Part shown: positions 1-64,000 of the stretch, piece after piece
How positions within the stretch are numbered: the stretch's first letter is position 1
Layout: each line of letters starts with the position of its first letter
DNA from: a virus
Strand: one strand, 5' to 3'
Virus record (IMG/VR): IMGVR_UViG_3300030004_000009
Location: 112,704-176,703 of that record
Length of the DNA: 64,000 nt
Made by a program: the position numbers and the translations under genes
The notes under the pieces: generated by a model
Databases searched by the model: none
Told to the model about the DNA's origin: nothing
Seen by the model: the letters and a program-made list of their open reading frames with translations, nothing else

Positions 1-1162
1 CAAAATAAGGACTATATTCATTACGGAGATTTCCTAATATTGAGTTTAAACTCAATTTCATTGACTTATCCTTAACTTTATTACCACTCTTCTTAGCTTC
101 AATACGACCATCTCTTAATTTAGACATTACGTGTAAGAAAGCTTCTTTAAATCCTTTAGGACCAAACTCCCATGCTATACAGACTGCTGGGTACATTGAA
201 CTTACATCAAGATCGAGAATAAGCCATTCACCATTATCAGAACTCTTATAAATATTAGGTTGATTTTGAGAATGTAACCCACCAATACCAAATGTATGTC
301 TTAATTTTCCACATAAAGCAGTAGTACTCCATTCTTTAATATTAGTTTGACCTTTATCATCAAGTATTAAATTATTAAAATCTTTTAAAACATCTTGAAA
401 TGGTTTTGTCTTAAACTTAATATTAGGAAGTATAAAATCCTTAACAGGTATTGTAGTGAAATTATCCATATAACTATAGAGTTGCTTCTCATTATAGATA
501 CCTAACTCTTCACATATATACTTACTAAAGATAGCAACTCCTACTGCTACAGGATCCTTCGACAGACAACGAATTTTAAATTCCTTTTGAATATCCATTC
601 GTAACTTTATGTCACTTATTAGAAGATGATACAATTCAGCAGTACTATCAATATCATTAAAACAATACTTAATAACATCGTCAATACGATCAACTTCAAT
701 TGGTTTAGACCAATCAATCATCATTTCCTTAACATTTCTAAAACACATAGTTACTTGTAGACTCTTTAAACTAGTTCTAAGATTCTTAGAGCTCATCATA
801 GTCATTAAGTCTATATATTTAAAATAGTTAAGAAATGCATATTCATATGCTGCCTGTCCATCATGTCTTACAATCTGAGATGATAGCTTATGTGCAGCAT
901 TAGTTAATAAAGAATAGTCACCTTGTAAGAAGTAAGAAATGTTTTGTATTATCATATTCATAATTGGAGTATCATACATACCACAATTATAACCTATAAA
1001 TGTATACTTATTAGACATAAAGAAATCATACATCTCTTGAAGTTGATTCTTACGCTCACTTATCTCAAATGTTATATTATCTTTTTCACCTATTACTTTA
1101 CAGCAACAGATGAAGCAGTTTGAAAAAACTTCCTCATCAAACTCACAAGGTTTACGTGCCAC
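1..1162 (-). CDS. DNA polymerase, family B (C-terminal part outside window)
   Basis: Leftward reading frame open to the window edge; 387 codons are visible. It begins with GTG directly after the stop of the upstream gene. Residues 7-14 read EFDEEVFSN, which fits the 3'-5' exonuclease Exo I motif. FIGYNCGMYDTP further on fits Exo II. DLDVSSMYPAVC is polymerase motif A and KLSLNSILGNL is motif B (K-x3-NSxxG). It should therefore be the replicative proofreading polymerase. The palm motif C (DTD) lies beyond the window. The GTG start is chosen because it keeps Exo I and abuts the upstream stop. Confidence 0.88.
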   Translation of the reverse strand, partial: MARKPCEFDEEVFSNCFICCCKVIGEKDNITFEISERKNQLQEMYDFFMSNKYTFIGYNCGMYDTPIMNMIIQNISYFLQGDYSLLTNAAHKLSSQIVRHDGQAAYEYAFLNYFKYIDLMTMMSSKNLRTSLKSLQVTMCFRNVKEMMIDWSKPIEVDRIDDVIKYCFNDIDSTAELYHLLISDIKLRMDIQKEFKIRCLSKDPVAVGVAIFSKYICEELGIYNEKQLYSYMDNFTTIPVKDFILPNIKFKTKPFQDVLKDFNNLILDDKGQTNIKEWSTTALCGKLRHTFGIGGLHSQNQPNIYKSSDNGEWLILDLDVSSMYPAVCIAWEFGPKGFKEAFLHVMSKLRDGRIEAKKSGNKVKDKSMKLSLNSILGNLRNEYSPYF

Positions 1163-2026
1163 TTATAAAGTTATACCTTTAAATTCAGCTACTTCTTTAA
1201 TCTGTGTTACTCGTTCTTCCCATTGTTGTATGTGAAACATTATATCATCCTCAAGAGCGAATAATATTATATTTCTTAAAGTGCGAAGTTGCTCAGTTGT
1301 AAGTTCATTATAATAACGTGATTTAAGGGTCATCATAGCACGAAGTTGTGTATAACTTAAACCTTTAGCATCGAGTTTAACTCTCATATGATCAACTATA
1401 TTAAGACGTTCACGAATAACCTCAATATAATTACGTTTAATTCTATTACCTCTATCATCAAGATCATATTCTATAAGGTCTTGTTCTTCTTCTTCATTTA
1501 TCTTTAAACCTTGTTTAAGTATAAATGTAAGTGTAATATGAGATTTGTCAAACTTACCTAGACGTTGCATACAACCTTCTTGTACTAACTTTATAGGTAA
1601 ATCTTCAAACTGAGAACTCACTTTAATAAAGTCTTTAAGAGTATATTTTTTAACTTGATCATTTGTAATACCACTAAACATAATAGTTTTCTTAATGTTT
1701 TCTAAGATACTATAACGTGATATATTTTGTGATTCTGATTCACGTAGGTAAAGCTCAACCCCACATCTATCTTTCTGTGACTGTACAATATCAAGTAAAG
1801 GGCGTCTTCCAGGATTTTGCCTATCTTGATTGTACAACATAGAGATACAATGTTGATAGAACCGACGAAGTTGTTCCTCTGTTGCATCTGCTAATGCAAC
1901 TATTTCTTGTGTAAAGTTCCCAGAAGCATCCTTCTCCTTCTTACCTTTCCAAATGTAATTTTTTGTAAAATAGCTACCTTGTTCAATTGCCATTTCTAAT
2001 TTTTCCCCAAAAGCTGTCTCGCTCAT
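1163..2026 (-). CDS. Hypothetical protein upstream of DNA polymerase
   Basis: 287 residues, mostly charged and predicted helical, with an acidic stretch near residue 170 (EEEEQDLIEYDLDD). No signal peptide, membrane segment or motif is recognisable. Its stop touches the GTG start of the polymerase gene, so the two are probably translationally coupled and this may be a replication accessory protein. That role is inferred from position only. Confidence 0.75.
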   Translation of the reverse strand: MSETAFGEKLEMAIEQGSYFTKNYIWKGKKEKDASGNFTQEIVALADATEEQLRRFYQHCISMLYNQDRQNPGRRPLLDIVQSQKDRCGVELYLRESESQNISRYSILENIKKTIMFSGITNDQVKKYTLKDFIKVSSQFEDLPIKLVQEGCMQRLGKFDKSHITLTFILKQGLKINEEEEQDLIEYDLDDRGNRIKRNYIEVIRERLNIVDHMRVKLDAKGLSYTQLRAMMTLKSRYYNELTTEQLRTLRNIILFALEDDIMFHIQQWEERVTQIKEVAEFKGITL

Positions 2027-2027
2027 C

Positions 2028-2360
2028 TTATAGTGTATATAATAAAACCTCTCTCAATTTATCTAGTATATCTTTTACATATTTGCTATCAAATTTCTTC
2101 TTAGCAAATTCAATATCATCTGTCCATGATATAGATTCTATATTGTTTATCTTAGCATATGATTTACAACATAGCTTACTGTGTTCTATCTCAACCAAAT
2201 TATTGATACCTACATTATCTGTTGACGTTATAGGTACAACTAACCAATCATAAGGTACACCTACTTTATTAGTAAAGATGTGTATACATATGTATGGTCT
2301 TTTCTTTGTTGTGTCATTCTTATCCTTTATGAATAAGAGATTACCGACCTCTGCTTTCAA
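2028..2360 (-). CDS. PemK/MazF-like fold small protein
   Basis: 110 residues. The order GNLLFIKD, KRPYICIHIF, WLVVPITST and SYAKINNIESI, followed by a C-terminal helix, follows the beta-barrel pattern of PemK/MazF proteins (GD-V, KRPALV, VVPITS, SYV-L..I). MazF toxins are mRNA interferases, but catalytic residues cannot be judged here and no antitoxin gene is adjacent. It lies one base from the next gene in the polymerase operon. The fold call is moderate and toxin activity is not claimed. Confidence 0.6.
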   Translation of the reverse strand: MKAEVGNLLFIKDKNDTTKKRPYICIHIFTNKVGVPYDWLVVPITSTDNVGINNLVEIEHSKLCCKSYAKINNIESISWTDDIEFAKKKFDSKYVKDILDKLREVLLYTL

Positions 2361-2483
2361 TGTTCTTCTCTCCTATTACAGGCAATGAACTGGTTAATAC
2401 TGATGTTTACATTACTCAATGTATTTTATGTATTTTGTTTATCATCATTAAATAAATGTTTAGATTGCTGTTATACAGCTTTA

Positions 2484-2825
2484 TTAAGAAACTTTTAATG
2501 TATTACTACTAGTTACAAAACCATTAGTTAATACATGTGTAATAGGGACAAAACTCAGAAAGTAAATAGCTGTATAGCTGTACAGTTTATATGTTTGAGC
2601 TTGATTACACCAATAGGTGTCTTTACCTGCTTCAACATACTTATAAGTTACAAATCCTTCTTGCATGGGTATTATTTCTTGACTATTCCAATTAGGACAC
2701 TTAGTCATAGTTATAAATTGATGCTTTCGATTTGTAAATAATAGATCTTCAAATACGTATTTAACATACGATCCTTCATCTAATCTTCCAACTAATCTTG
2801 CTTTAATACACTGTTCTTGTTCCAT
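2484..2825 (-). CDS. Hypothetical protein
   Basis: 113 residues with alternating hydrophobic and polar strands (YVKYVFEDLLFTNRKHQF) and a region KYVEAGKDTYW. It looks like a small beta-rich cytoplasmic phage protein. No known domain is recognised. It has about 120 bases of spacer on its downstream side and about 75 on its upstream side, so it may be transcribed with the leftward operon but is not overlapped by neighbours. Confidence 0.65.
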   Translation of the reverse strand: MEQEQCIKARLVGRLDEGSYVKYVFEDLLFTNRKHQFITMTKCPNWNSQEIIPMQEGFVTYKYVEAGKDTYWCNQAQTYKLYSYTAIYFLSFVPITHVLTNGFVTSSNTLKVS

Positions 2826-2850
2826 TCAATCCTCACTCCATTATGTTAGA

Positions 2851-2890
2851 TTAAAAGGTGAAGCTTAACGGAGTAAAAACTCCACCTTAA
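2851..2890 (-). terminator. Hairpin downstream of small membrane gene
   Basis: A GGAGT/ACTCC hairpin with an AAAA loop is enclosed by TTAAAAGGTG/CACCTTAA, immediately after the stop of the leftward gene at 2899. Position and symmetry suggest a transcription terminator or 3'-end stabiliser. Confidence 0.45.
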
Positions 2891-2898
2891 TTGTTATC

Positions 2899-3093
2899 TT
2901 AATTTAAAAGCCTTCTGCTTTTGATCCATTTTGTTGCCATGTGAAGAGTATAACAAATTGCTACTATCACAAATATTACTACTAATATAAAGATATAGAG
3001 CATCACTTTAAGTAAGAAGTACACTAATACAGCTAGTACTATAGCTATAATAATCGATAGGAGAATTACTCCTATAGTTTTAATTATTTTCAT
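2899..3093 (-). CDS. Small two-helix membrane protein
   Basis: 64 residues that are almost entirely hydrophobic between residues 5 and 52, enough for two transmembrane helices, with a basic C-terminus (KWIKSRR). It overlaps the end of the MazG-like gene by 14 bases, suggesting coupling. Function unknown; phages often encode small inner-membrane proteins of this kind. Confidence 0.65.
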   Translation of the reverse strand: MKIIKTIGVILLSIIIAIVLAVLVYFLLKVMLYIFILVVIFVIVAICYTLHMATKWIKSRRLLN

Positions 3094-3436
3094 ATCTTGG
3101 TTTTAATTTTTGTTTTTCTCTTATTTTGATTATAGCTTCAGGTAGAGAGATCCTACTTAATTCTAATTGTTTACAAACTTCTAGATTCTCTCCAAAACAT
3201 GTACACAAAGCTGCTAAAGTAACTATAACTCCACCAACTTCTTGATAAACTTCACCTACTGGTCTATTGTATACATAATCAACCAGCTTTAATACAGTTT
3301 CTCTAGATAGACCAGTTGATTGTACAAGTTCTATAGCTTCTTCAATGAATCTCTGACCTCTCTCATGTTTATCAAATAGAATCTCTTCTCCAAAACACTC
3401 TATAACCCAATTGTTAACTTTAGTTTGAAAGCTCAT
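3080..3436 (-). CDS. MazG-like nucleotide pyrophosphohydrolase
   Basis: 118 residues. RFIEEAIELVQ carries the EExxE metal-binding pattern of MazG/all-alpha NTP pyrophosphohydrolases, followed by a helix with YQEVGGVIVTLAAL in the place of the second ExxD motif (here ExxG). Family members hydrolyse NTPs to NMPs and pyrophosphate; phage versions may change nucleotide or alarmone pools. It overlaps the NAMPT gene upstream by 17 bases, so it belongs to the same nucleotide/NAD operon. Confidence 0.75.
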   Translation of the reverse strand: MSFQTKVNNWVIECFGEEILFDKHERGQRFIEEAIELVQSTGLSRETVLKLVDYVYNRPVGEVYQEVGGVIVTLAALCTCFGENLEVCKQLELSRISLPEAIIKIREKQKLKPRYENN

Positions 3437-5069
3437 TTAAAGTTTTATTAATGTTTTCATTAATCCTAGCACGTATCTCAGCTAAAGTTGGATCAACTAA
3501 CAGATAACCATCTTCAAATACAGGTATTAATTCACCACCTTCTTCCTCTTCTTGTGTTACCTGATCAGTTAGGTAGAATTTACCTGATGGGTCTTTGTCA
3601 ACTCGAAGTAAACCTTTTGCTGATTTCTTAGTTCCATCGTCTGTAATTGGATCTTTAAAGATTTCACGTTGCTCTATTTCATAGATTGGGTGTTCAGCTA
3701 GCATACCTCCTACAAATTGTTCAATAGGAAAACCTATAAGTTCTAACTCTGTCCCATCTTCTCTTACACCAAAGACTTTATCATCATGGTTAGTTAGAGT
3801 TAATGGATAAGCTACTTCACAATAAGTTGATTTAACTGCAATACCCAGGGAGTCTCTCGTCTGATAATTAAAAGTATAACTGCCTATTCCTAGAACAATG
3901 TTTGTAGATGCAAAACCTTTAGCTTCAAGACGTTGACAGATTTCTTCTGCACGTTTTAAAGTAATAGAGTCTCCATAGATAGCACCAATATGTGGATCAA
4001 GAACTTTATAACCTTGTTCATTGATAGTTCCACCAAATACATCCCAAAGAAGTTCAATTACACCTTTTCTAATAGGTGAATTATCGTTTACTGGTGAGTA
4101 CCATGCATTTACACCATGTATACTTGTATTAGTTCCACATATAATATCAACTGGATCACCACTATCAGGACGAAGAACAGCTTTACCATCACGTGCTAAA
4201 ATTTCATCCTTCAAAATAGGTAAGAATTCAGTTAAAACCTTCCATAGATCATAACTATCACTTACCATTGATACTATACCTGTAGGAAATTGTTGTAATA
4301 TCCTTCTAAATGATAGAAGTTCATTCTCTTTTCCATATGAGGTTGCTATAGAATGCTCGCTAGCAGGAACTGATGAGCCAACAAGCTCCTTCTCTATGTT
4401 TGCATTATAGTATTCTTCGAGCATTAATACTGCTGGTATTGTATCAGTTCCAGTAAAAGATAGAAGATGACCTGCCTGATTTTGTGTCGACTCTGTAGAA
4501 CTACGACCTCTTTGACTAAAGTCATGTCCTTGCCACTGTACTCCTTCAACACTACCTGTAGTTTTCAATGCCCACTTACTCAATAAAAGGCGATACTGAT
4601 AACTAACTGTTGCAACTGTAGTTAGATCCCAAATTACTGTTGACATTTGAGTCTCAAGGAAGTTAACTAACCAAGCAAAGTCTGGATGTGTATTTGTAAT
4701 TGTGTAGAATGGTACTTTAATTGGAACTATCGAACCTTCTGGTAATGCTTTAATTAGAAGTGGAAGATAACCTAACTCATGTAGTTTCTCTATATGGTCA
4801 GTTGTTACATCCACAAAACTAAAATGTTTATGGAAGCGTTTATATTCTTTAACTATATCCTCAATAGGACGATCAAAGAATAATTCATTCCATTGTTTAT
4901 GTAAATATTCTTTAAGATAATAGTTTAAACCAAACCATATCGCATAATCTGTTCCTAACCTTGATGAACGAGGTGTCATATTAGAATATAACTTTGTCAT
5001 TCCTTTAGGATAGAATAAATGGTGAAATTGCTTATAGGAATCTGACAGTAATACTGGTAATATTTTCAT
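3420..5069 (-). CDS. nadV: Nicotinamide phosphoribosyltransferase (NAMPT)
   Basis: 549 residues, slightly longer than the roughly 490 typical of NAMPT. The N-terminus (LLSDSYKQFHHLFYPKG) and the active-site segments HDFSQRGRSS, FTGTDTIPAV and RPDSGDP match the family; the last binds the PRPP/ribose moiety. The enzyme makes nicotinamide mononucleotide from nicotinamide and PRPP. A PRPP synthetase gene lies just upstream in the same operon, completing a phage NAD+ salvage route that can counter host NAD-depletion defences. An acidic insertion (QEEEEGGE) lies near the C-terminus. Confidence 0.95.
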   Translation of the reverse strand: MKILPVLLSDSYKQFHHLFYPKGMTKLYSNMTPRSSRLGTDYAIWFGLNYYLKEYLHKQWNELFFDRPIEDIVKEYKRFHKHFSFVDVTTDHIEKLHELGYLPLLIKALPEGSIVPIKVPFYTITNTHPDFAWLVNFLETQMSTVIWDLTTVATVSYQYRLLLSKWALKTTGSVEGVQWQGHDFSQRGRSSTESTQNQAGHLLSFTGTDTIPAVLMLEEYYNANIEKELVGSSVPASEHSIATSYGKENELLSFRRILQQFPTGIVSMVSDSYDLWKVLTEFLPILKDEILARDGKAVLRPDSGDPVDIICGTNTSIHGVNAWYSPVNDNSPIRKGVIELLWDVFGGTINEQGYKVLDPHIGAIYGDSITLKRAEEICQRLEAKGFASTNIVLGIGSYTFNYQTRDSLGIAVKSTYCEVAYPLTLTNHDDKVFGVREDGTELELIGFPIEQFVGGMLAEHPIYEIEQREIFKDPITDDGTKKSAKGLLRVDKDPSGKFYLTDQVTQEEEEGGELIPVFEDGYLLVDPTLAEIRARINENINKTLNELSN

Positions 5070-5174
5070 TTACATTTATTTAAAATTTATTGTTTAAATT
5101 CGACTACTATTAACTATCTAAAGACTTTACGGAGATTTTCCTTAGCTAGAGATATGAGATTCCCTTCTATATAA

Positions 5175-5561
5175 TTAAGTTCCACTTTCTTCCTCCTCAT
5201 AGATCTCAACATTATCTCTTACCCATTGCGCTATCTGATGAAAGGTAAAACCTTCATCGTCGTTTAAAAATGATAACATGTTTGATAAATCATTATGGTT
5301 GTTGTGTTCCCACATTAGTTCTTTAGGAACTCTATAACCTTTAGTGTTATTACTATTTAAATAATCACCATATAGATTATGGCTATGAATACCGCAAACT
5401 AAACCAGCTACTCCTATACAACAGTATCCTATACCTACAGGTCCATATAAATTACGTTTTAAAGCTTCTTTTGCTTGTTTGTATTCACCGCTCTCTAAAG
5501 CCTCAAGCCATTTATCAGCAAACCATTTAGGTAATCTATATTGTTTTTCTGTTTCTATCAT
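5175..5561 (-). CDS. Conserved phage hypothetical protein
   Basis: 128 residues. The pattern WLEALESGEYKQAKEALKR followed by GYCCIGVAGLVCGI resembles a widespread small phage family (WVxALRSGKYxQG...CCLGVLC) of unknown function. The C-terminus is acidic (YEEEESGT). Its start overlaps the stop of the PRPP synthetase gene by four bases, so it is translated between the two NAD-pathway enzymes. No activity is assigned. Confidence 0.7.
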   Translation of the reverse strand: MIETEKQYRLPKWFADKWLEALESGEYKQAKEALKRNLYGPVGIGYCCIGVAGLVCGIHSHNLYGDYLNSNNTKGYRVPKELMWEHNNHNDLSNMLSFLNDDEGFTFHQIAQWVRDNVEIYEEEESGT

Positions 5562-6457
5562 AATTGTATTACATTAAAGTTTCTTCTATCAGTTTGTTCT
5601 TGATAAGAATTTGTTGTATAAATTTCATTTAAGTAACTACCTTCATCATTCTCTTTAAGTAGTATCTCAACACTCTTACTAAAGATCCCATGAGTTACAA
5701 ATAAAGTAATGTGTTTAACAATACTTGCTCCTTCTATTGGTAACCCTAACCTTGTGTGAATAGTTGGATATTTTAAAGTTCTCAATGTTTTAGCTAATTC
5801 AGTAAATGTACGACCACCATCACATAAATCATCATAAATAATCACATTCTGTTTTAGTAAATCAGGATTAAGTATATCAATACCTGTTATTTCACCTGTT
5901 AAGACATTACGATGTTTATTTGAATAAACAATGTTAATATCTCGCTTAATAATACTTAAGAAATTCTCAATGCGCTTAACTGCTCCGAAGTCTGGAACTA
6001 CAAAGCAAACTTCACTATCTTTATAATCATTTAATTTTAACATTACTTCACTGTCAAGTGGATGTCTTACTTCACAATTACTAAGTAAAGTAGTTGTAAC
6101 ATTAGAATGCGGTTCATACACAATCACCTTATTAAACTTTAAAGAGTCAATGTCATTACATACTGTCTTAAGATCAAAGCTATCGTGTTCAAACATAGAA
6201 CGATCATAACGTGAAGCTAATAAATAGAAAATATGAAGTTGAATATTTATACTTGGATTTACACTTCGTATTATACTTACTAATTGCTTAAGGATGAAAA
6301 TATCATCATAATTCTTAATTCTAGTTTTAATAGTAAGATCCTCACTACTTAAAAGGTAATGAGGTTGATCAAGTTTAATATGCTTATGTCCATCAGGAAA
6401 TTTAAGAATTTCATATTTAAGACTAAGCTTTGAACTATCAGTTAGGTCTATTATCAT
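5558..6457 (-). CDS. prs: Ribose-phosphate pyrophosphokinase (PRPP synthetase)
   Basis: 299 residues, near the usual 310. VVPDFGAVKRIENF and the PRPP-binding loop IIYDDLCDGGRTFTE match type I phosphoribosyltransferase and PRPP synthetase signatures, and VYEPHSNVT sits where the family has DPHS/DLHA. It makes PRPP from ribose 5-phosphate and ATP, the co-substrate of the NAMPT encoded downstream. It overlaps the next gene by four bases (ATGA). Confidence 0.92.
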   Translation of the reverse strand: MIIDLTDSSKLSLKYEILKFPDGHKHIKLDQPHYLLSSEDLTIKTRIKNYDDIFILKQLVSIIRSVNPSINIQLHIFYLLASRYDRSMFEHDSFDLKTVCNDIDSLKFNKVIVYEPHSNVTTTLLSNCEVRHPLDSEVMLKLNDYKDSEVCFVVPDFGAVKRIENFLSIIKRDINIVYSNKHRNVLTGEITGIDILNPDLLKQNVIIYDDLCDGGRTFTELAKTLRTLKYPTIHTRLGLPIEGASIVKHITLFVTHGIFSKSVEILLKENDEGSYLNEIYTTNSYQEQTDRRNFNVIQL

Positions 6458-6795
6458 ATTTTAAATGTTGTTTGAAAATCCGCTAAGTCTTGGTAGTATC
6501 CTGAGACTTGTAATTGGTTATCAATATAAAATTCAATGTTAGTTCCATATTCAGGATCTACATCATAAACTTTAAATTTGATTACTCTTGTTAATTCACC
6601 TGTTGGAGCACCAGTCATAGGGTTTTGACTATAAACCTTCTCTTCTTTAATAAAGACTCCAGGTTCTTCTTCTTTAAATTTGTGATTAGTAAAGTATTTA
6701 CTATCTGCAAAAGGTGCTATTGGTTTTATCTCTTTTGGTTCTCTTGTTAACTTATCAAAATGATTTAGATAGAGTTGTTTCTCATATGGTGTCAT
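6454..6795 (-). CDS. Hypothetical protein
   Basis: 113 residues, soluble, with a proline-rich N-terminal part (PKEIKPIAPFADS) and a C-terminal beta-rich half. It overlaps PRPP synthetase by four bases and the upstream gene by four, so it is a full operon member. No domain is recognised; it may assist the NAD-salvage enzymes, by position only. Confidence 0.65.
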   Translation of the reverse strand: MTPYEKQLYLNHFDKLTREPKEIKPIAPFADSKYFTNHKFKEEEPGVFIKEEKVYSQNPMTGAPTGELTRVIKFKVYDVDPEYGTNIEFYIDNQLQVSGYYQDLADFQTTFKI

Positions 6796-7064
6796 ATTAG
6801 AATATTCTTTACTTGCTCAATTGTTATATCGTCAAATGCAAACTTGAATATAGGTTTTAGAATTTCTAGATTCTTAGGATTATTCAACATATCATAATCT
6901 ATCTTATACCTACCTTCTATTTCCTCGACTTTATCTTCATATTGCTCATGTGATACATAGCCTTCACAAGAATCATTATATGAAGTTAATAATTCTTCAC
7001 GTCTCATGAGAGCTCTAATGGTCATTATATAGAGTTCTTCTATTTCCTCTGTCATTCTACCCAA
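6792..7064 (-). CDS. Hypothetical helical protein
   Basis: 90 residues, charged and mainly helical (MTEEIEELYIMTIRALMRREELL). It overlaps both neighbours by a few bases. No membrane segment, cysteine cluster or known motif is visible. Confidence 0.6.
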   Translation of the reverse strand: MGRMTEEIEELYIMTIRALMRREELLTSYNDSCEGYVSHEQYEDKVEEIEGRYKIDYDMLNNPKNLEILKPIFKFAFDDITIEQVKNILI

Positions 7065-7249
7065 TCTTTAAATATGAATTGATTAATAAGGGTGAGCACT
7101 AACATAATTGGTGCAAACATTACACAAGGTACTATTACTACATCATCATCAAACTGTGGTCTGTCATATGCAATAGAAAGTTTAAAGTTTATCCAAAAAC
7201 CAATTATAACCCATAGTATAATACTTAATATGATTTCAAGTAGTGTCAT
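7052..7249 (-). CDS. Small membrane protein
   Basis: 65 residues with one N-terminal hydrophobic helix (about residues 3-24) and a second near residues 41-59, separated by an acidic loop (RPQFDDDVV). It sits directly downstream of the two SemiSWEET-like genes and overlaps them by four bases, so it may work with them at the membrane. Confidence 0.6.
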   Translation of the reverse strand: MTLLEIILSIILWVIIGFWINFKLSIAYDRPQFDDDVVIVPCVMFAPIMLVLTLINQFIFKDWVE

Positions 7250-7482
7250 TTATTTTTAATTTTATAATGTAACATAAGGACTAACTGTAATACATTAAAT
7301 GTATTACTACCTAAAAGCGGCCAATCTCTTGTTTGTATAGCATAAATAGACCACAATATTTTAGCAGTTAATAAAATTGTTAATGTAGTCCAAGTAAGTG
7401 TACATCTTTTAGTCTTAAAAGTATCATACACTTGTGGGAGAAATGCAATTGTAATTAATATTGCGGCTATATATCCTATCAT
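7246..7482 (-). CDS. SemiSWEET / PQ-loop-like membrane protein, copy 1
   Basis: 78 residues with three hydrophobic helices. The opening GYIAAILITIAFLPQVYDTFKT matches the first helix and the conserved PQ motif of bacterial SemiSWEET (MtN3/PQ-loop) proteins, whose members dimerise to form a sugar uniporter. It is followed by SIYAI and a third helix. It is a close paralogue of the next gene. Transport activity and substrate are inferred from the family. Confidence 0.75.
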   Translation of the reverse strand: MIGYIAAILITIAFLPQVYDTFKTKRCTLTWTTLTILLTAKILWSIYAIQTRDWPLLGSNTFNVLQLVLMLHYKIKNK

Positions 7483-7724
7483 AATCTCTGTTTTTTAATT
7501 TTGTAAAGGGAAAGTATAAACAATTGCATAAAACTAAGCATACTACTTATAAAAAGTGACCAATCACTACAATCCATAGCGTGCATAGTCCATAATAACA
7601 TAGCAGTTAGTAAAATTAATAGTGTAGCCCAACTTAACGCACACTTATGTGTTATAAAAATAGTTATATAAAGTTGAGGTAAATAAGCTATTGTGACTAA
7701 TATTGCTGCAATATAACCTATCAT
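7479..7724 (-). CDS. SemiSWEET / PQ-loop-like membrane protein, copy 2
   Basis: 81 residues with the same three-helix plan as its downstream neighbour. The first ten residues (MIGYIAAILV) and the AYLPQLY PQ motif are nearly identical. It overlaps the downstream copy by four bases. Two adjacent half-transporters raise the possibility of a heterodimer. The third helix has diverged the most. Confidence 0.75.
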   Translation of the reverse strand: MIGYIAAILVTIAYLPQLYITIFITHKCALSWATLLILLTAMLLWTMHAMDCSDWSLFISSMLSFMQLFILSLYKIKKQRL

Positions 7725-8005
7725 TTAAGTAAAGCTTCAATCTTATCTGCAATAGTTTCATTAATTTTTCTAGCAGCATTCAGTGCTGCTTTCTCTGCAT
7801 TAGCAAGATCAATCTTAGCTTGTGCAATTGCAACATTTGCATCATGTTTTAATGCTGTTGCGTCAATTTTAGCATTCAGAGCTTTTAATTTGTCTGCTGC
7901 TTCTGTGAATGTCTTTAAAATTTCAACTTTTTCTTTACTTAGAGCTTCTGCTGACTTGATGAATAAACTCTTAATAAATTCAATTAACTTTTCCATTTTC
8001 TTCAT
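7721..8005 (-). CDS. Coiled-coil protein
   Basis: 94 residues, alanine- and lysine-rich, helical throughout with heptad-like spacing (AAD KLKALNAKIDA, AIAQAKIDLANAEKAAL). A hydrophobic N-terminal helix (LIEFIKSLF) could touch the membrane. It overlaps the SemiSWEET copy 2 start by four bases. Unknown function; may be a structural or tethering protein. Confidence 0.65.
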   Translation of the reverse strand: MKKMEKLIEFIKSLFIKSAEALSKEKVEILKTFTEAADKLKALNAKIDATALKHDANVAIAQAKIDLANAEKAALNAARKINETIADKIEALLK

Positions 8006-8261
8006 ATTTATTTTCTAATAACCATATTAATGATGCTGCTATTAGTTTTATGTGTTTAACATACTTTATCTTTTTCTTATTAAAATATCTAGTTATATCT
8101 TTAGTAAATTTTGATGTTGATATATACTTACTGTCTTCTAAAGTATAACTCTTTTGAGTTATCTTATAGATAAGTACTTCATATACGAAAGTATTATATA
8201 AGAGCAACTTAGAGTCGCCCTTATAAAATACCTTTCTCCCTTTATTAGCTTGCTTTACCAT
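7980..8261 (-). CDS. Hypothetical protein
   Basis: The frame is open from 8315, but the internal ATG at 8261 (MVKQANKGRKVF) limits the overlap with the upstream gene to 17 bases and is preferred, giving 93 residues. It is very lysine- and tyrosine-rich with a hydrophobic segment near the C-terminus (LIAASLIWLL). No known domain is seen. It overlaps the coiled-coil gene by 26 bases. Confidence 0.55.
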   Translation of the reverse strand: MVKQANKGRKVFYKGDSKLLLYNTFVYEVLIYKITQKSYTLEDSKYISTSKFTKDITRYFNKKKIKYVKHIKLIAASLIWLLENKYEENGKVN

Positions 8262-8862
8262 ATATAGTCTTACCCAGATGGTAGTACTTAGTAACATAAT
8301 TAAGTACATGATCATCTGTTTTATTCAGATTCAGATTAATAATAGTAGCTAATACTTGAAAAATTTCATGCACTGCCACTGCACTAAATGAATAAGTAGT
8401 TTTAAATACATTGAAGTTTTCTCCTTTTCTTTTATTTTTTAAGTGAACTATTAAATCACCTTTAGGACTAATTGTTGGTGTAGAAACCCATTTACCTGGA
8501 TGAGGTTTATTAGTGTGTACTCCACGAATCTTATCATCACCGTAAAGCTGAATACGCTCTTCTTCTGTTTTTTCAAATCGACCGATAGTACGTATAACTA
8601 CAGTTTCTTCTAAACCTGTTTCCTCATTTAGTTGTTTTGCAGTTATCTTTTCAAGTTGATGTTGATACTCAGGTCGAGTCCCTTCAGCAATCTTCTGTTC
8701 TTCTGTTAATCCTTTAATGAAGATACGTTCTTTTTCACCAGTTTTATGATTGGTTATAACACGCATTACATCATTATAAGGTGGTGTGTCTTTATCAGAG
8801 ATACAAGGAAAGTATTTTTCCTTGTATCTGTTAGTTTGTTTATTAGAAACTTTATTTTGCAT
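8245..8862 (-). CDS. Hypothetical protein
   Basis: 205 residues, charged, starting with a basic segment (NKVSNKQTNRYKEK) followed by short beta strands (VMRVITN, ERIFIKGL) and a C-terminal helical part (VAVHEIFQVLATIINL). No recognisable family. It is followed 14 bases upstream by another gene of unknown role, in a run of genes with short A-rich spacers. Confidence 0.65.
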   Translation of the reverse strand: MQNKVSNKQTNRYKEKYFPCISDKDTPPYNDVMRVITNHKTGEKERIFIKGLTEEQKIAEGTRPEYQHQLEKITAKQLNEETGLEETVVIRTIGRFEKTEEERIQLYGDDKIRGVHTNKPHPGKWVSTPTISPKGDLIVHLKNKRKGENFNVFKTTYSFSAVAVHEIFQVLATIINLNLNKTDDHVLNYVTKYYHLGKTIYGKAS

Positions 8863-8876
8863 TTTTTGTACTTTAA

Positions 8877-9320
8877 TTAAGTAATTCGAGGAGTTAATTT
8901 TGAAGCTGATACTTTAATAAACCTATCAGGATTATCGATAATCCTTTTAAGTTGTATATCAAGTATACCTTTGGCAGTATCATCACCAAAGAATCGATTA
9001 GTTGTAAAAAGAGTTACTAATGCTTTAGTAGGTTTCAATGCTCTACCTTTAGCTCTTATTTTACCCTCTTCAAAATGACCTATATCTATAGGATTAAGAA
9101 CACTTAAACCAATACTAAAAGTAGCTTTATACGTATCAACTTCTTCTTCTGTATAGATATGTACTTTCACTCTTTTAAGATTTATAATCTTACTGTCATG
9201 TACAGTATCTACACCACTTTCTTCAATTAAGACACCGACTAACGTAACATTACGTGTTTGGCCATCTCTTAGAGCAGTAGTTACACCTGTAACTACATAC
9301 TCGCGTATTTTAGGATTCAT
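8877..9320 (-). CDS. Hypothetical beta-rich protein
   Basis: 147 residues with alternating hydrophobic strands (YVVTGVTTALRDGQ, TLVGVLIEES) that suggest an OB-like or other beta-barrel fold. No nucleotide-binding motif or cysteine set is visible. The start follows an A/T-rich leader without a Shine-Dalgarno site. Confidence 0.65.
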   Translation of the reverse strand: MNPKIREYVVTGVTTALRDGQTRNVTLVGVLIEESGVDTVHDSKIINLKRVKVHIYTEEEVDTYKATFSIGLSVLNPIDIGHFEEGKIRAKGRALKPTKALVTLFTTNRFFGDDTAKGILDIQLKRIIDNPDRFIKVSASKLTPRIT

Positions 9321-9366
9321 ATTTGATTTTAATTATTTATTTTAAAAGTTTAATTAATGTCACTAA

Positions 9367-9564
9367 TTAAGCAGCATTAGGTGGATGGTCATCAGGAAGT
9401 TCTACAAGAGAACTTATAGAGTTATTAAAAGCTACATAAAGCTTATTGTTAAATTGTTCTCTATAAATTGATACGACAGTTGACCGTTTAAATAGTAAGC
9501 GATAAATTGCTACTAAAATACATATAAGTAACAATACTTGTATGCAATAATATAATGTATCCAT
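9367..9564 (-). CDS. Single-pass membrane protein
   Basis: 65 residues with one N-terminal transmembrane helix (about residues 5-25, YCIQVLLLICILVAIYRLLF) and a cytoplasmic or periplasmic tail ending in a proline-rich DDHPPNAA. Unknown function. Confidence 0.55.
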   Translation of the reverse strand: MDTLYYCIQVLLLICILVAIYRLLFKRSTVVSIYREQFNNKLYVAFNNSISSLVELPDDHPPNAA

Positions 9565-9569
9565 TACTG

Positions 9570-9719
9570 TTATAATAAATTTATAATTCTAAAACTAGAC
9601 CTTCCAGTTGTAGTTGAAAATGACAAGTAAATGCCATTTACTTTTCTTTCAACTTTGGGTTGAAAGACTAGGTATAATGCAATAAGTACTATACCTATGA
9701 TAATCCAAAATGACCACAT
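9570..9719 (-). CDS. Small single-pass membrane protein
   Basis: 49 residues, beginning MWSFWIIIGIVLIALYLVFQ, a clear N-terminal membrane anchor, followed by a short basic tail. It is placed five bases upstream of the preceding small membrane gene on the same strand with normal phage spacing, which supports it being real. Confidence 0.55.
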   Translation of the reverse strand: MWSFWIIIGIVLIALYLVFQPKVERKVNGIYLSFSTTTGRSSFRIINLL

Positions 9720-9736
9720 AGTTTTCTTTGTTTTAA

Positions 9737-9762
9737 TTAAGAGTGGCTTTCACCACCCTTAA
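9737..9762 (-). terminator. Terminator-like hairpin after terD
   Basis: TTAAG-x-GTGG and CCAC-x-CTTAA arms close on a GAAA tetraloop in the leftward RNA, 23 bases beyond the terD stop codon. The position and the following T/A-rich run fit a terminator. Confidence 0.5.
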
Positions 9763-9784
9763 TGTTAATAATTAATACATGCGT

Positions 9785-10315
9785 TTACTCAAATCGACGG
9801 ATAATGTTTGCGATTTCACCATTGGTGTCTGATGACATTTCACCCAGGGCCTGGTATTGCCAGGTACCTTGTTCTTTATAGAACTCACCGAGAAAAATAC
9901 AATTCGCATCATTGAAACCTTCAGTGATATCAAAGTTGGCCAGTGTAGTATGTTCGTCGTCATAAACACCTGTAGTGATATCTTTAATGTCACTAAACTT
10001 AGTGCCATCTTTGATATTCACAATGTTTAACATACTAGTGCAAGTAACTGGTAATTCATGGAATTTAATGAATATAACATCACCATCCAGAGCCAGGCCG
10101 GGTAGTTCTTGGCGGTTATAGTATAACAACGCGTTATCTGGCCCTAAAACCTTACCACCAGAACCAGCTCGACCACCGGTTAAACATAAAATCGAGAATT
10201 CAAGGTTCACAGGATTATCTCCTGTATTCCAATCCAGCCCAATGCGTGCATTTTCAAAAGCATCTCCTAGAGAAGTTTTGAGGGTGAGAACATCACCCTT
10301 AATTAAATTTTTCAT
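9785..10315 (-). CDS. TerD-family protein
   Basis: 176 residues, close to the TerD length of about 190. GLDWNT near the N-terminus, ILCLTGGRAGSGGKVLG and DDEHTTLANFDITEGFNDANCIFLGEFYK follow the family pattern, including acidic calcium-binding positions. TerD proteins are linked to tellurite resistance, phage inhibition and stress responses; in phages the role is unsettled. The gene is clearly richer in G+C (for example CAGGGCCTGG) than its neighbours, which suggests recent acquisition. Two tRNA genes lie directly upstream. Confidence 0.85.
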   Translation of the reverse strand: MKNLIKGDVLTLKTSLGDAFENARIGLDWNTGDNPVNLEFSILCLTGGRAGSGGKVLGPDNALLYYNRQELPGLALDGDVIFIKFHELPVTCTSMLNIVNIKDGTKFSDIKDITTGVYDDEHTTLANFDITEGFNDANCIFLGEFYKEQGTWQYQALGEMSSDTNGEIANIIRRFE

Positions 10316-10346
10316 TATAATTTATTGTTTTACCACATCTGTGGTG

Positions 10347-10420
10347 TTATGAAGGTGAGATTCGGACTCACGACTTTCTCCATATCAGGGAGATACTCTA
10401 GCCAGCTGAGTTACTTCATA
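10347..10420 (-). tRNA. tRNA-Ile(GAT)
   Basis: A 74-base cloverleaf: acceptor TATGAAG/CTTCATA (7 bp), D stem ACTC/GAGT, anticodon stem TCTCC/GGAGA around loop CTGATAT, T stem GTGAG/CTCAC with loop TCCGAAT, and discriminator A. The anticodon is GAT. No CCA is encoded. Confidence 0.93.
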
Positions 10421-10608
10421 AAATTTATCTGTCTTTCCAGATTGTCATAAGGTTACTCTTGCTTGGCTTCCCTTCAACTTACCAAGTCCCTAGAGCTGGG
10501 TCTACACCGTGTCAGTCATATTGTGTAGCGTTCTTGTTTCTCTTAACTTCCTAAGCAAATCACACGTGATTACTTACTTGTACAGCTCTTTACGACTGAA
10601 AGAATCGG

Positions 10609-10685
10609 TGCTCCCTCCTGAATTTGAATCAGGGACCTCCAAATTATGAGTTTGTTGCTCTAAAACCGGACTGAGCTAAGGGAGC
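10609..10685 (-). tRNA. tRNA-Met(CAT)
   Basis: A 77-base cloverleaf: acceptor GCTCCCT/AGGGAGC, D stem GCTC/GAGC, anticodon loop CTCATAA with anticodon CAT, T stem CCTGA/TCAGG with loop TTCAAAT. CAT could be elongator Met or a lysidine-modified Ile tRNA; sequence alone does not decide. The first anticodon-stem pair is A-G. The 189 bases between the two tRNAs contain small hairpins but no further cloverleaf I can support. Confidence 0.9.
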
Positions 10686-10700
10686 TTGAATCTTATATCT

Positions 10701-10943
10701 CTAAATTATCAAGTTATCAAGTTCATCATAAATACAACCAAACTCATCTACTACATATTCCGTAGCTGTAAAGTCATTTATACTATCTTCTATAGTAGAT
10801 TCATTAGCTATTTTAGCTACTTCCGAGTATGATAGATTGCCGAAGAATTGCTTTATCAGTTGAAATTCTCTTTTGGTTTTAATAGAGATTACTAAGTCTA
10901 TTGGTTTAAAAACGTCTTGTTGTTGGATTACTTTTATGTCCAT
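10701..10943 (-). CDS. Hypothetical protein
   Basis: 80 residues with an acidic C-terminal half (VVDEFGCIYDELDNL). No motif recognised. It ends 15 bases upstream of the tRNA-Met gene, so it is likely co-transcribed with the tRNAs. Confidence 0.55.
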   Translation of the reverse strand: MDIKVIQQQDVFKPIDLVISIKTKREFQLIKQFFGNLSYSEVAKIANESTIEDSINDFTATEYVVDEFGCIYDELDNLII

Positions 10944-10968
10944 TATTTAATTTTTAAATTTTAAAATA

Positions 10969-10996
10969 AACCAGAGACTCGTGAAAGTCTCTGGTT
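10969..10996 (-). terminator. Perfect hairpin between genes
   Basis: AACCAGAGACT and AGTCTCTGGTT form an 11-bp perfect stem with a six-base loop, followed in the leftward direction by TTATTTT. It could end transcripts coming from the GH73 gene side. The rest of 10997-11174 holds only a 35-codon frame across this hairpin, which I do not trust. Confidence 0.55.
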
Positions 10997-11174
10997 CCTT
11001 GATTAGGTAATACAATACTTTTCGCGTCGCAATGTAAAAGAGCTAACTGCGAAGGTTTCATATATTTAGGATTACTCCAAAGCTCACATGAAGACCTACA
11101 AACATAAACTCAAACCATATTATTTATTAGTTTTTACGAAACTACTATATAACGGTTCTCAAACTTCTAAAACG

Positions 11175-11636
11175 TCACGATCTTTCAAACAACTTGTTAA
11201 GGTGTTTTGATTTGGTAATTTTATTTATTATCATACTATAACCACAAGTTTGTGAAAACTTACGATTAAGATATTTTAAATATTCACGTTTTGAATATTT
11301 ATGTTTTTTAAATAACTTTGATTGGAATAAATAATAATCATCAATTGATGATTGCCAACTACTATAAGTAACATAACCTTTAGTTTTGAATAAAGCAGTT
11401 GTCTGTCTATTATACATATAATGCATACCAAACAGATTATGTCTCTTCTGACACAACCTGCTCCTAAAAGAGTTAGTCTCTATTAAAATTTGCGCGTACA
11501 CTATATCCTTATATTTAATATTCGACTTATTAAGATAGTTAACTACATTTACTCGTGTAAGCTTTGTAGTATCAACTGTTGTGCTATCTTGTAAACAAGA
11601 TAACTGTAAGAGTGTAATAAATATAAGTTTAAGCAT
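11175..11636 (-). CDS. GH73-like glucosaminidase, putative lipoprotein
   Basis: 153 residues. AQILIETNSFRSRLCQKRHNLFGMHY and SSWQSSIDDYYLFQ match the catalytic-Glu and downstream segments of FlgJ/GH73 N-acetylglucosaminidases (AQxxLETxxF...NLFGMK...SWxxSvxDY). The N-terminus MLKLIFITLLQLSC ends in a lipobox-like Cys. It would cut peptidoglycan at the periplasmic face. Its position in the leftward block, far from the endolysin and holin, is unusual for a lysis gene. Confidence 0.7.
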   Translation of the reverse strand: MLKLIFITLLQLSCLQDSTTVDTTKLTRVNVVNYLNKSNIKYKDIVYAQILIETNSFRSRLCQKRHNLFGMHYMYNRQTTALFKTKGYVTYSSWQSSIDDYYLFQSKLFKKHKYSKREYLKYLNRKFSQTCGYSMIINKITKSKHLNKLFERS

Positions 11637-11670
11637 AATCTTTTATTTTAAGTTAATATTAACACTATTG

Positions 11671-11979
11671 TTAATATTTTTCAGCTATTAGAAACCAATC
11701 ATTAGCTCCTCCATCTAAGTCTGAGCCACTAACACGAATATTTACATAACCATCTCTAGTTAATGTAGTGACCTCGTTATTTATAGTTTCAAGACTATTA
11801 TATATACCATGATATATAATTTTGGGTATTGCTGGTCTAGTGATAACTACCTTTTCAACTACTTGCATGTCTGCCTTAGCTGATTCAATTTGACATATAG
11901 CCAAACCAAATAGAAGGAAACCCATCATAAGGGTACATACTGTATACATGATAGGGTTAAACCATTTGCTTCTTTCCAT
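11671..11979 (-). CDS. Membrane-anchored small protein
   Basis: 102 residues with a transmembrane segment at about residues 9-29 (IMYTVCTLMMGFLLFGLAIC) and a soluble C-terminal domain ending DLDGGANDWFLIAEKY. It shares one base with the stop of the next gene (TAATG), so the two are coupled. No function known. Confidence 0.6.
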   Translation of the reverse strand: MERSKWFNPIMYTVCTLMMGFLLFGLAICQIESAKADMQVVEKVVITRPAIPKIIYHGIYNSLETINNEVTTLTRDGYVNIRVSGSDLDGGANDWFLIAEKY

Positions 11980-12173
11980 TACCTTTTATGATATACGTGA
12001 TGAACTGTTGTTACACGATGAACTACAACTACATGTTGTATTGTCACATGGTGTACTACTCGATGAGTAGGTACTACAATATAAGGGTGTACACTATAAA
12101 TGTGTGGACGATTAGCTGGTTGAGTACAGCTAAATAAGCCAAGTATGGTTATGAATAAAATTAGTTTTTTCAT
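11979..12173 (-). CDS. His/Val-rich lipoprotein
   Basis: 64 residues. MKKLILFITILGLFSC is a lipoprotein signal with the lipobox LFSC. The mature part is dominated by His, Val and Thr (HRVVHHVTIQHVVVVHRV), an alternating pattern that would form a beta strand with one histidine face. It would sit in the host envelope; metal binding or receptor masking (superinfection exclusion) are possibilities only. Confidence 0.6.
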   Translation of the reverse strand: MKKLILFITILGLFSCTQPANRPHIYSVHPYIVVPTHRVVHHVTIQHVVVVHRVTTVHHVYHKR

Positions 12174-12270
12174 ATTTTAATTTGCCATTTGTTTTTAAAT
12201 TAACAAGTAAACAGTGCTCAGATGGCTTTAGGCGTACGAACACATAGATTAAAAGACCTTTAATCATAGA

Positions 12271-12603
12271 TTAAAATCCTCGTAATGTAATAAACCATTG
12301 TCTTAAACCATCATCCCCAATATCACTCGATTTGTACTTTGTGTACTTAACTAAAATAATATTTTTCATTACTACCTTCTGTGAATCAGGCGCTGTAGTG
12401 TATTGCTGATAATCAGCTGCTAAAGAAGAATTAAATCCTTCAATATAACTTGGACTACCTTCAAATACTTTACGTTCAACTGCTGCTTGTTTTGGAGCCC
12501 AAAATGCATAATTTCCTGTAGCAATTCCATTACCTAGAAAGGTAAGAATTCCTACTCCTAGCATAACTAGGATTATGATTCCGAATACTTTTAATGCGTT
12601 CAT
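12271..12603 (-). CDS. Membrane-anchored hypothetical protein
   Basis: 110 residues: an N-terminal transmembrane helix (about residues 6-28, VFGIIILVMLGVGILTFLG) and a soluble C-terminal domain with ERKVFEGSPSYIEGFNSSLAADYQQY. Helix-rich tail; conserved phage families of this layout exist but without assigned function. Confidence 0.6.
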   Translation of the reverse strand: MNALKVFGIIILVMLGVGILTFLGNGIATGNYAFWAPKQAAVERKVFEGSPSYIEGFNSSLAADYQQYTTAPDSQKVVMKNIILVKYTKYKSSDIGDDGLRQWFITLRGF

Positions 12604-13096
12604 TGTTGTGTTGTTTTTAAATTTAATTTATAAATAGAGGAAGGTTACCGTCCTTCTTAGATTCACCTGGTGATAGTGGGCTTCAACTCTATTTAATTGT
12701 TTGTCCTAAAAGTGTGTTGTTACACCAAAAGAAAATGACTTTAGGCTTTTACGGTCCTTTGCTAGTAAGATGATCGGTCTGTTCACGTCGCCTGCCTTAT
12801 TACTAAACCCATTACTATCCGCTGACTTATATAACTTATTATCCTTTGATGTAGTAGTGGATGCAATTACATTCCGAACTATCGGACGTTGCCACATTAT
12901 GACCAATCAAAAATTCTCTTCCTGTATTTCATATAGTCATATTCTATCATTACAATAGACGTATCGTTACCTACAGACTTCAAATACACCTAATAATTAA
13001 GTAATATCGCTATTACAATGCAGCTTCGTTCTACTCTTTAAAAGGTGCATACTGTCAATGCTACTTCCTCTCAGAATCTAAACAATATCTTTTAAG
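12604..13096. other. Gene-free stretch with hairpins (493 bases)
   Basis: No convincing gene: two short opposed frames here shadow each other and look like chance. Hairpins include GAAGG/CCTTC around 12636-12656, TCCGA/TCGGA near 12880 and GTGT/ACAC near 12715. One copy of the dispersed palindrome element (TACTCTTTAAAAGGTGC) is at 13032. It may hold a structured RNA; I cannot assign one. Confidence 0.4.
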
Positions 13097-13591
13097 TTAC
13101 ATTTCTATTTTAAACGGTAAGACTGTCACCTTAGGTTCAAAATAACAGACTTTAGGTTGTCCAGTTGGATCTATCATAACAACCCACGTACCTTCAGCAG
13201 ATGCTGGCATAAATAACCCATTAGGTTCTGATTGAGGTATTGGTGTATAACTACTATTACCACTATAAATCAACTTTTCTGGATTGCTTCTTTGAGTAGA
13301 ATAAGGAATAGGATAGCCAGTACATTTACCAATATAAATCAACTTACCTGTCATTTCTGCCTGTAAATAGCAGTAGTTAATTAAAGAAGGATTATCACGT
13401 AAACTATAAATTAGATTAACTAACTTAAGCTCTGTAAACTTATCGATTGTTGGCATACCTGCTTGTGCTACACCTTGACTTTGAAGAGTCTCTTGTTTAG
13501 CTTGATCTATCTCGTCAGCTGTTGGTGGTGATGTTTCACAAGAAGTAATAAATAGCATTATAAATGCTGTAAATAGAATTAACTTTTTCAT
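13097..13591 (-). CDS. Conserved phage lipoprotein
   Basis: 164 residues with lipoprotein signal MKKLILFTAFIMLFITSC. The body (IYSLRDNPSLINYCYL, GYPIPYSTQRSNPEKL, NGLFMPASAEGTWVVMIDP) matches a family I recognise from many large phages, always of unknown function. It is probably anchored in an envelope membrane. Gene is separated from the HNH-like gene by a single base. Confidence 0.75.
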   Translation of the reverse strand: MKKLILFTAFIMLFITSCETSPPTADEIDQAKQETLQSQGVAQAGMPTIDKFTELKLVNLIYSLRDNPSLINYCYLQAEMTGKLIYIGKCTGYPIPYSTQRSNPEKLIYSGNSSYTPIPQSEPNGLFMPASAEGTWVVMIDPTGQPKVCYFEPKVTVLPFKIEM

Positions 13592-13592
13592 T

Positions 13593-14024
13593 TTATCCTG
13601 TTTGTTTTAATATGACTAACTTAGCTTTTTTACGTGAAGCGTCTCTAGGTTTAGCTTTAACCTGTCTTTCTCTGAATTTAGTGACCCCTTTATACACGGC
13701 TTTAATTTGCTCATATGTGAGGTTACTTTTTATTGAATTCATTAATACTGTACAAGCTACTACATTATCGTCTGTATAGCCTTTTGAGCTGTCTACACGA
13801 TCAATTGATCGTTGAAGCATTGGTACGTTGTCCTGAAACTTAACTCCTCTATAGTAGCAAGTTTCTTGTTGCATCATTTGTTTTAAACGTTTAAATGATA
13901 ACCCAAATTCAAGATTATTAGCTTTACATTTTTCATATATTTGTCTAAGCTTCTGAGCAACACGTACGTCTATTGGAAGATTAATCTCACCACTGAGATC
14001 ATCTGTTTTAGTACTATATATCAT
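13593..14024 (-). CDS. HNH-like endonuclease-related protein
   Basis: 143 residues. CYYRGVKF, followed by SIDRVDSSKGYTDDNVVACTVLMN, resembles the core of a phage HNH subfamily (CxxxG...IDRiDsxkGYxxxNvv). The usual paired zinc cysteines are not complete (only one Cys in the first site), so activity is uncertain. The C-terminus is basic, fitting DNA binding. It could be a free-standing homing endonuclease or a recycled nucleic-acid-binding protein. Confidence 0.65.
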   Translation of the reverse strand: MIYSTKTDDLSGEINLPIDVRVAQKLRQIYEKCKANNLEFGLSFKRLKQMMQQETCYYRGVKFQDNVPMLQRSIDRVDSSKGYTDDNVVACTVLMNSIKSNLTYEQIKAVYKGVTKFRERQVKAKPRDASRKKAKLVILKQTG

Positions 14025-14437
14025 TTTGTATTTTAAGTCATTTTAGTGAATTTTAAACGATTATTTTTTATTAGTATGTCTTAATACTACTTTGGTATTT
14101 TTATTGAACACGCGTTAGGAAAAGTACCTCTATTGCCAAATTTTAGGTCAACTTGCATTATGAATTTTCAAACTCTTAAATTTATTTTAAAATAAATTTG
14201 GAAATCTCGATTATTTTTTGTAAGTTCATACGCGCGCATAATAAAGGAATCATTTATTTTAGAGTAATTCAACAGTCTACCTTTTAAGAAGTAAGTATGA
14301 ATTTAGAAAAATAGAAAGATAAAGTAAAAATAGAGTAAAGATACTTAAAAGTAAATAAAACCTCTTAAAAATAGGTGTGTAATTACGCGCGCGAGGCCCG
14401 TATCATGAGTTGTAAGTCTTATTGGCTTTTTTAGCTT
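14025..14437. other. AT-rich gene-free stretch
   Basis: 413 bases, no gene. It contains a 22-base perfect A/T palindrome at 14178-14199, two short alternating GC runs (ACGCGCGC near 14229 and ACGCGCGCGAGG near 14383), and a dispersed element (CTACCTTTTAAGAAGTAAG, 14278-14295). It lies upstream of the HNH-like gene on the leftward strand and is a plausible promoter or regulatory region. Confidence 0.4.
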
Positions 14438-14911
14438 CTAAAATTTATAATTTTCAAGTAAATCTCTTGTTACACTACTTGTTTTCTCTGGTAATTCGTT
14501 GAGATCAAACCAACCATACTCAACGTGTTCTCTATTAGGAAACTCCTTAGTAATCTTTACTTTAGAGATAGCTAAATAAACTTTCATTTGATAATGATCA
14601 TCTATCATAGTTATATGTGTGTCTTTAAACACATGGATTTTAGCTCCCAACTCCTCATGACACTCACGATAGACAGCTTCTTCATTTGATTCTGAGTAAG
14701 TTATAACTTCTCTATCATTCTCATTACCAACTATGAAGTAAGAATCACCTATTTCTCTCTTTCCTCCAGGTAAACACCATTCGTTAGGAAAGAGTGGATG
14801 AGTATCATGCCTTTTAAGAAGTAAGACTGATTTTAGATAATGATAGCGTTGATCATTTAAGTTATATGTTGGTTCCTCTTGTATTATTACAATTACTGGT
14901 GCATCTTTCAT
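14438..14911 (-). CDS. Nudix hydrolase
   Basis: 157 residues. CLPGGKREIG begins the Nudix box, and after an insertion of about 20 residues RECHEELGA supplies the REUxEExG catalytic part. The insertion between the two halves is longer than the canonical seven residues. Family members hydrolyse nucleoside diphosphates linked to other moieties, such as ADP-ribose, NADH, mRNA caps or oxidised nucleotides. With NAMPT and PRPP synthetase on the same strand, NAD/ADP-ribose metabolism is a reasonable but unproven substrate. Confidence 0.82.
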   Translation of the reverse strand: MKDAPVIVIIQEEPTYNLNDQRYHYLKSVLLLKRHDTHPLFPNEWCLPGGKREIGDSYFIVGNENDREVITYSESNEEAVYRECHEELGAKIHVFKDTHITMIDDHYQMKVYLAISKVKITKEFPNREHVEYGWFDLNELPEKTSSVTRDLLENYKF

Positions 14912-14936
14912 TTTATTTTAAATTTAGTTGTAGTAC

Positions 14937-15284
14937 CTAAAACAATCCCTGTAAACTTTCTGAATGATTCATTTCTACACCTGTTGTAGCATTTACTGTG
15001 AACCATTTGCCATCATTACAATGAATCGATATTGGTGAATATGTGTCGTTTGATTTATCGTTAAGATAAAACATCTTATATTTAAGTGGTTTATCTTTCT
15101 CATAAGTTTTTATAAGGTTTAATATTGGCTCAAGACTATAAGAAGAAAGCATAGAAACAGAAGTAAATGTAAACTCTATAAATCTATGCTTTCTACCTAA
15201 TAGAATATAATTACCAAAAGTGTTAGCAAGTGATGATATACTTGTATTATCATCAATTAGAATTGTGAGTTTAAGAGCTCTCAT
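14937..15284 (-). CDS. Hypothetical protein
   Basis: 115 residues with strands (LKLTILIDDN, YILLGRKHRFIEFTFTSV) that suggest a compact alpha/beta or beta-rich protein. No motif recognised. It lies between the coiled-coil gene and the Nudix gene with short A-rich spacers. Confidence 0.6.
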   Translation of the reverse strand: MRALKLTILIDDNTSISSLANTFGNYILLGRKHRFIEFTFTSVSMLSSYSLEPILNLIKTYEKDKPLKYKMFYLNDKSNDTYSPISIHCNDGKWFTVNATTGVEMNHSESLQGLF

Positions 15285-15302
15285 TGTTATGTGTCATACT
15301 GT

Positions 15303-15854
15303 TTAGTTTAAATTATCTAATAATTGAATTTCATTTGATAGTCTTGTTATCTCCATATCTAACTCCTCTGTTTGTCTTTGCTTTGAATAAAAAGTTAACT
15401 CTGTAATATCACCAAATTGAATAGTTTCTATCTCCTCTTGTAATTGTTTAATCACTATATCACTATTTGCATTTTCAATAAATTCTAGATCATATAACAA
15501 TCTCATAATTAAAGCTGGATTATGTTCTACTATTCCAAGTTTTATCCTTTTCATTAAATCATCAATTTTATTTTGTTTATTACAGTTAAAGTCTTGTATG
15601 GCTATAAATAATTGACTCTCTAAATTAAATAAGTGATTATTTTCCACACTACTTTGTTTTTCATTTAAACTATCGAGAGCTAATTTTCTTTGTGATAATT
15701 GTGATAACTGTAAGGTTTTTAGGTTATGAAGTCTTTTTATTTTTTCTTTAGATTTAGTGATAAATATCTCTATGTCTTCAGATGTAATTGTGATGTTTGG
15801 ATTAACTATTCCTTCAAGTATTGACGTCAATAGTTGTCTCTCTAAGGTTGTCAT
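15303..15854 (-). CDS. Coiled-coil protein
   Basis: 183 residues, almost wholly helical with leucine heptads (KIKRLHNLKTLQLSQLSQRK, LNNEIQLL at the end). It is probably an oligomeric scaffold or regulator. No enzyme motif is present. Confidence 0.65.
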   Translation of the reverse strand: MTTLERQLLTSILEGIVNPNITITSEDIEIFITKSKEKIKRLHNLKTLQLSQLSQRKLALDSLNEKQSSVENNHLFNLESQLFIAIQDFNCNKQNKIDDLMKRIKLGIVEHNPALIMRLLYDLEFIENANSDIVIKQLQEEIETIQFGDITELTFYSKQRQTEELDMEITRLSNEIQLLDNLN

Positions 15855-15864
15855 TTTCGTTTAG

Positions 15865-16056
15865 TTAAGCATGTCTTCTCTTATTTCTTTTATCTACTCT
15901 ATTAATACGACGTTGGTCGTATTTACCTATACCGTGAATTGAATCATAGTAGCATTTAAAAGCTAAGTGGTATTTAAGTTTAACAAATTTATCTTTGAGA
16001 GTTCTCTTACATCCACACTGACATTTTGGGTTTCCATTGGTTGTTTCATTTTGCAT
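15865..16056 (-). CDS. Small basic Cys-containing protein
   Basis: 63 residues with an N-terminal CQCGCKRTL cluster and a strongly basic C-terminus (RRINRVDKRNKRRHA). It could be a zinc-binding or nucleic-acid-binding protein. It starts three bases from the stop of its upstream neighbour. Confidence 0.55.
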   Translation of the reverse strand: MQNETTNGNPKCQCGCKRTLKDKFVKLKYHLAFKCYYDSIHGIGKYDQRRINRVDKRNKRRHA

Positions 16057-16059
16057 AAT

Positions 16060-16419
16060 TTAAGGATAGAGTTTTAATAGGTCTGTATACTTCCTAAGTA
16101 TACGTTGTAGAACTAACCATGTGATTAAAGAGTTCTCTTTATAAGTAACTATTTCAAGTTTTTTATCTTGAATAAGAAGTATAAAGGATCTTTCACTTGT
16201 TATAATACCAACTAATAAGCTAATTATATCACGATTAAGTTGTTCAACTATGATACCACTACTAACTGTGAATTTAGAAGTTGGGTACAATTCGCGTAAG
16301 TTGGATACAATAGCTTGTATCGTTAATTGTATTAGTTTATTTTGTACTGTAATGAGATTATTCTCATCATGTTGTATAACACTACCTTGAGCATTACTAC
16401 AAATCTTTTGTTTATTCAT
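16060..16419 (-). CDS. Hypothetical protein
   Basis: 119 residues, alternating helices and strands (LIQLTIQAIVSNLRELYP, FILLIQDKKLEIVTYK). No family recognised and no signal or membrane segment. Confidence 0.6.
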   Translation of the reverse strand: MNKQKICSNAQGSVIQHDENNLITVQNKLIQLTIQAIVSNLRELYPTSKFTVSSGIIVEQLNRDIISLLVGIITSERSFILLIQDKKLEIVTYKENSLITWLVLQRILRKYTDLLKLYP

Positions 16420-16520
16420 ATTATGAAGGTTAAAACTAACCTGAAATTAAAATAAAAGTAATAGATAGGATTTTATACCTACATCTCCAACTACAATGTT
16501 GGACTCTAATTGAGCTACTA

Positions 16521-16670
16521 TTACTTATGAAATAGTATCGTTATTCCACGATACATGACTAAAATGAGGATTAATAATCCTCCAATTGCTGCCAACTCTG
16601 GAAGAGCTATAACAGTAATTATACAACCCACTATGGAAAGTATAACTGATATAAAGAACATAGTTCTCAT
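16521..16670 (-). CDS. Small two-helix membrane protein
   Basis: 49 residues (MRTMFFISVILSIVGCIITV...GGLLILILVMYRG), hydrophobic over most of its length. Its ATG overlaps the stop of the upstream gene by four bases (ATGA), which strongly supports translation. Function unknown. Confidence 0.6.
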   Translation of the reverse strand: MRTMFFISVILSIVGCIITVIALPELAAIGGLLILILVMYRGITILFHK

Positions 16671-16978
16671 ACATTGACTAATTTGTAATAGCTTACACCA
16701 TTACTGATTTCTGGCCCTTCTGCAACTAATAAATCGAATCGAGGCTGAGCTGCTTCAGCTACCTCTTTTGAAACAATATATAGTTTCTGAAAATTTGGGT
16801 CAGGATATGGTAATCCTTCTACTTTACTATACTCTCTACGATAGATGATTGTCATATCAATATCTACTTTCCGCTTAAGGGTAATGTTACAACGAGCATG
16901 TCCGTTAAAAGTGAGTACTTTATACCCTAATCCGCTGTCTACTGTTATGCTACTTCCTGTGTAATTAAGGATTTGCAT
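16667..16978 (-). CDS. Conserved phage hypothetical protein
   Basis: 103 residues. The first half is beta-rich (LNYTGSSITVDSG) and the second contains KLYIVSKEVAEAAQPRFDLLVAEGPE, a sequence I have seen in hypothetical proteins of large phages. Soluble, no enzyme motif. Confidence 0.65.
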   Translation of the reverse strand: MQILNYTGSSITVDSGLGYKVLTFNGHARCNITLKRKVDIDMTIIYRREYSKVEGLPYPDPNFQKLYIVSKEVAEAAQPRFDLLVAEGPEISNGVSYYKLVNV

Positions 16979-16995
16979 ACGTTTTAAAATTTAAA

Positions 16996-17301
16996 TTAAC
17001 CTACTTTACTTTCGATTGGTTTCCTTATATCCCTAACATTCTCATTTTGAGAATCTGTAGGATAACTATAACCAAGTCTTTTATTCTCTTCTTCAATAAA
17101 ATTAAATAAGTCTTCTAAACAGTTATAAACTGACTGTAAATACTTATAATTTGTTGAAGTTAAACTTTTACCAGGATCTTCCGGGCCTTTTCCTGGCTCA
17201 CAAAAATTAAGTTTTGTGATTACCCCATTAATGAGTGTTACCTCAAATTTGCCCTCATTGTGCCATTCAAGGCTGTTTTTTATCTCTCTATGATGTTCCA
17301 T
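16996..17301 (-). CDS. Hypothetical protein
   Basis: 101 residues, starting with MEHHREIKNSLEWHN and containing a glycine/proline turn (CEPGKGPEDPGKSL). Mostly helical C-terminal half with acidic patch EEENKRLG. No known domain. Confidence 0.6.
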   Translation of the reverse strand: MEHHREIKNSLEWHNEGKFEVTLINGVITKLNFCEPGKGPEDPGKSLTSTNYKYLQSVYNCLEDLFNFIEEENKRLGYSYPTDSQNENVRDIRKPIESKVG

Positions 17302-17384
17302 TTTTAATTGTTAATTGTTAATAAAAATAGAGGTTACACCTTGCGTTTGTCCCTCTATTAACCTAAACCTAAAATTACTATAAA

Positions 17385-17402
17385 TTGTAACAGGTGTTAC
17401 AA
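17385..17402 (-). terminator. Hairpin after gene 17408-18043
   Basis: TTGTAAC/GTTACAA, a 7-bp perfect stem with a four-base loop just beyond the leftward stop codon and followed by TTTAT. An 8-bp AATAGAGG/CCTCTATT pair lies further on at about 17325-17360. Confidence 0.5.
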
Positions 17403-17407
17403 AGTCT

Positions 17408-18043
17408 TTAATCATAGACTACAAAATATGAGTCTAATAGTTGTTTACTCTTTGGAAGTTGTTTATATTTTATATTGTTACCTTTAGGAACTATTGTCTC
17501 AATCACATGAACCATGTGTTTAGTTGTTTGTCCTAATAAGTGATAATCATACATTACTTTAACTGCTGTATTTCTATTTGAAGTTGAAAATTGTTCATCT
17601 ACATTATACAAAATTTGCAGTAACTTATCTTCAAATGGATCAAGTGTCGCTTTTTCAGTTGTTTGTATGTTGCTATCACCTTTTTTATTATAATCCTGAC
17701 TACTAATGGTTGAGATTAATTTAGGTAGACTAGCATTTAAAGTGTTAAGTGCATAAGTTGAGTTATACTTTGAAAGTTTATCTAATACAGGAATATCAAG
17801 TTTGATATTCTCAAGTAGTATTGTTTCGTTTATATAAATGTTCTGTAATGCTGCTAACTGTTTCTCTGTAATACTTCTGAACTTATAAAGATAAGTTAGA
17901 AGATCGATAGTAAACTCTTTAATAGATTGTGCTTTATTTGAATATAGAATACATGCAATCTTTAATAAGATCCATGCATTACTTCTATTTTTATTTTGAA
18001 TGTCTTTAAGAGTATATCTTTTTGGGCGTGTTATTGTTTCCAT
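17408..18043 (-). CDS. Hypothetical helical protein
   Basis: 211 residues with an N-terminal basic patch (TRPKRYTLKDIQNKNRSN) and long helices (LLKIACILYSNKAQSIKEFTI). No catalytic motif. It follows a 460-base gene-free region and has a hairpin after its stop, so it may be a single-gene transcript. Confidence 0.6.
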   Translation of the reverse strand: METITRPKRYTLKDIQNKNRSNAWILLKIACILYSNKAQSIKEFTIDLLTYLYKFRSITEKQLAALQNIYINETILLENIKLDIPVLDKLSKYNSTYALNTLNASLPKLISTISSQDYNKKGDSNIQTTEKATLDPFEDKLLQILYNVDEQFSTSNRNTAVKVMYDYHLLGQTTKHMVHVIETIVPKGNNIKYKQLPKSKQLLDSYFVVYD

Positions 18044-18505
18044 AATGTTTATTTGATTTTAGTAAAGCTAAGGGCTGGTAATCGCAACCGCCGAGAAATA
18101 AATTAACACTTAAGTAATACATTTAGGTGAAACTCACTTAAGTTAAATCAATCATTCAATCTCTGTTTAGAATTCTTATTTCTCTACCTGACTGGTCTGT
18201 GTCTTAGCTATTTCTTTAAACTTACTTGTAAAGCATTCTGGTTGCCGCACTCTGAGTGCTAAGTTAGCTCAGTTGACAAATTCCATCTTATTTAACCCGT
18301 CTCCTGGCGGTATGGGTACTTTACCTATAAGTTTTGTAGCCTACAGAGATTTGATACTCCACCTTCGTCTGATGATTTTTTGTAGACGACGCACTCAATT
18401 ATGCTAATAGGCTATGTTAATACTATCTTTGTTTCATGGCAATTTCCTTTAATAGTAATCACAATTGTAGATCTCCTACAACATCATACGATAGTAATTC
18501 TTTAG
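18044..18505. other. Gene-free structured stretch (462 bases)
   Basis: No gene seen. There are several perfect hairpins: GCACT/AGTGC near 18247, TTGTAG/CTACAA near 18464, CGTCT/AGACG near 18367-18387, and GCTAACG/CGTTAGC at 18505-18526, which runs into the adjacent small gene. ACTTAAGT occurs twice (about 18109 and 18137) in self-complementary form. GTTAGCTCAGTTG near 18263 looks like a tRNA D arm, but no cloverleaf can be built around it. Confidence 0.4.
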
Positions 18506-18592
18506 CTAACGCGCCCTCTCGTTAGCAATTTTAATAACTGTATATATAAGTGTAACTGTTACACCTAATAATATAAGCAATAAAGTTCCCAT
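18506..18592 (-). CDS. Very small membrane protein
   Basis: 28 residues, MGTLLLILLGVTVTLIYTVIKIANERAR: one transmembrane helix and a basic tail. Its end overlaps the GCTAACG/CGTTAGC hairpin. Short but of the same style as other tiny membrane genes on this strand. Confidence 0.4.
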   Translation of the reverse strand: MGTLLLILLGVTVTLIYTVIKIANERAR

Positions 18593-18605
18593 AAATTAGA
18601 CGTTA

Positions 18606-18989
18606 TCATTCCAAAGCTTTTAACCTAGCTTCAATTTCCTCAACCGTAAGATCATTAAGCTTATCCTCATGTCTCTTAGCTAGGAGTTCCTTAAGTTTAG
18701 TTGCCTCTTGTTGTTTGACAGTCTTAGCTAACTTATCATTAGCTTCAGCTTGTTTAGTTTCAACAATGAACTTTAGGATATCAAGCTTGATATCAAGTTC
18801 AGTATTGGCACTTGTTTTCTTCTCTAAGAGTGATTTCTTAGAGGTTTTATCTTTTTCATCGCTTAATACTATATAAATAGCATCTAAGCTTGTAAGAGAT
18901 AGACTCCACAAATCTTCTGTTGTAAGAAGACCTTTAGAGGAAGCAAAGCGTAATTTCTCACGCGATGCTGTAATAAATAATTGTTCCAT
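18606..18989 (-). CDS. Conserved phage helical protein
   Basis: 127 residues. TASREKLRFASSKGLLTTEDLWSLSLTSLDAIY at the N-terminus, then a coiled coil ending in EEIEARLKALE. I recognise the N-terminal segment from a family found in many large phages, usually next to the large protein encoded immediately upstream, as here (3-base gap). Function unknown; probably partners of one complex. Confidence 0.7.
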   Translation of the reverse strand: MEQLFITASREKLRFASSKGLLTTEDLWSLSLTSLDAIYIVLSDEKDKTSKKSLLEKKTSANTELDIKLDILKFIVETKQAEANDKLAKTVKQQEATKLKELLAKRHEDKLNDLTVEEIEARLKALE

Positions 18990-18992
18990 GAT

Positions 18993-21050
18993 TTAAAAGT
19001 TGATTTTTAAGTTACGTTTGAAAGATCCTGAGACCCTTGCTATAATTGTATTCTGTTGTGTTTCAGAGAAGCCTACACCTGATAACTGGTGTTCATTAAA
19101 TTGTATTTTAAGTTTAGAAGCCATCACTTCGAGAACCTTACGATTCTCGTTAAGTTTATTATTTAAAAACTCATTGTAAAATGGCCGTACTTCCTCGTTA
19201 TTTACCGCTCCTTCAAGTATAAAGATGAAATGTTTATTACCAGTTTTAAGGGTATTTTCCCAATGGTTTGGAGATAACATAATACTTTTCACTTTAGTAA
19301 AGATATTAGTCTTTACTCCCCATTTCTCTTTAGAAGAAATATTCGAGTTAGTTGGTAATGATGGTTTGATAGTAAAGACACCTTGGTTAAGATTTACCAC
19401 TGCAATATCCATTCTACCTAACACACGTGTGTTATGATGAAAGTTATATATCTCACCATTAAACTCAACTTGTGCTTTAAAACCTGTATTCATTAAACCA
19501 TTATAGTTAACGATAGATAGTTTATAATTACCATCCTTCATCATATTGATATTGCTCCAGGTAATATTTTCAACTCTTACTTCTGGTTCATTAGAATGAC
19601 CCCTCATATCAACATCAAGATTACCAGACATGCTTGATTTACTAATTCCTTTATAAGAACTATAATAAATCTCAGTACCATTAGGTTCAATAGCGTGAGC
19701 ATCAAAGTCAGGAGTTCCTTTAGTATCTTCATCATTCCATTGAATTGAAAATCTTAAGACACCACTAACATCACCACCAGCAGACTTTACACGCTCTTTC
19801 ATTGAGTCAGCAATTCCACCAACATAAGACCATGAAAATGGATTGTCCCATTTAAACATTGATGGTGATTTAGGATTAACTGCTGTAATTAAACTAATAA
19901 GGTTACTAAAGTGTGGCTGTTCAAGTAGAAGTTCAATAGTCTTAGCAGTTGGTACTACTTCTGTAAGGAACTTCTCAATTGTAATTTCTTCAACTTTCGA
20001 TAAAGTCTTAGGATTAACCAAACTTGTTTTCTGTAAGTCACCAAAAATGTCACTTACCTCAGTACTACGATCTGTAAAGACAATATCATTAACACTTATG
20101 TCAGTTGATACTGCAAAACGCCGATCAAGAGATTCAAGATAACCAAGCTCCTCTATTTTCTTCTTTGCTTCTTCTATCATTCGAGGAGTAATAGCTGCAG
20201 TCGGTCTTTTGTAGTTCGTAGGTGCAACCTTCTTCTCATAACGTGGCAAAGCGTCATCAATCTCAATACCAACACTTAAATCTTCAAGGAATGTACCGAT
20301 AACTGAACCTCTTATGTTGTTAAGATAAGGAGTTTTAAGTGAGTTTATCCATACAAACTCATCTTTACCGGTAGTTAATTGGTCGTATGACCTTTTAAGA
20401 AGTAAGAATGCTTTTACCATCTCTACAAATTCAGCACCACGATAAAGTGAACCCTGTTTTGTAAGCTCAATCATTGTTTCAAGTGAATCAATAGTAAACT
20501 CATCAAGTGCACGCTTAAGTGTTTGCTTACCTGTACGAAGGATACCTGCTTTTGAATCACGATCTTTCGCAGCTGTTAACGGTACATTACCAAGTTCTAA
20601 CGAGAAATGCTGCCAATAAATCTTCTTTTCAGGATCAAAGTTCTTAGGTGTACCAACGATTCTTGACTCAGGAAGAAATACATCTGTAATTGGAAGTGAT
20701 TCAATATAATCATTAACTAATGATATACTGTTCTCATACTCTTCTTCTATACCTCCAATGTTAAAATACCATAAACCTTGAGATTTATAGTTTTTGTCAA
20801 TAAAACAGATACCGCTAAATTGACGTAAGAATGACTTACAACAATTACAGTTATTAGACTGTCTTATTACATCATTTTCAAACCCACTTAAGTAGAGTTC
20901 ATACACTTTTTCTCGATCAACATTCTTATAAAAGATATGTTGCTCACCTTTAGCAAGCTGATTGTAGCGTTGCTGGACTAAATTTTTAACTTCACTAAAC
21001 ATAATTTGATCTTTTACAGGCGCACAATACCTGATTTGTTTAAAATACAA
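18993..21050 (-). CDS. Large conserved phage protein with YfaP-like domain
   Basis: 685 residues. The N-terminal part carries a cysteine cluster (SNNCNCCKSFLRQFSGIC) like a small zinc site. Residues of about 440-550 contain FSIQWNDED...PDFDAHAIEPNGTEIYYSSYKG and YKLSIVNYNG, the pattern of YfaP-like (DxDxHxxxPNG) beta-sandwich domains. It is paired with the 127-residue gene downstream, an arrangement I recall from other large phages. Role unknown. A dispersed repeat element falls inside the gene at 20390-20406, encoding LLLKR. Confidence 0.72.
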   Translation of the reverse strand: MYFKQIRYCAPVKDQIMFSEVKNLVQQRYNQLAKGEQHIFYKNVDREKVYELYLSGFENDVIRQSNNCNCCKSFLRQFSGICFIDKNYKSQGLWYFNIGGIEEEYENSISLVNDYIESLPITDVFLPESRIVGTPKNFDPEKKIYWQHFSLELGNVPLTAAKDRDSKAGILRTGKQTLKRALDEFTIDSLETMIELTKQGSLYRGAEFVEMVKAFLLLKRSYDQLTTGKDEFVWINSLKTPYLNNIRGSVIGTFLEDLSVGIEIDDALPRYEKKVAPTNYKRPTAAITPRMIEEAKKKIEELGYLESLDRRFAVSTDISVNDIVFTDRSTEVSDIFGDLQKTSLVNPKTLSKVEEITIEKFLTEVVPTAKTIELLLEQPHFSNLISLITAVNPKSPSMFKWDNPFSWSYVGGIADSMKERVKSAGGDVSGVLRFSIQWNDEDTKGTPDFDAHAIEPNGTEIYYSSYKGISKSSMSGNLDVDMRGHSNEPEVRVENITWSNINMMKDGNYKLSIVNYNGLMNTGFKAQVEFNGEIYNFHHNTRVLGRMDIAVVNLNQGVFTIKPSLPTNSNISSKEKWGVKTNIFTKVKSIMLSPNHWENTLKTGNKHFIFILEGAVNNEEVRPFYNEFLNNKLNENRKVLEVMASKLKIQFNEHQLSGVGFSETQQNTIIARVSGSFKRNLKINF

Positions 21051-21363
21051 TCTTTATATGCTCTCAGATTGTTTGTGTATGCAGAAGGATACGATCCTTC
21101 GATCCCGTGAGGAAGGAGTAACTTATGAACTCGTCAATTGTTAACTCGTACGGTGCCCAACACCGCCTTGCGATACATTTAATAAGTAGTAGTTATACAG
21201 TAGAAACACCGATCAGCATTTAGATTATAAGTGAGCAGGATACTGATCCTCGAGGAATTTACCAGCTTCAGAGACTCATAACCAGCATTACCTTGTACTT
21301 AGATTAACGGCTACTTAGCTATTACTACTGCTTTCCTACTATTTCTTTTTGATTGTTTTGAAG
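21051..21363. other. Gene-free structured stretch beside tmRNA
   Basis: No gene. Hairpins: AAGGAT/ATCCTT near 21083, CGGTG/CACCG near 21149-21163, AGGAT/ATCCT near 21235. GC content is above that of nearby coding DNA. It lies directly 3' of the tmRNA on the leftward strand. Confidence 0.4.
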
Positions 21364-21780
21364 TGGAGTGTATGGGATTCGAACCCATGTCTTACTCATC
21401 ATTATAAAGCTTTCTACATGTTTAACTCAATTTTTATCGATAGTAGAGTTCCATCTATTTAGTTTTACATTCTAACAAATGTTTAAAAGCTTCTATTACA
21501 TTGCAGCTTAAATTAACTTTACATATTCCGCGTTTGGCCATAATTGTATGTTCAACTATCTGATTACACAGCCTAAGATCAGTATACTTTAACCCCAGAT
21601 TAAGGGTCCACTATAACACTTTGTGTTAAGCTGCAATCCTCATAGAGGAAGTCCGGCTTGTCATGGAGATAACTTTACAGTTGCCATTTGAAATTTTGAA
21701 AGTTCTATTTAAAGTGGTCTCCTCACAACCCACTACATGCTTACTTTACTCTGTACGAGCAATCAATACCTGCACACCCC
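21364..21780 (-). ncRNA. ssrA: Transfer-messenger RNA (tmRNA)
   Basis: About 417 nt. The 5' GGGGTGT pairs with 3' ACACTCC (7 bp, one G-U) to form the acceptor, with discriminator A at 21364 and no encoded CCA. The T arm is ATGGG-TTCGAAT-CCCAT. The conserved core TTAAACATGTAGAAAGCTT near the 3' end and GTAAGCATGTAGTGGGT near the 5' end match Bacteroidota tmRNAs. The tag frame 21626-21685 begins at GGC and reads GNCKVISMTSRTSSMRIAA then TAA, ending in the AA expected for proteolysis. tmRNA with SmpB rescues stalled ribosomes. The tag is about twice the usual length. Confidence 0.88.
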
Positions 21781-21932
21781 ATGTAGTTTAAAAGTAACCA
21801 CTTATACCAGTGGTTGTTGGTCCGTTTCTTATTCTAACCGTAGAAAGTAATCATCAACGAGTTTCCCATTATATTTATAATTCTCAGTTGGGTCTGGCCA
21901 GTAGCTTACTGGATAGCGCATGCAGCTTCTTT

Positions 21933-22145
21933 TTAAATCATCACATATTCTCCATCAGGTCCTCTAACTGGAATATAATTAGACTGCTCTTTAGGTTCTT
22001 CAAGTAACTCTGGAAACACTTCTTCTAACCATTCGTTAAAGTACTCTCTATCAATACTAAGAGGATAAACTTCTTTACCTGCTTCTCTTGATATGCCTTT
22101 CATGTAAGCCTCCCACATTGCAGTTCTTATTTCTTCATTCGTCAT
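21933..22145 (-). CDS. Hypothetical small acidic protein
   Basis: 70 residues, helical and acidic (FNEWLEEVFPELLEEPKE). It overlaps its upstream neighbour by 11 bases. Related in style to the neighbouring small acidic proteins, which contain similar W-x-x-Y/F-x-x-G segments (MWEAYMKGI here, MWQFYQAGS upstream). Confidence 0.6.
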   Translation of the reverse strand: MTNEEIRTAMWEAYMKGISREAGKEVYPLSIDREYFNEWLEEVFPELLEEPKEQSNYIPVRGPDGEYVMI

Positions 22146-22305
22146 ACTTACTTTGCTTTATCATTTGTTTGTATAAACTTTCAAACTTTATTCTCCTAAC
22201 TTCTAACCATTGTGAATACTCTTGTTCTTCATTGAGTTTACCATTAGAACCAGCTTGATAAAATTGCCACATAAGTTCTTTTAAAACCTCTCCTATTTCT
22301 ATCAT
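22135..22305 (-). CDS. Hypothetical small protein
   Basis: 56 residues, MIEIGEVLKELMWQFYQAGSNGKL..., helical. It is packed between two genes with an 11-base overlap and a 3-base gap. LMWQFYQAGS resembles AMWEAYMKGI of the downstream gene, suggesting distant duplication. Confidence 0.6.
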   Translation of the reverse strand: MIEIGEVLKELMWQFYQAGSNGKLNEEQEYSQWLEVRRIKFESLYKQMIKQSKYDE

Positions 22306-22308
22306 TTG

Positions 22309-22425
22309 TTATTTCATAAAAGGTTTAAAGATCTCTACCATTAACCATACATAAAGCACTGACACCAACAGTTTGAAAACAGTAATTACCACTATTTCTT
22401 TTATTTTGTTGTTAGGCTGTTTCAT
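22309..22425 (-). CDS. Small single-pass membrane protein
   Basis: 38 residues with one transmembrane helix (EIVVITVFKLLVSVLYVWLM) flanked by lysines. It overlaps the upstream gene by 14 bases and is followed after 3 bases by the next start. Confidence 0.55.
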   Translation of the reverse strand: MKQPNNKIKEIVVITVFKLLVSVLYVWLMVEIFKPFMK

Positions 22426-22708
22426 TTCTATAATTTTTAAACCATTCATCAAAATATTTAGTGACATCTCCAGTAGTATCAGTGACTAACTTTAAACCTG
22501 CTTTATAAGCTTCTCGTAATAGCTCTATATACTCTAAATCTGAAACTTTGTAAACCTCATTGTAAAGATCAACAGGTATAAAATAAGCTGATAAACCTAT
22601 CTCATCATGACCTTCAAGTTCCATACCAAGTATACATTCATTAAAGCGCTCGTGTTCCATGAAATCCTGACTTTCAGGCCATAGAACTAATTTATATGTA
22701 TTTGACAT
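22412..22708 (-). CDS. Hypothetical protein
   Basis: 98 residues, acidic, containing LLREAYKAGLKLVTDTTGD and FDEWFKNY. The REAYKAG segment echoes the WxxYxxG pattern in the two small acidic genes downstream. No known family. Confidence 0.6.
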   Translation of the reverse strand: MSNTYKLVLWPESQDFMEHERFNECILGMELEGHDEIGLSAYFIPVDLYNEVYKVSDLEYIELLREAYKAGLKLVTDTTGDVTKYFDEWFKNYRNETA

Positions 22709-22725
22709 TTTTTGTTTTAATTAAT

Positions 22726-22803
22726 AGTTAAAGAGCATCTTACATAACAGAATACCTATTAAAATATCTTTTATGGCTCATTATGACGGATAGCTCTTTA
22801 ACT
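22726..22803. other. Stem-closed intergenic RNA-like module
   Basis: AGTTAAAGAGC (22726-22736) and GCTCTTTAACT (22793-22803) form an 11-bp perfect stem that closes a 56-base interior. It is set between the stop of the gene at 22819 and the start at 22708. It may be a terminator or a small structured RNA; it resembles the modules near 28.8-29.1 kb. Confidence 0.5.
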
Positions 22804-22818
22804 TGATTTATAGTAAAC

Positions 22819-22986
22819 TTAAAAATAAGGGTCATCATTCACTGAATAAATATCGTCAATTGGGAATTCTTCACCTGTTGTAGCAATTGCTACTATCTCT
22901 CCATCAAGACCTAAGTGACAGCTATTAAATAGTAAAGGATAGTCAAAATGAAAGACAATTAGTTTATCACCTTCTTGTAATATCAT
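22819..22986 (-). CDS. Hypothetical small acidic protein
   Basis: 55 residues: MILQEGDKLIVFHFDYPLLF...GEIVAIATTGEEFPIDDIYSVNDD. The order GDKL-V ... G-IVAI suggests a small SH3-like beta barrel. It overlaps the next gene by four bases (ATGA). Confidence 0.6.
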   Translation of the reverse strand: MILQEGDKLIVFHFDYPLLFNSCHLGLDGEIVAIATTGEEFPIDDIYSVNDDPYF

Positions 22987-23177
22987 CTCAACATCTCCTG
23001 TTCTATGTAGCTTAAAGCTACAGGTTTTGAAGTTGGTTGAATGTCATGAAAGCTAACTGTACAATTAGTCAGTTTTGAAGCATGATGTACAAACTGGTCT
23101 TTAGAGAGCTTTTCGTGTTGTTCTTCGCTTATGGTGAACACTTTGTTTCCATAAGCAGGAATGATAAAATATAACAT
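22983..23177 (-). CDS. Hypothetical small protein
   Basis: 64 residues, MLYFIIPAYGNKVFTISEEQHEKLSKDQF..., no cysteine cluster or membrane segment beyond a short hydrophobic start. The leader contains the conserved AAACCAAATAA element seen before other genes of this strand. Confidence 0.6.
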   Translation of the reverse strand: MLYFIIPAYGNKVFTISEEQHEKLSKDQFVHHASKLTNCTVSFHDIQPTSKPVALSYIEQEMLR

Positions 23178-23213
23178 GATCTCATTTATTTGGTTTTAAG
23201 TTTAATTAATAGT

Positions 23214-23399
23214 TTAATTAGGTAATTCAACCCAGAATTTCTTATTACAATTAGGACAATGATATTGTACAAAGTCACCATCAGCAACTCCACCACCTTT
23301 ACCGTAGTCTTCATCTATTTCAATAGCATCTGGATGTTGCCATCTTCCTTGTTGTTCTTTATTCCAAGGATTTTCTTTAGTACATATTTGTCTTTCCAT
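23214..23399 (-). CDS. Zinc-ribbon-like conserved phage protein
   Basis: 61 residues when started at MERQICTKENPW. Starting here leaves a 19-base spacer after the upstream stop and matches a family I recognise (RWQHPDAIEIDED...YHCPNCNKKFWVELP). The C-terminal CPNC pair with the earlier Cys suggests half of a zinc ribbon. A longer frame reaching 23483 would overlap the upstream gene and is less likely. Confidence 0.65.
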   Translation of the reverse strand: MERQICTKENPWNKEQQGRWQHPDAIEIDEDYGKGGGVADGDFVQYHCPNCNKKFWVELPN

Positions 23400-23418
23400 T
23401 AGTGTTTTAGCTGATGGC

Positions 23419-23556
23419 TCAACAAGGAATTTGTTTACTGCCTGGTTTAATAAAAGCACCTGCTGGTATACCAGGTTTACCATTCATTGCGTTATAGTTA
23501 CCCATCTTAGATGCTAACTTACGTTCTGCTTTCTTACGTCTACTTGATTTGCTCAT
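23419..23556 (-). CDS. Small basic protein
   Basis: 45 residues: MSKSSRRKKAERKLASKMGNYNAMNGKPG..., strongly basic N-terminal half and a glycine/proline-rich end. It overlaps the stop of the upstream zinc-finger gene by four bases, supporting translation. It may bind nucleic acid. Confidence 0.6.
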   Translation of the reverse strand: MSKSSRRKKAERKLASKMGNYNAMNGKPGIPAGAFIKPGSKQIPC

Positions 23557-23789
23557 TGTATAAAGTTAAAGTAATGTTGTTTAAGTTTATTTTTGGTTTC
23601 GTTCGATAACTCCGGTAAATGTAATAGGTTATTTAGGAAGATTTCAGGGTGTTTAGCATTACTCAAGAAGTAAACTAAATCATCCTCCATATCTTCATCT
23701 ATTACTTCTCTCATTCCACCACATTCTTGAGGATGTGCACAATGCCTTAGACCTTGTCTCTGACATGTACTACAATAGTGAAATTTCAT
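23553..23789 (-). CDS. Small Cys-rich protein
   Basis: 78 residues. FHYCSTCQRQGLRHCAHPQECGG holds four cysteines plus histidines, a likely zinc-binding knuckle, followed by an acidic helix (EVIDEDMEDDLVYFL). It could be a regulator. Overlaps the downstream start by four bases. Confidence 0.65.
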   Translation of the reverse strand: MKFHYCSTCQRQGLRHCAHPQECGGMREVIDEDMEDDLVYFLSNAKHPEIFLNNLLHLPELSNETKNKLKQHYFNFIQ

Positions 23790-23794
23790 TGTTT

Positions 23795-24280
23795 TTAAGT
23801 TAAGATTCCGTCGTGTATTACTTTGTCGTTATAGGTAACTCTTACCCTATCAGCGTACTGATTGAAGCTACAATATTTACCAAATCGTTCTACTGCTTCA
23901 TCTTCAACACATTCAATATATCCCCAACTCTTATGATGTATGTAAGGGTAGTGTTGAATGTCCCAGTAATCAAGGATATGACGGTCATCCCGTTTTAAAA
24001 AACTACTAGGTTGACCAAAAGCTTTAATACAAGCTTCTTTAGTATTCCAGTACCAAGTAACACTGATACTAGGTAGCTTATCCCAATTAGGATGAGAATC
24101 TTCAAACTCTTTTAAAGTGTATGCACCTGGATAATCATTATCTTTACCCCAAAAATTAATTTCTTGATCCTCAAATTCAGGACGAATTATCCAAGCACAC
24201 TTCTTAGAATGCCAATCAGTTATAGGTACTCCATCAGAATACTGATGTTGTCCATCCATTGAGTTAATGTGTACTTTCAT
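23795..24280 (-). CDS. Hypothetical protein
   Basis: 161 residues, aromatic- and histidine-rich (MDGQHQYSDGVPITDWHSKK, YWDIQHYPYIHHKSWGYIE). No motif recognised. Soluble. Confidence 0.6.
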   Translation of the reverse strand: MKVHINSMDGQHQYSDGVPITDWHSKKCAWIIRPEFEDQEINFWGKDNDYPGAYTLKEFEDSHPNWDKLPSISVTWYWNTKEACIKAFGQPSSFLKRDDRHILDYWDIQHYPYIHHKSWGYIECVEDEAVERFGKYCSFNQYADRVRVTYNDKVIHDGILT

Positions 24281-24300
24281 TTAGTGTTTTGGATTAAAAG

Positions 24301-24642
24301 CTATAAGGTTAATAGTGCTTTTTTAAATTCTCTTTTGAACACAGTTTGTAAATCTAAACTATCTTCTCCTTCTTGTAGAATATCTGGTAATGAAGTGCCT
24401 TTTGGTACAGCTAAAATTACTTTTATTAATACATTAGGTATTTTTTGACTGTGGTAATCACCTTGTTGAACATGTTTAGTATGTCTACGTTCTTTCATTT
24501 GGATTTCATAACTACGTTTAGTTAAAAACGATTGTACTTCTTCAATAGTGAAACTAGTTTCACTATTGACATAGCGATCTAGATAATAATCTTTACCTCT
24601 ATCTTCACCAAAGTGTTCTCTGTATTGTTCTCTTGTTATCAT
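24301..24642 (-). CDS. Hypothetical protein
   Basis: 113 residues, helical N-terminal half (REQYREHFGEDRGKDYYLDRYVN) and a hydrophobic C-terminal half (VLIKVILAVPKG). No family recognised. Confidence 0.6.
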   Translation of the reverse strand: MITREQYREHFGEDRGKDYYLDRYVNSETSFTIEEVQSFLTKRSYEIQMKERRHTKHVQQGDYHSQKIPNVLIKVILAVPKGTSLPDILQEGEDSLDLQTVFKREFKKALLTL

Positions 24643-24654
24643 GATTAGTTTTAA

Positions 24655-25170
24655 TTAAAGGTGAAGCATGTTTCTCATGCCATTATAAAGATCAGGATCA
24701 AGATCAGGATATAAATCCACAGTTAAGTCTTCCCACATTCTTTCGAGTTCTCTATCAGTTGGATAACTGTATATTAAGGAGTCATTATCTAAAACTGGAA
24801 GTACGTGATCATTAAATGTGTTGTGTAAGAAGTTACACAACACATGATTACCTCTCTTATGAAGCAAACTCATCGATTCTCTTATGTAGAGTTTGTTATT
24901 GTCTCTTACATTCTTATGAGGACGAAGCCACATTATGTTATCATATTGCTTCCATGTTATATAGCTCCAATCATCATAAAATTCAAGAATACTATGAACA
25001 AATGATTTTTGTCTAAAGTCGTAAGTCTTGAATGCTAAAACATCATAACACTTATACCAAAAGTCATGGCAATGATCTGCAAGATCAATGTCTGCAATAA
25101 AGGATTTATCTCTTGTTGGTTGTTGTGATTGCCATACTTGATATCGTGGCGTTACTTGTTTTAGATACAT
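24655..25170 (-). CDS. Hypothetical protein
   Basis: 171 residues, rich in His, Trp and Tyr (HCHDFWYKCYDVLAFKTYDF). The C-terminus LERMWEDLTVDLYPDLDPDLYNGM is acidic. No known domain. Confidence 0.6.
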   Translation of the reverse strand: MYLKQVTPRYQVWQSQQPTRDKSFIADIDLADHCHDFWYKCYDVLAFKTYDFRQKSFVHSILEFYDDWSYITWKQYDNIMWLRPHKNVRDNNKLYIRESMSLLHKRGNHVLCNFLHNTFNDHVLPVLDNDSLIYSYPTDRELERMWEDLTVDLYPDLDPDLYNGMRNMLHL

Positions 25171-25229
25171 GTTAGAGATCAGAGAGCTTAAAGTACTCTT
25201 GAGTGAAGACTATAGTCTAACTTTTAAAT

Positions 25230-25511
25230 TTACTCTTTAGGGAAAAGTTGCTTTTGTAAGCTAAGCAAAATCTTTACACCTGCTTCAGCTTCTTCAAGTT
25301 TATTTATGGCGTTTACAATGTCCTTTGCACTAAAAGGAGTAGCAGACTTTTCATTTTCCACCATTTGTCTTAAACTAACAACTGATCGCTCTGAAGCTAA
25401 GATGTCTGCTTGTAACTGTAGCTCTGCATCCTCCACCTGATATTGGAGTTCCAGGGATTCTTTGGCCTCCTGTGATTGTTGGAGTCTTTCTTTGTACGAT
25501 AATGTGCTCAT
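25230..25511 (-). CDS. Coiled-coil protein
   Basis: 93 residues: an N-terminal coiled coil (RLQQSQEAKESLELQYQVEDAELQLQ split by charged heptads) and a C-terminal helical hairpin. The G+C content is higher than average. Its start lies within the 3' part of the overlapping upstream frame. Confidence 0.65.
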   Translation of the reverse strand: MSTLSYKERLQQSQEAKESLELQYQVEDAELQLQADILASERSVVSLRQMVENEKSATPFSAKDIVNAINKLEEAEAGVKILLSLQKQLFPKE

Positions 25512-26346
25512 GTTTTTTATTTGTTTTTAAATTTAATTCTGTGTATTGTATTTCAGGTATGTTCCACTTAAGAAATGTTGCTTTAATTGTTGTATAAATA
25601 ATATGTCCACCTTCTAAAGCCCACCATACTTCATTTTTGTTATTAAAAGTAGCATGTTTCCAATACTCACCTCCTAATTCTTTCATTTTAGCTAGAATCT
25701 GAAGACTTATATCATAATTAGGTGAGTAAACTTTGAAGTTATTAGGGAAACTAGACTGCCAATCAACCATTACAAACTCATTACATGGGTCAATAGTTCC
25801 TCTATAAGTATTAAAACCTGGCTCACCATAAGTTATCTTTTTAGCTTGATCAGTTAAATGTTCGACTATGCCAACTCCTCTAGGTATGATTTGTTTACCT
25901 AAAATATCATTAACTGTAATAAGTTTATTACTGTGATAACTGAAGTAACTTGGAGTATTAGACCAACCAACGAGTCTGTCACTGTTTATAAATAAATAAG
26001 GTGCTTCAGGATTAACTGTCTCTACTTTAACTGTATTCCAACCATAGCCTAACTCAAATAGTTTCTTCTGTACCAAAACACTTTCTTCTGGTGTAACTTG
26101 TAGTTTGGTATTTCTAAAGTCTAATTCTTCAGTTACATTTAAACCATAGAAGCTATTGTAAAAATTTACAAAACCTTTAAGCGCTACATATGTTGAATGA
26201 CTTGTTACATCAACAATATAAAAAACGCTTGAATGTACACTATCAACACTATACGTTATGTGTTTTGAGAGTTTTAAATCTGCCCAAGCATTGAGTACTT
26301 CTCCAGGAATTTCTTGACCTACTTCAACTTTTGTTATTGGTTTCAT
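25375..26346 (-). CDS. Hypothetical protein with probably extended C-terminus
   Basis: 323 residues as read. The first roughly 280 (MKPITKVEVGQEIPGEVLNAW ... FLKWNIPEIQYTELN) look like a normal alpha/beta protein with similar helices LVQKKLFELGYGW and ILAKMKELGGEYW, which suggests an internal duplication. The last 40 residues are read through the leader and body of the next gene in another frame (137-base overlap), so the original stop has probably been lost. Unknown function. Confidence 0.65.
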   Translation of the reverse strand: MKPITKVEVGQEIPGEVLNAWADLKLSKHITYSVDSVHSSVFYIVDVTSHSTYVALKGFVNFYNSFYGLNVTEELDFRNTKLQVTPEESVLVQKKLFELGYGWNTVKVETVNPEAPYLFINSDRLVGWSNTPSYFSYHSNKLITVNDILGKQIIPRGVGIVEHLTDQAKKITYGEPGFNTYRGTIDPCNEFVMVDWQSSFPNNFKVYSPNYDISLQILAKMKELGGEYWKHATFNNKNEVWWALEGGHIIYTTIKATFLKWNIPEIQYTELNLKTNKKHEHIIVQRKTPTITGGQRIPGTPISGGGCRATVTSRHLSFRAISC

Positions 26347-26362
26347 CTTCTTTTATTTTTAA

Positions 26363-26432
26363 CCTTACTTATTAAAAGGTAAAACTACTAAATTAAGAGT
26401 AATCTAACAGTCTCACCTTTTAAGTAGTAAGC
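26363..26432. repeat. Inverted pair of a dispersed palindromic element
   Basis: CTTACTTATTAAAAGGTAAA (26365-26384) and the opposite-strand copy CTCACCTTTTAAGTAGTAAG (26412-26431) face each other 27 bases apart. They could form an imperfect stem of about 23 bp. Similar elements are at 13032, 14278, 29148, 29804 and 46238. Confidence 0.55.
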
Positions 26433-26442
26433 ATTGAGTTAA

Positions 26443-26967
26443 TTAACAGTTTCCATAACCACCTATTTGACCCGGCCCAACAGCTTTAGAGGCTTCCTTT
26501 TCAAACTTCTCCCAGGCTTCAAGATCAATGAAATCCGATACAATTTGAATTTTACTATCCCAGTGAATAAATGATGTACGATCCTTAACACAAACGTAAA
26601 CTGGTACTTGACTTCCACCGGCTTTAGCTTCTTGTTTCTCTACAAATGGTAGAAGTGCGATCATATATCCAGCATGTCTAAAATGTACACCTCCACATGT
26701 AGGACACTTTAAAAGTTGAAGTTCATGTGGATCAGCTGTTTTTATCATTTCACTTTGATTGTAAGCCCCTAAATCCTGTGTGATTTGAAGCTGTTGCATT
26801 GGTATAGTTGTAAATTGTTCAATTGCTGCACCATAATCAAGAGCTAACTGCTCACGATGTTCTTCAGGGAAAGTGTTAATAAATGTCTCAAGTGATTGAG
26901 GTAAGTTTGGTGATGTGGCTAATAGTATAACTATTGCTTGATCAACTTCTGGTGTATCTGTTTTCAT
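26443..26967 (-). CDS. Hypothetical protein with CPTC motif
   Basis: 174 residues from the ATG at 26967, which follows the conserved leader AAACCCAAATAATA; a longer frame to 27030 reads through that leader. LLKCPTCGGVHFRHAGY has a CxxC pair that might bind zinc with later residues. The C-terminus is glycine-rich. No known family. Confidence 0.65.
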   Translation of the reverse strand: MKTDTPEVDQAIVILLATSPNLPQSLETFINTFPEEHREQLALDYGAAIEQFTTIPMQQLQITQDLGAYNQSEMIKTADPHELQLLKCPTCGGVHFRHAGYMIALLPFVEKQEAKAGGSQVPVYVCVKDRTSFIHWDSKIQIVSDFIDLEAWEKFEKEASKAVGPGQIGGYGNC

Positions 26968-27000
26968 TATTATTTGGGTTTTAAATTTTAAAGATAAAGA

Positions 27001-27074
27001 ACTCGTGTGATTGTTTCCAACCAAATCCATCTGCCTTGACCCAGTTAGATTCCTGTTATTTCACTGGCACGAGT
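27001..27074. other. Stem-closed intergenic module
   Basis: ACTCGTG near 27002 pairs with CACGAGT near 27068 (7 bp) and encloses a CCAGT/ACTGG hairpin. It lies between two leftward genes and may be a terminator or a leader RNA. Confidence 0.4.
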
Positions 27075-27080
27075 ATATTG

Positions 27081-27485
27081 TTAATTAAGACCACTTATTA
27101 GACGTTCTTCAAGGTTTTCGTCTATAATGATTACATTTTTATATGCATCGATAGTCTCCAATTGTTTAATAAAAGAATTCCAATTATCAATACGCATTAC
27201 TGTTACACCTGTATTTAACTTTTGTGAAGCATACCTTGCAATATCGTAATCAATTTTATTACCTGTAGTAATAAGAAGTAGGTTTTGTTTACTTCTTTCA
27301 ACTAGTTCAATACCTTCGAGGTATTTAGTGTATAGTATACATCTATCGCCATCTTTATTAAAATATTGAATTGCTGCTGAGGTTTCAGTTAACTCAGTAA
27401 GAACACCTCTTATTATTTCTCCAACAAAGGATGCTTTGACTATATCTCCTACTTTAAGAGCTTCGTCGTTTTGGTTTTCTGTCAT
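27081..27485 (-). CDS. Hypothetical protein
   Basis: 134 residues. The N-terminus (LKVGDIVKASFVGEIIRGVLTELTETSAAIQYF) looks like an SH3-like or KOW-type barrel. The C-terminal half (NLLLITTGNKIDYDIARYASQKL, NVIIIDENLEERL) is alpha/beta. No catalytic residues identified. Confidence 0.6.
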   Translation of the reverse strand: MTENQNDEALKVGDIVKASFVGEIIRGVLTELTETSAAIQYFNKDGDRCILYTKYLEGIELVERSKQNLLLITTGNKIDYDIARYASQKLNTGVTVMRIDNWNSFIKQLETIDAYKNVIIIDENLEERLISGLN

Positions 27486-27631
27486 GATTTATAATTGTTT
27501 TGTTTGGTTACTTGATTTGAAACTCCTTGAAGACCGAGACTATAAGAGAGTCTATCTAAGAGTTAATTAACTATTGATTATCATTGATTTTTTATTTAAT
27601 AAAGAACGATTTACAGTCTCAATATCATTAA

Positions 27632-27655
27632 GGAGTGAGGCATCACCCTCACTCC
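27632..27655 (-). terminator. Strong hairpin in 27486-27762 spacer
   Basis: GGAGTGAGG/CCTCACTCC, 9 bp perfect, with a six-base loop. The same spacer contains AGTTAGAA/TTCTAACT (27668-27690) and nested AATACG/CGTATT with GTTACA/TGTAAC (about 27711-27753). The 277-base spacer has no gene and is probably structured at the RNA level. Confidence 0.5.
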
Positions 27656-27762
27656 AAACCAAATAACAGTTAGAATCTAGGGTTCTAACTACCGATCATG
27701 AGAAACAGTGAATACGTTACAGATGCGACCTGTGTAACTCCTGATAGTACGTATTAGTGCTA

Positions 27763-27921
27763 TTAGTCAGCTCCTTGATGACTTTTATTGTGATTTACCG
27801 GTCTGAATTTCTTTTTTTCTTTTTGTTTCTTATTTGCATATTCTGTTTTTAATTCGTCTGTTGTCATGTCACGATGAGTTGTACCTTGTACTTTTGTTTC
27901 ATCTTTCTTATTACTTGCCAT
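27763..27921 (-). CDS. Small charged protein
   Basis: 52 residues from the ATG at 27921: MASNKKDETKVQGTTHRDMT..., lysine-rich with KKQKEKKKFRPVNHNKSH near the C-terminus. A longer frame upstream has a Cys/Phe-rich start that looks spurious. Likely disordered; may bind nucleic acid. Confidence 0.5.
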   Translation of the reverse strand: MASNKKDETKVQGTTHRDMTTDELKTEYANKKQKEKKKFRPVNHNKSHQGAD

Positions 27922-28049
27922 TGTGTATTTTGTATTAAACTGTAATTGGAAGAATATGCATAGACAAACTCCCTGGCTTTTTGTTTTATTACAGTTAGAC
28001 AAGAGATAAGGATCTGAGCCTATACACCTAAAGTGTCTCTTGTGGAAAG

Positions 28050-28148
28050 TTACGCATTGTTACGTACCCTTCTTCTACTCATTCCAATAGCCACCACTAT
28101 GATAGCTATAATAGGCAAGAGTTGTGCTGTTAGTCCAATCCATAACAT
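28050..28148 (-). CDS. Very small membrane protein
   Basis: 32 residues: MLWIGLTAQLLPIIAIIVVAIGMSRRRVRNNA, one transmembrane helix then an arginine-rich tail (positive-inside). The topology signal supports a real gene though no homologue is known. Confidence 0.5.
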   Translation of the reverse strand: MLWIGLTAQLLPIIAIIVVAIGMSRRRVRNNA

Positions 28149-29413
28149 TGTAGTGTTTTTGAGATTAATAGATTTATCATTATCTCAGACTTTAGCGTGA
28201 GATGTTAGTTTAATTGCTGTCCTTTAAAGACATTTAAATACCTAAGTATACAATCTATCACCTTATTAATGATAAATGAGCTACTATAGTTTCTTCAGGA
28301 TTTGGTATAAACATATTACTTGCTCAAGGTAATATAAAAGTCCCCATTGTTAGCTCCTGATTGCTTCATTTGTCTTTTGAGTACAAGGCCCAGTTCTACA
28401 TTTTTACAAATGATTATAAAGGTGAGAGTTTGCAACCTCTTTTCCTACTGTAGAATGGCACACACTTAATGTAAATGAGAGAAGCTAGGTCTCAGCGGCC
28501 TAGCTATTACAACGATAAACTCTCATTTTTTAATATTATGAAGCACTCTGTTATAGCTTATTACTAAGACTAATACACTATGAATCATAATTTTTTAACA
28601 GGAATAGTTTACTCACCTGTTGATGCTTGGACACTCTCAAGCTTTGTCTTAGTGGGTTCTTTCAATGTATTACTACATCGTGAAATCTTATAAAGATCTA
28701 TCACACACCTCATACTTGGATACAAGGTTGTTCATTTATAGCACTCCAAGATACTACTTATTGAACTAACTACACTGAGACCCTAGATTCTATCTCACAT
28801 TCGGATTATTAGGTATTGTAGTTATATTTTAAAAACAGAGCTCATGACGAAAACCCGGCGTAGTAAACTACAGTCATGGTAACATATCTCTATATAATTC
28901 GAAGCGGTTTTGCACTCTGTTTAAATTTTCAAACTCAAAGCTCTTATTTAAGTACTATACAGCTAGACGTATACATAGCTTTTATTTGTATAGGTTCTGT
29001 TCTCTGAACAACCGCCATTACTTAAATAGCTTTCTTTGAGTTATATTTTAATATAATTACTCGTTCTAAATAACTGTTGAATAAATCCTTCCTGATCTAC
29101 TGCTTACTTCAATTATTGACGAGTAATTATATTTTTTAATCTTTGATACCTTTTAAGTAGTAAATGTAACGTGGAGGTGTTAGTAATTTCTTATATGTAT
29201 AAATTTTTTAAAGCTCCAACTACGTACGTAGCCTTGCTAGTACGAATAACGCTGTCCTAATAAAAGTTAGGAGCCTATGGGATTCTGCTACTGTTTACCC
29301 CACCATTTTACTGGAAACCCCGGTTATCCTTTTGGCCCGGAAGGTCAGCTTTAGGTTATCAACCCTACATTTAGACTAAGCAAGCCTAGTCGGAGATAAG
29401 CCCGACTCGTATC
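28149..29413. other. Long gene-free region with many RNA-like structures
   Basis: About 1.26 kb without a credible gene. From left to right: AACAGG/CCTGTT hairpin with a conserved loop (28597-28621), nested stems AAATGAGAG/CTCTCATTT and AGCTAGG/CCTAGCT (28473-28528), CTTGGA/TCCAAG (28715-28750), the four-module array at 28768-29133, TCCTAA/TTAGGA near 29254, a self-complementary CTACGTACGTAG near 29219 and GTCGG/CCGAC near 29389. A copy of the dispersed palindrome is at 29148. Confidence 0.5.
28768..29133. ncRNA. Array of four stem-closed RNA modules
   Basis: Four consecutive modules are each closed by a perfect stem: 28768-28823 (AACTACA/TGTAGTT, inner TGAGA/TCTCA), 28833-28922 (AAACAGAG/CTCTGTTT), 28932-29042 (AACTCAAAG/CTTTGAGTT) and 29050-29133 (15-bp stem). 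Spacers are 9, 9 and 7 bases. The second contains CATGAC/GTCATG and AAAACC/GGTTTT pairs that cross (a pseudoknot) plus GTAG-TAAA-CTAC. The third has a second 9-bp stem ATTTAAGTA/TACTTAAAT and two inner hairpins. Strand is not decided; neighbours are leftward. Confidence 0.55.
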
Positions 29414-29695
29414 TTATATGCACTCAAATAAGTTGTCTAGCCATTTATGATCTTTGATATCTAGTGCATGTTGTTTTAATACCTGTTCTTTCTCTTCTTC
29501 ACTTGACCATGTAAGTAATTGTGATGCAGGATTTGGTGTTCCAGCATAGATGTCTAAAGCTATCATAAATGGTAACTCTTTTGATCTGCATAATTCTTTG
29601 ATGGTTTCATTATGATGATACGCTTTGTATAGAATTACAATACCTCGTTTACCTTCTGTCTTGATCTCTAATGCATCTGCTATTTCTGTGTTCAT
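29414..29695 (-). CDS. Hypothetical protein
   Basis: 93 residues from the ATG at 29695, which follows the conserved leader AAACCAAATAGTC. A longer frame would run through the adjacent tRNA-Glu and is rejected. The sequence (EGKRGIVILYKAYHHNETIKELCRSKE) looks alpha/beta; no family recognised. Confidence 0.6.
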   Translation of the reverse strand: MNTEIADALEIKTEGKRGIVILYKAYHHNETIKELCRSKELPFMIALDIYAGTPNPASQLLTWSSEEEKEQVLKQHALDIKDHKWLDNLFECI

Positions 29696-29717
29696 GACTA
29701 TTTGGTTTAAATGTAAG

Positions 29718-29791
29718 TATAGTGTATGGGACTTGAACCCATGATCTTCACATTGAAAATGTGACGTCTTAACCAGCTTGACCAACACTAC
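29718..29791 (-). tRNA. tRNA-Glu(TTC)
   Basis: A 74-base cloverleaf: acceptor GTAGTGT/ACACTAT (first pair G-U), D stem GTC/GAC, anticodon stem TCACA/TGTGA with loop TTTTCAA (anticodon TTC), T stem ATGGG/CCCAT with loop TTCAAGT. No CCA encoded. Confidence 0.9.
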
Positions 29792-29840
29792 ATGACTTGC
29801 CCTCCTTATTAAAAGGTGAAACTAGTATAAAGATTTAAAG

Positions 29841-29927
29841 TAAACCATATGCAATTCGAATGCAAACCTCCTTTCGACGTCGTTACAGGTGTTCTCTGAC
29901 TGAGTAGCCAGCTTAAACTAATGGTTT
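29841..29927 (-). ncRNA. tRNA-like element or degenerate tRNA
   Basis: Acceptor AAACCAT/ATGGTTT (7 bp), a T arm TGCA-TTCGAAT-TGCA and a D-loop-like AAGCTGGCTA are present in the right order over 87 bases. The middle does not give a canonical anticodon arm: there are about 13 extra bases. It could be a class II tRNA with poor stems, a tRNA pseudogene or a tRNA-like RNA. Confidence 0.4.
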
Positions 29928-30001
29928 AATTGTACAGTAGTACAATGTGGTTTTGGCCCAACATTTAGTTGTAGGCACTTTGTTTTTCATGTTACTTGAT
30001 T

Positions 30002-30382
30002 TTATTGCCACTCTCTTCCTTTTATTAATGCAATACCTAACGGTTTTGAATCTACTACAAATTGCCATGTGTAATCTGTAACCATCCATAACTTATCACA
30101 CGTTAAATCATAAGAACAAAATGTAAGTCCATTTGAAGTAGCTTTATAATTATAAAGCTTCCATCTTATTTGATCTTTATCTCTAACTAATTGTGTTAAT
30201 TTATAGATTATTTGGTTATAAACCACGTTATCAATTTGTATTGTGTTGCGTTTAATTTCAGTACTATATGTTGGTTCTGCTCTACTCATCTTCTTTTGAG
30301 GAAGTTGTAAGCCCTCGAACTGTTCATTAATTGGCCATAAAACAAATAGAAAAACGCTTTGATTAATTAGTGGTTTTTTCAT
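30002..30382 (-). CDS. Hypothetical protein
   Basis: 126 residues with a hydrophobic N-terminal stretch (SVFLFVLWPI) and a beta-rich body (LYNYKATSNGLTFCSYDL, VTDYTWQFVVD). No family recognised. Confidence 0.6.
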   Translation of the reverse strand: MKKPLINQSVFLFVLWPINEQFEGLQLPQKKMSRAEPTYSTEIKRNTIQIDNVVYNQIIYKLTQLVRDKDQIRWKLYNYKATSNGLTFCSYDLTCDKLWMVTDYTWQFVVDSKPLGIALIKGREWQ

Positions 30383-30402
30383 GTTATTTAGTTTTACATT
30401 TA

Positions 30403-30458
30403 GCTGATGGCTCTTAGCTGATGGCTCTTAGCTGATGGCTCTTAGCTGATGGCTCTTA
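30403..30458. repeat. Four tandem copies of a 14-bp unit
   Basis: GCTGATGGCTCTTA is repeated four times exactly, at 30403, 30417, 30431 and 30445. It sits between the small membrane gene at 30456-30593 and the gene at 30002-30382, at the 3' side of a GCAA-loop hairpin. Confidence 0.95.
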
Positions 30459-30593
30459 AAGTAAGGAGTTAGTATTGCTACTAACTCCTAATTGAATGAA
30501 AAGATAATAAAAGAAATAAACTATAATAGTGATTGTAATGTTTGAAAGTTTAATTAAATATTTTGTTTGACGTGTTTTACGTTCTAAAATCAT
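30456..30593 (-). CDS. Small membrane protein
   Basis: 45 residues: basic N-terminus MILERKTRQTKY, one transmembrane helix (ITIIVYFFYYLFIQLG) and a short tail. The last 11 codons lie in the GCAA-loop hairpin at 30464-30489, so hairpin and coding sequence overlap. Confidence 0.45.
   Translation of the reverse strand: MILERKTRQTKYLIKLSNITITIIVYFFYYLFIQLGVSSNTNSLL
30464..30489 (-). terminator. GCAA-loop hairpin
   Basis: AGGAGTTAGTA/TACTAACTCCT, an 11-bp perfect stem. In the leftward RNA its loop is the GNRA tetraloop GCAA. Three near-identical hairpins follow other genes of this strand. Confidence 0.55.
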
Positions 30594-30873
30594 TTATTAA
30601 TCTTCCTGTAACGCTACAATTCGTTATAGGCTAATAAAGAGGAGTAAACTCTCTACCGTAACTTGACCTTTACTCTTCATTAGTTAATTATAAATGCTAC
30701 CTTTATTACTCTGTTGAGTATAATTAAGCCGTGTCGCTATATGCTATCCTGTGACTCATTTATAATTAAATATTTAGTGATCGTAACATTTGTATTAAGG
30801 TTACAATTCGTTATAGAATCAGTAACTAAGATAGTTCCCACTATTCTTTCTAACTTAGTTAACAAACGGTTGG
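30594..30873. other. Spacer with a direct repeat, no gene
   Basis: 280 bases. TACAATTCGTTATAG is present twice (30615-30629 and 30802-30816). AGAG/CTCT hairpin near 30642. A rightward frame here runs through the tRNA-Gln and is not believed. The repeat might be a regulatory site. Confidence 0.4.
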
Positions 30874-30946
30874 TTACACATTATGGATTTGAACCACAAT
30901 CAAGAGAACCAAAATCTCCTATCCTAGCCAGTTGGACGAATGTGCA
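30874..30946 (-). tRNA. tRNA-Gln(TTG)
   Basis: A 73-base cloverleaf: acceptor TGCACAT/ATGTGTA (one G-U), D stem GTCC/GGAT (with G-U), anticodon stem GGAGA/TCTCT with loop TTTTGGT (anticodon TTG), T stem TGTGG/CCATA with loop TTCAAAT. No CCA encoded. Confidence 0.88.
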
Positions 30947-31094
30947 ATTTAACTTTAAGAATAATATAATTACTGCTTATGAGGATTAAGGTAATACTCA
31001 TAAGCTACCACCAGCCATCCATCTCAAGTACCCACATGTGACCATCCTTAAGGTTTTACATATAGTAATCTTGGTTCCTCACTATACTATTCTT

Positions 31095-31190
31095 TTAACT
31101 TAGAATTGCTATTATGATTCCTATTACTAAAAAAAGTAAAAAGATTAATAGACATTCTTTGAATGTTTGTGGATCAGGGTAAGTCGTCAT
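31095..31190 (-). CDS. Very small membrane protein
   Basis: 31 residues: MTTYPDPQTFKECLLIFLLFLVIGIIIAILS, a soluble start and one transmembrane helix at the C-terminus. Overlaps the end of the upstream small gene by 17 bases. One of a run of tiny membrane proteins. Confidence 0.5.
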   Translation of the reverse strand: MTTYPDPQTFKECLLIFLLFLVIGIIIAILS

Positions 31191-31284
31191 CTTCTATAAG
31201 TTTTTTAATTAAATATCGAATAGTTAAACCTGTTCCTACTATAAGTACAGCTAATGTACCTAGAATGTAATAAAATATTTCCAT
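31174..31284 (-). CDS. Very small membrane protein
   Basis: 36 residues: MEIFYYILGTLAVLIVGTGLTI... then RYLIKKLIEDDDLP. One transmembrane helix followed by a basic then acidic tail. It is 11 bases from the next small gene. Confidence 0.5.
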   Translation of the reverse strand: MEIFYYILGTLAVLIVGTGLTIRYLIKKLIEDDDLP

Positions 31285-31295
31285 TGACTTTGTTT

Positions 31296-31388
31296 TTAAT
31301 GGTTATCGTAGCCATTATAATAAATCCATGCTTTTAGACATAGAATACAAGTATAAACAAGTGCTACGATTAATAAAAGATAGATCAT
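31296..31388 (-). CDS. Very small membrane protein
   Basis: 30 residues: MIYLLLIVALVYTCILCLKAWIYYNGYDNH, an N-terminal transmembrane helix and a short polar tail. Its ATG overlaps the upstream gene's stop by four bases (ATGA), which supports it. Confidence 0.5.
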   Translation of the reverse strand: MIYLLLIVALVYTCILCLKAWIYYNGYDNH

Positions 31389-31636
31389 ACTTTGTTTTGA
31401 TAATTTGTGATTGTAAATGGTTTAATGACCGATTTAATTGAAGGGAGTTGCTGTTCGTTTTGAAGTAGAGTGATGAAAGCAGCTTGTGTCTTTAAATCTT
31501 TGAATTCTTGTTCTTTAAGGTCTCCTTGATAAACTCTTAAAGTTTCTCTTGGAAGTATGATTAAAGTATAAATATTCATAATATTTGGTGACCATTTCCC
31601 TGTCATCACTCTACCTAAAACTGTTGTAATTTGCAT
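31385..31636 (-). CDS. Hypothetical protein
   Basis: 83 residues from the ATG at 31636, directly after the upstream stop; a longer frame from 31723 would overlap that gene and is rejected. MQITTVLGRVMTGKWSPNIMN ... helical C-terminus. No family known. Confidence 0.55.
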   Translation of the reverse strand: MQITTVLGRVMTGKWSPNIMNIYTLIILPRETLRVYQGDLKEQEFKDLKTQAAFITLLQNEQQLPSIKSVIKPFTITNYQNKV

Positions 31637-31637
31637 T

Positions 31638-32096
31638 TTAAAAATGTTGCTCACTGTTACCAGGATAATTATAGTTATCAGAAGGTAAAGCATCACTACC
31701 GTCAAATGTTCCAATAGGTTCAACTACTGGAACTTCATCATCAATCCAATTTTTTAGGTATTGTAATTTACTGATTGTTAAAGGCTGAATGATAAAGTTA
31801 TCAGGTAATATTGATGGAATTAAAGGTTGACCAATCTCGTCTTCATCGAGATTGTAAGTTACGAACTCTGGTGTTTGTAAAGCTTCAGGTAAACCTAACC
31901 ATTCAGGTAAGTCACCACCATGAAACCAGAAGGCTTCAAGAATAGTTATTACACTGTGTTTGACAAGTGGTTCGTTAATTTCCTCTTTGATTTCTTCGAC
32001 GCCCTCAATACTTGTGTGTAATGCATCAAGTCCTTGATTGACATACGTGTCAATTAAAGCTTGAAATTTTGGTGTGTAAAGTCTGATTATTCTCAT
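31638..32096 (-). CDS. Hypothetical protein
   Basis: 152 residues, acidic, with EEIKEEINEPLVKHSVITILEAFWFHGGDLPEWLGLPEAL in the middle and a proline/asparagine-rich C-terminus. No motif recognised. Confidence 0.6.
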   Translation of the reverse strand: MRIIRLYTPKFQALIDTYVNQGLDALHTSIEGVEEIKEEINEPLVKHSVITILEAFWFHGGDLPEWLGLPEALQTPEFVTYNLDEDEIGQPLIPSILPDNFIIQPLTISKLQYLKNWIDDEVPVVEPIGTFDGSDALPSDNYNYPGNSEQHF

Positions 32097-32120
32097 GATT
32101 TTGGTTTTAAGTTTGTTGTT

Positions 32121-32342
32121 TTATAACCACTTTGGTGGATTTCCTGGTAATTTACTTGCTAAATATTTGAATAGTAAACGAACTAAATATCCTAATACAA
32201 ATATCCAAGAAGATAAAGCTATTATTAAAGTTAATAGTATATCATCCCAAGTCCACTCTGTACTTATAGATTTTATAAAAATCCGCTTAACTAATTTGTA
32301 GGCTATAACATAACCTATAAAGTATATTGCTGTTAATATCAT
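32121..32342 (-). CDS. Small membrane protein
   Basis: 73 residues with two hydrophobic helices (MILTAIYFIGYVIAYKLV and ILLTLIIALSSWIFVLGYLV) and a basic C-terminus. It lies four bases upstream of a 23-codon membrane peptide gene. Confidence 0.6.
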   Translation of the reverse strand: MILTAIYFIGYVIAYKLVKRIFIKSISTEWTWDDILLTLIIALSSWIFVLGYLVRLLFKYLASKLPGNPPKWL

Positions 32343-32345
32343 AAC

Positions 32346-32417
32346 TTAACTGTTTAATAATAAGATGAATAAGATGAATAACAATAAAGCTATCCATTCA
32401 ATTTTGTTTAGTTTCAT
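32346..32417 (-). CDS. Membrane peptide
   Basis: 23 residues: MKLNKIEWIALLLFILFILL..., a single transmembrane helix. Very short, so low confidence, but it fits the pattern of tiny membrane genes in this cluster. Confidence 0.35.
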   Translation of the reverse strand: MKLNKIEWIALLLFILFILLLNS

Positions 32418-32431
32418 AATGTTTAAATTAA

Positions 32432-32457
32432 GGAGTTTAGTATTGCTACTAAACTCC
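32432..32457 (-). terminator. GCAA-loop hairpin
   Basis: GGAGTTTAGTA/TACTAAACTCC, 11-bp perfect stem with a GCAA loop in the leftward RNA, 34 bases after the stop of the lipoprotein gene at 32491. Confidence 0.6.
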
Positions 32458-32490
32458 AGCTGTTGATTTGATTTCGCACTTCAAATGTTC

Positions 32491-32802
32491 TTACTGCTCT
32501 TTAGGTAATTTAAGAGTTTTCCTATAATCCTCTATAATTATTGTATAAATAGATGGTGGATAATAAAAACCTTCACTATTAATGTGGAGCTCGTCGCCTT
32601 GTTTAAATACAGTATCTATGTCTAAGGGGATATAGACAGGAGTAACATCTCCAGCTTTTGCATTTATTGGTGAGTTTAACCATTTTCCTCTATAGACTTT
32701 ATAAGTTATAGAGTCAGAGGTTGAAGCCACATATGTTCCTGAATAACAGGATTGAAAGCTTAATGCGATTAAGCTGATGAATAAAATAATTGTTGTTTTC
32801 AT
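32491..32802 (-). CDS. Small lipoprotein
   Basis: 103 residues from the ATG at 32802: MKTTIILFISLIALSFQSC is a lipoprotein signal ending in a lipobox Cys, followed by YSGTYVASTSDS and a beta-rich body. The leader contains two tandem copies of the CAAATAATCA element. A longer frame to 32850 reads through that leader. Function unknown; probably envelope-located. Confidence 0.7.
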   Translation of the reverse strand: MKTTIILFISLIALSFQSCYSGTYVASTSDSITYKVYRGKWLNSPINAKAGDVTPVYIPLDIDTVFKQGDELHINSEGFYYPPSIYTIIIEDYRKTLKLPKEQ

Positions 32803-33121
32803 GATTATTTGGTTTTTATGTTGATTATTTGATTTCTTTAGAATAAACATACGCTTGCTACTTACTTTTACATGAACGTGTACACATTATGTTAATAACC
32901 TAAATAGTGTTGATACTGCTTTATAAATGGAAACCCATTTTGTAGAACTATACCTGCAATTAAGCAAGGCTACAAGAATATTTTTCGTATGTTTAGTTTT
33001 TAAAGCTCAACCTTTGCTATAAAAGGTTGAGCCGAGTGTTGTATTACCATCTTTAATATTTCACCACCGTTAAAGACCTTGTCCAAACAGAATGGTATTG
33101 ATGATTTGTAAGCTGGCATGA
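32803..33121. other. Leader and spacer region, no gene
   Basis: 319 bases. Nearest the lipoprotein gene lie two leader elements (32803-32814 and 32823-32834). At the other end, GCTCAACCTTT/AAAGGTTGAGC (33005-33032) is an 11-bp hairpin that probably ends the transcript of the gene at 33122. The rest shows nothing clear. Confidence 0.5.
33005..33032 (-). terminator. Perfect 11-bp hairpin
   Basis: GCTCAACCTTT/AAAGGTTGAGC with a six-base loop, followed in the leftward direction by TTTAAAAAC. It lies 90 bases after the stop of the gene at 33122. Confidence 0.55.
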
Positions 33122-33568
33122 TTAGTCTTTTAGCTCCTCAAATCCTATTCCTTTTACAAGATAGAATTTGTCATCGTCTTGGATAACATCTCCTACTGAT
33201 GTACTACGTACTCCTGGATTCCATTCTTCATCCAGATTCTGTGATTTCTTAAATGCTTCATCTAATGATGTTGCATTAACAAAACCTACATACTTACGTG
33301 GTTGACTTTTGGTTTCAGTAAACTTTAAAGGACCAGTTGCATGATGAATGTGAAATTGTCCTTCTTCCTCCTGAACAGGTGGAAATAACTCTTGCCATTC
33401 TTCATCTATAATACCTGTAAGGTAGAACTCTCTTAAATCTTGTGGCAAATTACTGAAAGCGTCTTGAAGATGAGCACCTTTTTCATAGGCTGCGATTTGT
33501 TCTTGTGTAATAGGAAGATCTATTGTCCTCTCTATTCCACTGTACTGTGAAACTCGTGTTATATTCAT
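33122..33568 (-). CDS. Hypothetical acidic protein
   Basis: 148 residues from the ATG at 33568, immediately after the leader AACCAAATAATCATC. LPQDLREFYLTGIIDEEWQELFP and KYVGFVNATSLDEAFKKSQN are recognisable helices; the C-terminus (GDVIQDDDKFYLVKGIGFEEL) is beta-rich. No known family. Its upstream leader carries a recurrent hairpin motif (33594-33618). Confidence 0.65.
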   Translation of the reverse strand: MNITRVSQYSGIERTIDLPITQEQIAAYEKGAHLQDAFSNLPQDLREFYLTGIIDEEWQELFPPVQEEEGQFHIHHATGPLKFTETKSQPRKYVGFVNATSLDEAFKKSQNLDEEWNPGVRSTSVGDVIQDDDKFYLVKGIGFEELKD

Positions 33569-34293
33569 GATGATTATTTGGTTACTTTTTAATAACAGGA
33601 ATAGCTTCTTCACCTGTATATAGATATACCTTCTACGCGTGCGACTTAATGAGATATCCTTTGTGTAGTTTCAACACTTCTCCCTGCTAGGGTTGTTTAG
33701 ATTTAAGGGAATAGTTTTCTCACCCTTTATATTACCACTCATCAGGATTCATAGCCTGTGGTAACTTTGCATACTCTTTCAATGCTCTAACTTGTTTTGT
33801 GTGGATAGTTATTTAAGGTTTTCTCTATCCCAGCAACCAGGCTTCTACTATTTTTGATTTCAGTGGTTCAGCTTATTCCCACTTCTTCTTGTTTCTCGTT
33901 ATTTGCTTTCATTGGTACAAGTCAATTAAGCTCAACAATTTGTCCTTCATTGTGTTAGTCTTCCCTCTTGGACTACAGAGTGTAATTAAACGCACCGTCT
34001 CCGATTTACACGGATCATAACAACTATCTTATAAATTGCTGTTATAATGGCTCAAGGTCGCTTAGTTGTCTTTTAAACAACATAACTGATGCGTATTTTT
34101 GGCCTTTGCACTACACTTCTTAGCCTGTGTTAGGGTGAGATTGATTACTCACTTGGTCGCTGGCCCAGCTGTTTACTGGCTTTTTAACTGATTGGTTAAA
34201 TAATACATGCATTAGCTAACTTGAAAAGAGTTAGCGGTGATTAATAAATGTCTCACAACATTAATGGCTGTTCATAAACTAGCTTAATTAGAG
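33569..34293. other. Gene-free structured region
   Basis: 725 bases, no credible gene. It contains two copies of a conserved-loop hairpin (33594-33618 and 33705-33726), CCAC..AGG/CCT..GTGG (33735-33762), GGATAG/CTATCC (33803-33830), TCCG/CGGA near 34000, GTTGT/ACAAC near 34066, GTGAG/CTCAC near 34136 and GCTAACT/AGTTAGC (34215-34235). Likely one or more leftward structured RNAs. Confidence 0.45.
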
Positions 34294-34402
34294 CAAATGA
34301 GTCGAGATTCGAACTCAATGAAACGTGATAGTTAAATAAAAAACGATGTATGAACTATGGAAACAAAAACTCTTAACTATCTATTCCTTTCCTACCTCAT
34401 TT
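34294..34402 (-). ncRNA. tRNA-like RNA with long second stem
   Basis: 109 nt. Acceptor AAATGAG/CTCATTT (7 bp), T arm TTGAG-TTCGAAT-CTCGA, and a D-loop-like GGAAAGGAATAGATAG without a D stem. In place of an anticodon arm there is a 9-bp stem GATAGTTAA/TTAACTATC with a loop of about 36 bases. This order (acceptor, open D region, long P2-type stem, T arm) is that of a tmRNA tRNA-like domain, but no tag frame is evident. Could also be a degraded tRNA. Confidence 0.5.
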
Positions 34403-34406
34403 AATT

Positions 34407-34520
34407 AAACACTAAACTATGTATAATTCCTGCCAACGGAAGCTATTATCACCAACAATTGCCGGCAAAGTCCGCACGCCGTATTAATGGACTTACAAAT
34501 TATACTATAGTTTAGTGTTT
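34407..34520. ncRNA. Structured RNA closed by a 22-bp stem
   Basis: Bases 34407-34428 pair with 34498-34520 (22 bp, one bulged base at 34506). The interior holds AAGTCC/GGACTT (about 34468-34494) and a self-complementary TTGCCGGCAA (34459-34468). It directly abuts the tRNA-like element (4 bases) and a GCAA-loop hairpin (2 bases). The interior is richer in G+C than its flanks. Strand and function unknown. Confidence 0.5.
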
Positions 34521-34522
34521 AA

Positions 34523-34548
34523 AGAGTTAGATATTGCTATCTAACTCT
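34523..34548 (-). terminator. GCAA-loop hairpin
   Basis: AGAGTTAGATA/TATCTAACTCT, 11-bp perfect stem with GCAA loop in the leftward RNA, seven bases after the stop of the gene at 34556. Confidence 0.6.
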
Positions 34549-34555
34549 GTGTTTG

Positions 34556-35035
34556 TTATTCAATGATTTCACCTAACAACCACTCGCGAATGTCAAGAAG
34601 TAAGAACTTCTGAGCAATGTAAGTGTCTGGATTAAAGTTACCAATTCGGTGATTTGGATTTGTCTCAATCCTTTCTGCATTTGCTTTCTCTTTACCCGAT
34701 TCTTCATCACGTTCTTCTTCACAATGTTTCATTCTTGCTTCAAGCCATTTGCGCATTAACATGACTTCAACACGGTTGAGTTCAATGTGAAACATAGCTT
34801 CGTCTTTAATGTCGTAATACGCCTTTTCAAGTGCATAATGACTTAATTTACGAAAGAGAGTGTTTGCTTCATCACTTGTTAGTTTATGATGAAAGACGCC
34901 AAGTAAGATTTGCCTTACTGAAAACAATGACAATGTGAAGAGTGCTGAAATGTTGAAATTTACGTATCTAGGTTCGTTAACGGTTTGTACGTTTGAGGTT
35001 TTAAAGCCTGTTAATGGGATGTTTGATGTGTTCAT
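34556..35035 (-). CDS. Hypothetical protein
   Basis: 159 residues. Helical centre (HHKLTSDEANTLFRKLSHYALEKAYYDI and VEVMLMRKWLEARMKHCEEERDEE) and a C-terminal NPNHRIGNFNPDTYIAQKFLLLD. Leader has two copies of the ACCAAATAATCA element. No known family; higher G+C than surrounding spacers. Confidence 0.65.
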   Translation of the reverse strand: MNTSNIPLTGFKTSNVQTVNEPRYVNFNISALFTLSLFSVRQILLGVFHHKLTSDEANTLFRKLSHYALEKAYYDIKDEAMFHIELNRVEVMLMRKWLEARMKHCEEERDEESGKEKANAERIETNPNHRIGNFNPDTYIAQKFLLLDIREWLLGEIIE

Positions 35036-35080
35036 GATCTTTGATTATTTGGTTTTTATGATTATTTGGTTTCTTTTTAA

Positions 35081-35112
35081 TTGAGAGTTTAATATTGCTA
35101 TTAAACTCTCAA
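35081..35112 (-). terminator. GCAA-loop hairpin, longest copy
   Basis: A 14-bp perfect stem (35081-35094 with 35099-35112) capped by GCAA in the leftward RNA, four bases after the stop of the gene at 35116. Confidence 0.6.
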
Positions 35113-35115
35113 GTG

Positions 35116-35403
35116 TTAATGTTTGTTTTCTGTGATCATAAAGTCATAAGAGTTTCTTGTATTACCTACACTAAATTCCATATAACCATACTCACAATTC
35201 TTGTCTCTGTATTCCTGATTCCCTACTAAATGGTCTTTAGACCATTCTTTAAAATCTTCTTCGTTGACAATCTTAGTATCTTCTGTGTATACTAAAAGAA
35301 TTTCTTTCTTGTGTGTTTCAGAAGAACTTGTATGAGGTCTCATTAATATTAATTTACCTTCTAATACAACTTTGTTGCTTTTGTTCATAATGTAAAAGTA
35401 CAT
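35116..35403 (-). CDS. Hypothetical protein
   Basis: 95 residues. The start at 35403 is kept because ATCAAAGATCATG is shared with the leader of the neighbouring gene at 35035; an ATG at 35388 (MNKSNKVVLEG) is an alternative. KVVLEGKLILMRPHTSSS and a beta-rich remainder. No family recognised. Confidence 0.6.
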   Translation of the reverse strand: MYFYIMNKSNKVVLEGKLILMRPHTSSSETHKKEILLVYTEDTKIVNEEDFKEWSKDHLVGNQEYRDKNCEYGYMEFSVGNTRNSYDFMITENKH

Positions 35404-35796
35404 GATCTTTGATGTTTTTAATATGATGTTATTTGGTTATTTGGTTATTTACTCTTTTGGATATTAACACTCCCTTACTCCTATTTTATTTAAACAATTG
35501 TTTAAAACAACTTTTAATAGTCTGAAAGGTGATTTGTGGTTTTATTTTCATTCATCGTAATATTACGATTGATCGAAAAATGATCATTTTTGAACGAAAT
35601 TGAGCACTTAAATTTACACCACCAAGTTAAAAATAGACTTAGTTCCGTTTTTAGACTAATGGAGTGGATGTGTACTACAAGCTTGTATTTGATCTACGAG
35701 ATTCTCGTAATTGAAAATAACCGCTATGTCGATCGACTATTCCATTCATTTCAATTACAAAATTAACACTCTCAAGTCCATACTAGACATGAGAGT
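35404..35796. other. Gene-free region with clustered perfect palindromes
   Basis: 393 bases, no gene. Perfect palindromes: TTTAAACAATTGTTTAAA (35489-35506), ATCGTAATATTACGAT (35554-35569), AAAAATGATCATTTTT (35576-35591) and TACAAGCTTGTA (35676-35687), plus the odd-centred TACGAGA-T-TCTCGTA (35695-35709). Leader elements ACCAAATAACC lie nearest the left gene. This could be an operator cluster or part of a replication origin. Confidence 0.5.
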
Positions 35797-35830
35797 AAGA
35801 AAAGAGAAAGCTTACACTTTCTCTTTTCTT
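35797..35830 (-). terminator. Hairpin spanning a stop codon
   Basis: A 14-bp perfect stem (AAGAAAAGAGAAAG/CTTTCTCTTTTCTT) with a six-base loop that contains the stop codon of the leftward gene at 35812. Confidence 0.6.
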
Positions 35831-36246
35831 TTAGCTGGTTGTTTAACTTCATTTGGATCTATTTCAACATATACCCATTTGTCCTCACCCTCTTTTGCAT
35901 CATGTTTCCATGTTGCTTTATGAGTTCTTTTCCATTCTTCATACTGTTCAAATGTCATATCTACAGCTCGATTAGTTGTAGGTTCACTGTGTATCATTGT
36001 AGTATAGCCGTTATAGTTCTTTATAACAATTATAAATAATGGGACATCAAGTTCGATAACAGAGTAAAGTTTATCTGAATGTTTATAGAAAGGTTCAGTT
36101 CTAACATTTGCAGCTGATGCTTTATTTAAAGCACCTTGAATTACATGATTTGCACCAACTGTAACATTTAATGATAATACCTGAGGCATATCTATTACAT
36201 TAAAAGAGAAAGCATGTACTGGATCAATAACTAGTAATATCTTCAT
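35812..36246 (-). CDS. Hypothetical protein behind a hammerhead ribozyme
   Basis: 144 residues from the ATG at 36246, placed after the leader AACCAAATAATCAACATC. A longer frame to 36273 would read through the ribozyme cleavage site and is rejected. MKILLVIDPVHAFSFNV looks like a buried strand, followed by DMTFEQYEEWKRTHKATW and a lysine-rich C-terminus (KQPAKRKEKV). No known family. The hammerhead cleavage site is 20 nt upstream of the start. Confidence 0.65.
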   Translation of the reverse strand: MKILLVIDPVHAFSFNVIDMPQVLSLNVTVGANHVIQGALNKASAANVRTEPFYKHSDKLYSVIELDVPLFIIVIKNYNGYTTMIHSEPTTNRAVDMTFEQYEEWKRTHKATWKHDAKEGEDKWVYVEIDPNEVKQPAKRKEKV

Positions 36247-36260
36247 GATGTTGATTATTT

Positions 36261-36315
36261 GGTTAAGACACAAACTGTGTTTCGGCTATTCTTTTTTAAG
36301 CCTCATCAGTTAACC
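36261..36315 (-). ncRNA. Hammerhead ribozyme (open stem I)
   Basis: On the leftward strand: stem I GGTTAA/TTAACC, core CTGATGA, stem II GGCT/AGCC with an 11-base loop, core GAA, stem III ACACA/TGTGT with a 3-base loop, then C as the cleavage nucleotide. Every conserved core position of the hammerhead is present. Predicted cleavage is between 36267 and 36266. The cleaved 3' product starts 20 nt before the ATG at 36246 with the conserved AACCAAATAATC leader element. Confidence 0.93.
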
Positions 36316-36564
36316 TTACTTCTTAATTAAAACTATGCTTACACATTACAAGGTAAGACTGATATCTTACTTTATAAGTGACTGTTCCTTGACTTCTATG
36401 CTTACACATAGAGTTACTCCCTCCTTGACTTATACAATATCATTGCACACCGTTTACGCGCGTAGTTCCTTAATGGAAATGCTACGTGATACTAAAATTG
36501 CTACACTATCAATATGTAATGATACACGAAGCGATCTTTAGATCCACGCGTTGTATGCCTTGTA

Positions 36565-36630
36565 TATCGAAGAGCGATAGACCTTACATATCGAAGAGTG
36601 ATAGACCTTGCATATCGAAGCGTAATGAAG
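36565..36630. repeat. 24-bp tandem repeats
   Basis: Units of 24 bases beginning TATCGAAGAGYGATAG at 36565 and 36589 (two differences), with a third partial unit TATCGAAGCG from 36613. The short motif CGAAG recurs at 36526, 36628-36645 and 36651. This is an iteron-like arrangement near the divergent boundary. Confidence 0.8.
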
Positions 36631-36677
36631 AGCGAAGTTAAAATCGAATGCGAAGCATGAGTACTGTTATACCAAAC

Positions 36678-36709
36678 TAAACTATGAGCCCTTTCGGACC
36701 CATAGTTTA
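36678..36709 (-). terminator. Terminator with GAAA tetraloop
   Basis: TAAACTATG pairs with CATAGTTTA, extended by GGTCC/GGGCT with G-U pairs, and capped by GAAA in the leftward RNA. It lies 12 bases after the stop of the gene at 36721. Confidence 0.65.
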
Positions 36710-36720
36710 ATCAACGCTTA

Positions 36721-37308
36721 CTACTTAGGCATAATGTTAAAGGTATAACAATTTGCCTTGTTTTCACTTTGTACAGAACCATCAGGATTCTTCCTGATGA
36801 CGTTGTTTTGAGCATTATCATCTCTGAAAAATGCAGTGCAAACTAACCGTTTGCCTACCAGTGAGTCAATTAACTCACTTGGTTTAATTTCGGGATAAGG
36901 GATAACCCTAGTAACTTCACCGGCAGCATCCAGGAAGGAAAACACTGTTTTAGATTTGCCTTGTGCAAGCAAACCCAATGTAATCTTCTTGCCGTCTTTA
37001 AAGACGATCATCCTTGCATGCGGATTGTCTCCGATATCCGCAATGGTGTATTTCGTATCTTCAGAGCCGTCTTCTTTCTTACCTTTAATGGTAACAGTCT
37101 GCGGTTGAGTAAGTTTACGAACGTTTGGCGCGGTAGTTGTATCGATTTCTTCCCAACCGATGGACACTATCTCACCTGAATAGCCCTGAAACATAGCACC
37201 GGAAATACCGGAGAACGACAAAATAGAAGTGTTTGGGTCAGCTTGTTTAAGCTCTAACTCGAACAAAGCCTTAAGCTCTGCTTTTGTGGGGTTTTTTTTC
37301 TCAATCAT
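36721..37308 (-). CDS. Hypothetical protein, first gene of the leftward block
   Basis: 195 residues. FSGISGAMFQGYSGEIVSIGWEEI, RMIVFKDGKKITLGLLAQGKS and VGKRLVCTAFFRDDNAQNN give a beta-rich protein that might be a nucleic-acid-binding OB-fold, but no motif proves it. The gene is visibly richer in G+C and uses different codons from its neighbours, hinting at recent acquisition or high expression. It has its own terminator. Confidence 0.7.
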   Translation of the reverse strand: MIEKKNPTKAELKALFELELKQADPNTSILSFSGISGAMFQGYSGEIVSIGWEEIDTTTAPNVRKLTQPQTVTIKGKKEDGSEDTKYTIADIGDNPHARMIVFKDGKKITLGLLAQGKSKTVFSFLDAAGEVTRVIPYPEIKPSELIDSLVGKRLVCTAFFRDDNAQNNVIRKNPDGSVQSENKANCYTFNIMPK

Positions 37309-37580
37309 TGTAGTGATTTTTTAAGATTAATGAATAAATAAATGATTTGTACGGAAGATGGTGAGGGGGTAACAAACTGACCTCTTGAAATGACACCTCC
37401 TTACACATGATTTTTAAAAATTTTATAAAAAATAAAAAATAATATATATAAAAAATTTTATAGAAGGATGAGGCTTATATCAGAGTCATAGAATCAAAAA
37501 GACCTAAAACTAAATAATAGCTTTTTATTTTTTGAAATTTCATAAGTTTAGAATTTGTGACTTAATCTATTTAAAACTAA
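37309..37580. other. AT-rich divergent region
   Basis: Transcription diverges here. Bases 37408-37465 are almost pure A/T. The region should hold the promoters of the leftward block, but I could not find the TTG-N20-TAnnTTTG motif on the minus strand. The A/T run would also suit a replication origin. Confidence 0.5.
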
Positions 37581-37582
37581 AT

Positions 37583-37613
37583 TTGCTATTTTCAATTATT
37601 TTTAGTATCTTTA
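37583..37613 (+). promoter_or_regulatory. Bacteroidota-type promoter
   Basis: TTG at 37583-37585, 20 bases, then TATCTTTA (37606-37613), one mismatch to TAnnTTTG. The predicted start of transcription falls at about the ATG at 37617, so the message may be leaderless. Confidence 0.6.
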
Positions 37614-37616
37614 CAT

Positions 37617-38099
37617 ATGATTTATTTTATACAAGCAGACAACTATGTTAAGGTTGGTTATACATCAAATTTAAAGAAAAGATTTCAAGATTATGTAACA
37701 GAGAACCCTAACAAGGTAATACTAATAGCTCAATGTAATGGTGCGTATGATATTGAAAATAAGATACATAAACAACTTAAAGACTTTCATCATCGTGCAG
37801 AATGGTTTCATCTAAATAAAGAATCAGAAACATTAATTAAAAAGATAGTAAAAGAAAATAAAGATAATATTGAACCTAAATATGTAAAAAAGAAAAGAGT
37901 AAAGCGATTGCATCTTAAAGTCCTAGAGATATTAAAAAGTCACTGTACCTTAACTAGAGAGTTACTTATAACATCAGATATAAAGAAAAAGATAGCAGAA
38001 GAGTTTAACGTACAACTAGCTACAATAAATAATCATATTAAGAAATTAGAAAAATTAGGAAAAATAAAGAAGTTGGAAACTACTTACTATATAAATTAA
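37617..38099 (+). CDS. GIY-YIG (T5orf172-like) protein with C-terminal HTH
   Basis: 160 residues. MIYFIQADNYVKVGYTSNLKKRF is the GIY-YIG-like start of the T5orf172/MUG113 family and EWFHLN closes the domain. The C-terminal 55 residues (LEILKSHCTLTRELLI... INNHIKKLEKLGKIKKL) look like a winged helix with a recognition helix. The fusion suggests a DNA-binding regulator, possibly derived from a nuclease. First gene of the rightward block. Confidence 0.75.
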   Translation: MIYFIQADNYVKVGYTSNLKKRFQDYVTENPNKVILIAQCNGAYDIENKIHKQLKDFHHRAEWFHLNKESETLIKKIVKENKDNIEPKYVKKKRVKRLHLKVLEILKSHCTLTRELLITSDIKKKIAEEFNVQLATINNHIKKLEKLGKIKKLETTYYIN

Positions 38100-38188
38100 A
38101 AGTTTGATTTTTCAAAAAGTGTCCTTAATATATAAGAAGGAAATAAGCCAAAAACGGCCAAATTTTATATAATTAAGGCATATCTCCA

Positions 38189-38221
38189 AGTTCAATAGAC
38201 GAACTTTTAGTCTATTGAACT
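38189..38221 (+). terminator. Rho-independent-like terminator
   Basis: AGTTCAATAGAC/GTCTATTGAACT, a 12-bp perfect stem with a nine-base loop, 90 bases after the stop at 38099 and before the next promoter. The stretch after it is A-rich on the plus strand. Confidence 0.6.
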
Positions 38222-38268
38222 AAAAAACAATCTTATGAACTATTTTATTATATTTTTATTATAATTAT

Positions 38269-38299
38269 TTGGAAATGTCAAAAAATTTTCTTATATTTG
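38269..38299 (+). promoter_or_regulatory. Bacteroidota-type promoter
   Basis: TTG at 38269-38271, 20 bases, then a perfect TATATTTG at 38292-38299, 20 bases before the ATG of the RepL-like gene. Confidence 0.8.
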
Positions 38300-38319
38300 T
38301 ATTATAACAAAATAATACT

Positions 38320-38775
38320 ATGAGTAAGCATGAAGTAAAAAGTACAGTTAGAGAATACGTAGATCAAGATACAGGTGAGATATCTTTAATAGAAACACAG
38401 AAAACTCATATAATCAAAGTTGTAGAAGAAGAGTTTTTTATGATGCATGTGAAGTTATTAAAAAATTACTACGACTTAGATCATGTATCAGACTTTAGAT
38501 TAATTGTTAAGTTATGTGAATTAGCAGAATTTAATACAGGTAGTGTTAGTATAAGCACTGGTAAAAGACAAGAGATATGTAAAGAACTTAATATAAATAC
38601 TACTAACTTTTCAAAGTACATCAAAAGATTAAAAGATAAAAAATTAATAACAGGAGATAAAGGAGAATATCTAATCAATCCAGGAATATTTTGGAAAGGT
38701 GATAGAAGAGAAAGAAAAAAGTTACTAGATTCAGGAAGTTTATCAGTAGTATTTGAATTTAGGAAAGAGGAGTAA
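38320..38775 (+). CDS. RepL-like winged-helix protein
   Basis: 151 residues. NTTNFSKYIKRLKDKKLITGDKGEYLINPGIFWKGDRRERKKLL has the winged-helix and the NPxxFWKGxRxERKxL tail of plasmid RepL proteins, also found in crAss-like phages where it is thought to be a regulator. N-terminal part TVREYVDQDTGEI is also typical. It has its own promoter. Probable DNA-binding regulator of the rightward block or replication initiator. Confidence 0.8.
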   Translation: MSKHEVKSTVREYVDQDTGEISLIETQKTHIIKVVEEEFFMMHVKLLKNYYDLDHVSDFRLIVKLCELAEFNTGSVSISTGKRQEICKELNINTTNFSKYIKRLKDKKLITGDKGEYLINPGIFWKGDRRERKKLLDSGSLSVVFEFRKEE

Positions 38776-38776
38776 A

Positions 38777-38875
38777 ATGAAGTGTCCAAAGTTTATTAAA
38801 AGATTTATAACAAGATTAGAGTATACACACGAATGGCTACAGTGGCAGTTAATTAAATATTATTACGGATGTTAA
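38777..38875 (+). CDS. Small basic protein
   Basis: 32 residues: MKCPKFIKRFITRLEYTHEWLQWQLIKYYYGC, amphipathic and basic with Trp. It starts one base after the RepL-like stop and overlaps the next gene by seven bases. It may touch the membrane. Confidence 0.5.
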   Translation: MKCPKFIKRFITRLEYTHEWLQWQLIKYYYGC

Positions 38876-39501
38876 ATTGGTTAACAGGAGGAATCCTAAC
38901 AAAAATAGGTATAGTAGCATTAGTATTAATGGCAGGTACTATATTTTATCTTCATACACAAAATGTGAAGTTACAGACTAAAGTAGATAACACAACACAA
39001 AATATCAAATCAATTAATTTTGGTACTAAGGTATTTAAAAATGATTCAGGACAATGGCAAGCTACTTCAATAGAACAGAATAAAACTATTGCACAACTTA
39101 AGCAAGATAAAGATTCAATTAACTTAGTTAACTTAAAATTAGCTAAACAGTTGAAATTAAAACCTAAAGAGATTACAGAAATAGGTCAAGTAGATACAAA
39201 ACTTATACATGATACATCAACTATATTTATACCTCATAAAGATACAACATATGATTTTTCAGTAAAACCATATGTAACAAACAAAGTAAAAATTAAAGGA
39301 GATTCAATCTCGAATGATTTGCAAGTTAGTAACGATCAATCTTTAGTATGGCATACTAAGAGAGAGACAATAGATCCTCCTAAAAGTTTTTTCTTACTTC
39401 GTTGGTTTCAGAAGAGACAAACTATCACTTATATTGATATTATAAATAGTAATAAACTTATAAGAACTACACAGCAGTCATTTCAAATAATCAATAAATA
39501 A
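38869..39501 (+). CDS. Membrane-anchored coiled-coil protein, possible spanin
   Basis: 210 residues: transmembrane helix at residues 10-28 (IGIVALVLMAGTIFYLH), a coiled coil (residues 30-90) and a periplasmic-type beta-rich C-terminal domain (DTTYDFSVKPYVTNKVKIKGDS). Resembles DUF6549-type proteins of Bacteroidota phages, some of which are likely inner-membrane spanins. Followed directly by a terminator. Confidence 0.65.
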   Translation: MLNWLTGGILTKIGIVALVLMAGTIFYLHTQNVKLQTKVDNTTQNIKSINFGTKVFKNDSGQWQATSIEQNKTIAQLKQDKDSINLVNLKLAKQLKLKPKEITEIGQVDTKLIHDTSTIFIPHKDTTYDFSVKPYVTNKVKIKGDSISNDLQVSNDQSLVWHTKRETIDPPKSFFLLRWFQKRQTITYIDIINSNKLIRTTQQSFQIINK

Positions 39502-39503
39502 TC

Positions 39504-39532
39504 AATAGAGTTACCTCATCAGTAACTCTATT
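39504..39532 (+). terminator. Rho-independent terminator
   Basis: AATAGAGTTAC/GTAACTCTATT, an 11-bp perfect stem with a seven-base loop, followed by TTATTTT, immediately after the stop of the membrane protein gene. Confidence 0.85.
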
Positions 39533-39548
39533 TTATTTTAAATTAAAT

Positions 39549-39579
39549 TTGGTAGTTTCAGTATTATTTAGTATCTTTG
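39549..39579 (+). promoter_or_regulatory. Bacteroidota-type promoter
   Basis: TTG at 39549-39551, 20 bases, then a perfect TATCTTTG at 39572-39579, 49 bases before the ATG at 39629. It probably drives the long structural operon. Confidence 0.8.
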
Positions 39580-39628
39580 TAAACTTTGTGTTGGAACGTA
39601 CTAGCACTATTTAAACCTTGACTACTTT

Positions 39629-40255
39629 ATGTTTACACAAATCATCAACTCTATCATTAATGGTACTATAACAAAGCTTATCACAACTTATCATAACTGG
39701 AGTCATCTTAAGTTTTACTTTGTTGTTAGTCTTATATTCTTACTTTTACTTGGTTTCTTATATAAGGATACAGTAGTAATGCTAGCTAGTGATTTAATTA
39801 GTAATCAGATACAATTTAGAGAGTGTAGAGATATTGAGGGTCTTAGTAAATATATGAATGAAACAGTAAAGAAAGATAAAATTATAAACTCATATACAGT
39901 ATATCTTTATCAACCGATCAATAGTTCAATCTATAAAAAGCTTGTAGTTAGTGATGACACTATTATAATGCATAGTCCTGTACTTCAAGGTATATATTTA
40001 AGAACACAACCAACAATTAATAAAGAGTTAGAACTTCATTCATATTACCTTGCTGATAGAGATGAGTTTATGAGTCATGAAGATACAAAGTATTGGTCTA
40101 TGAATGGAGCAGATACAAGATTAGGTTATGCATTAAAGATAGATTCAAAAGTAATAGGAGAAGTTTGGATTGATTTCAAAGTTAACCCCACACCACTTGA
40201 GTTAGAAAGAGTACTTAAAGAGGTCTCACCAGCGTTATATACATATATACTATAA
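39629..40255 (+). CDS. Membrane-anchored hypothetical protein
   Basis: 208 residues with a transmembrane helix at about residues 29-48 (FYFVVSLIFLLLLGFLY) and a soluble C-terminal domain (LGYALKIDSKVIGEVWIDFK). First gene after the operon promoter. Function unknown. Confidence 0.65.
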   Translation: MFTQIINSIINGTITKLITTYHNWSHLKFYFVVSLIFLLLLGFLYKDTVVMLASDLISNQIQFRECRDIEGLSKYMNETVKKDKIINSYTVYLYQPINSSIYKKLVVSDDTIIMHSPVLQGIYLRTQPTINKELELHSYYLADRDEFMSHEDTKYWSMNGADTRLGYALKIDSKVIGEVWIDFKVNPTPLELERVLKEVSPALYTYIL

Positions 40256-40278
40256 AATTAAAAATGAAAGAATGATAA

Positions 40279-41220
40279 ATGGAAAATGAACAGTACGACA
40301 AAGTTAATGGTGACATTGCTTTCACCGAATCGACACACACTTATGTAAACACTAAACATTTAGATAGAAAATACATATCGGTAACTACACTTATTGGAGA
40401 GTATCATCAGAAATTTGACTCTGAATTTTGGGCAAGTTATAAGGCATGCGAAGCGTTAATGGGTTCTCAGTTTGAAAAATTAGGATTAAAGTTCGAACTC
40501 TTAGAGAAAAAGAAGTTTGATAGTGTCTATCTCGATACATTTGAAATTGATTATAATGAATTTGAAGAGAAAAAGCAAGAGATATTAGCATCATATGGTA
40601 TGGCAAATAAAGTTGCATGTGAACGTGGTAACATAATACATAATGCTAAAGAGAATCAGTTTTATGAGAAAGCAGTCCATAGGCTACAAGATTATAACTT
40701 CGATCTTCACACATTAAATGGAGACTTTGCTTGTCAAAGACATGACTTTACTCTTAATAGAGATAAGGCTATACTACCTGAATACTTAATGTATTACTCT
40801 ACTAAAGATGGAATACTTAATATTGCTGGTCAAGCTGATATAGTAATAAAAGACGGTAATGATATTTACATACTTGATCACAAATCTAATGCTAAAGGTA
40901 TTAAAAATAAAGCATACTTCGATGTGAAGAAAAAGAAGAAACAGATGATGTTCTATCCTATAAATAATATGGATGATCATATGTTAAATCACTACACACT
41001 TCAATTATCATTATATGCTTGGATACTTCAAAAGATAAGTCCAGATTTTCAAATTAAACTTCTACGCCTTCTTCATATAGATGGTAATCAAAAGGAAACA
41101 ATCTACGACCTTGATTATAAAAGGGAGGAAGTAGAAAGAATGCTTAAGCATTATAAAAAGACATTAAAGGTGCAACACTATCGTGAGACAGGAGAGTTGC
41201 AGAGAGGAGAAGAAGACTAA
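40279..41220 (+). CDS. PD-(D/E)XK nuclease-family protein
   Basis: 313 residues. ACERGNIIHNAKEN is the RG-xx-H motif of RecB/Cas4-like exonucleases, GQADIVIKDGNDIYILDHKSN gives the D...DxK catalytic pair, and HYTLQLSLYAWIL is the QxxxY motif. A single-strand or end-processing exonuclease in recombination or packaging is expected. Overlaps the next start by one base. Confidence 0.85.
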   Translation: MENEQYDKVNGDIAFTESTHTYVNTKHLDRKYISVTTLIGEYHQKFDSEFWASYKACEALMGSQFEKLGLKFELLEKKKFDSVYLDTFEIDYNEFEEKKQEILASYGMANKVACERGNIIHNAKENQFYEKAVHRLQDYNFDLHTLNGDFACQRHDFTLNRDKAILPEYLMYYSTKDGILNIAGQADIVIKDGNDIYILDHKSNAKGIKNKAYFDVKKKKKQMMFYPINNMDDHMLNHYTLQLSLYAWILQKISPDFQIKLLRLLHIDGNQKETIYDLDYKREEVERMLKHYKKTLKVQHYRETGELQRGEED

Positions 41221-41525
41221 TGCAATCAAGAGATGATAAATTAAGAGAGCAACAAGATTTAATTAATGAGTATAAATCATTAAAGAATCAACTCTATAGA
41301 ATAAAATTTAGAATCCTATATGAGAATCTTCAAGACTATAAAAGAGTAAGAGAAGTTATAGCAAGATTAAATGATTTAAAAATAGAATTGGAATTAGTAT
41401 TTAGTAAAGGAGATTTAGAAGCAGCTTATGATGAAGTATATTATCATGGTAATATGCATAGATGGGATTGGGAAATAGAGGAAGCAAAACTAATAGAAGA
41501 ACTTTCTTCACTAGAATTATATTAA
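41220..41525 (+). CDS. Coiled-coil protein
   Basis: 101 residues, nearly all helical (DKLREQQDLINEYKSLKNQLYRIKF), acidic C-terminus. Start and stop each share a base with neighbours (TAATG), so it is in the operon. No motif. Confidence 0.6.
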   Translation: MQSRDDKLREQQDLINEYKSLKNQLYRIKFRILYENLQDYKRVREVIARLNDLKIELELVFSKGDLEAAYDEVYYHGNMHRWDWEIEEAKLIEELSSLELY

Positions 41526-41800
41526 TGAAAGCTAGTCAAATAGTTAGAGCACATATTAAGGAAGCCTTAAATCAAGGACTTCCACTATCGGAAGCACGAA
41601 TGAAGATATGTAGAACTTGTCCATTATTTGATCAAGGAGTTTTTGGTCCTATATGCAATCCTAACTTATACCTTAATCCAATTACTAATGAAACTAGTTA
41701 CATAGTTAAACAAGGTTTTACTAAAGGATGTGGTTGCCGTTTAAATGCAAAGACAAGAATAGAAGATGCAGAATGTCCAATGAATCCACCAAAATGGTAA
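41525..41800 (+). CDS. Zinc-ribbon-like protein
   Basis: 91 residues from the ATG at 41525; a longer frame to 41462 overlaps the previous gene and is rejected. Cys pairs CRTCPLF and CGCRLN with additional Cys residues (PICNP, AECPMNP) suggest one or two zinc sites. Conserved small phage protein style; function unknown. Confidence 0.7.
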   Translation: MKASQIVRAHIKEALNQGLPLSEARMKICRTCPLFDQGVFGPICNPNLYLNPITNETSYIVKQGFTKGCGCRLNAKTRIEDAECPMNPPKW

Positions 41801-41806
41801 GAATTA

Positions 41807-42193
41807 ATGAAAATTAAAATAGAGAACGATAGAATAGAAGTATATACATTAATTACAGTGCTTCAAGATATAATGAATAATGTTTTATTAGTAGATGAAA
41901 TAGATTTAAATAACGTTACTTTAAAACGTAGTTTAGTACCATCAACACCTTCTATAGAAGATTTAAGTGAAGAGAATGATATTATCATAGATCAGGAAGA
42001 TCTTGATTATATTGAAGAACTAAGTGGGGTACAAGAGAGTATGCTACCTAAATATATAAAACCTTTTATATCTATAGAGGATATAAAAGAATCAGATATA
42101 AATTTAGAACCTAATGAAATACATCGTTATATAGACACTGATACTATGTCAGTAGGAGATAATGTAACACCAGTTATTAAACAAAAGAAATGA
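41807..42193 (+). CDS. Acidic hypothetical protein
   Basis: 128 residues, strongly acidic in the middle (EENDIIIDQEDLDYIEELSG) and probably partly disordered. It begins with a helical KIENDRIEVYTLITVLQDIM. No known family. Confidence 0.6.
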   Translation: MKIKIENDRIEVYTLITVLQDIMNNVLLVDEIDLNNVTLKRSLVPSTPSIEDLSEENDIIIDQEDLDYIEELSGVQESMLPKYIKPFISIEDIKESDINLEPNEIHRYIDTDTMSVGDNVTPVIKQKK

Positions 42194-42197
42194 TTAT

Positions 42198-42602
42198 ATG
42201 TTAAGAGACGAACCACTAAGAAGAATAGAAAGAGATAATTGGGAAAATCCAATACAAGAAAGAAATGAACAAGTAATGACTCAATTAGAAGAGTATCAGA
42301 TGCTAGTAGAAATATTAAAAATATATCATGAAGATATGTCTATAGAAGAGCAAGAAAAGTTCAAAGATGAATACATACAACTTGATTGGAATATGAGGTT
42401 ATTACATAAAGCTTTATATGATAATACAACTAAAGACTTTGAGGATGTTTTAGAAGACTACTTAGAAGATAAAGATAATGTAGTATCATTCTACACTAAA
42501 GAAGAACAAAAGCTAGCAGCTCAAACTGCTAAAGAATTATATAATACAGATATATTAGTATGTGAAATGGATGCACCTGAATTATGTTGTGATGAACTAT
42601 GA
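42198..42602 (+). CDS. Acidic helical protein ending CCDEL
   Basis: 134 residues, helical and acidic, with C-terminus DAPELCCDEL. The CCDEL element also occurs inside the next gene's product (EEPLTCCDELPV), so the two share a short module. Overlaps the next start by four bases. Confidence 0.6.
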   Translation: MLRDEPLRRIERDNWENPIQERNEQVMTQLEEYQMLVEILKIYHEDMSIEEQEKFKDEYIQLDWNMRLLHKALYDNTTKDFEDVLEDYLEDKDNVVSFYTKEEQKLAAQTAKELYNTDILVCEMDAPELCCDEL

Positions 42603-43195
42603 TACATGATAGTGAAAAAACTGGAAGATTAAACTGGCTTACTATTAGGAAGCAACAACAAGAATCTACATTAAAGAAAATACAAGAAGAATTAGAGATA
42701 CTACATCCTAATGCTTCTACAATAATAGATCTAGAAAGATGGCGTGAATTACATAAGAATGATAAACTCCATAAAAGTCTTTTACTAGAAATTAATAATG
42801 AAATAGAAGCTTATTCTAAACTTCAAGATATATCTGAATTAGATATAGTAAATGAACTTATAGCTATTCAAGAACTACAGATTATAGATGATTGGGATGA
42901 CGATGGAAATGTTATTTATGAGGAACCTGAAACGGAATTAGAGAGAGCCAAACTCATAAGAGAAATTCCTGGACTTGATATATGTGTAATAGAAGAACCT
43001 CTTACATGTTGTGATGAACTACCAGTAATCGATCATACAGAAAAATATAATAAGTTTAATGGTAAATTATTAAGTGAACACGATATGCCACCAGAAGAAA
43101 CTACTGATGAAGATCCACTAGAAATGCCAAGATTTGAAATATGGGCAGATAAAGGCACAGGTTATAACTTAGATACTAATACATACATAGAGTAA
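42599..43195 (+). CDS. Acidic helical protein with internal CCDEL
   Basis: 198 residues: helical N-terminal two thirds, then CVIEEPLTCCDELPV and an acidic disordered tail (PPEETTDEDPLEMPRFEIWADKG). Related to the previous gene through CCDEL, perhaps a Cys-based site. Function unknown. Confidence 0.6.
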   Translation: MIHDSEKTGRLNWLTIRKQQQESTLKKIQEELEILHPNASTIIDLERWRELHKNDKLHKSLLLEINNEIEAYSKLQDISELDIVNELIAIQELQIIDDWDDDGNVIYEEPETELERAKLIREIPGLDICVIEEPLTCCDELPVIDHTEKYNKFNGKLLSEHDMPPEETTDEDPLEMPRFEIWADKGTGYNLDTNTYIE

Positions 43196-43211
43196 TAAAA
43201 TAAATAAGACA

Positions 43212-43649
43212 ATGGAATTAAGAGTAACAAAAGACACATTTGCATTTAAGATAGTAGAAAATCCTTTTATGAAGGTGGTAACAGATTCAGGTATCTATCT
43301 TGGAGCTAGAGGATCATACTCAAGTCAAGAGACTGGTGTGATGGAACAACTTGCTCAAACAATACAGTTTGGTATTGTAACTATAGTAGGTCCTGATTGT
43401 AAAGTGGTATCAGTAGGTGACGGTGTATATTTTAATGTACATAGTATAGAACCTATACCTTTTTATGAACCAGTTTGGGTATTACACGAAGGTAATATAA
43501 GAGCATGGGTAAAAGATGATGGAACATTAGCAGGTCTAATTGCAGATAAAGAAGAAGAGCTTAAAGCAGAAGCATTTAAAACTTCTATAGCTTTAAATAG
43601 CAAACCAATAGCAGGAGAACCAGGTTCAGGTTTAACATTAGTACGATAA
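43212..43649 (+). CDS. GroES-like co-chaperonin candidate
   Basis: 145 residues. The arrangement FGIVTIVGPDCKVVSVGDGVYFNVHSIEP, then a loop and YEPVWVLHEGNIRAWV, follows the Cpn10 fold (G-V--VG...K-GD-V-F...-------E--I-A-). An N-terminal segment YSSQETGVMEQ could be the mobile loop. Phage T4 gp31 and some Bacteroidota phages carry such genes for capsid folding. Length exceeds GroES (97), with a C-terminal extension rich in Lys/Glu. Confidence 0.55.
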   Translation: MELRVTKDTFAFKIVENPFMKVVTDSGIYLGARGSYSSQETGVMEQLAQTIQFGIVTIVGPDCKVVSVGDGVYFNVHSIEPIPFYEPVWVLHEGNIRAWVKDDGTLAGLIADKEEELKAEAFKTSIALNSKPIAGEPGSGLTLVR

Positions 43650-43653
43650 CAAT

Positions 43654-43971
43654 ATGATAGAAAATATAGAAAAAGTCTTCTTCATTCCAGGAGACTTAGT
43701 AACAATAAAACACGATCTCCCTAATAAACCAACAATGTTGGTTAAAGGTAAAGAGACAAAGACATTTAAAGATATAGAAGGAGCACACTTCATTGGTATT
43801 AAGTGCTTTTGGTTTACAACTGAAGGTTTATATCAGGAATCCATATACAATACTAAGGACCTGTCAAAGGTAGATTCTTCTAACGCTTATAAAACAGATT
43901 ATACTAACTTTTATTCTAGTTCAGAATTGAAATTATCTGGAACTGGTACAACAACGTTTAAAAATTATTAA
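43654..43971 (+). CDS. YodC-like (DUF2158-type) small protein
   Basis: 105 residues. PGDLVTIKHDLPNKPTMLVKG and IKCFWFTTEGLYQESIYNTKDLSKV match the GD-V-lk-g-P-M-V... C-WF...-f-----l-- layout of YodC-type proteins, a small beta barrel of unknown function. Located between the GroES-like and KGG genes. Confidence 0.55.
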   Translation: MIENIEKVFFIPGDLVTIKHDLPNKPTMLVKGKETKTFKDIEGAHFIGIKCFWFTTEGLYQESIYNTKDLSKVDSSNAYKTDYTNFYSSSELKLSGTGTTTFKNY

Positions 43972-43995
43972 TATTACTACCAATCTTAACCTTAT

Positions 43996-44994
43996 ATGGA
44001 TAGTCAAACACAACAGCAATTTATAGCCTGGTTAGGCGATAAACTTCAAGCCAAAGATCAAGGAGATTTACAAAAGAAACTTCAAACATTAGGTGATGAT
44101 GGTATTCGTAAAGCGTATGATCAATTCACATCTGAAAAGTCTGATGCAGATGATAATCAAGAAGAAGCAGAAGATAATGGAGTTCAAAGTAATAAACTAG
44201 GTGGTCAACTTCACTATATAAAATGTCTTCAAGCTTTTGCTAAAGGTGGTCATATTGAAATGGAGAAGTGTGGCTGTGGAGGTAAAATGGCTAAAGGTGG
44301 TGAACTAGTTAATAGAGGTTCAGTTTCTATTAAGAAAGATAAAGGTTCTATTAAAGATTCTGATAACTCTAAAATTAAACCTAAAGGTCAAAAGATAAGT
44401 CATGGATACGATCCAGCAGAAATGTCTGATAAACCAACTAAAGGTAAAAAGAAAGAAATGAAAAAAGGCGGTTTAATGCAAGCTGATATTATAGGTAAAG
44501 ATAAAAAAGGTGGTCGTCTAAATGCTACAGAAGGCTTTAAGAAAGGTGGAAAAGCAGAAGAGATGAAAACTGGTGCTCGTATGGAATTTAAAAAAGGTGG
44601 TATGGCTAAGAAAGCAGAAGGTGGTACTTTAACTTCTACACTATTATCTCTTGCACGTGGTGGTAGAGTTGAAGAAGGCGGTCTTACTCAATCGTATCCT
44701 CATGGTATTAAAGATCCTAATGCAACTCCTCCTAAACTTAAAGGTAAACGTAAGGATATTGATAAAAAAGAAGCTAATCCAGGAAAGAAACAATATCTTG
44801 ATAAAGGTGATACTAAACAATATCGTACAGCAGTAACTAAAGTACCAACTGGTGCTACAGGAACTAAACTTCAAGGTGGTGGTTCAATGGCAGGTACTAT
44901 GGGTGGAATGATAGGTGGAGCAGGAGTTAAAAATCCTAACTCTGGTTCTAAGTTAGTAAAAAAAAAGATGAAGGTGGGAATGATGGGCGCTTAA
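43996..44994 (+). CDS. KGG-repeat basic protein
   Basis: 332 residues, dominated by Lys and Gly with repeated KKGG/AKGG units (KKGGLMQAD, KKGGKAEEM, FKKGGMAKKAEGG), beginning with a helical domain (FIAWLGDKLQAK) and a CGCGGKMAKGG knuckle. It is likely disordered and may bind nucleic acid or be a virion or minor structural protein; similar proteins occur in Bacteroidota phages. Calls beyond this are inference. Confidence 0.6.
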   Translation: MDSQTQQQFIAWLGDKLQAKDQGDLQKKLQTLGDDGIRKAYDQFTSEKSDADDNQEEAEDNGVQSNKLGGQLHYIKCLQAFAKGGHIEMEKCGCGGKMAKGGELVNRGSVSIKKDKGSIKDSDNSKIKPKGQKISHGYDPAEMSDKPTKGKKKEMKKGGLMQADIIGKDKKGGRLNATEGFKKGGKAEEMKTGARMEFKKGGMAKKAEGGTLTSTLLSLARGGRVEEGGLTQSYPHGIKDPNATPPKLKGKRKDIDKKEANPGKKQYLDKGDTKQYRTAVTKVPTGATGTKLQGGGSMAGTMGGMIGGAGVKNPNSGSKLVKKKMKVGMMGA

Positions 44995-45017
44995 CCCAAG
45001 GACAAGGTAATTTACGA

Positions 45018-45422
45018 ATGCAAGGTGAACAAACGCCAACACCTGAACAAATACAGGATATGAAAGTTGAGAATAAAGTAGGTGAGTTACAACAGGCAGA
45101 ACAGCAACGTCAGAATCCAGATGTAGTACAAAATCAATCTATGACTGATATCTTACGTGCACAAATGGTTCCAAAACCTAAATTACAACCACAACCAACT
45201 ATGAGAGTTATGTCTAGTAATGGACAGTTATTTGGAGTACCAACTGCTAAGAAAGGTACTAAATTAAAATCTAATATTGAAACTTTTGATCCATACGGTT
45301 CTAAGAAGACTCAAGGTCTTAACCCTAAGAAAGTTATAATGGGTCAAGGATCGGGAGCTGTACAGAGTAATGAGAAGATGTATACAGGTAGAGCACATGC
45401 AACTAATTATGGTGGTGCTTAA
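45018..45422 (+). CDS. Gln/Pro-rich protein
   Basis: 134 residues, rich in Gln, Pro and Thr (MQGEQTPTPEQIQDMKV, PKPKLQPQPTMRV), with a basic C-terminal half and a glycine-rich end (GQGSGAVQSNEKMYTGRAHATNYGGA). Probably a partner of the KGG protein in virion assembly. Confidence 0.6.
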   Translation: MQGEQTPTPEQIQDMKVENKVGELQQAEQQRQNPDVVQNQSMTDILRAQMVPKPKLQPQPTMRVMSSNGQLFGVPTAKKGTKLKSNIETFDPYGSKKTQGLNPKKVIMGQGSGAVQSNEKMYTGRAHATNYGGA

Positions 45423-45446
45423 TTCTACAAATAAATAAGAAATGAT

Positions 45447-45665
45447 ATGAATATAATAGTACAGGATCTAATAGCAAATAGAGTAGAGTTTGAAGATTTT
45501 ATAGAAGAAGTTTTTGGAGCAGGTTATCTACTTGATTTAGAAACTATAAATTTTAATAACTTAACTTTAAGAAAAGATAAACCAATAGACTTTCCAGAAA
45601 GAATAGATGAGATGTTTAAACCTGTTATGGGTCAAGGTAATGAGGATAATATATTTAATGATTAA
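45447..45665 (+). CDS. Hypothetical small acidic protein
   Basis: 72 residues, acidic (EFEDFIEEVFGAGYLLDLE) and helical. It overlaps the next start by one base (TAATG). No family recognised. Confidence 0.6.
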   Translation: MNIIVQDLIANRVEFEDFIEEVFGAGYLLDLETINFNNLTLRKDKPIDFPERIDEMFKPVMGQGNEDNIFND

Positions 45666-46231
45666 TGAATTACTTTATATTTGAAAATAATAAGTTACAC
45701 CTTAATAAGGAGAGCATTCTCCTCATTAAGGAATTTGCACCCTTATGGGATATAGATAGGAATAAGATTAATGGTGATACACGTGGTTATGATCGTAAAC
45801 GTGCATTTCGTGAATTCACATATATGTTTTTAATGTATGATTGGGAATCGCCTTATAAGCAATTTACAGATCAAGAAAGACATAACGACTCACTTGCTGA
45901 TAGTGAATTAACTAACAAACAATTCAACGATCCTTTATTTGTAGAGGCTTGTAAGAAGTATCAGAAGATACAAGAAACAAGAATGTTAAAACTATTACAA
46001 GCTTGTTATAAAGCAGTTGATGAGTTAACTTTATTTTATAATACTGTAGATTTACAAGAACGTGATATAGATGGTAAACCTATCTTCAATGCAAAACAAA
46101 TAAACGATACAATTGCTAGCCAAGGTAAAACTATAATATCTCTTGAGTCACTTGAAGCTATAGTAAGACGTGAGAAAGAGGGAGATGCAGCTAAACTTCG
46201 TGGGGATAAGAAACCTGGAACATTCGATTAA
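45665..46231 (+). CDS. Putative terminase small subunit or packaging protein
   Basis: 188 residues, helical (LLQACYKAVDELTLFYNTVD, ISLESLEAIVRREKEGD). No motif identifies it; the call rests on its place directly upstream of the large terminase and its size. A palindromic dispersed element lies between the two genes. Confidence 0.45.
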   Translation: MNYFIFENNKLHLNKESILLIKEFAPLWDIDRNKINGDTRGYDRKRAFREFTYMFLMYDWESPYKQFTDQERHNDSLADSELTNKQFNDPLFVEACKKYQKIQETRMLKLLQACYKAVDELTLFYNTVDLQERDIDGKPIFNAKQINDTIASQGKTIISLESLEAIVRREKEGDAAKLRGDKKPGTFD

Positions 46232-46237
46232 CTCATA

Positions 46238-46261
46238 CTTACTCTTTAAAAGGTAAGACTG
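46238..46261 (+). repeat. Dispersed near-palindrome before terminase
   Basis: CTTACTCTTTAAAAGGTAAG is a 20-base near-palindrome, 12 bases upstream of the terminase ATG. Related copies are at 14278, 26365, 26412 and 29148. It could bind a dimeric regulator. Confidence 0.55.
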
Positions 46262-46273
46262 ATAAATTAAAAT

Positions 46274-46785
46274 ATGGTTAAAAGTGTAGACGAACTAATA
46301 GGTGAAACCTGGCGTAAAAAGATAATATGGGATGTATCTCATGAAAGAGCACTTAAACAAGTAGAAGCTGGAACCTTCTACTTTGATCCTAACCTATCAT
46401 ATGAGACTACAGGTTATAGACCAATAACAGAAATTAAAGGTCTTGATTTTAATCCACTACCTTTTAAGAAGATAGGATTAGATAGAATATCTAAAGGTAC
46501 ATATTCGGGACTTCAGATAGGAAGTAAACACCATAGAGATTGGTGGCTAGAGCAGTATGATAAATGTGAAAATGGATTTGAACACAAAGGTTATAGAGTA
46601 ACTGGTGATCATTATTTCTTCTTAAACTTTTACTCTATGTTAGTCGGTAAGAAAGGACAGAAGGCTGGAGCCGGACGACAGTTCACACACCCTTCATTTT
46701 GGTCACTTCACTATGAATGGTTTCATTACATAGAACTTGCAGAAGTATTTGGTTATGATTGTGCAGCTCTAAAATCAAGAGGGGT
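46274..46785 (+). CDS. terL: Terminase large subunit, exon 1
   Basis: Codes for the first 170 residues, ending within KSRG, the deviant Walker A region of the packaging ATPase. The frame continues into the intron for seven codons before a stop, which is not translated after splicing. Exon 1 joins exon 2 at GT|AGG so that SRG-VG-FSEVGASLG is restored. The spliced gene is 717 residues (2154 bases, divisible by three). The ATPase and nuclease domains are completed by exon 2. Confidence 0.9.
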
Positions 46786-47802
46786 AAATGTCTTGCCCTC
46801 CGTCTAGGTAACTAGCGGTAATAAATCCGGCAATATCGGTGAAGACTAAGTTGATTATTATAAAAACAATTAAAATTATTATGACTATAAAAGAACAAGA
46901 ACAAATACTAGAGAAATTACCTTTTTACACTAAGCATAGTAGTAAGAGAGAAATAAGACATGAGTTCTTCGATAACATTGAAACAGAAGTTCAAGCATAT
47001 ATCCTAGGTATATACGCATCAGACGGGAGTGTTAATGCAGAACGAAAGACAATGACTTTAGGAATATCACAAGTTGATACTCAATTAATAGAATTATTTA
47101 AGAAATACATATCACCAAATGCTTATACTCGTATTACTGAACCAAGAGTATTATCAAATGCAGGTAGAAATGGTATAGATATAAATGATAATGGTTCTAT
47201 ATATTTGGATATAACTAGTGTAATTATCTATAAATCTCTTTGCGATAAAGGCTTTGGATCTAGAAAGACTTATAACGATTCAGTCTTACCTAATATATCA
47301 GCAGAGATGTTACCTCACTTTATAAGAGGTTACTTTGATGGTGATGGATGTATAACTACTTGGTTAGCTAAAGAGAAAGGTAAAGCAGATAGAGTAAGAT
47401 CCAAATTTGACATATCGTCAAAGACTAGATCACTACTCGATGATATAAATTCTGAGTTTAGTAAAGTTGGAATAACTTGTAACATTAACTATTTAAAGAG
47501 AGACGACATGTATCGTTTATGTACTTCAAGTAGAGTTGAGTTAGGTAAGTTGTTTAAGTATCTATATAGTGATAGTAATTTCAGATTGGATCGTAAATAC
47601 GATAAATTTAATCGATATGTTAATACCGAGATAACTCAGTTAATCGCTGAGTATCGTAACGCATAGGTGTTGAGCGCTATTGAGAGCAATAATATACCCA
47701 CGAGTGCCGGACAACCTAATGGCTTAGGTTGAAAATATATGCTGAACTCATGAGAAATCATGAGAAGCTAAGGATAAAAAGCCTTAGCGATAACATTAAT
47801 TG
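46786..47802 (+). mobile_element. Self-splicing group I intron
   Basis: 1017 bases interrupting terL. P1: exon GGGGT (46781-46785, last U splice site) pairs with GCCCT (46795-46799). P2: CTAG-GTAA-CTAG (46804-46815) flanked by CCG/CGG. P3: CCGGC (46827-46831) with GCCGG (47706-47710). P8: CAACCTAA/TTAGGTTG (47712-47731). P9-type hairpins CTCATGA-GAAA-TCATGAG (47747-47764) and GCTAAGG/CCTTAGC (47767-47788). The intron ends in G at 47802. Exon AGGA can pair with intron TCTT as P10. Confidence 0.93.
46881..47666 (+). CDS. LAGLIDADG homing endonuclease (intron-encoded)
   Basis: 261 residues from the ATG at 46881. Two LAGLIDADG helices are visible: YILGIYASDGS (with D as catalytic Asp) and HFIRGYFDGDG. 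A GTG start at 46839 would overlap the intron core and is unlikely. The enzyme cuts intronless terL copies to drive intron homing and may also act as a maturase. Confidence 0.9.
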   Translation: MTIKEQEQILEKLPFYTKHSSKREIRHEFFDNIETEVQAYILGIYASDGSVNAERKTMTLGISQVDTQLIELFKKYISPNAYTRITEPRVLSNAGRNGIDINDNGSIYLDITSVIIYKSLCDKGFGSRKTYNDSVLPNISAEMLPHFIRGYFDGDGCITTWLAKEKGKADRVRSKFDISSKTRSLLDDINSEFSKVGITCNINYLKRDDMYRLCTSSRVELGKLFKYLYSDSNFRLDRKYDKFNRYVNTEITQLIAEYRNA

Positions 47803-49444
47803 AGGATTCTCAGAAGTAGGTGCATCTTTAGGTGTACGACCGTTTATAACAACACCACATTATAATACAGTTTATCTAGCTTCATATGAACCTTATCTTA
47901 CTGGTAAAGGTATCATACAGAAATGCTGGACCCAACTTGACTGGTTAAATCAGAACTCAGAAGATGGTATGCGTAGAGTAAGACAATATGTAAATCAAGG
48001 TCTTCATAAACGTGCATCTAAATTAAATAAAGATAACGAAGAATTTGGACATATGTCTCAGATATCTGGACAGATAGTTGATAAAGCTGATAAACTTCGT
48101 GGTGATCGTACAGATCGTCTTATATTTGAAGAGTCAGGTTCTAATCCAGTTCTCTTAGATACTTATGGTGTATCTGAAGCATTAGTTATTCCAAATGGTG
48201 AACGTGTAGGAACACGTATTGTATTTGGTACTGGTGGAGATACTGATGAAAATGAGAATGCGAAGAGTAAAAAGACTAAATCAGGTTTATTTGGACTTGA
48301 AACTATGTTCAATGATCCTCGTGCATTTAATATCTTACCTTATAGACACAACTATAATACACTACAAGAATATGTAGATACAGCATTTTTTGTACCAGCA
48401 TGGCGTACAGTTATAGTGGCTATGGATCATCGTGGTGTTGTTAATGAAGAGTTAGCTAGAGCATACTATAATAAAGAGAGAGATAAAAAGAAAGGACAGC
48501 CTGAAGCTTATCTTAGATACTGTTCAGAGTATTGTTTTACATATGAAGAAGCTTTATCACGTAAAGGTTCTAATAACTTTGATCGAGCTAAACTTGTAGA
48601 ACAACGTGTTCAAATAGAATTCTTAAAAACAACTCCAGTTCCAGTACGTGGTCACTTATCATGGATTAAAGATCCTACTAACGAGAAGAATATTACTGGT
48701 GTTAAATTTACTAAGAGTGATAGTGGTACAGTATTTGTAACGGAAGAGCCAATACAAGAGAATGGTCTTGTAGTTCATGATTTATATGTAGCTGGTATTG
48801 ACTCTATTGATATGGGTATCAACGATTCAATCTCAGGCGATAAAGGTTCTAAGTTTTGTATTGTGGTTAAGAAACGTTCATATGGACTTTCAGGTAATCA
48901 ATATGTATGTAAATATATTGATAGACCAGTTGATGTTCGTGAGTGTTATGAAAAAGCAGCTATGATGCTTTGGTGGTATAATGCTAAAGCTAATATAGAA
49001 TATACAAAGATTGGTCTTATTGGTTACTTTAGAGAGAAGGGTTGGATACGCTATTTAATGTCTAGACCTAAATATGCTCTTGAAGGTCAATCTAATAATA
49101 AGAATGCAACTAACTTAATTGGTACTCAATCTACTCCTAAACTTATTGATTATGGACTTGACCTTGTACGTGATTATATAAATGACTATTGTGAAAACAT
49201 TTTTTACTTAGATATGGTAAAGCAGCTTCAAGACTATTCATACGAATTAAAAGGTAAATTTGATATAGTAGCTGCAATGCAGATGTGTGAAATTGGTGAT
49301 CAAGATATGATGGGTATAACACCACGTAAACAAGAGCAGCAAGAATGGAGAGATATAGGATATTACTATGAAGATGGTAGAAAACGATATGGTATAAAAC
49401 CTCAAGAAAATAATAATGAGTACTTATTTAGACTTACCGGATAG
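47803..49444 (+). CDS. terL: Terminase large subunit, exon 2
   Basis: 546 further residues, opening AGGATTC (V)GFSEVGASLGVRPFITTPHYN. RLIFEESGSN is the Walker B and catalytic Glu of the ATPase; VAGIDSIDMGINDS starts the RuvC-like nuclease. Reading from 47969 gives only the C-terminal part and loses the ATPase. The protein packages DNA through the portal and cuts genome ends. It overlaps the next gene by 29 bases. Confidence 0.9.
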
Positions 49445-49763
49445 AGTCCGACAATACATAAGAGATAAATTTCATAAAGAATACTTAAGTACTCTTGACT
49501 ACTATACTAAACCTATATGTGATGGAGTTAAACTTTATGTATTGACATGGGGTTTAAATCAATGGATGTTTCCATTTGTTATGCAAGGTGAGTTTACATC
49601 AGAAGATAACTTTTTTAATTATATAGTTAAACAAATAGGTAGTACTAAGTTTTTTGAGACTAAACATTTTATAGCATACAGAATAGGAAAACCAATGATT
49701 GAAGCAGACCATTATATAGACCCTTTACTTAAATTTGATAATCATGTTAACAGAGAGTTATAA
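49416..49763 (+). CDS. Hypothetical protein
   Basis: 115 residues: LDLPDRVRQYIRDKFHKEYLSTLDYY, aromatic-rich. It overlaps both terL and the portal gene (49744), so it may be a small packaging or structural accessory. Confidence 0.55.
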   Translation: MSTYLDLPDRVRQYIRDKFHKEYLSTLDYYTKPICDGVKLYVLTWGLNQWMFPFVMQGEFTSEDNFFNYIVKQIGSTKFFETKHFIAYRIGKPMIEADHYIDPLLKFDNHVNREL

Positions 49764-52020
49764 TCAAAATGCTCTTTATTCAGAGAAGGAAAAAGATACA
49801 GATGACTATCTAGTTAGTTGTATAGATCTTGCTATTGCTGAACTTATTAAAGAGAAAGATCACTTGCGTAAAGCTTATAATTATTATAATGGATTACGTG
49901 ATGCTCAACAATTTAGGCATTTAGAAGAGAATTTCGGTATTGGTGTTGCAACTTCAATTGAGTTTATACCTCTTATACGTAGACATGTAGATGCCTTAGT
50001 AGGACAGTATCTTCAAAATAAAATAAAGCCAAAAGTTACTTGTAAAGATAAACCTACTCTTAATAAAATAGAGAGACAGAAACAACTTGCTATATATGAA
50101 GGAGAAGTCAATAGACTTAAAACTCAATTTGAAACTAACTTTACATTTGCTTATGCAACACCAGAAGATCAACAAACACAACAAGTACCAGTAGATATAG
50201 CAGTAGAGAATGAACTCTCTAAACTAAAGGATGAGATATCAAGAAACTTTGTATCTGAATTTGAAATAGCAGCACAGAATGTATTACTTCATCTTATACA
50301 GTCTAAGTCAGTTGATATTTATAATAAACTTAAGACAATCTTACTTGATATACTTATTGCAGGTCAATGTTATTATAAAATAACAACCATACATAAAGGT
50401 GAGACACCACAGATTGAAGTGCTTAATCCATTTGATGTATTTCACGATAGAACTACACTTTCTCCTTATATTAAAAAAGCACCACGTATAGTATCTCGTA
50501 GATGGATGTACAAAGATCAAATACTTAATCGTTATGGTCACTTCTTTCAGAAAGATGATATAGATCGTTTAATGGATGGTATGCCTGAAGGACCTAATTC
50601 TTCACTCATGTATATCGTTAATGATTCTCGTGGATTAGTTGCAGATACATCTGTAGCTATTGATCCATTTTCAGTTTATAATAATGACTATAAGAATGAA
50701 CAATATTATAATAAGCTTAATCTTGTACCGGTATATGAGGTTGAATGGTTAACAGTTAATAAGAACGATTATAAGACGGAAGATGGTAAAACTATCTATA
50801 GAGTTGATAGATATAAAGGTACTAGAATAGGTCAAGATATCTATGTTGATATGGGTAAAGATGAAGATGTAATACGGAGTGTAGAAAATCCTTATGAATG
50901 TTTTAATTCAATTAATGGTACTTATTACTCTGATCGTAATGGTAAGCCTTATTCATTAGTCTTAGCAACAGCAGGTCTACAAGATAAGTATGACATACTT
51001 CACTTTCATCGTGATAACTTAATAGCTAACTCAGGATCTAAAGGAGATTGGGTTGATGTTTCTAATCTACCTACATTTCTAGGTCAAACTCCAGAAGAAA
51101 GACTTCTAAAGTTTATGGCTTATAAGAAACAGGGCCTTGCCCCAATTAATACAGCTCAAGAGGGTCGTGGAGCAAATCATAATACAGTGTTTTCAGGTTT
51201 TGATAATACTGTTCCAGGTCAAGCTATTCAAGCAATACAACTTGTAATACAACAAACTGAAGATACATGTTCAGCTATAACTGGTGTATTTCGAGAGTTA
51301 CTTGGAGGTATAGAACAAACTGATGCAGTTTCAAATGTAGCAGTAGGTGTAAGACAGTCAGCAATCATAACAAAACAATATTATCAAGTTATGGATTCTA
51401 TTACAACAGAACTTCTTATTGATGCTATTAATGCTTGTAAAGAGTCTTATAGAGATGGAATGGTTGGATCACTTATACTTGGTGATAAAATGCAAAAGAT
51501 CTTTTCAATATCACCAGAACATTTTTGCTTTACTGATTATGATGTGCATATAGCAGATTCAGGCGATATGGTTAAGGATATGCAGAAAATAGAACAGATT
51601 ACTATGGAACTTATTAAAGGTGGACAAGTTGATATGGATATTATACTTGAGGGTATTAGTGCTGAATCTATGACAGAAATGAAAGAAGATGTTCTTAACG
51701 CTATTAAGAAGAAACAAGCTGAGAATAATCAAATTCAAATGCTTACTCAACAACTCAAACAAGCTCAACAAGCTGCTAAACAACTTCAATCCCAAATGCA
51801 AGCTATTCAAAGTCAAAATGATAAACTTAAAGCACAAGGTCTTCAAGTTGAAGAACAAGCTATTAATGATGACTTTACAGTACGTACTCAACAAAATCAA
51901 AATACTAAAGATTATAACGATAAGAAAATACAATTAGATGAACAACGTATTGAACTTGAAAAACTTGAAGTGATTCAAGGTAATAAAGTTAATCAAACAC
52001 CTAATCAAGACTTTGCATGA
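49744..52020 (+). CDS. Portal protein
   Basis: 758 residues from the ATG at 49744 (TTG at 49735 adds three). AYNYYNGLRDAQQFRHLEENFGIGVATSIEFIPLIRRHVDALVGQYLQN is typical of crAss-like portals; a coiled-coil and Gln-rich C-terminus (LTQQLKQAQQAAKQLQSQMQ) follows. The portal forms the dodecameric channel for packaging and ejection. Adjacent to terL as usual. Confidence 0.88.
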   Translation: MLTESYNQNALYSEKEKDTDDYLVSCIDLAIAELIKEKDHLRKAYNYYNGLRDAQQFRHLEENFGIGVATSIEFIPLIRRHVDALVGQYLQNKIKPKVTCKDKPTLNKIERQKQLAIYEGEVNRLKTQFETNFTFAYATPEDQQTQQVPVDIAVENELSKLKDEISRNFVSEFEIAAQNVLLHLIQSKSVDIYNKLKTILLDILIAGQCYYKITTIHKGETPQIEVLNPFDVFHDRTTLSPYIKKAPRIVSRRWMYKDQILNRYGHFFQKDDIDRLMDGMPEGPNSSLMYIVNDSRGLVADTSVAIDPFSVYNNDYKNEQYYNKLNLVPVYEVEWLTVNKNDYKTEDGKTIYRVDRYKGTRIGQDIYVDMGKDEDVIRSVENPYECFNSINGTYYSDRNGKPYSLVLATAGLQDKYDILHFHRDNLIANSGSKGDWVDVSNLPTFLGQTPEERLLKFMAYKKQGLAPINTAQEGRGANHNTVFSGFDNTVPGQAIQAIQLVIQQTEDTCSAITGVFRELLGGIEQTDAVSNVAVGVRQSAIITKQYYQVMDSITTELLIDAINACKESYRDGMVGSLILGDKMQKIFSISPEHFCFTDYDVHIADSGDMVKDMQKIEQITMELIKGGQVDMDIILEGISAESMTEMKEDVLNAIKKKQAENNQIQMLTQQLKQAQQAAKQLQSQMQAIQSQNDKLKAQGLQVEEQAINDDFTVRTQQNQNTKDYNDKKIQLDEQRIELEKLEVIQGNKVNQTPNQDFA

Positions 52021-52880
52021 CAACACTCGCTTTAAATATAACTCTAGATAATGGTTGTAATTTGTCTGTCTCTGATACTACAGGTTTCTATAATGGTAGT
52101 ACTAACTTAACTGGATTCTTACCGGAATCCAACGAAAGTTCACTTGTACTCAATACATATAAGCTATCACAAGGTTATTTCTTAAATATTTTACTTTATA
52201 ATAAGTATGCAAGCACACCTGTAATAGTTAATACCTCTGACTCATTTTATACTGTACCTCAACCTACAAATGTCACTTACGCTAATAACTTTCCATCAAC
52301 TAGTTATAAATTAACACTTGATGGTTCTTATACACTAACAAGATATTTTATACCTTCCCTTACTTTTTATACGGCAAATTATACTAATTCTATTTTTAAC
52401 AGTATAAATATGTTTTATACAGATGGCACAAATTTATATAATGTTATAAGTGGCACACCAACTATAATATCAATTACTGCTTTTATAAACACTAATCTTA
52501 ATACTTCTAACTGTATTTCAACTAGTAGTTCGTTTATCTCAACTTGTCATACTAACGCATGTTATTTTAAAATACTAAGTACAATAACCGATAAAAATAT
52601 AGGAGTTCCACAACATCATAGAGATTATGGACAGGATAGACGAGATTATGGGGATACATATTACGATAGTTATAGAGATTCTAGATCAGAGGATGATAGA
52701 CGTTATGAGTTTAAAGAACTTAAGGAAAAGAGAGATATTTTATATATGACACTTGAAGTAATTAAGTATCTTCAAGACTTTAACAATATAACACAGATAC
52801 AAAAGTTAATAGAAGCCTTAGACATATGTGGCACAATGTGTTCACCTATTATAGGAGCAAATTGTGGTTGTAGTGGATAA
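52017..52880 (+). CDS. Structural protein with coiled coil
   Basis: 287 residues: a beta-rich N-terminal two thirds (TTLALNITLDNGCNLSVSDTTGFYNG), then a Tyr/Arg/Asp-rich linker and a coiled coil, ending CGTMCSPIIGANCGCSG. Likely head or tail component. It overlaps the portal by four bases. Confidence 0.6.
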   Translation: MTTLALNITLDNGCNLSVSDTTGFYNGSTNLTGFLPESNESSLVLNTYKLSQGYFLNILLYNKYASTPVIVNTSDSFYTVPQPTNVTYANNFPSTSYKLTLDGSYTLTRYFIPSLTFYTANYTNSIFNSINMFYTDGTNLYNVISGTPTIISITAFINTNLNTSNCISTSSSFISTCHTNACYFKILSTITDKNIGVPQHHRDYGQDRRDYGDTYYDSYRDSRSEDDRRYEFKELKEKRDILYMTLEVIKYLQDFNNITQIQKLIEALDICGTMCSPIIGANCGCSG

Positions 52881-53082
52881 GTTACCTATTTTAAAACAAT
52901 TAATCATTGATAATTTTGCTATCTTTATTAGACAAGCACAAAAGGGTCATAAAACATCTAATGGTTACTCAACTATTAGAGAAGCAATGTTTGCTATTAA
53001 CATGTTAAATAATTTTACAGTAGATACTAATAAACAAACAGCTATAATAGATTATTATCTAAGAAGGCTTAACGAAATATAA
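52864..53082 (+). CDS. Small hypothetical protein
   Basis: 72 residues with a GTG start (GTG at 52873 is an alternative). DKLPILKQLIIDNFAIFIRQAQKGHKT is helical. It overlaps the previous gene by 17 bases; no family recognised. Confidence 0.5.
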   Translation: MVVVDKLPILKQLIIDNFAIFIRQAQKGHKTSNGYSTIREAMFAINMLNNFTVDTNKQTAIIDYYLRRLNEI

Positions 53083-53084
53083 CA

Positions 53085-56000
53085 ATGTTACAAACAGGAA
53101 GTAATAATCCATTTACAATTATAGATAGTTCTATGGAACAAACAGATAAGATACTTTCTATAGAAACTGTAAACTCTACAACTTGTATCTCTGATCTTAC
53201 ACCTGCTTGTACTAATGGAGTTCATAATTCATTATATGGTTTACAAGGCGGTATACCTACTGAACGCTATCACACAACAGCTCTTATTAATGCAGGTTTA
53301 GTAGCTGCCACTACACCTTCAAATACTAATCCATTTGTTACACAAAGTGTAGTGAATACTTTAATTGGTAATGCATCTGATATGTATCTTACTATCATTA
53401 ATCCAGTATTTGATGGACTATTATCAGGTGGTAATATAGCTTTATCTAACATCCAATATATTCTATTTAATGGGGATACGGATATGAATTGGAGAATAGG
53501 TTATGATATGGGTGCTTTTTCACTTACTAATGTAGCCACTCCACTCACTATAGTTACTGGTACAGGTTCAACAGATGGTTTTGCTATAGGTGGTACTGAA
53601 GGATCATCTTTCTTTGAAATTAAAGGGAGCACAGGTAATGCTTACTTCTTACAAGGTCTATCAGTTAATAACTCACCAGTTAATCCTACTGATGTAACTA
53701 GAATGACTGATTTTAATAATGGATTATCAGTTAATAGTACTAATTTTATAGGATTAGGTGGGCAATTAATAGAAGGTGTTAACATAGATCAAAATGGTAA
53801 TCAGTTTGAACTTTCTGACGATCTTTATTCATCTACTTATCTTTGGATGGGACCTGATCCTAGTAATCCTGGAATAGAAATTGGTATAGGATCAGGTAGT
53901 TCAGCTAGTTTCATGGAATTTTATACTACTGGACTAGGCCTTTATTTTGAATACGGAGGTGGAGGTAGTCAAGTTATATTACTCAGTAGTGAAGGTGGTA
54001 TACTAGTCCAAGATGCTATTAATAATATAGGAGTTTTATATGCTAGTGATTATTCATCTAATTGGTCATCAGATACTCCATTAGTAATACCTAATATAGG
54101 ATATTTATATGATAATTTTATATCAATAGGTGGATCAGATCAAACTATAACTCAAGTCCCTAATTTTCAAAATGGATTAGTAAGCTCATCAGGTGGGTAT
54201 ACTACATCGGTTGACCCCACCGAATTTCAGGCACTTTATAGCGGTAATGGTTTTTATAGTAGATTGACCTGGGATGGTTTAGAATTTTACAATTCTAGTA
54301 ATTCTGCTCTATTTAGCATAGATGCTTATAATGGTATATTTTCAGGATCACTAGTAATGCGTTTCATGAGTGAAATAAATGTACTTGACCCAGTTAATGG
54401 AGCTGATCCTGTTACTTTAGATTATGCGAATGCTAATTATGCTTTAAGTTCTGGTACTTATGTTACCTCTTTTAATACGAGGACTGGAGCAATTACTTTA
54501 TTAGCCAGTGATGTAACTACTGTATTAAATGGAACTACATTAACTGGACCTATTTATTTAGCTGGAGATGCTACTACAGCTTTAGAACCTGCTAGTTTTG
54601 GTCAATTATTAAATTATGTTAATGGATTAAACTGGAAACATTCTGTAACTGTAAGTACAACGGGTACCCTTCCTGCTTATACTACAAGTTCTGATTTTTT
54701 AACATTAACTGCATCTAGTAATGGAGCATTTCCAACTATTGACGGTATATCATTATCATCAGGAGTTGATACTATATTAGTTAAGAATGAAAGTGGATCA
54801 CTACGTACTAATAATGGAGCTTATGAATTAACTCAACAAGGTAGTATCTCAACTCCATGGATATTAACTAGAACTATTGACAGTAATACTTCTTTAGAAT
54901 TATCAGGAGCTACTTATTTAGTAAGAGAAGGATCCACTCAACAAGGTCAAGTTTACTTAGTTAATAGTAATCCAGTAACCTTAGGTACTACTCAAATAAC
55001 TCTTGCTTTAAGTGCAGGTCCTAATACTTATTTATCAGATGGTATTACTATAACTCAATCAGGTAATGTATTTAGTCTTAATACTTCATATACTGACGGA
55101 AGATATTTACAATTAACTGGTGGTACTGTTACTGGTAATATTGGAATAAATGGAGGTACTTTAAGTAGTAATTATAGTGGATTAATAGGTACTTTAAGTG
55201 GTAGTAGATTAGTTTCTGGAGGTGGTAATTATATTGAACTATCTTCTGGAGGCTCTTATAATTCCATAACTTTAAATACTAATAATTTAGTAAATATAAC
55301 TAATCCCACTACTACTATTCAATTTTCAGGAAATACTATAACTAATACTGGAAATAGTGCTACTGTTTTGTGGAGTAATCAAGGTTATATAACTGGTACT
55401 ACTATATCTACTTTATATGTACCATATACTGGAGCCACTAGTAATGTTAATTTAGGTATATATAGTTTAACAAGCGGTGCCATAACATCTACGGGACAAA
55501 GTTCATTTACCGGAAGCGGTGGTGAACCAGCGGTAACTATTACATCAGCAGGTGGATCAAACCCGGAAGCATTAATAGTAAACGGTACAAGTACTTTTAA
55601 TAGTACTACAGAAATTAATGCGGGATTAAGTGCCAATACTATAGTTAATAATGGCACAGGAGGGAACGGTTATTATTCAGGAATAGCACAATCGCCAGCA
55701 CCCGCAACGCCTGTAAGCGGTACAGAGGTTTTATATGTTAATTCAAGCAGCCAGTGGACATTTTTAGGACATAACGGTTTTGCTGCATCGCTTACAAAAT
55801 CGCTTTTAACTGCAAGCCAAGTTTATTCATTTCCTAATTCAACCGGAACATTTGTTGACGGGGGTGTTATTAACTGGCCCGGCACAATTTACAGTACACC
55901 AACTACAGCTACCGTAACATCGGGAGGTGTATTGACCTTTGCACCTGCTTTGGCTACGCAAACGGCTAATACATTTTTAGCTGGGCCATCATCGGGAAGC

Positions 56001-57407
56001 GCAGCAACTCCGGCGTTCAGGGCGATAGTAGCAAATGACATACCAACGCTGTTAAATACTGTTAATATTGGCGGGACACCATCCGGGTTATCTTATACTA
56101 ATTCACTTTATATCCAACGAAGTACAACTGCAGCCGGAATAGTTGGCATTCAAAACACTAACGCTTCCGGATACTCCGATATACATTTTTATGATAATAA
56201 CGAAAACTTGCAACTATCATTAGGAACAAACAATTCAGGGGTGAGTAATCCATTTTATAATTTCATAAATTCAAATTCCGGCAATATAATTTCATTCAAA
56301 TTTTCAACTAACGGAACACCTATTGGCACTATTTCGACCACAGCTTCAGGAACTTCGGTTACCGGAACAGGCACATCTTTTACAAGTACTTTTTTTGTAG
56401 GGCAGAGCATAACAGCAAATGGAGAAACTCACGTTATTTCTGCCATCCCAAGCGATTTATCCATGACTACAACAGCATGGACAAACACTAACACAAATAT
56501 TAATTATTCATTTTCAAGCACGACTCCGTTATCTTTATACGCTAACGGCACTACTTATGTAAATGGGAGGCTCGGATTATTGACAGGTTCTCCAACCCAT
56601 ACAATTACTCACGGTTCAACTTCTACAGGTACTGCTGTTTATAACACATCAGACCAAGTAACTAATTACGAACGAATAGTACAGCAATATCAGTCGAATA
56701 TATACACAATCGGCTCTTATGCTGGGGGTACTGGTACAGTTAGATCAATACAATTCGGAGCTGCGTTGGGTGTTGGAACAACCTTAGGCACGAGTGCGAG
56801 GATTTTTACTATAAATCAGGGCAGTTCTGGAAATATTGGATTTTTCGATTTTTTCTCACCGTCTACGTCTAGTACGAGCCATGTGTCATTCGAGTCAACT
56901 TTATCAAGCTCAAGTGTGACACAACATCTTTTGTCCATCCAACCGACTGCCTCGAATACGTTAGCAGGTGGGTATATAGGGTTGTACATGCCGGTTTTTG
57001 AGAGTTCATTTACTGGCACTGTTGCGAATTTTATTGATGTGGGGCTTACCACAGCCGCTAATGGGGGTGGTACCTATACAAGTAAATGGAAGGTGGACCA
57101 TTCAGGCAATAGCGCGCAAAGCGGCTATTTAGCCATCAATCAGCCCCCAACCGCCGTGAGTTGTTCAACAAGCGGAACCGCTAATTTTAACGAAATACAG
57201 CAGGGTAGTGCCTTCAAAATGGTTGTTGTAACGCTATCCGCTGCATTAGGAACAGCGAGTTATACATACGCCACCGCTTTTACGAATACCCCGGTAATTT
57301 TAACCACGTCGGGGCTATCAGCCTCTTTAGTAACAACAAACGGAACGTCATCGATTACAATTACCGGCGCAACAAGCACCGGGACACTTATACTTATGGG
57401 TAATTAA
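53085..57407 (+). CDS. Large tail fibre or receptor-binding protein, mosaic
   Basis: 1440 residues. The N-terminus (HNSLYGLQGGIPTERYHTTALIN) shares the QGG-ERYH element with the next gene and probably attaches to the virion. It is followed by beta-helical, Gly/Thr/Ser-rich repeats (YLQLTGGTVTGNIGINGG). From about 55470 the DNA becomes visibly richer in G+C and shows different codon use, so the C-terminal third looks like a replaced host-range module. Ends in a strongly beta-rich domain. Confidence 0.78.
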   Translation: MLQTGSNNPFTIIDSSMEQTDKILSIETVNSTTCISDLTPACTNGVHNSLYGLQGGIPTERYHTTALINAGLVAATTPSNTNPFVTQSVVNTLIGNASDMYLTIINPVFDGLLSGGNIALSNIQYILFNGDTDMNWRIGYDMGAFSLTNVATPLTIVTGTGSTDGFAIGGTEGSSFFEIKGSTGNAYFLQGLSVNNSPVNPTDVTRMTDFNNGLSVNSTNFIGLGGQLIEGVNIDQNGNQFELSDDLYSSTYLWMGPDPSNPGIEIGIGSGSSASFMEFYTTGLGLYFEYGGGGSQVILLSSEGGILVQDAINNIGVLYASDYSSNWSSDTPLVIPNIGYLYDNFISIGGSDQTITQVPNFQNGLVSSSGGYTTSVDPTEFQALYSGNGFYSRLTWDGLEFYNSSNSALFSIDAYNGIFSGSLVMRFMSEINVLDPVNGADPVTLDYANANYALSSGTYVTSFNTRTGAITLLASDVTTVLNGTTLTGPIYLAGDATTALEPASFGQLLNYVNGLNWKHSVTVSTTGTLPAYTTSSDFLTLTASSNGAFPTIDGISLSSGVDTILVKNESGSLRTNNGAYELTQQGSISTPWILTRTIDSNTSLELSGATYLVREGSTQQGQVYLVNSNPVTLGTTQITLALSAGPNTYLSDGITITQSGNVFSLNTSYTDGRYLQLTGGTVTGNIGINGGTLSSNYSGLIGTLSGSRLVSGGGNYIELSSGGSYNSITLNTNNLVNITNPTTTIQFSGNTITNTGNSATVLWSNQGYITGTTISTLYVPYTGATSNVNLGIYSLTSGAITSTGQSSFTGSGGEPAVTITSAGGSNPEALIVNGTSTFNSTTEINAGLSANTIVNNGTGGNGYYSGIAQSPAPATPVSGTEVLYVNSSSQWTFLGHNGFAASLTKSLLTASQVYSFPNSTGTFVDGGVINWPGTIYSTPTTATVTSGGVLTFAPALATQTANTFLAGPSSGSAATPAFRAIVANDIPTLLNTVNIGGTPSGLSYTNSLYIQRSTTAAGIVGIQNTNASGYSDIHFYDNNENLQLSLGTNNSGVSNPFYNFINSNSGNIISFKFSTNGTPIGTISTTASGTSVTGTGTSFTSTFFVGQSITANGETHVISAIPSDLSMTTTAWTNTNTNINYSFSSTTPLSLYANGTTYVNGRLGLLTGSPTHTITHGSTSTGTAVYNTSDQVTNYERIVQQYQSNIYTIGSYAGGTGTVRSIQFGAALGVGTTLGTSARIFTINQGSSGNIGFFDFFSPSTSSTSHVSFESTLSSSSVTQHLLSIQPTASNTLAGGYIGLYMPVFESSFTGTVANFIDVGLTTAANGGGTYTSKWKVDHSGNSAQSGYLAINQPPTAVSCSTSGTANFNEIQQGSAFKMVVVTLSAALGTASYTYATAFTNTPVILTTSGLSASLVTTNGTSSITITGATSTGTLILMGN

Positions 57408-57417
57408 CTAAAAACAT

Positions 57418-57753
57418 ATGAATAATATAGACTTCGTAGGAGAAGATCCCACAATAGAAGATGGAGTACCAACAAGTGGATGTTTAACCTCTAATCAAGA
57501 CATGATAAACCATAACAACCTAGGTAATATACAAGGAGGGACTCTTAATGAAAGATATCACTTAACATTAGCTCAACTTAATACCTTACCACAAGTATAT
57601 ACAGTATCAGATTCTGGAACACCATTATCAAATGCAACACTAAATTCAGATTATCCATCAGCCACTAATGGTAGTATAGTTAAAGGTCAAGATGTTATCT
57701 ATCAATTAATTAATGGTAGTTGGTTTTATTATGCCTATAGTGCATGTTCTTAA
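57418..57753 (+). CDS. Tail fibre-associated protein
   Basis: 111 residues: HNNLGNIQGGTLNERYHLTLAQL matches the N-terminal element of the large fibre protein (QGG-ERYH), followed by a short beta-rich domain (QDVIYQLINGSWFYYAYS). Could be a short alternative fibre or an adaptor that shares the attachment module. Confidence 0.6.
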   Translation: MNNIDFVGEDPTIEDGVPTSGCLTSNQDMINHNNLGNIQGGTLNERYHLTLAQLNTLPQVYTVSDSGTPLSNATLNSDYPSATNGSIVKGQDVIYQLINGSWFYYAYSACS

Positions 57754-57788
57754 AGATAATATAAATTAATTAAATTATAAAATAAATA

Positions 57789-58073
57789 ATGGCAACTATA
57801 GTCGCAATTACAAATGAGCCTAAAACAGGCAAACCACGTACCTTAACAGTTAATGTAGGTGCAGTTAACTTATCTTATGAGATATCACTTAATGACACAG
57901 ATGGAACAGTAATACTAGCAGGTAAACAACAAACTTTTAATTACAATCCAAATGCAACTCCAATTAGATCTACTAGTACTGTAGCACCAACCACTATTAG
58001 TACTGCTCAGACAACATTTGCTAATGCGGTTGCTACTGCATTTATAGCTTATTATGAAGCAACAAATAGTTAA
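57789..58073 (+). CDS. Small structural protein
   Basis: 94 residues, beta-rich and Thr/Ala-rich (IRSTSTVAPTTISTAQTTFANAVATAF). Sits among tail genes and is probably a virion component. Confidence 0.6.
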   Translation: MATIVAITNEPKTGKPRTLTVNVGAVNLSYEISLNDTDGTVILAGKQQTFNYNPNATPIRSTSTVAPTTISTAQTTFANAVATAFIAYYEATNS

Positions 58074-58110
58074 GATAGACTTAATTTAAAACTTTTAATA
58101 ACCACCTATC

Positions 58111-58419
58111 ATGTTTCCGGATTACGGTCATCCAATAACTCCCTATTTACCTACTACAGGTCAAGCTAAAATAGCAGTTACTAGTACAGCAGTAATGTTA
58201 CCTATTACTGTACCATTTAAACAGATTATAATTATTGCAAAAGTAACAAATACAGCAGATATATTAGTTGGCATAGAATCAGTAGCAAATACAGAAGATG
58301 GTACAGGTACTGGAGTTATAGTTCCACCAGGTGCTTCTATAACAATGGCAGCATCAGATAGTATTCCACTTTATATTAATGGTACTTCTGGTGATATAAT
58401 TTCATATATAACAAACTAA
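58111..58419 (+). CDS. Small beta-rich structural protein
   Basis: 102 residues: YGHPITPYLPTTGQAKIAV...TNTADILVGIESVANTEDGTGTGVIVPPG; a small beta-sandwich pattern like decoration or tail proteins. No motif proves it. Confidence 0.6.
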   Translation: MFPDYGHPITPYLPTTGQAKIAVTSTAVMLPITVPFKQIIIIAKVTNTADILVGIESVANTEDGTGTGVIVPPGASITMAASDSIPLYINGTSGDIISYITN

Positions 58420-58422
58420 AAT

Positions 58423-58710
58423 ATGGAAAATTTACAATATACACCAGGTTTGTCAGCTTATCAATTAGCCTCTAAGATAGTAAATACACAGACAACACTA
58501 GTTGCTGGTACAAAAGCTCTAACTATTGCTGGAGTTACAACAAGTTCTCACGCATATGTGCAATTAGTTACACCTGGTACTACAACATTAACAGTTCAGT
58601 ATCAAGTAGTGTGTACTGCTAATACAGTCACTATACAGGCTAATATTGCTGCAGGTACCATTAATGTAGCAGATATAAGTGTACTAAACGTATTAGTATT
58701 TAAACAATGA
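58423..58710 (+). CDS. Small beta-rich structural protein
   Basis: 95 residues: YQLASKIVNTQTTLVAGTKALTIAGVTTSSHAYVQL, Thr/Val-rich beta strands. It overlaps the endolysin by four bases (ATGA). Confidence 0.6.
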   Translation: MENLQYTPGLSAYQLASKIVNTQTTLVAGTKALTIAGVTTSSHAYVQLVTPGTTTLTVQYQVVCTANTVTIQANIAAGTINVADISVLNVLVFKQ

Positions 58711-59192
58711 CAAATTTTTATACAGAAGTTATTAAAAAGAGTCCTAACTTCAACTCAACTAAGATTATTAATGATATTAACTTATTAGAACCTATCACAA
58801 GAGCATCAGTAATGGCTATCATTACTGATGCTAAATCATTAGGTCATGAAATGATCGTTTACGAAACTTATAGAAGTGAGGCTAGACAACAAGAACTTTT
58901 TAAACAGGGAGCTACCAAATTAAAAGATGTAGGTGTACATGGCTATGGACTTGCAGCAGATATAGTTAAAGTAGTAAAAGGTGAACCTAATTGGGATGGT
59001 GACTTTACTTTCTTAATAAATCTTGCTAAGAAACATGGTTTAATATCAGGTAATGATTGGGGACGTCCAGGAGTTAAACATTCATTTGTAGATCCTGATC
59101 ATGTACAGCGTATTACAATAGAAGATCAAGAAAAATTATTTCATGGATTATGGTATCCAGATGAACATTATAATCCATATATTAAACATTAA
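58707..59192 (+). CDS. Endolysin, M15 peptidase (D-Ala or L-Ala-D-Glu type)
   Basis: 161 residues. ETYRSEARQQELFKQGAT, VHGYGLAADI and DPDHVQ give the zinc ligands of VanY/CwlK-like M15 peptidases (HxxxxxxD...H). It would cut peptide stems of the cell wall. A holin-like gene lies 400 bases downstream. Confidence 0.85.
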   Translation: MTNFYTEVIKKSPNFNSTKIINDINLLEPITRASVMAIITDAKSLGHEMIVYETYRSEARQQELFKQGATKLKDVGVHGYGLAADIVKVVKGEPNWDGDFTFLINLAKKHGLISGNDWGRPGVKHSFVDPDHVQRITIEDQEKLFHGLWYPDEHYNPYIKH

Positions 59193-59194
59193 AT

Positions 59195-59572
59195 ATGAGT
59201 AATCCTTCAGTAAGTATAATAGCTCCTTCAACTACTACAGATAATGTAGTTCTTATGTTAACCGGAGTAGTAGTACAAGGCACTTATCCAATAAAATATC
59301 AAGTGTGGACAAAGGATAGTGGACCTGATTGTACCTTCACAGCAGCTGTAAGTTGTATAAACCAAGTTTATGAATTATATCCTGGTACATATGTTTTTAG
59401 ATTAACTGCTTATGATCAATTACTTAATACTGGAACAACTACTTGTACAGTTACTGTATCATCTAATGGAGGTCCTTTATATCTTCCAGGACATAATGTA
59501 GATAACACAATACCAACTGATCCTTTTTTACAGGTTGGTTATACAACACCTTTAGATGTAATACTAACATGA
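59195..59572 (+). CDS. Ig-like structural protein
   Basis: 125 residues: SIIAPSTTTDNVVLMLTGVVVQGTYPIKYQVWT then YVFRLTAYDQLLNTGTTTCTVTV, a PKD/Ig-like beta sandwich. Probably virion surface. It overlaps the holin by four bases. Confidence 0.65.
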   Translation: MSNPSVSIIAPSTTTDNVVLMLTGVVVQGTYPIKYQVWTKDSGPDCTFTAAVSCINQVYELYPGTYVFRLTAYDQLLNTGTTTCTVTVSSNGGPLYLPGHNVDNTIPTDPFLQVGYTTPLDVILT

Positions 59573-59829
59573 AGACTTTTAAATTATTATATGCTAGGTG
59601 GATAGGTCCTACACCAGACTTCTTTAAGATTATAATCTGGATTGGTTTATTCTGTGGAACTCTCGGTGGTGGACTTAAAGCAGCTAGTAACTATATACCT
59701 GATAAAATATCAAATATAGCTGGTTACTTAGTAACAACAGGTATTGCTAGCGCTACAGTGGCTAAATTTACAGTTAAAGATGATAAAGATATACAGCATA
59801 AAGCAGAAGAAATATTACATTCTAATTAA
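59569..59829 (+). CDS. Putative holin
   Basis: 86 residues with two transmembrane helices (about 19-38, FKIIIWIGLFCGTLGGGLKA; about 50-66, IAGYLVTTGIASATVAKF) and a charged C-terminus (KDDKDIQHKAEE). Size, topology and position near the endolysin fit a class II holin. Confidence 0.65.
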   Translation: MKTFKLLYARWIGPTPDFFKIIIWIGLFCGTLGGGLKAASNYIPDKISNIAGYLVTTGIASATVAKFTVKDDKDIQHKAEEILHSN

Positions 59830-62295
59830 ATGAGTCAAATCTTTGTTAAAGATAATTCTGGTAATAAGGTGCAAGTTGCAGAACTTGCATCTATTATAGG
59901 AAAACAGCAGATGATATTTGGAGGAAAGGATCAAGATCTAATTTTACGTACTGCTGGGAATGTATCAGTACAAGTTGGTAATAAACTTTATCCTTTAACT
60001 TTTTCAACAGCAACTACAACAAGTACTGATGAAACTGGTAGTGTAACTACTATATTAGCTTTAAATTCTGATCTTAAGGATTTAAAATATCCTGGTGATG
60101 GAAATTATGTCTTTATACAACAGAATAGCTCATTCTTCATAACATCAGATAATAGTTATATTCAATTAAGTGGTCCTCCATCCACATTAAGTGGTAGTTC
60201 TATTATAAGTAATTCTAATGGTTATTTAAGTTATACTATTCCTCAAACTCTTACTGGTGCTCAAGCACTTCAAGTAAGCCTAAATAGTGGGAATATAAAT
60301 AGCTTTAATGATATTACAAGTTATACTAAGAGTAGTGTTTATACTAATCAGTTACTATATAACATAACTAATCAGTCACATTATGTACTTACAGTACCAA
60401 GTAGTCCATCACTACAATCTAGTTGGCAACCACTCTATTTATCTCTTATAAATGGTGGTAATATTTTAAAACCAGTATCTATCACTCTAGCTGATACACA
60501 GGTACAGACTAATTCGGCATTACATATAACTGGTGATGCACCTACTATTTTTAGTATACCTAAAGCTCCAACTACTCTTTTTACAATTGGAGCATCTGAT
60601 TATAGTTCAGGTCTTGCTACATGGACTAATAACGGTAATGTTTTCTTTCAACTACTTAATTCGAACTATCAATCTACATTTAACTTTATAACTAATACGA
60701 AGTTAGGTAACACTAATAATCTTTTAACTATAAGTAATAGTAGTATAGCAATTAATACTAATTTAAATTATAACTATAGTTTAAATGTAGGTGGTCCAAT
60801 TATGTTAACTGGAAGTTTCACTCAGACTGGCAATACACAGTCATCTAACTTCTTACAGGGTCAGACTGGATTTGGAATTACAAAGGATAGTTCTAATTTA
60901 TGGACATTAGAAATTGATAATATTATTGTAAGAGATCAATTAACTCATAATCCTATATATCAAACTATAGGCTTAGATGGTAGTCAAATATTTAGTCAAG
61001 ATATTATAATAACTAATGTAGATTTTATAGAGGGGTTTCCTATTTATATGAATGCAACAGCTTCTGGTCAGTTTTCTGACAATATAGGTACAGTTAGAGT
61101 TTTATCTACTCGTGCTACAAATGCGCATGTTGTACATATACCTATTGCTAATTTAAATACTGATGCACCTACTCAAACTTATGAAATTATACCTCTTTCA
61201 TATGGTATTGGTGATATTTATAATGACTCTACAGTTGATACTTCTACAACATATAATCAAGCTTCTGATCTTAGTTATTATACTCCAACAGGTACTATAG
61301 ATTATGATAGTATGACTCAATCGTTTATTAGTGGTAGTACATTACTTCAAATTAATTCAATATCTGTTTATTTTATACAAACTTTATCTACACTTTATGT
61401 AGGTGATTTATTATATTATAAAATGTGGGATTACAATGGTAATTACTTAGATGCAATAAGAGCTGAAGTAGTTTTAGTTGTTAGTGATGGTTATTTTATT
61501 TATATTTATGATGGAGGTATAGTTAATGCAGGTACTAGATTAATACGTATAGGAAATACAAGTGGTACTAATGCTTATTTACAATCTAGCTCTATTGAAA
61601 ACTTAAATCCTTTTATAGAACTAATTAGTAACATAACTACATTTAATACCTTTGTCGATAATTATTATTATGAACAAGATACTGATAATTTAGGATTTAA
61701 TTTTATAGAGAACAGTTGGACTAATCCTATAAATACTAGAGTTAAGATTGGGGATCTGTCTAATATTTTAGGATCTTCTAAGGCTATAGCCTTAGGGTTA
61801 ACTACACAACAATACGGTTTATATTCTGATAATGTATATTTAGAAGGAAGTCTTATAGCAACTGGTATTCTAAGAGCTAATAATGCACCAGTATTGTCAA
61901 CTGATGTTGTAAGATTATCTGATTTATCAGCTGTATTTAATGGTGCTTATTTTGGACAAACTGGAAGTCTTACTGATGGAGGACATTATAATAATCCCTC
62001 ATTAAGTGATAATACCTTTAGAGTTGGAGCTTGGTTAGACATATTAAGTATTAGTGGTAGCTGTACCATCATAGTTCAAGTTACATTTACTAATCCAGCT
62101 AGTAATGTTATTACTCAGACTTTCTATCCACAAGGTGTTTCTACTGGTACTACATTGTCTACAGTAACTTCATATTCATTCCCTACAATGGATCTTAGAG
62201 CTTTAGTTAGTACTACAATTCAGGTATCTACTACAGTTTCTGGTTCTGGTACTATTTTATATAATCTTGGCTCTACTATTGAAATTAAAAGATAA
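59830..62295 (+). CDS. Tail fibre-like structural protein
   Basis: 821 residues. N-terminal 70 residues (QIFVKDNSGNKVQVAELASIIGKQQMIFGGKDQDLIL) look like an attachment domain; the rest is beta-rich repeats of Ser/Thr/Asn. The G+C content is uniformly low, in contrast to the large fibre's C-terminus. Confidence 0.68.
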   Translation: MSQIFVKDNSGNKVQVAELASIIGKQQMIFGGKDQDLILRTAGNVSVQVGNKLYPLTFSTATTTSTDETGSVTTILALNSDLKDLKYPGDGNYVFIQQNSSFFITSDNSYIQLSGPPSTLSGSSIISNSNGYLSYTIPQTLTGAQALQVSLNSGNINSFNDITSYTKSSVYTNQLLYNITNQSHYVLTVPSSPSLQSSWQPLYLSLINGGNILKPVSITLADTQVQTNSALHITGDAPTIFSIPKAPTTLFTIGASDYSSGLATWTNNGNVFFQLLNSNYQSTFNFITNTKLGNTNNLLTISNSSIAINTNLNYNYSLNVGGPIMLTGSFTQTGNTQSSNFLQGQTGFGITKDSSNLWTLEIDNIIVRDQLTHNPIYQTIGLDGSQIFSQDIIITNVDFIEGFPIYMNATASGQFSDNIGTVRVLSTRATNAHVVHIPIANLNTDAPTQTYEIIPLSYGIGDIYNDSTVDTSTTYNQASDLSYYTPTGTIDYDSMTQSFISGSTLLQINSISVYFIQTLSTLYVGDLLYYKMWDYNGNYLDAIRAEVVLVVSDGYFIYIYDGGIVNAGTRLIRIGNTSGTNAYLQSSSIENLNPFIELISNITTFNTFVDNYYYEQDTDNLGFNFIENSWTNPINTRVKIGDLSNILGSSKAIALGLTTQQYGLYSDNVYLEGSLIATGILRANNAPVLSTDVVRLSDLSAVFNGAYFGQTGSLTDGGHYNNPSLSDNTFRVGAWLDILSISGSCTIIVQVTFTNPASNVITQTFYPQGVSTGTTLSTVTSYSFPTMDLRALVSTTIQVSTTVSGSGTILYNLGSTIEIKR

Positions 62296-62323
62296 GATGT
62301 TGTATAAATAAAGTAATTTTTAT

Positions 62324-62354
62324 TTGGTTAAATCAAATAATAGTATTATATTTG
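62324..62354 (+). promoter_or_regulatory. Bacteroidota-type promoter
   Basis: TTG at 62324-62326, 20 bases, then TATATTTG (62347-62354), 22 bases before the ATG at 62377. Confidence 0.82.
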
Positions 62355-62376
62355 CAAAATTAAACAATAAGAACAA

Positions 62377-62667
62377 ATGAAAACAATCGAAAACAAAATG
62401 ACAACCATCCTTAAAACACAGGATGCAGTAGCAAGCTACGCTGATCTATTAACCTCGCTTCTTAATAGACCGTTACAAAAGACAGTAACACTTAAAGAAA
62501 TGCGTAGGGATCTAAAATTAATAGATAAATTAGAAGATGCGGATGAAATTATAGAGGTAACAGATGAGGAATTTAAGCACCTTGCTCAACTTGTAGAAAC
62601 CTCTGAGTGGGCTATTAAACATCAGGACATTCTTGACTTTAGTGAGTATTTTGAATCATTAGTTTAA
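62377..62667 (+). CDS. Hypothetical small helical protein
   Basis: 96 residues, helical (TLKEMRRDLKLIDKLEDADEIIEVTDEEFKHL). It has its own promoter and a terminator-like hairpin across its stop codon, so it is a single-gene unit inserted between tail and capsid genes. Confidence 0.65.
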   Translation: MKTIENKMTTILKTQDAVASYADLLTSLLNRPLQKTVTLKEMRRDLKLIDKLEDADEIIEVTDEEFKHLAQLVETSEWAIKHQDILDFSEYFESLV

Positions 62668-62680
62668 CTAATGATTCAAA
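62650..62680 (+). terminator. Perfect 13-bp hairpin over a stop codon
   Basis: TTTGAATCATTAG/CTAATGATTCAAA with a five-base loop that includes the TAA of the preceding gene. Confidence 0.7.
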
Positions 62681-62713
62681 GATAGACAATAGTAAAATTA
62701 AATATGAATTAAT

Positions 62714-63826
62714 ATGATAGAAAATGAAGAAGATCTCTCAATCTTTGAAGATGATTTAAATAATGAAAATAATGGGGGAACTGATCTCTTACCCTTTTCT
62801 TTAGAAGGAGATGAAAATGAAAATGATGATGAGCATGAGCATGATGATTTTGAAATAAAGTCATTTGAGGGTAATGGTGAAGATTATGACAATGATCAAC
62901 CTATTATTCCTTCTTATAAGGAAAATGCCTTAATTAACGACATACTTGCACTTAAAGGAATTAAAGATAAAACTATTCAGTTTGAGAATGAAGAGGGTGA
63001 AATAGAGAATGTAAATTTTTACGACTTACCTAAAAATGAACAACTTAATATCATAAACTCTTCTGAAAAAGATATAGACTTTGGTCTTGAAGAAGATGAA
63101 ACCAATGCTATTAATTTCTTACGTGAGAATGGAGTAACATTTGAAGAGGCTATTGATTATTTTAAACGTGAAGCTATACAAGAGTATATAAATGCTCAAA
63201 ATATAGCTGGAATAGAAGTAGATCAATATACAGATGAGCAATTATTTGCAATAGACCTTAAAGCTAGATATGAAAACTTAACGGATGATGAGATAGCTAT
63301 TGAGGTTGAAAAACAATTAGAACATCCAGATCTATTTAAGAAGAAGGTAGATAAACTAAGAACAGACTATAAAGAGATAGAAGTGACGCAACTACAAGCT
63401 GCACAACAACAACAAGAGTTAATTGATGAACAAAGATATAATGACCTCCAAGCTAGTTTAGTTTCTGTTGCTACATCAGTACAAGACATAGGTGGTTTAG
63501 ATATAGATAATGAGGATAAAGAAGAAATCTTATCTTACATCTTAGATAAAGATATGAATGGCGTAAGTCAATTCATAAAATCTTTAGACAGTCCTGATAA
63601 GCTTTTTGAGCTTGCTTGGTATGCTACTAAGGGTAAGGAAGCTTTTAACATATTACACGATTATTATAAAAAGCAAATAGATATTACTCGTAAGTCTTCT
63701 TACGATAAAGGTAGAGACGAAGCTCTTGGTAAAGTTGATACCACTCGAAAAACTTTTATACGTGATCAACCAAAACAGTCAAATGGAACTAAATTCAAAG
63801 ACATTATGGACTTTGACCATGACTAA
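62714..63826 (+). CDS. Putative scaffolding protein
   Basis: 370 residues. The first 70 are strongly acidic and disordered (FEDDLNNENNGG, GDENENDDEHEHDDFE); the middle is helical and coiled coil (EVTQLQAAQQQQELIDEQ). Length, acidity and position just before the capsid gene fit a scaffold. Alternative: a minor head protein. Confidence 0.6.
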   Translation: MIENEEDLSIFEDDLNNENNGGTDLLPFSLEGDENENDDEHEHDDFEIKSFEGNGEDYDNDQPIIPSYKENALINDILALKGIKDKTIQFENEEGEIENVNFYDLPKNEQLNIINSSEKDIDFGLEEDETNAINFLRENGVTFEEAIDYFKREAIQEYINAQNIAGIEVDQYTDEQLFAIDLKARYENLTDDEIAIEVEKQLEHPDLFKKKVDKLRTDYKEIEVTQLQAAQQQQELIDEQRYNDLQASLVSVATSVQDIGGLDIDNEDKEEILSYILDKDMNGVSQFIKSLDSPDKLFELAWYATKGKEAFNILHDYYKKQIDITRKSSYDKGRDEALGKVDTTRKTFIRDQPKQSNGTKFKDIMDFDHD

Positions 63827-63846
63827 TTTTAAAACAAGTTAATTAC

Positions 63847-64000
63847 ATGCAATTATTTAATTTAACGACTGTTAAGTCTACAATGGGTACTACAAAGACC
63901 TATGAGGATTTTCACAAATTTTTAGGTGCTAAACCTCATCGTTTAGGCATAGTTGCCCGTCATTATCAAGATTTTACAGCTTCTTATTTAACAGAGAGCT
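63847..64000 (+). CDS. Probable major capsid protein, N-terminal fragment
   Basis: 51 codons to the window edge: MQLFNLTTVKSTMGTTKTYED..., no motif that proves the call. Placed directly after the scaffold-like gene, which is the usual capsid position. Confidence 0.5.
   Translation, partial: MQLFNLTTVKSTMGTTKTYEDFHKFLGAKPHRLGIVARHYQDFTASYLTES

Follow-up and report, generated by a model that had tools for sequence, protein, structure and literature searches.

Introduction

Hammerhead ribozymes are already known from phages, from a position ahead of a viral start codon and from clusters that may process transcripts (PMC3088659). Hammerheads clustered in prophages have been found to cut polycistronic RNA in vitro, for three natural clusters, and the processing of long phage transcripts has been proposed as their role (PMC3088659). 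More recently the role of prokaryotic hammerheads was described as an open question (PMC6155905).

We analysed a 64-kb stretch of viral DNA (hereafter the window), which corresponds to positions 112704-176703 of an IMG/VR virus record and in which a hammerhead had been noticed in the leader of a phage gene. By motif the element, at positions 36315-36261 of the minus strand, is a complete and genuine type I hammerhead for which cleavage is predicted. Its anatomy, its relatives in other phages and the functions that it may serve are discussed in detail here.

The window ribozyme

Read on the minus strand from 36315 to 36261, the element has the sequence GGTTAA-CTGATGA-GGCT-TAAAAAAGAAT-AGCC-GAA-ACACA-GTT-TGTGT-C-TTAACC. 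The 5' strand of stem I (GGTTAA, 36310-36315) and stem III (ACACA-GTT-TGTGT, 36268-36280) were located both by motif scan and by covariance model, and the core segments CTGATGA (36303-36309) and GAA (36281-36283) by motif scan. Between the latter two lies stem II, GGCT/AGCC (36284-36302), which carries an 11-nt loop, TAAAAAAGAAT, where most relatives have a 5-nt loop of the form U...U. The cleavage nucleotide is C17 at 36267, with a cut at 36267/36266 predicted from the motif, and the 3' strand of stem I (TTAACC, 36261-36266) would form the 5' end of the 3' product. The type I core CUGANGA, GAA, the pair A15.1-U16.1 and H17 (not G) were matched exactly, with three stems of 6, 4 and 5 bp round the core and stem I open. 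The minus strand thus contains every hammerhead element quoted in the preliminary description, exactly as written there. Fast hammerhead cleavage at physiological Mg2+ relies on a tertiary contact of the stem I region with that of stem II; no pairing for such a contact was identified in the window ribozyme with its 11-nt loop II.

A descriptor scan of the 64-kb window returned this element as the only type I match. Across 2,727 order-2 Markov windows, 65 weaker motifs were obtained (about 0.024 per window) and none as strong. A covariance model, R1, was built from 34 relatives with the window sequence left out, and it matched the element with 59.2 bits (E = 5.6e-13); no second real R1 match was found in the 176,703-base record. 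A further R1 hit of 18.7 bits at 39502-39534 (minus strand) was rejected, being a plain hairpin, TAGAGTTA/TAACTCTA, with CTGATGA in its loop and the rest of the hammerhead absent; this hairpin is located between two rightward genes. At gathering thresholds Rfam missed the window hammerhead. When thresholds were relaxed, two Rfam hammerhead models placed 16-17 bits at the right site, namely RF02275 HH9 (16.3 bits against a gathering score of 52) and RF03152 RAGATH-1-hammerhead (17.4 bits against 56.3). Plain MFE folding was uninformative, with z values of -1.26 for the core and +0.54 with flanks, and with flanks included the MFE fold paired the hammerhead core with the start-codon region.

The terminase encoded by the window's phage shows 25-42% identity to those of crAss-like and related gut phages, so that this large virus is a crAss-like or neighbouring phage, and its host is likely to belong to the Bacteroidota. 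No DNA similarity to known phages was detected for the 28-44 kb part of the window. Only a few close relatives were found for this phage, and the hammerhead is absent from all of them. About 405 nt (36316-36720, minus strand) separate the ribozyme from the next upstream gene on the same strand (36721-37308), and this gap contains short direct repeats: CTATGCTTACACAT and TCCTTGACTT each occur twice within 36333-36434. No stop codon of an upstream gene lies inside or adjoins the window ribozyme, since that gene ends some 400 nt away. Sigma-70-type promoters near the ribozyme were no commoner than in shuffled sequences, and Bacteroidota-type promoters (TTTG-N-TAnnTTTG) numbered 6 in the window against 4.3 expected, which was not significant overall. 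Elsewhere in the window, positions 21361-21780 (minus strand) matched the Rfam tmRNA model with 63 bits (threshold 47) and were not called by ARAGORN; this is possibly a divergent phage tmRNA.

Leader and downstream gene

The predicted cut would leave a 20-nt leader with a 5'-hydroxyl end, UUAACCAAAUAAUCAACAUC (36247-36266, minus strand), and this sequence does precede the ATG at 36246, in agreement with the leader length claimed beforehand. The gene behind it (35812-36246, minus strand) codes for a protein of 144 aa. Neither this protein nor the 195-aa protein of the upstream gene gave a match in PHROG or Pfam searches, and no homologues of either were found in IMG/VR.

Within the leader lies the element AACCAAATAATC (36253-36264), which is common to neighbouring genes and has the first 4 of its 12 nt in stem I. 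Allowing one mismatch at most, nine copies occur in the window against 0.84 expected, all of them in the 29.7-36.3 kb interval of the minus strand, and eight of the nine stand 0-31 nt upstream of an ORF's ATG, at six ORFs in total. The copies not associated with a ribozyme comprise two at 35043-35071, upstream of the gene starting at 35035; one with a single mismatch at 35435-35446, upstream of the gene starting at 35403; one at 33572-33583, upstream of the ATG at 33568; two at 32803-32834, upstream of the ATG at 32802; and one with a single mismatch at 29696-29707, upstream of the ATG at 29695 (all minus strand). The leader element which had been said to serve other genes on this strand is therefore real, and the start of the 3' product does fall inside it. 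Among the genes with this element, only the first in the direction of transcription carries a ribozyme.

Translation in Bacteroidota does not depend on Shine-Dalgarno sequences. Initiation in Flavobacterium johnsoniae is promoted or tuned by As at positions -3, -6, -12 and -13 (PMC6847099), and the window leader has an A at all four. It had also been suggested that stem I hides the leader element before cleavage. This could hold for the first 4 nt of the element, as stem I covers only UUAACC at -20 to -15, but not for the As at -14 to -12, -6 and -3, which lie outside all stems of the ribozyme.

A family of leader hammerheads

Relatives were sought in IMG/VR with the pattern CTGATGAG...CGAAAC...GTCTTAACC, which returned at least 119 stretches, and with a CTGACGAG version of the same pattern, which returned at least 120. 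Stems II and III were not required by the scan pattern, and nearly all matches form both. Together with later fetches, the two scans yielded at least 333 distinct type I hammerheads at 198 loci, a large family that apparently has no name yet. Among the 333 listed, stem I is GGUUAA/UUAACC in 278, with 28 different stem I pairs overall, and is 6 bp long in 322; stem II is usually of 4 bp with the 5-nt U...U loop. An A adjoins stem I on its 5' side in 329 and on its 3' side in 327 of those listed (about 98%), and these flanking As and the U...U pentaloop of stem II make a tertiary contact possible in the relatives. In the alignment of the 34 relatives, 99.6% of cells were paired, a percentage inflated by the choice of rows by structure scan. 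The compensatory changes are unaffected by that choice: 13 of 16 pairs had changed on both sides, and the covariation score was 0.604 compared with at most 0.107 for slid versions. The window hammerhead is a member of this family by its R1 match, its cut-to-ATG distance of 20 nt and its GGUUAA/UUAACC stem I.

The position of these ribozymes relative to genes is narrowly defined. An ATG follows the cut after 10-46 nt (median 22) in 324 of the 333 listed. In 158 of 180 hammerheads (the first set listed) a same-strand ORF ends at most 150 nt away, and its stop codon is usually inside or touching the ribozyme: among these first 180 listed, the offset was +6 in 45, +10 in 24, 0 or +1 in 39 and +20 in 11. 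The stop codon is thereby part of the ribozyme itself, as the TAA of GGTTAA (45 cases) or the TGA of CTGA (24 cases), while in the 39 the upstream ORF ends at stem I or 1 nt into it; a single hammerhead of the 180 was found inside an ORF. Leaders of the first set listed are rich in A, which occupies -3 in 72%, -6 in 58%, -12 in 85% and -13 in 77%, and 12 of 153 are Shine-Dalgarno-like. Some phages have several hammerheads at consecutive genes (10 in G001, 7 in G006 and 5 in G004). Genes that lack a ribozyme likewise show a TTAACC peak, at -30 to -10, and in some of their leaders the substrate half of a hammerhead stands alone.

Application of the same pattern to 257 Gb of prokaryote genomes gave three matches; one of these, situated on a MAG contig of 5 kb, was a real hammerhead. 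Eight relative loci submitted to Rfam gave no match at gathering thresholds. Named isolates with family hammerheads include Flavobacterium phage elemo and the Pelagibacter phages HTVC019P, HTVC131P and Jormungand. Many phages of the family probably infect Bacteroidota, although the Pelagibacter members show that hosts are not confined to this phylum. Phage elemo (MT497073) has one type I hammerhead (16975-17032) and one of type III, each upstream of a gene; the type III copy (19067-19121, minus strand) is directly upstream of the second gene. At two loci, L007 near 2686 and L193 near 3042 (reverse-complement coordinates), the leader hammerhead has CCGATGA in place of the core CTGATGA, and on this core change the two copies are candidates for natural inactive versions.

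Substrate half-sites in related phages

In three unrelated phage groups (F, L154 and L350) one full hammerhead is accompanied by one to seven leaders that contain the substrate half only. The arms of the group F hammerhead are GGUUAA and ACACC, and each contig with a complete region has one to five half-sites GGUGUC|UUAACC. In L154 a single full hammerhead occurs together with six half-site leaders, GGUC|UUAACC or UUAAUC, placed on both sides of the ribozyme. In L350, an unrelated phage, the arms are GUAAUA and ACGU and the seven half-sites read ACGUC|UAUUA[C/U]; arms and sites both differ from those of the other groups, and so change together between groups. Most half-sites are preceded by a hairpin that differs in sequence from site to site, and the folds mostly score 2-6 standard deviations below simple shuffles. 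This arrangement is seen at L154:2134-5809 (plus strand), where an ArdC anti-restriction gene is among those preceded by a hairpin and GGTC|TTAACC (or TTAATC), and at L350:472-3650 (plus strand), and also in L352, where the hammerhead is followed by seven hairpin and ACGTC|TATTA[C/T] leaders, including that of an ArdC-like anti-restriction gene.

The half-sites pair best with the arms of their own hammerhead in five of six groups; the exception is L154, which does slightly better with another group's arm, and F against L026 is a near tie. The CGG arm of L040 is unpaired in cis and pairs with the half-site. For group F the unconstrained two-strand MFE fold is a trans hammerhead, and in the enzyme strands of F and L350 the 3' end has an alternative partner, so that refolding would free the binding arm. 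Of 25 TerL relatives of F that span 3.6 kb or more of the early region, five had both hammerhead and half-sites, twenty had neither and none had only one; phage C75C1, a relative of group F, has neither a hammerhead nor half-sites. In the window's own record no half-site was found: TGTGTCTTAACC occurs exactly only at the ribozyme, and its other occurrences, with two mismatches each, all lie away from the shared leaders.

Possible functions

We consider it probable that the window element is a cis-cleaving type I hammerhead at which RNA is processed at a gene boundary, and for the family as a whole the best reading is cutting between cistrons, by which each gene receives a short leader rich in A. 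From the observed motif, position, covariation, recurrence and leader composition, we infer cleavage in the cell, the chemistry of the resulting ends and a benefit of cutting. The leftward transcript would fold while being made and cut itself at 36267/36266. The gene at 35812-36246 would then be carried on a separate mRNA that starts with a 5'-hydroxyl and has a short leader, A-rich and unstructured, and the upstream RNA would end in the stem II and stem III hairpins with a 2',3'-cyclic phosphate. As cutting could occur only when the ribozyme is free of ribosomes, it may be tied to termination on the upstream gene in those relatives that overlap the stop codon. The benefit could lie in separate mRNAs, matched leaders and protected ends. 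Several features speak against processing, namely the short, open-ended stem I, the Rfam scores below threshold and the mispairing of the core in the flanked MFE fold; moreover, the window record holds a single copy, none was found in the few close relatives, and the upstream stop is 400 nt off, unlike in most relatives.

The preliminary description had raised control of translation or of mRNA ends. For mRNA ends the family offers backing, in that a cut 10-46 nt ahead of an ATG is predicted for 324 of the 333 relatives listed and the majority overlap the stop codon of the upstream gene, whereas control of translation by masking is possible yet does not fit the anatomy best. In such a translational switch the uncut stem I would mask the first part of the leader element, which would be exposed by cutting, so that ribozyme activity gates translation. 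The 3' strand of stem I does constitute the first 6 nt of the leader, including 4 of the 12 nt of the shared element, and UUAACC is kept (278 of 333 listed) although stem I can vary with compensation. We nevertheless regard the switch as quite unlikely: none of the As at -14 to -12, -6 and -3 is part of a stem, no ligand domain was seen, hammerheads normally cut constitutively, and the placement of most relatives at stop-start junctions fits processing better. It is also conceivable, if very improbable, that the element is selfish or decaying, or a chance motif without function in the phage. Its single copy in the record, its absence from the few close relatives found and the existence of core-damaged copies elsewhere, such as CCGATGA in L007 and L193, would be in keeping with this, but in the window copy all core bases and stems are intact, it stands in the shared leader at the standard distance from the ATG, and the Markov windows and covariance model exclude a chance motif for it.

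The half-sites pose a separate question, which concerns the related phages and not the window. On balance we lean slightly towards trans action in several related phage groups, in which one hammerhead would cut itself and then the half-site leaders. Such action is supported by the match of half-sites to the arms of their own phage where arms differ between groups, by their occurrence only alongside a hammerhead among the 25 TerL relatives of F, and by the two-strand fold of F and the arm-freeing refolding open to F and L350. Set against it are the shortness of the trans stem III (3 bp in L154, 4-5 bp elsewhere), the better scores of competing two-strand folds at the L154 and L350 sites, the relatedness of the F contigs, whose co-occurrences are not many independent events, and the single site in each of L026, L040 and L072. 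Alternatively, a protein endoribonuclease or binding protein might act on half-sites and leaders, with hammerheads as a second route to the same ends. The hairpin directly upstream of most half-sites and the presence of UUAACC leaders on genes with neither ribozyme nor half-site are consistent with a protein, which we think unlikely, as it predicts neither the match between the bases preceding the cut and the arms of the phage's own hammerhead nor the joint change of both arms in L350. Judged from the sequences, the chances seem evenly balanced that trans action amounts to a ribozyme-controlled regulon, in which a natural trans hammerhead would cut itself, refold with both arms freed and cut one to seven other leaders. 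The window hammerhead would then be a plain cis relative of that system.

Comparison with known systems

The location of the family is sharp: gene junctions, at a fixed distance before the ATG, often over the upstream stop, in viral contigs and not in bacterial genomes. Its function is therefore testable, including in the cultured phages elemo and HTVC019P. Since current Rfam thresholds miss these hammerheads, they have been overlooked in phage annotation. They share with Rfam Hammerhead_1 and its relatives the core CUGANGA/GAA, A15.1-U16.1, H17 and three stems with stem I open. Unlike Rfam's type I hammerheads they fall below every gathering score, and have a near-fixed 6-bp stem I and a fixed place before the start codon.

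In the prophage clusters of Perreault et al. 2011, several hammerheads likewise flank phage genes and cutting of a long transcript was proposed, and an anti-restriction association is common to both, with ardA in those clusters and ArdC here in L154 (PMC3088659). Those hammerheads, however, are of types I-III and belong to prophages in bacterial genomes (PMC3088659), whereas the leader family has a near-fixed stem I, a fixed cut-to-ATG distance and overlap with stop codons, and gave three matches in 257 Gb of prokaryote genomes. HHphage of the haloviruses HF1/HF2 is a similar case, a hammerhead of a lytic virus that precedes a start codon by 13 nt, and differs, as compared by description, in being a structural variant from an archaeal virus (PMC3088659). 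If the half-sites are cut in trans, they would represent a natural trans-cleaving hammerhead with several mRNA targets, of which we found no example in open-licence papers. The discontinuous hammerhead of mammalian Clec2 also has enzyme and substrate parts far apart, as the half-sites require, but it is of type III and lies in cis within one 3' UTR, rather than being one enzyme for several mRNAs (PMC6155905). Judged by the open-licence literature, the new features are the family's size and uniformity, its fixed stop/start geometry, its absence at Rfam gathering thresholds and the half-sites.
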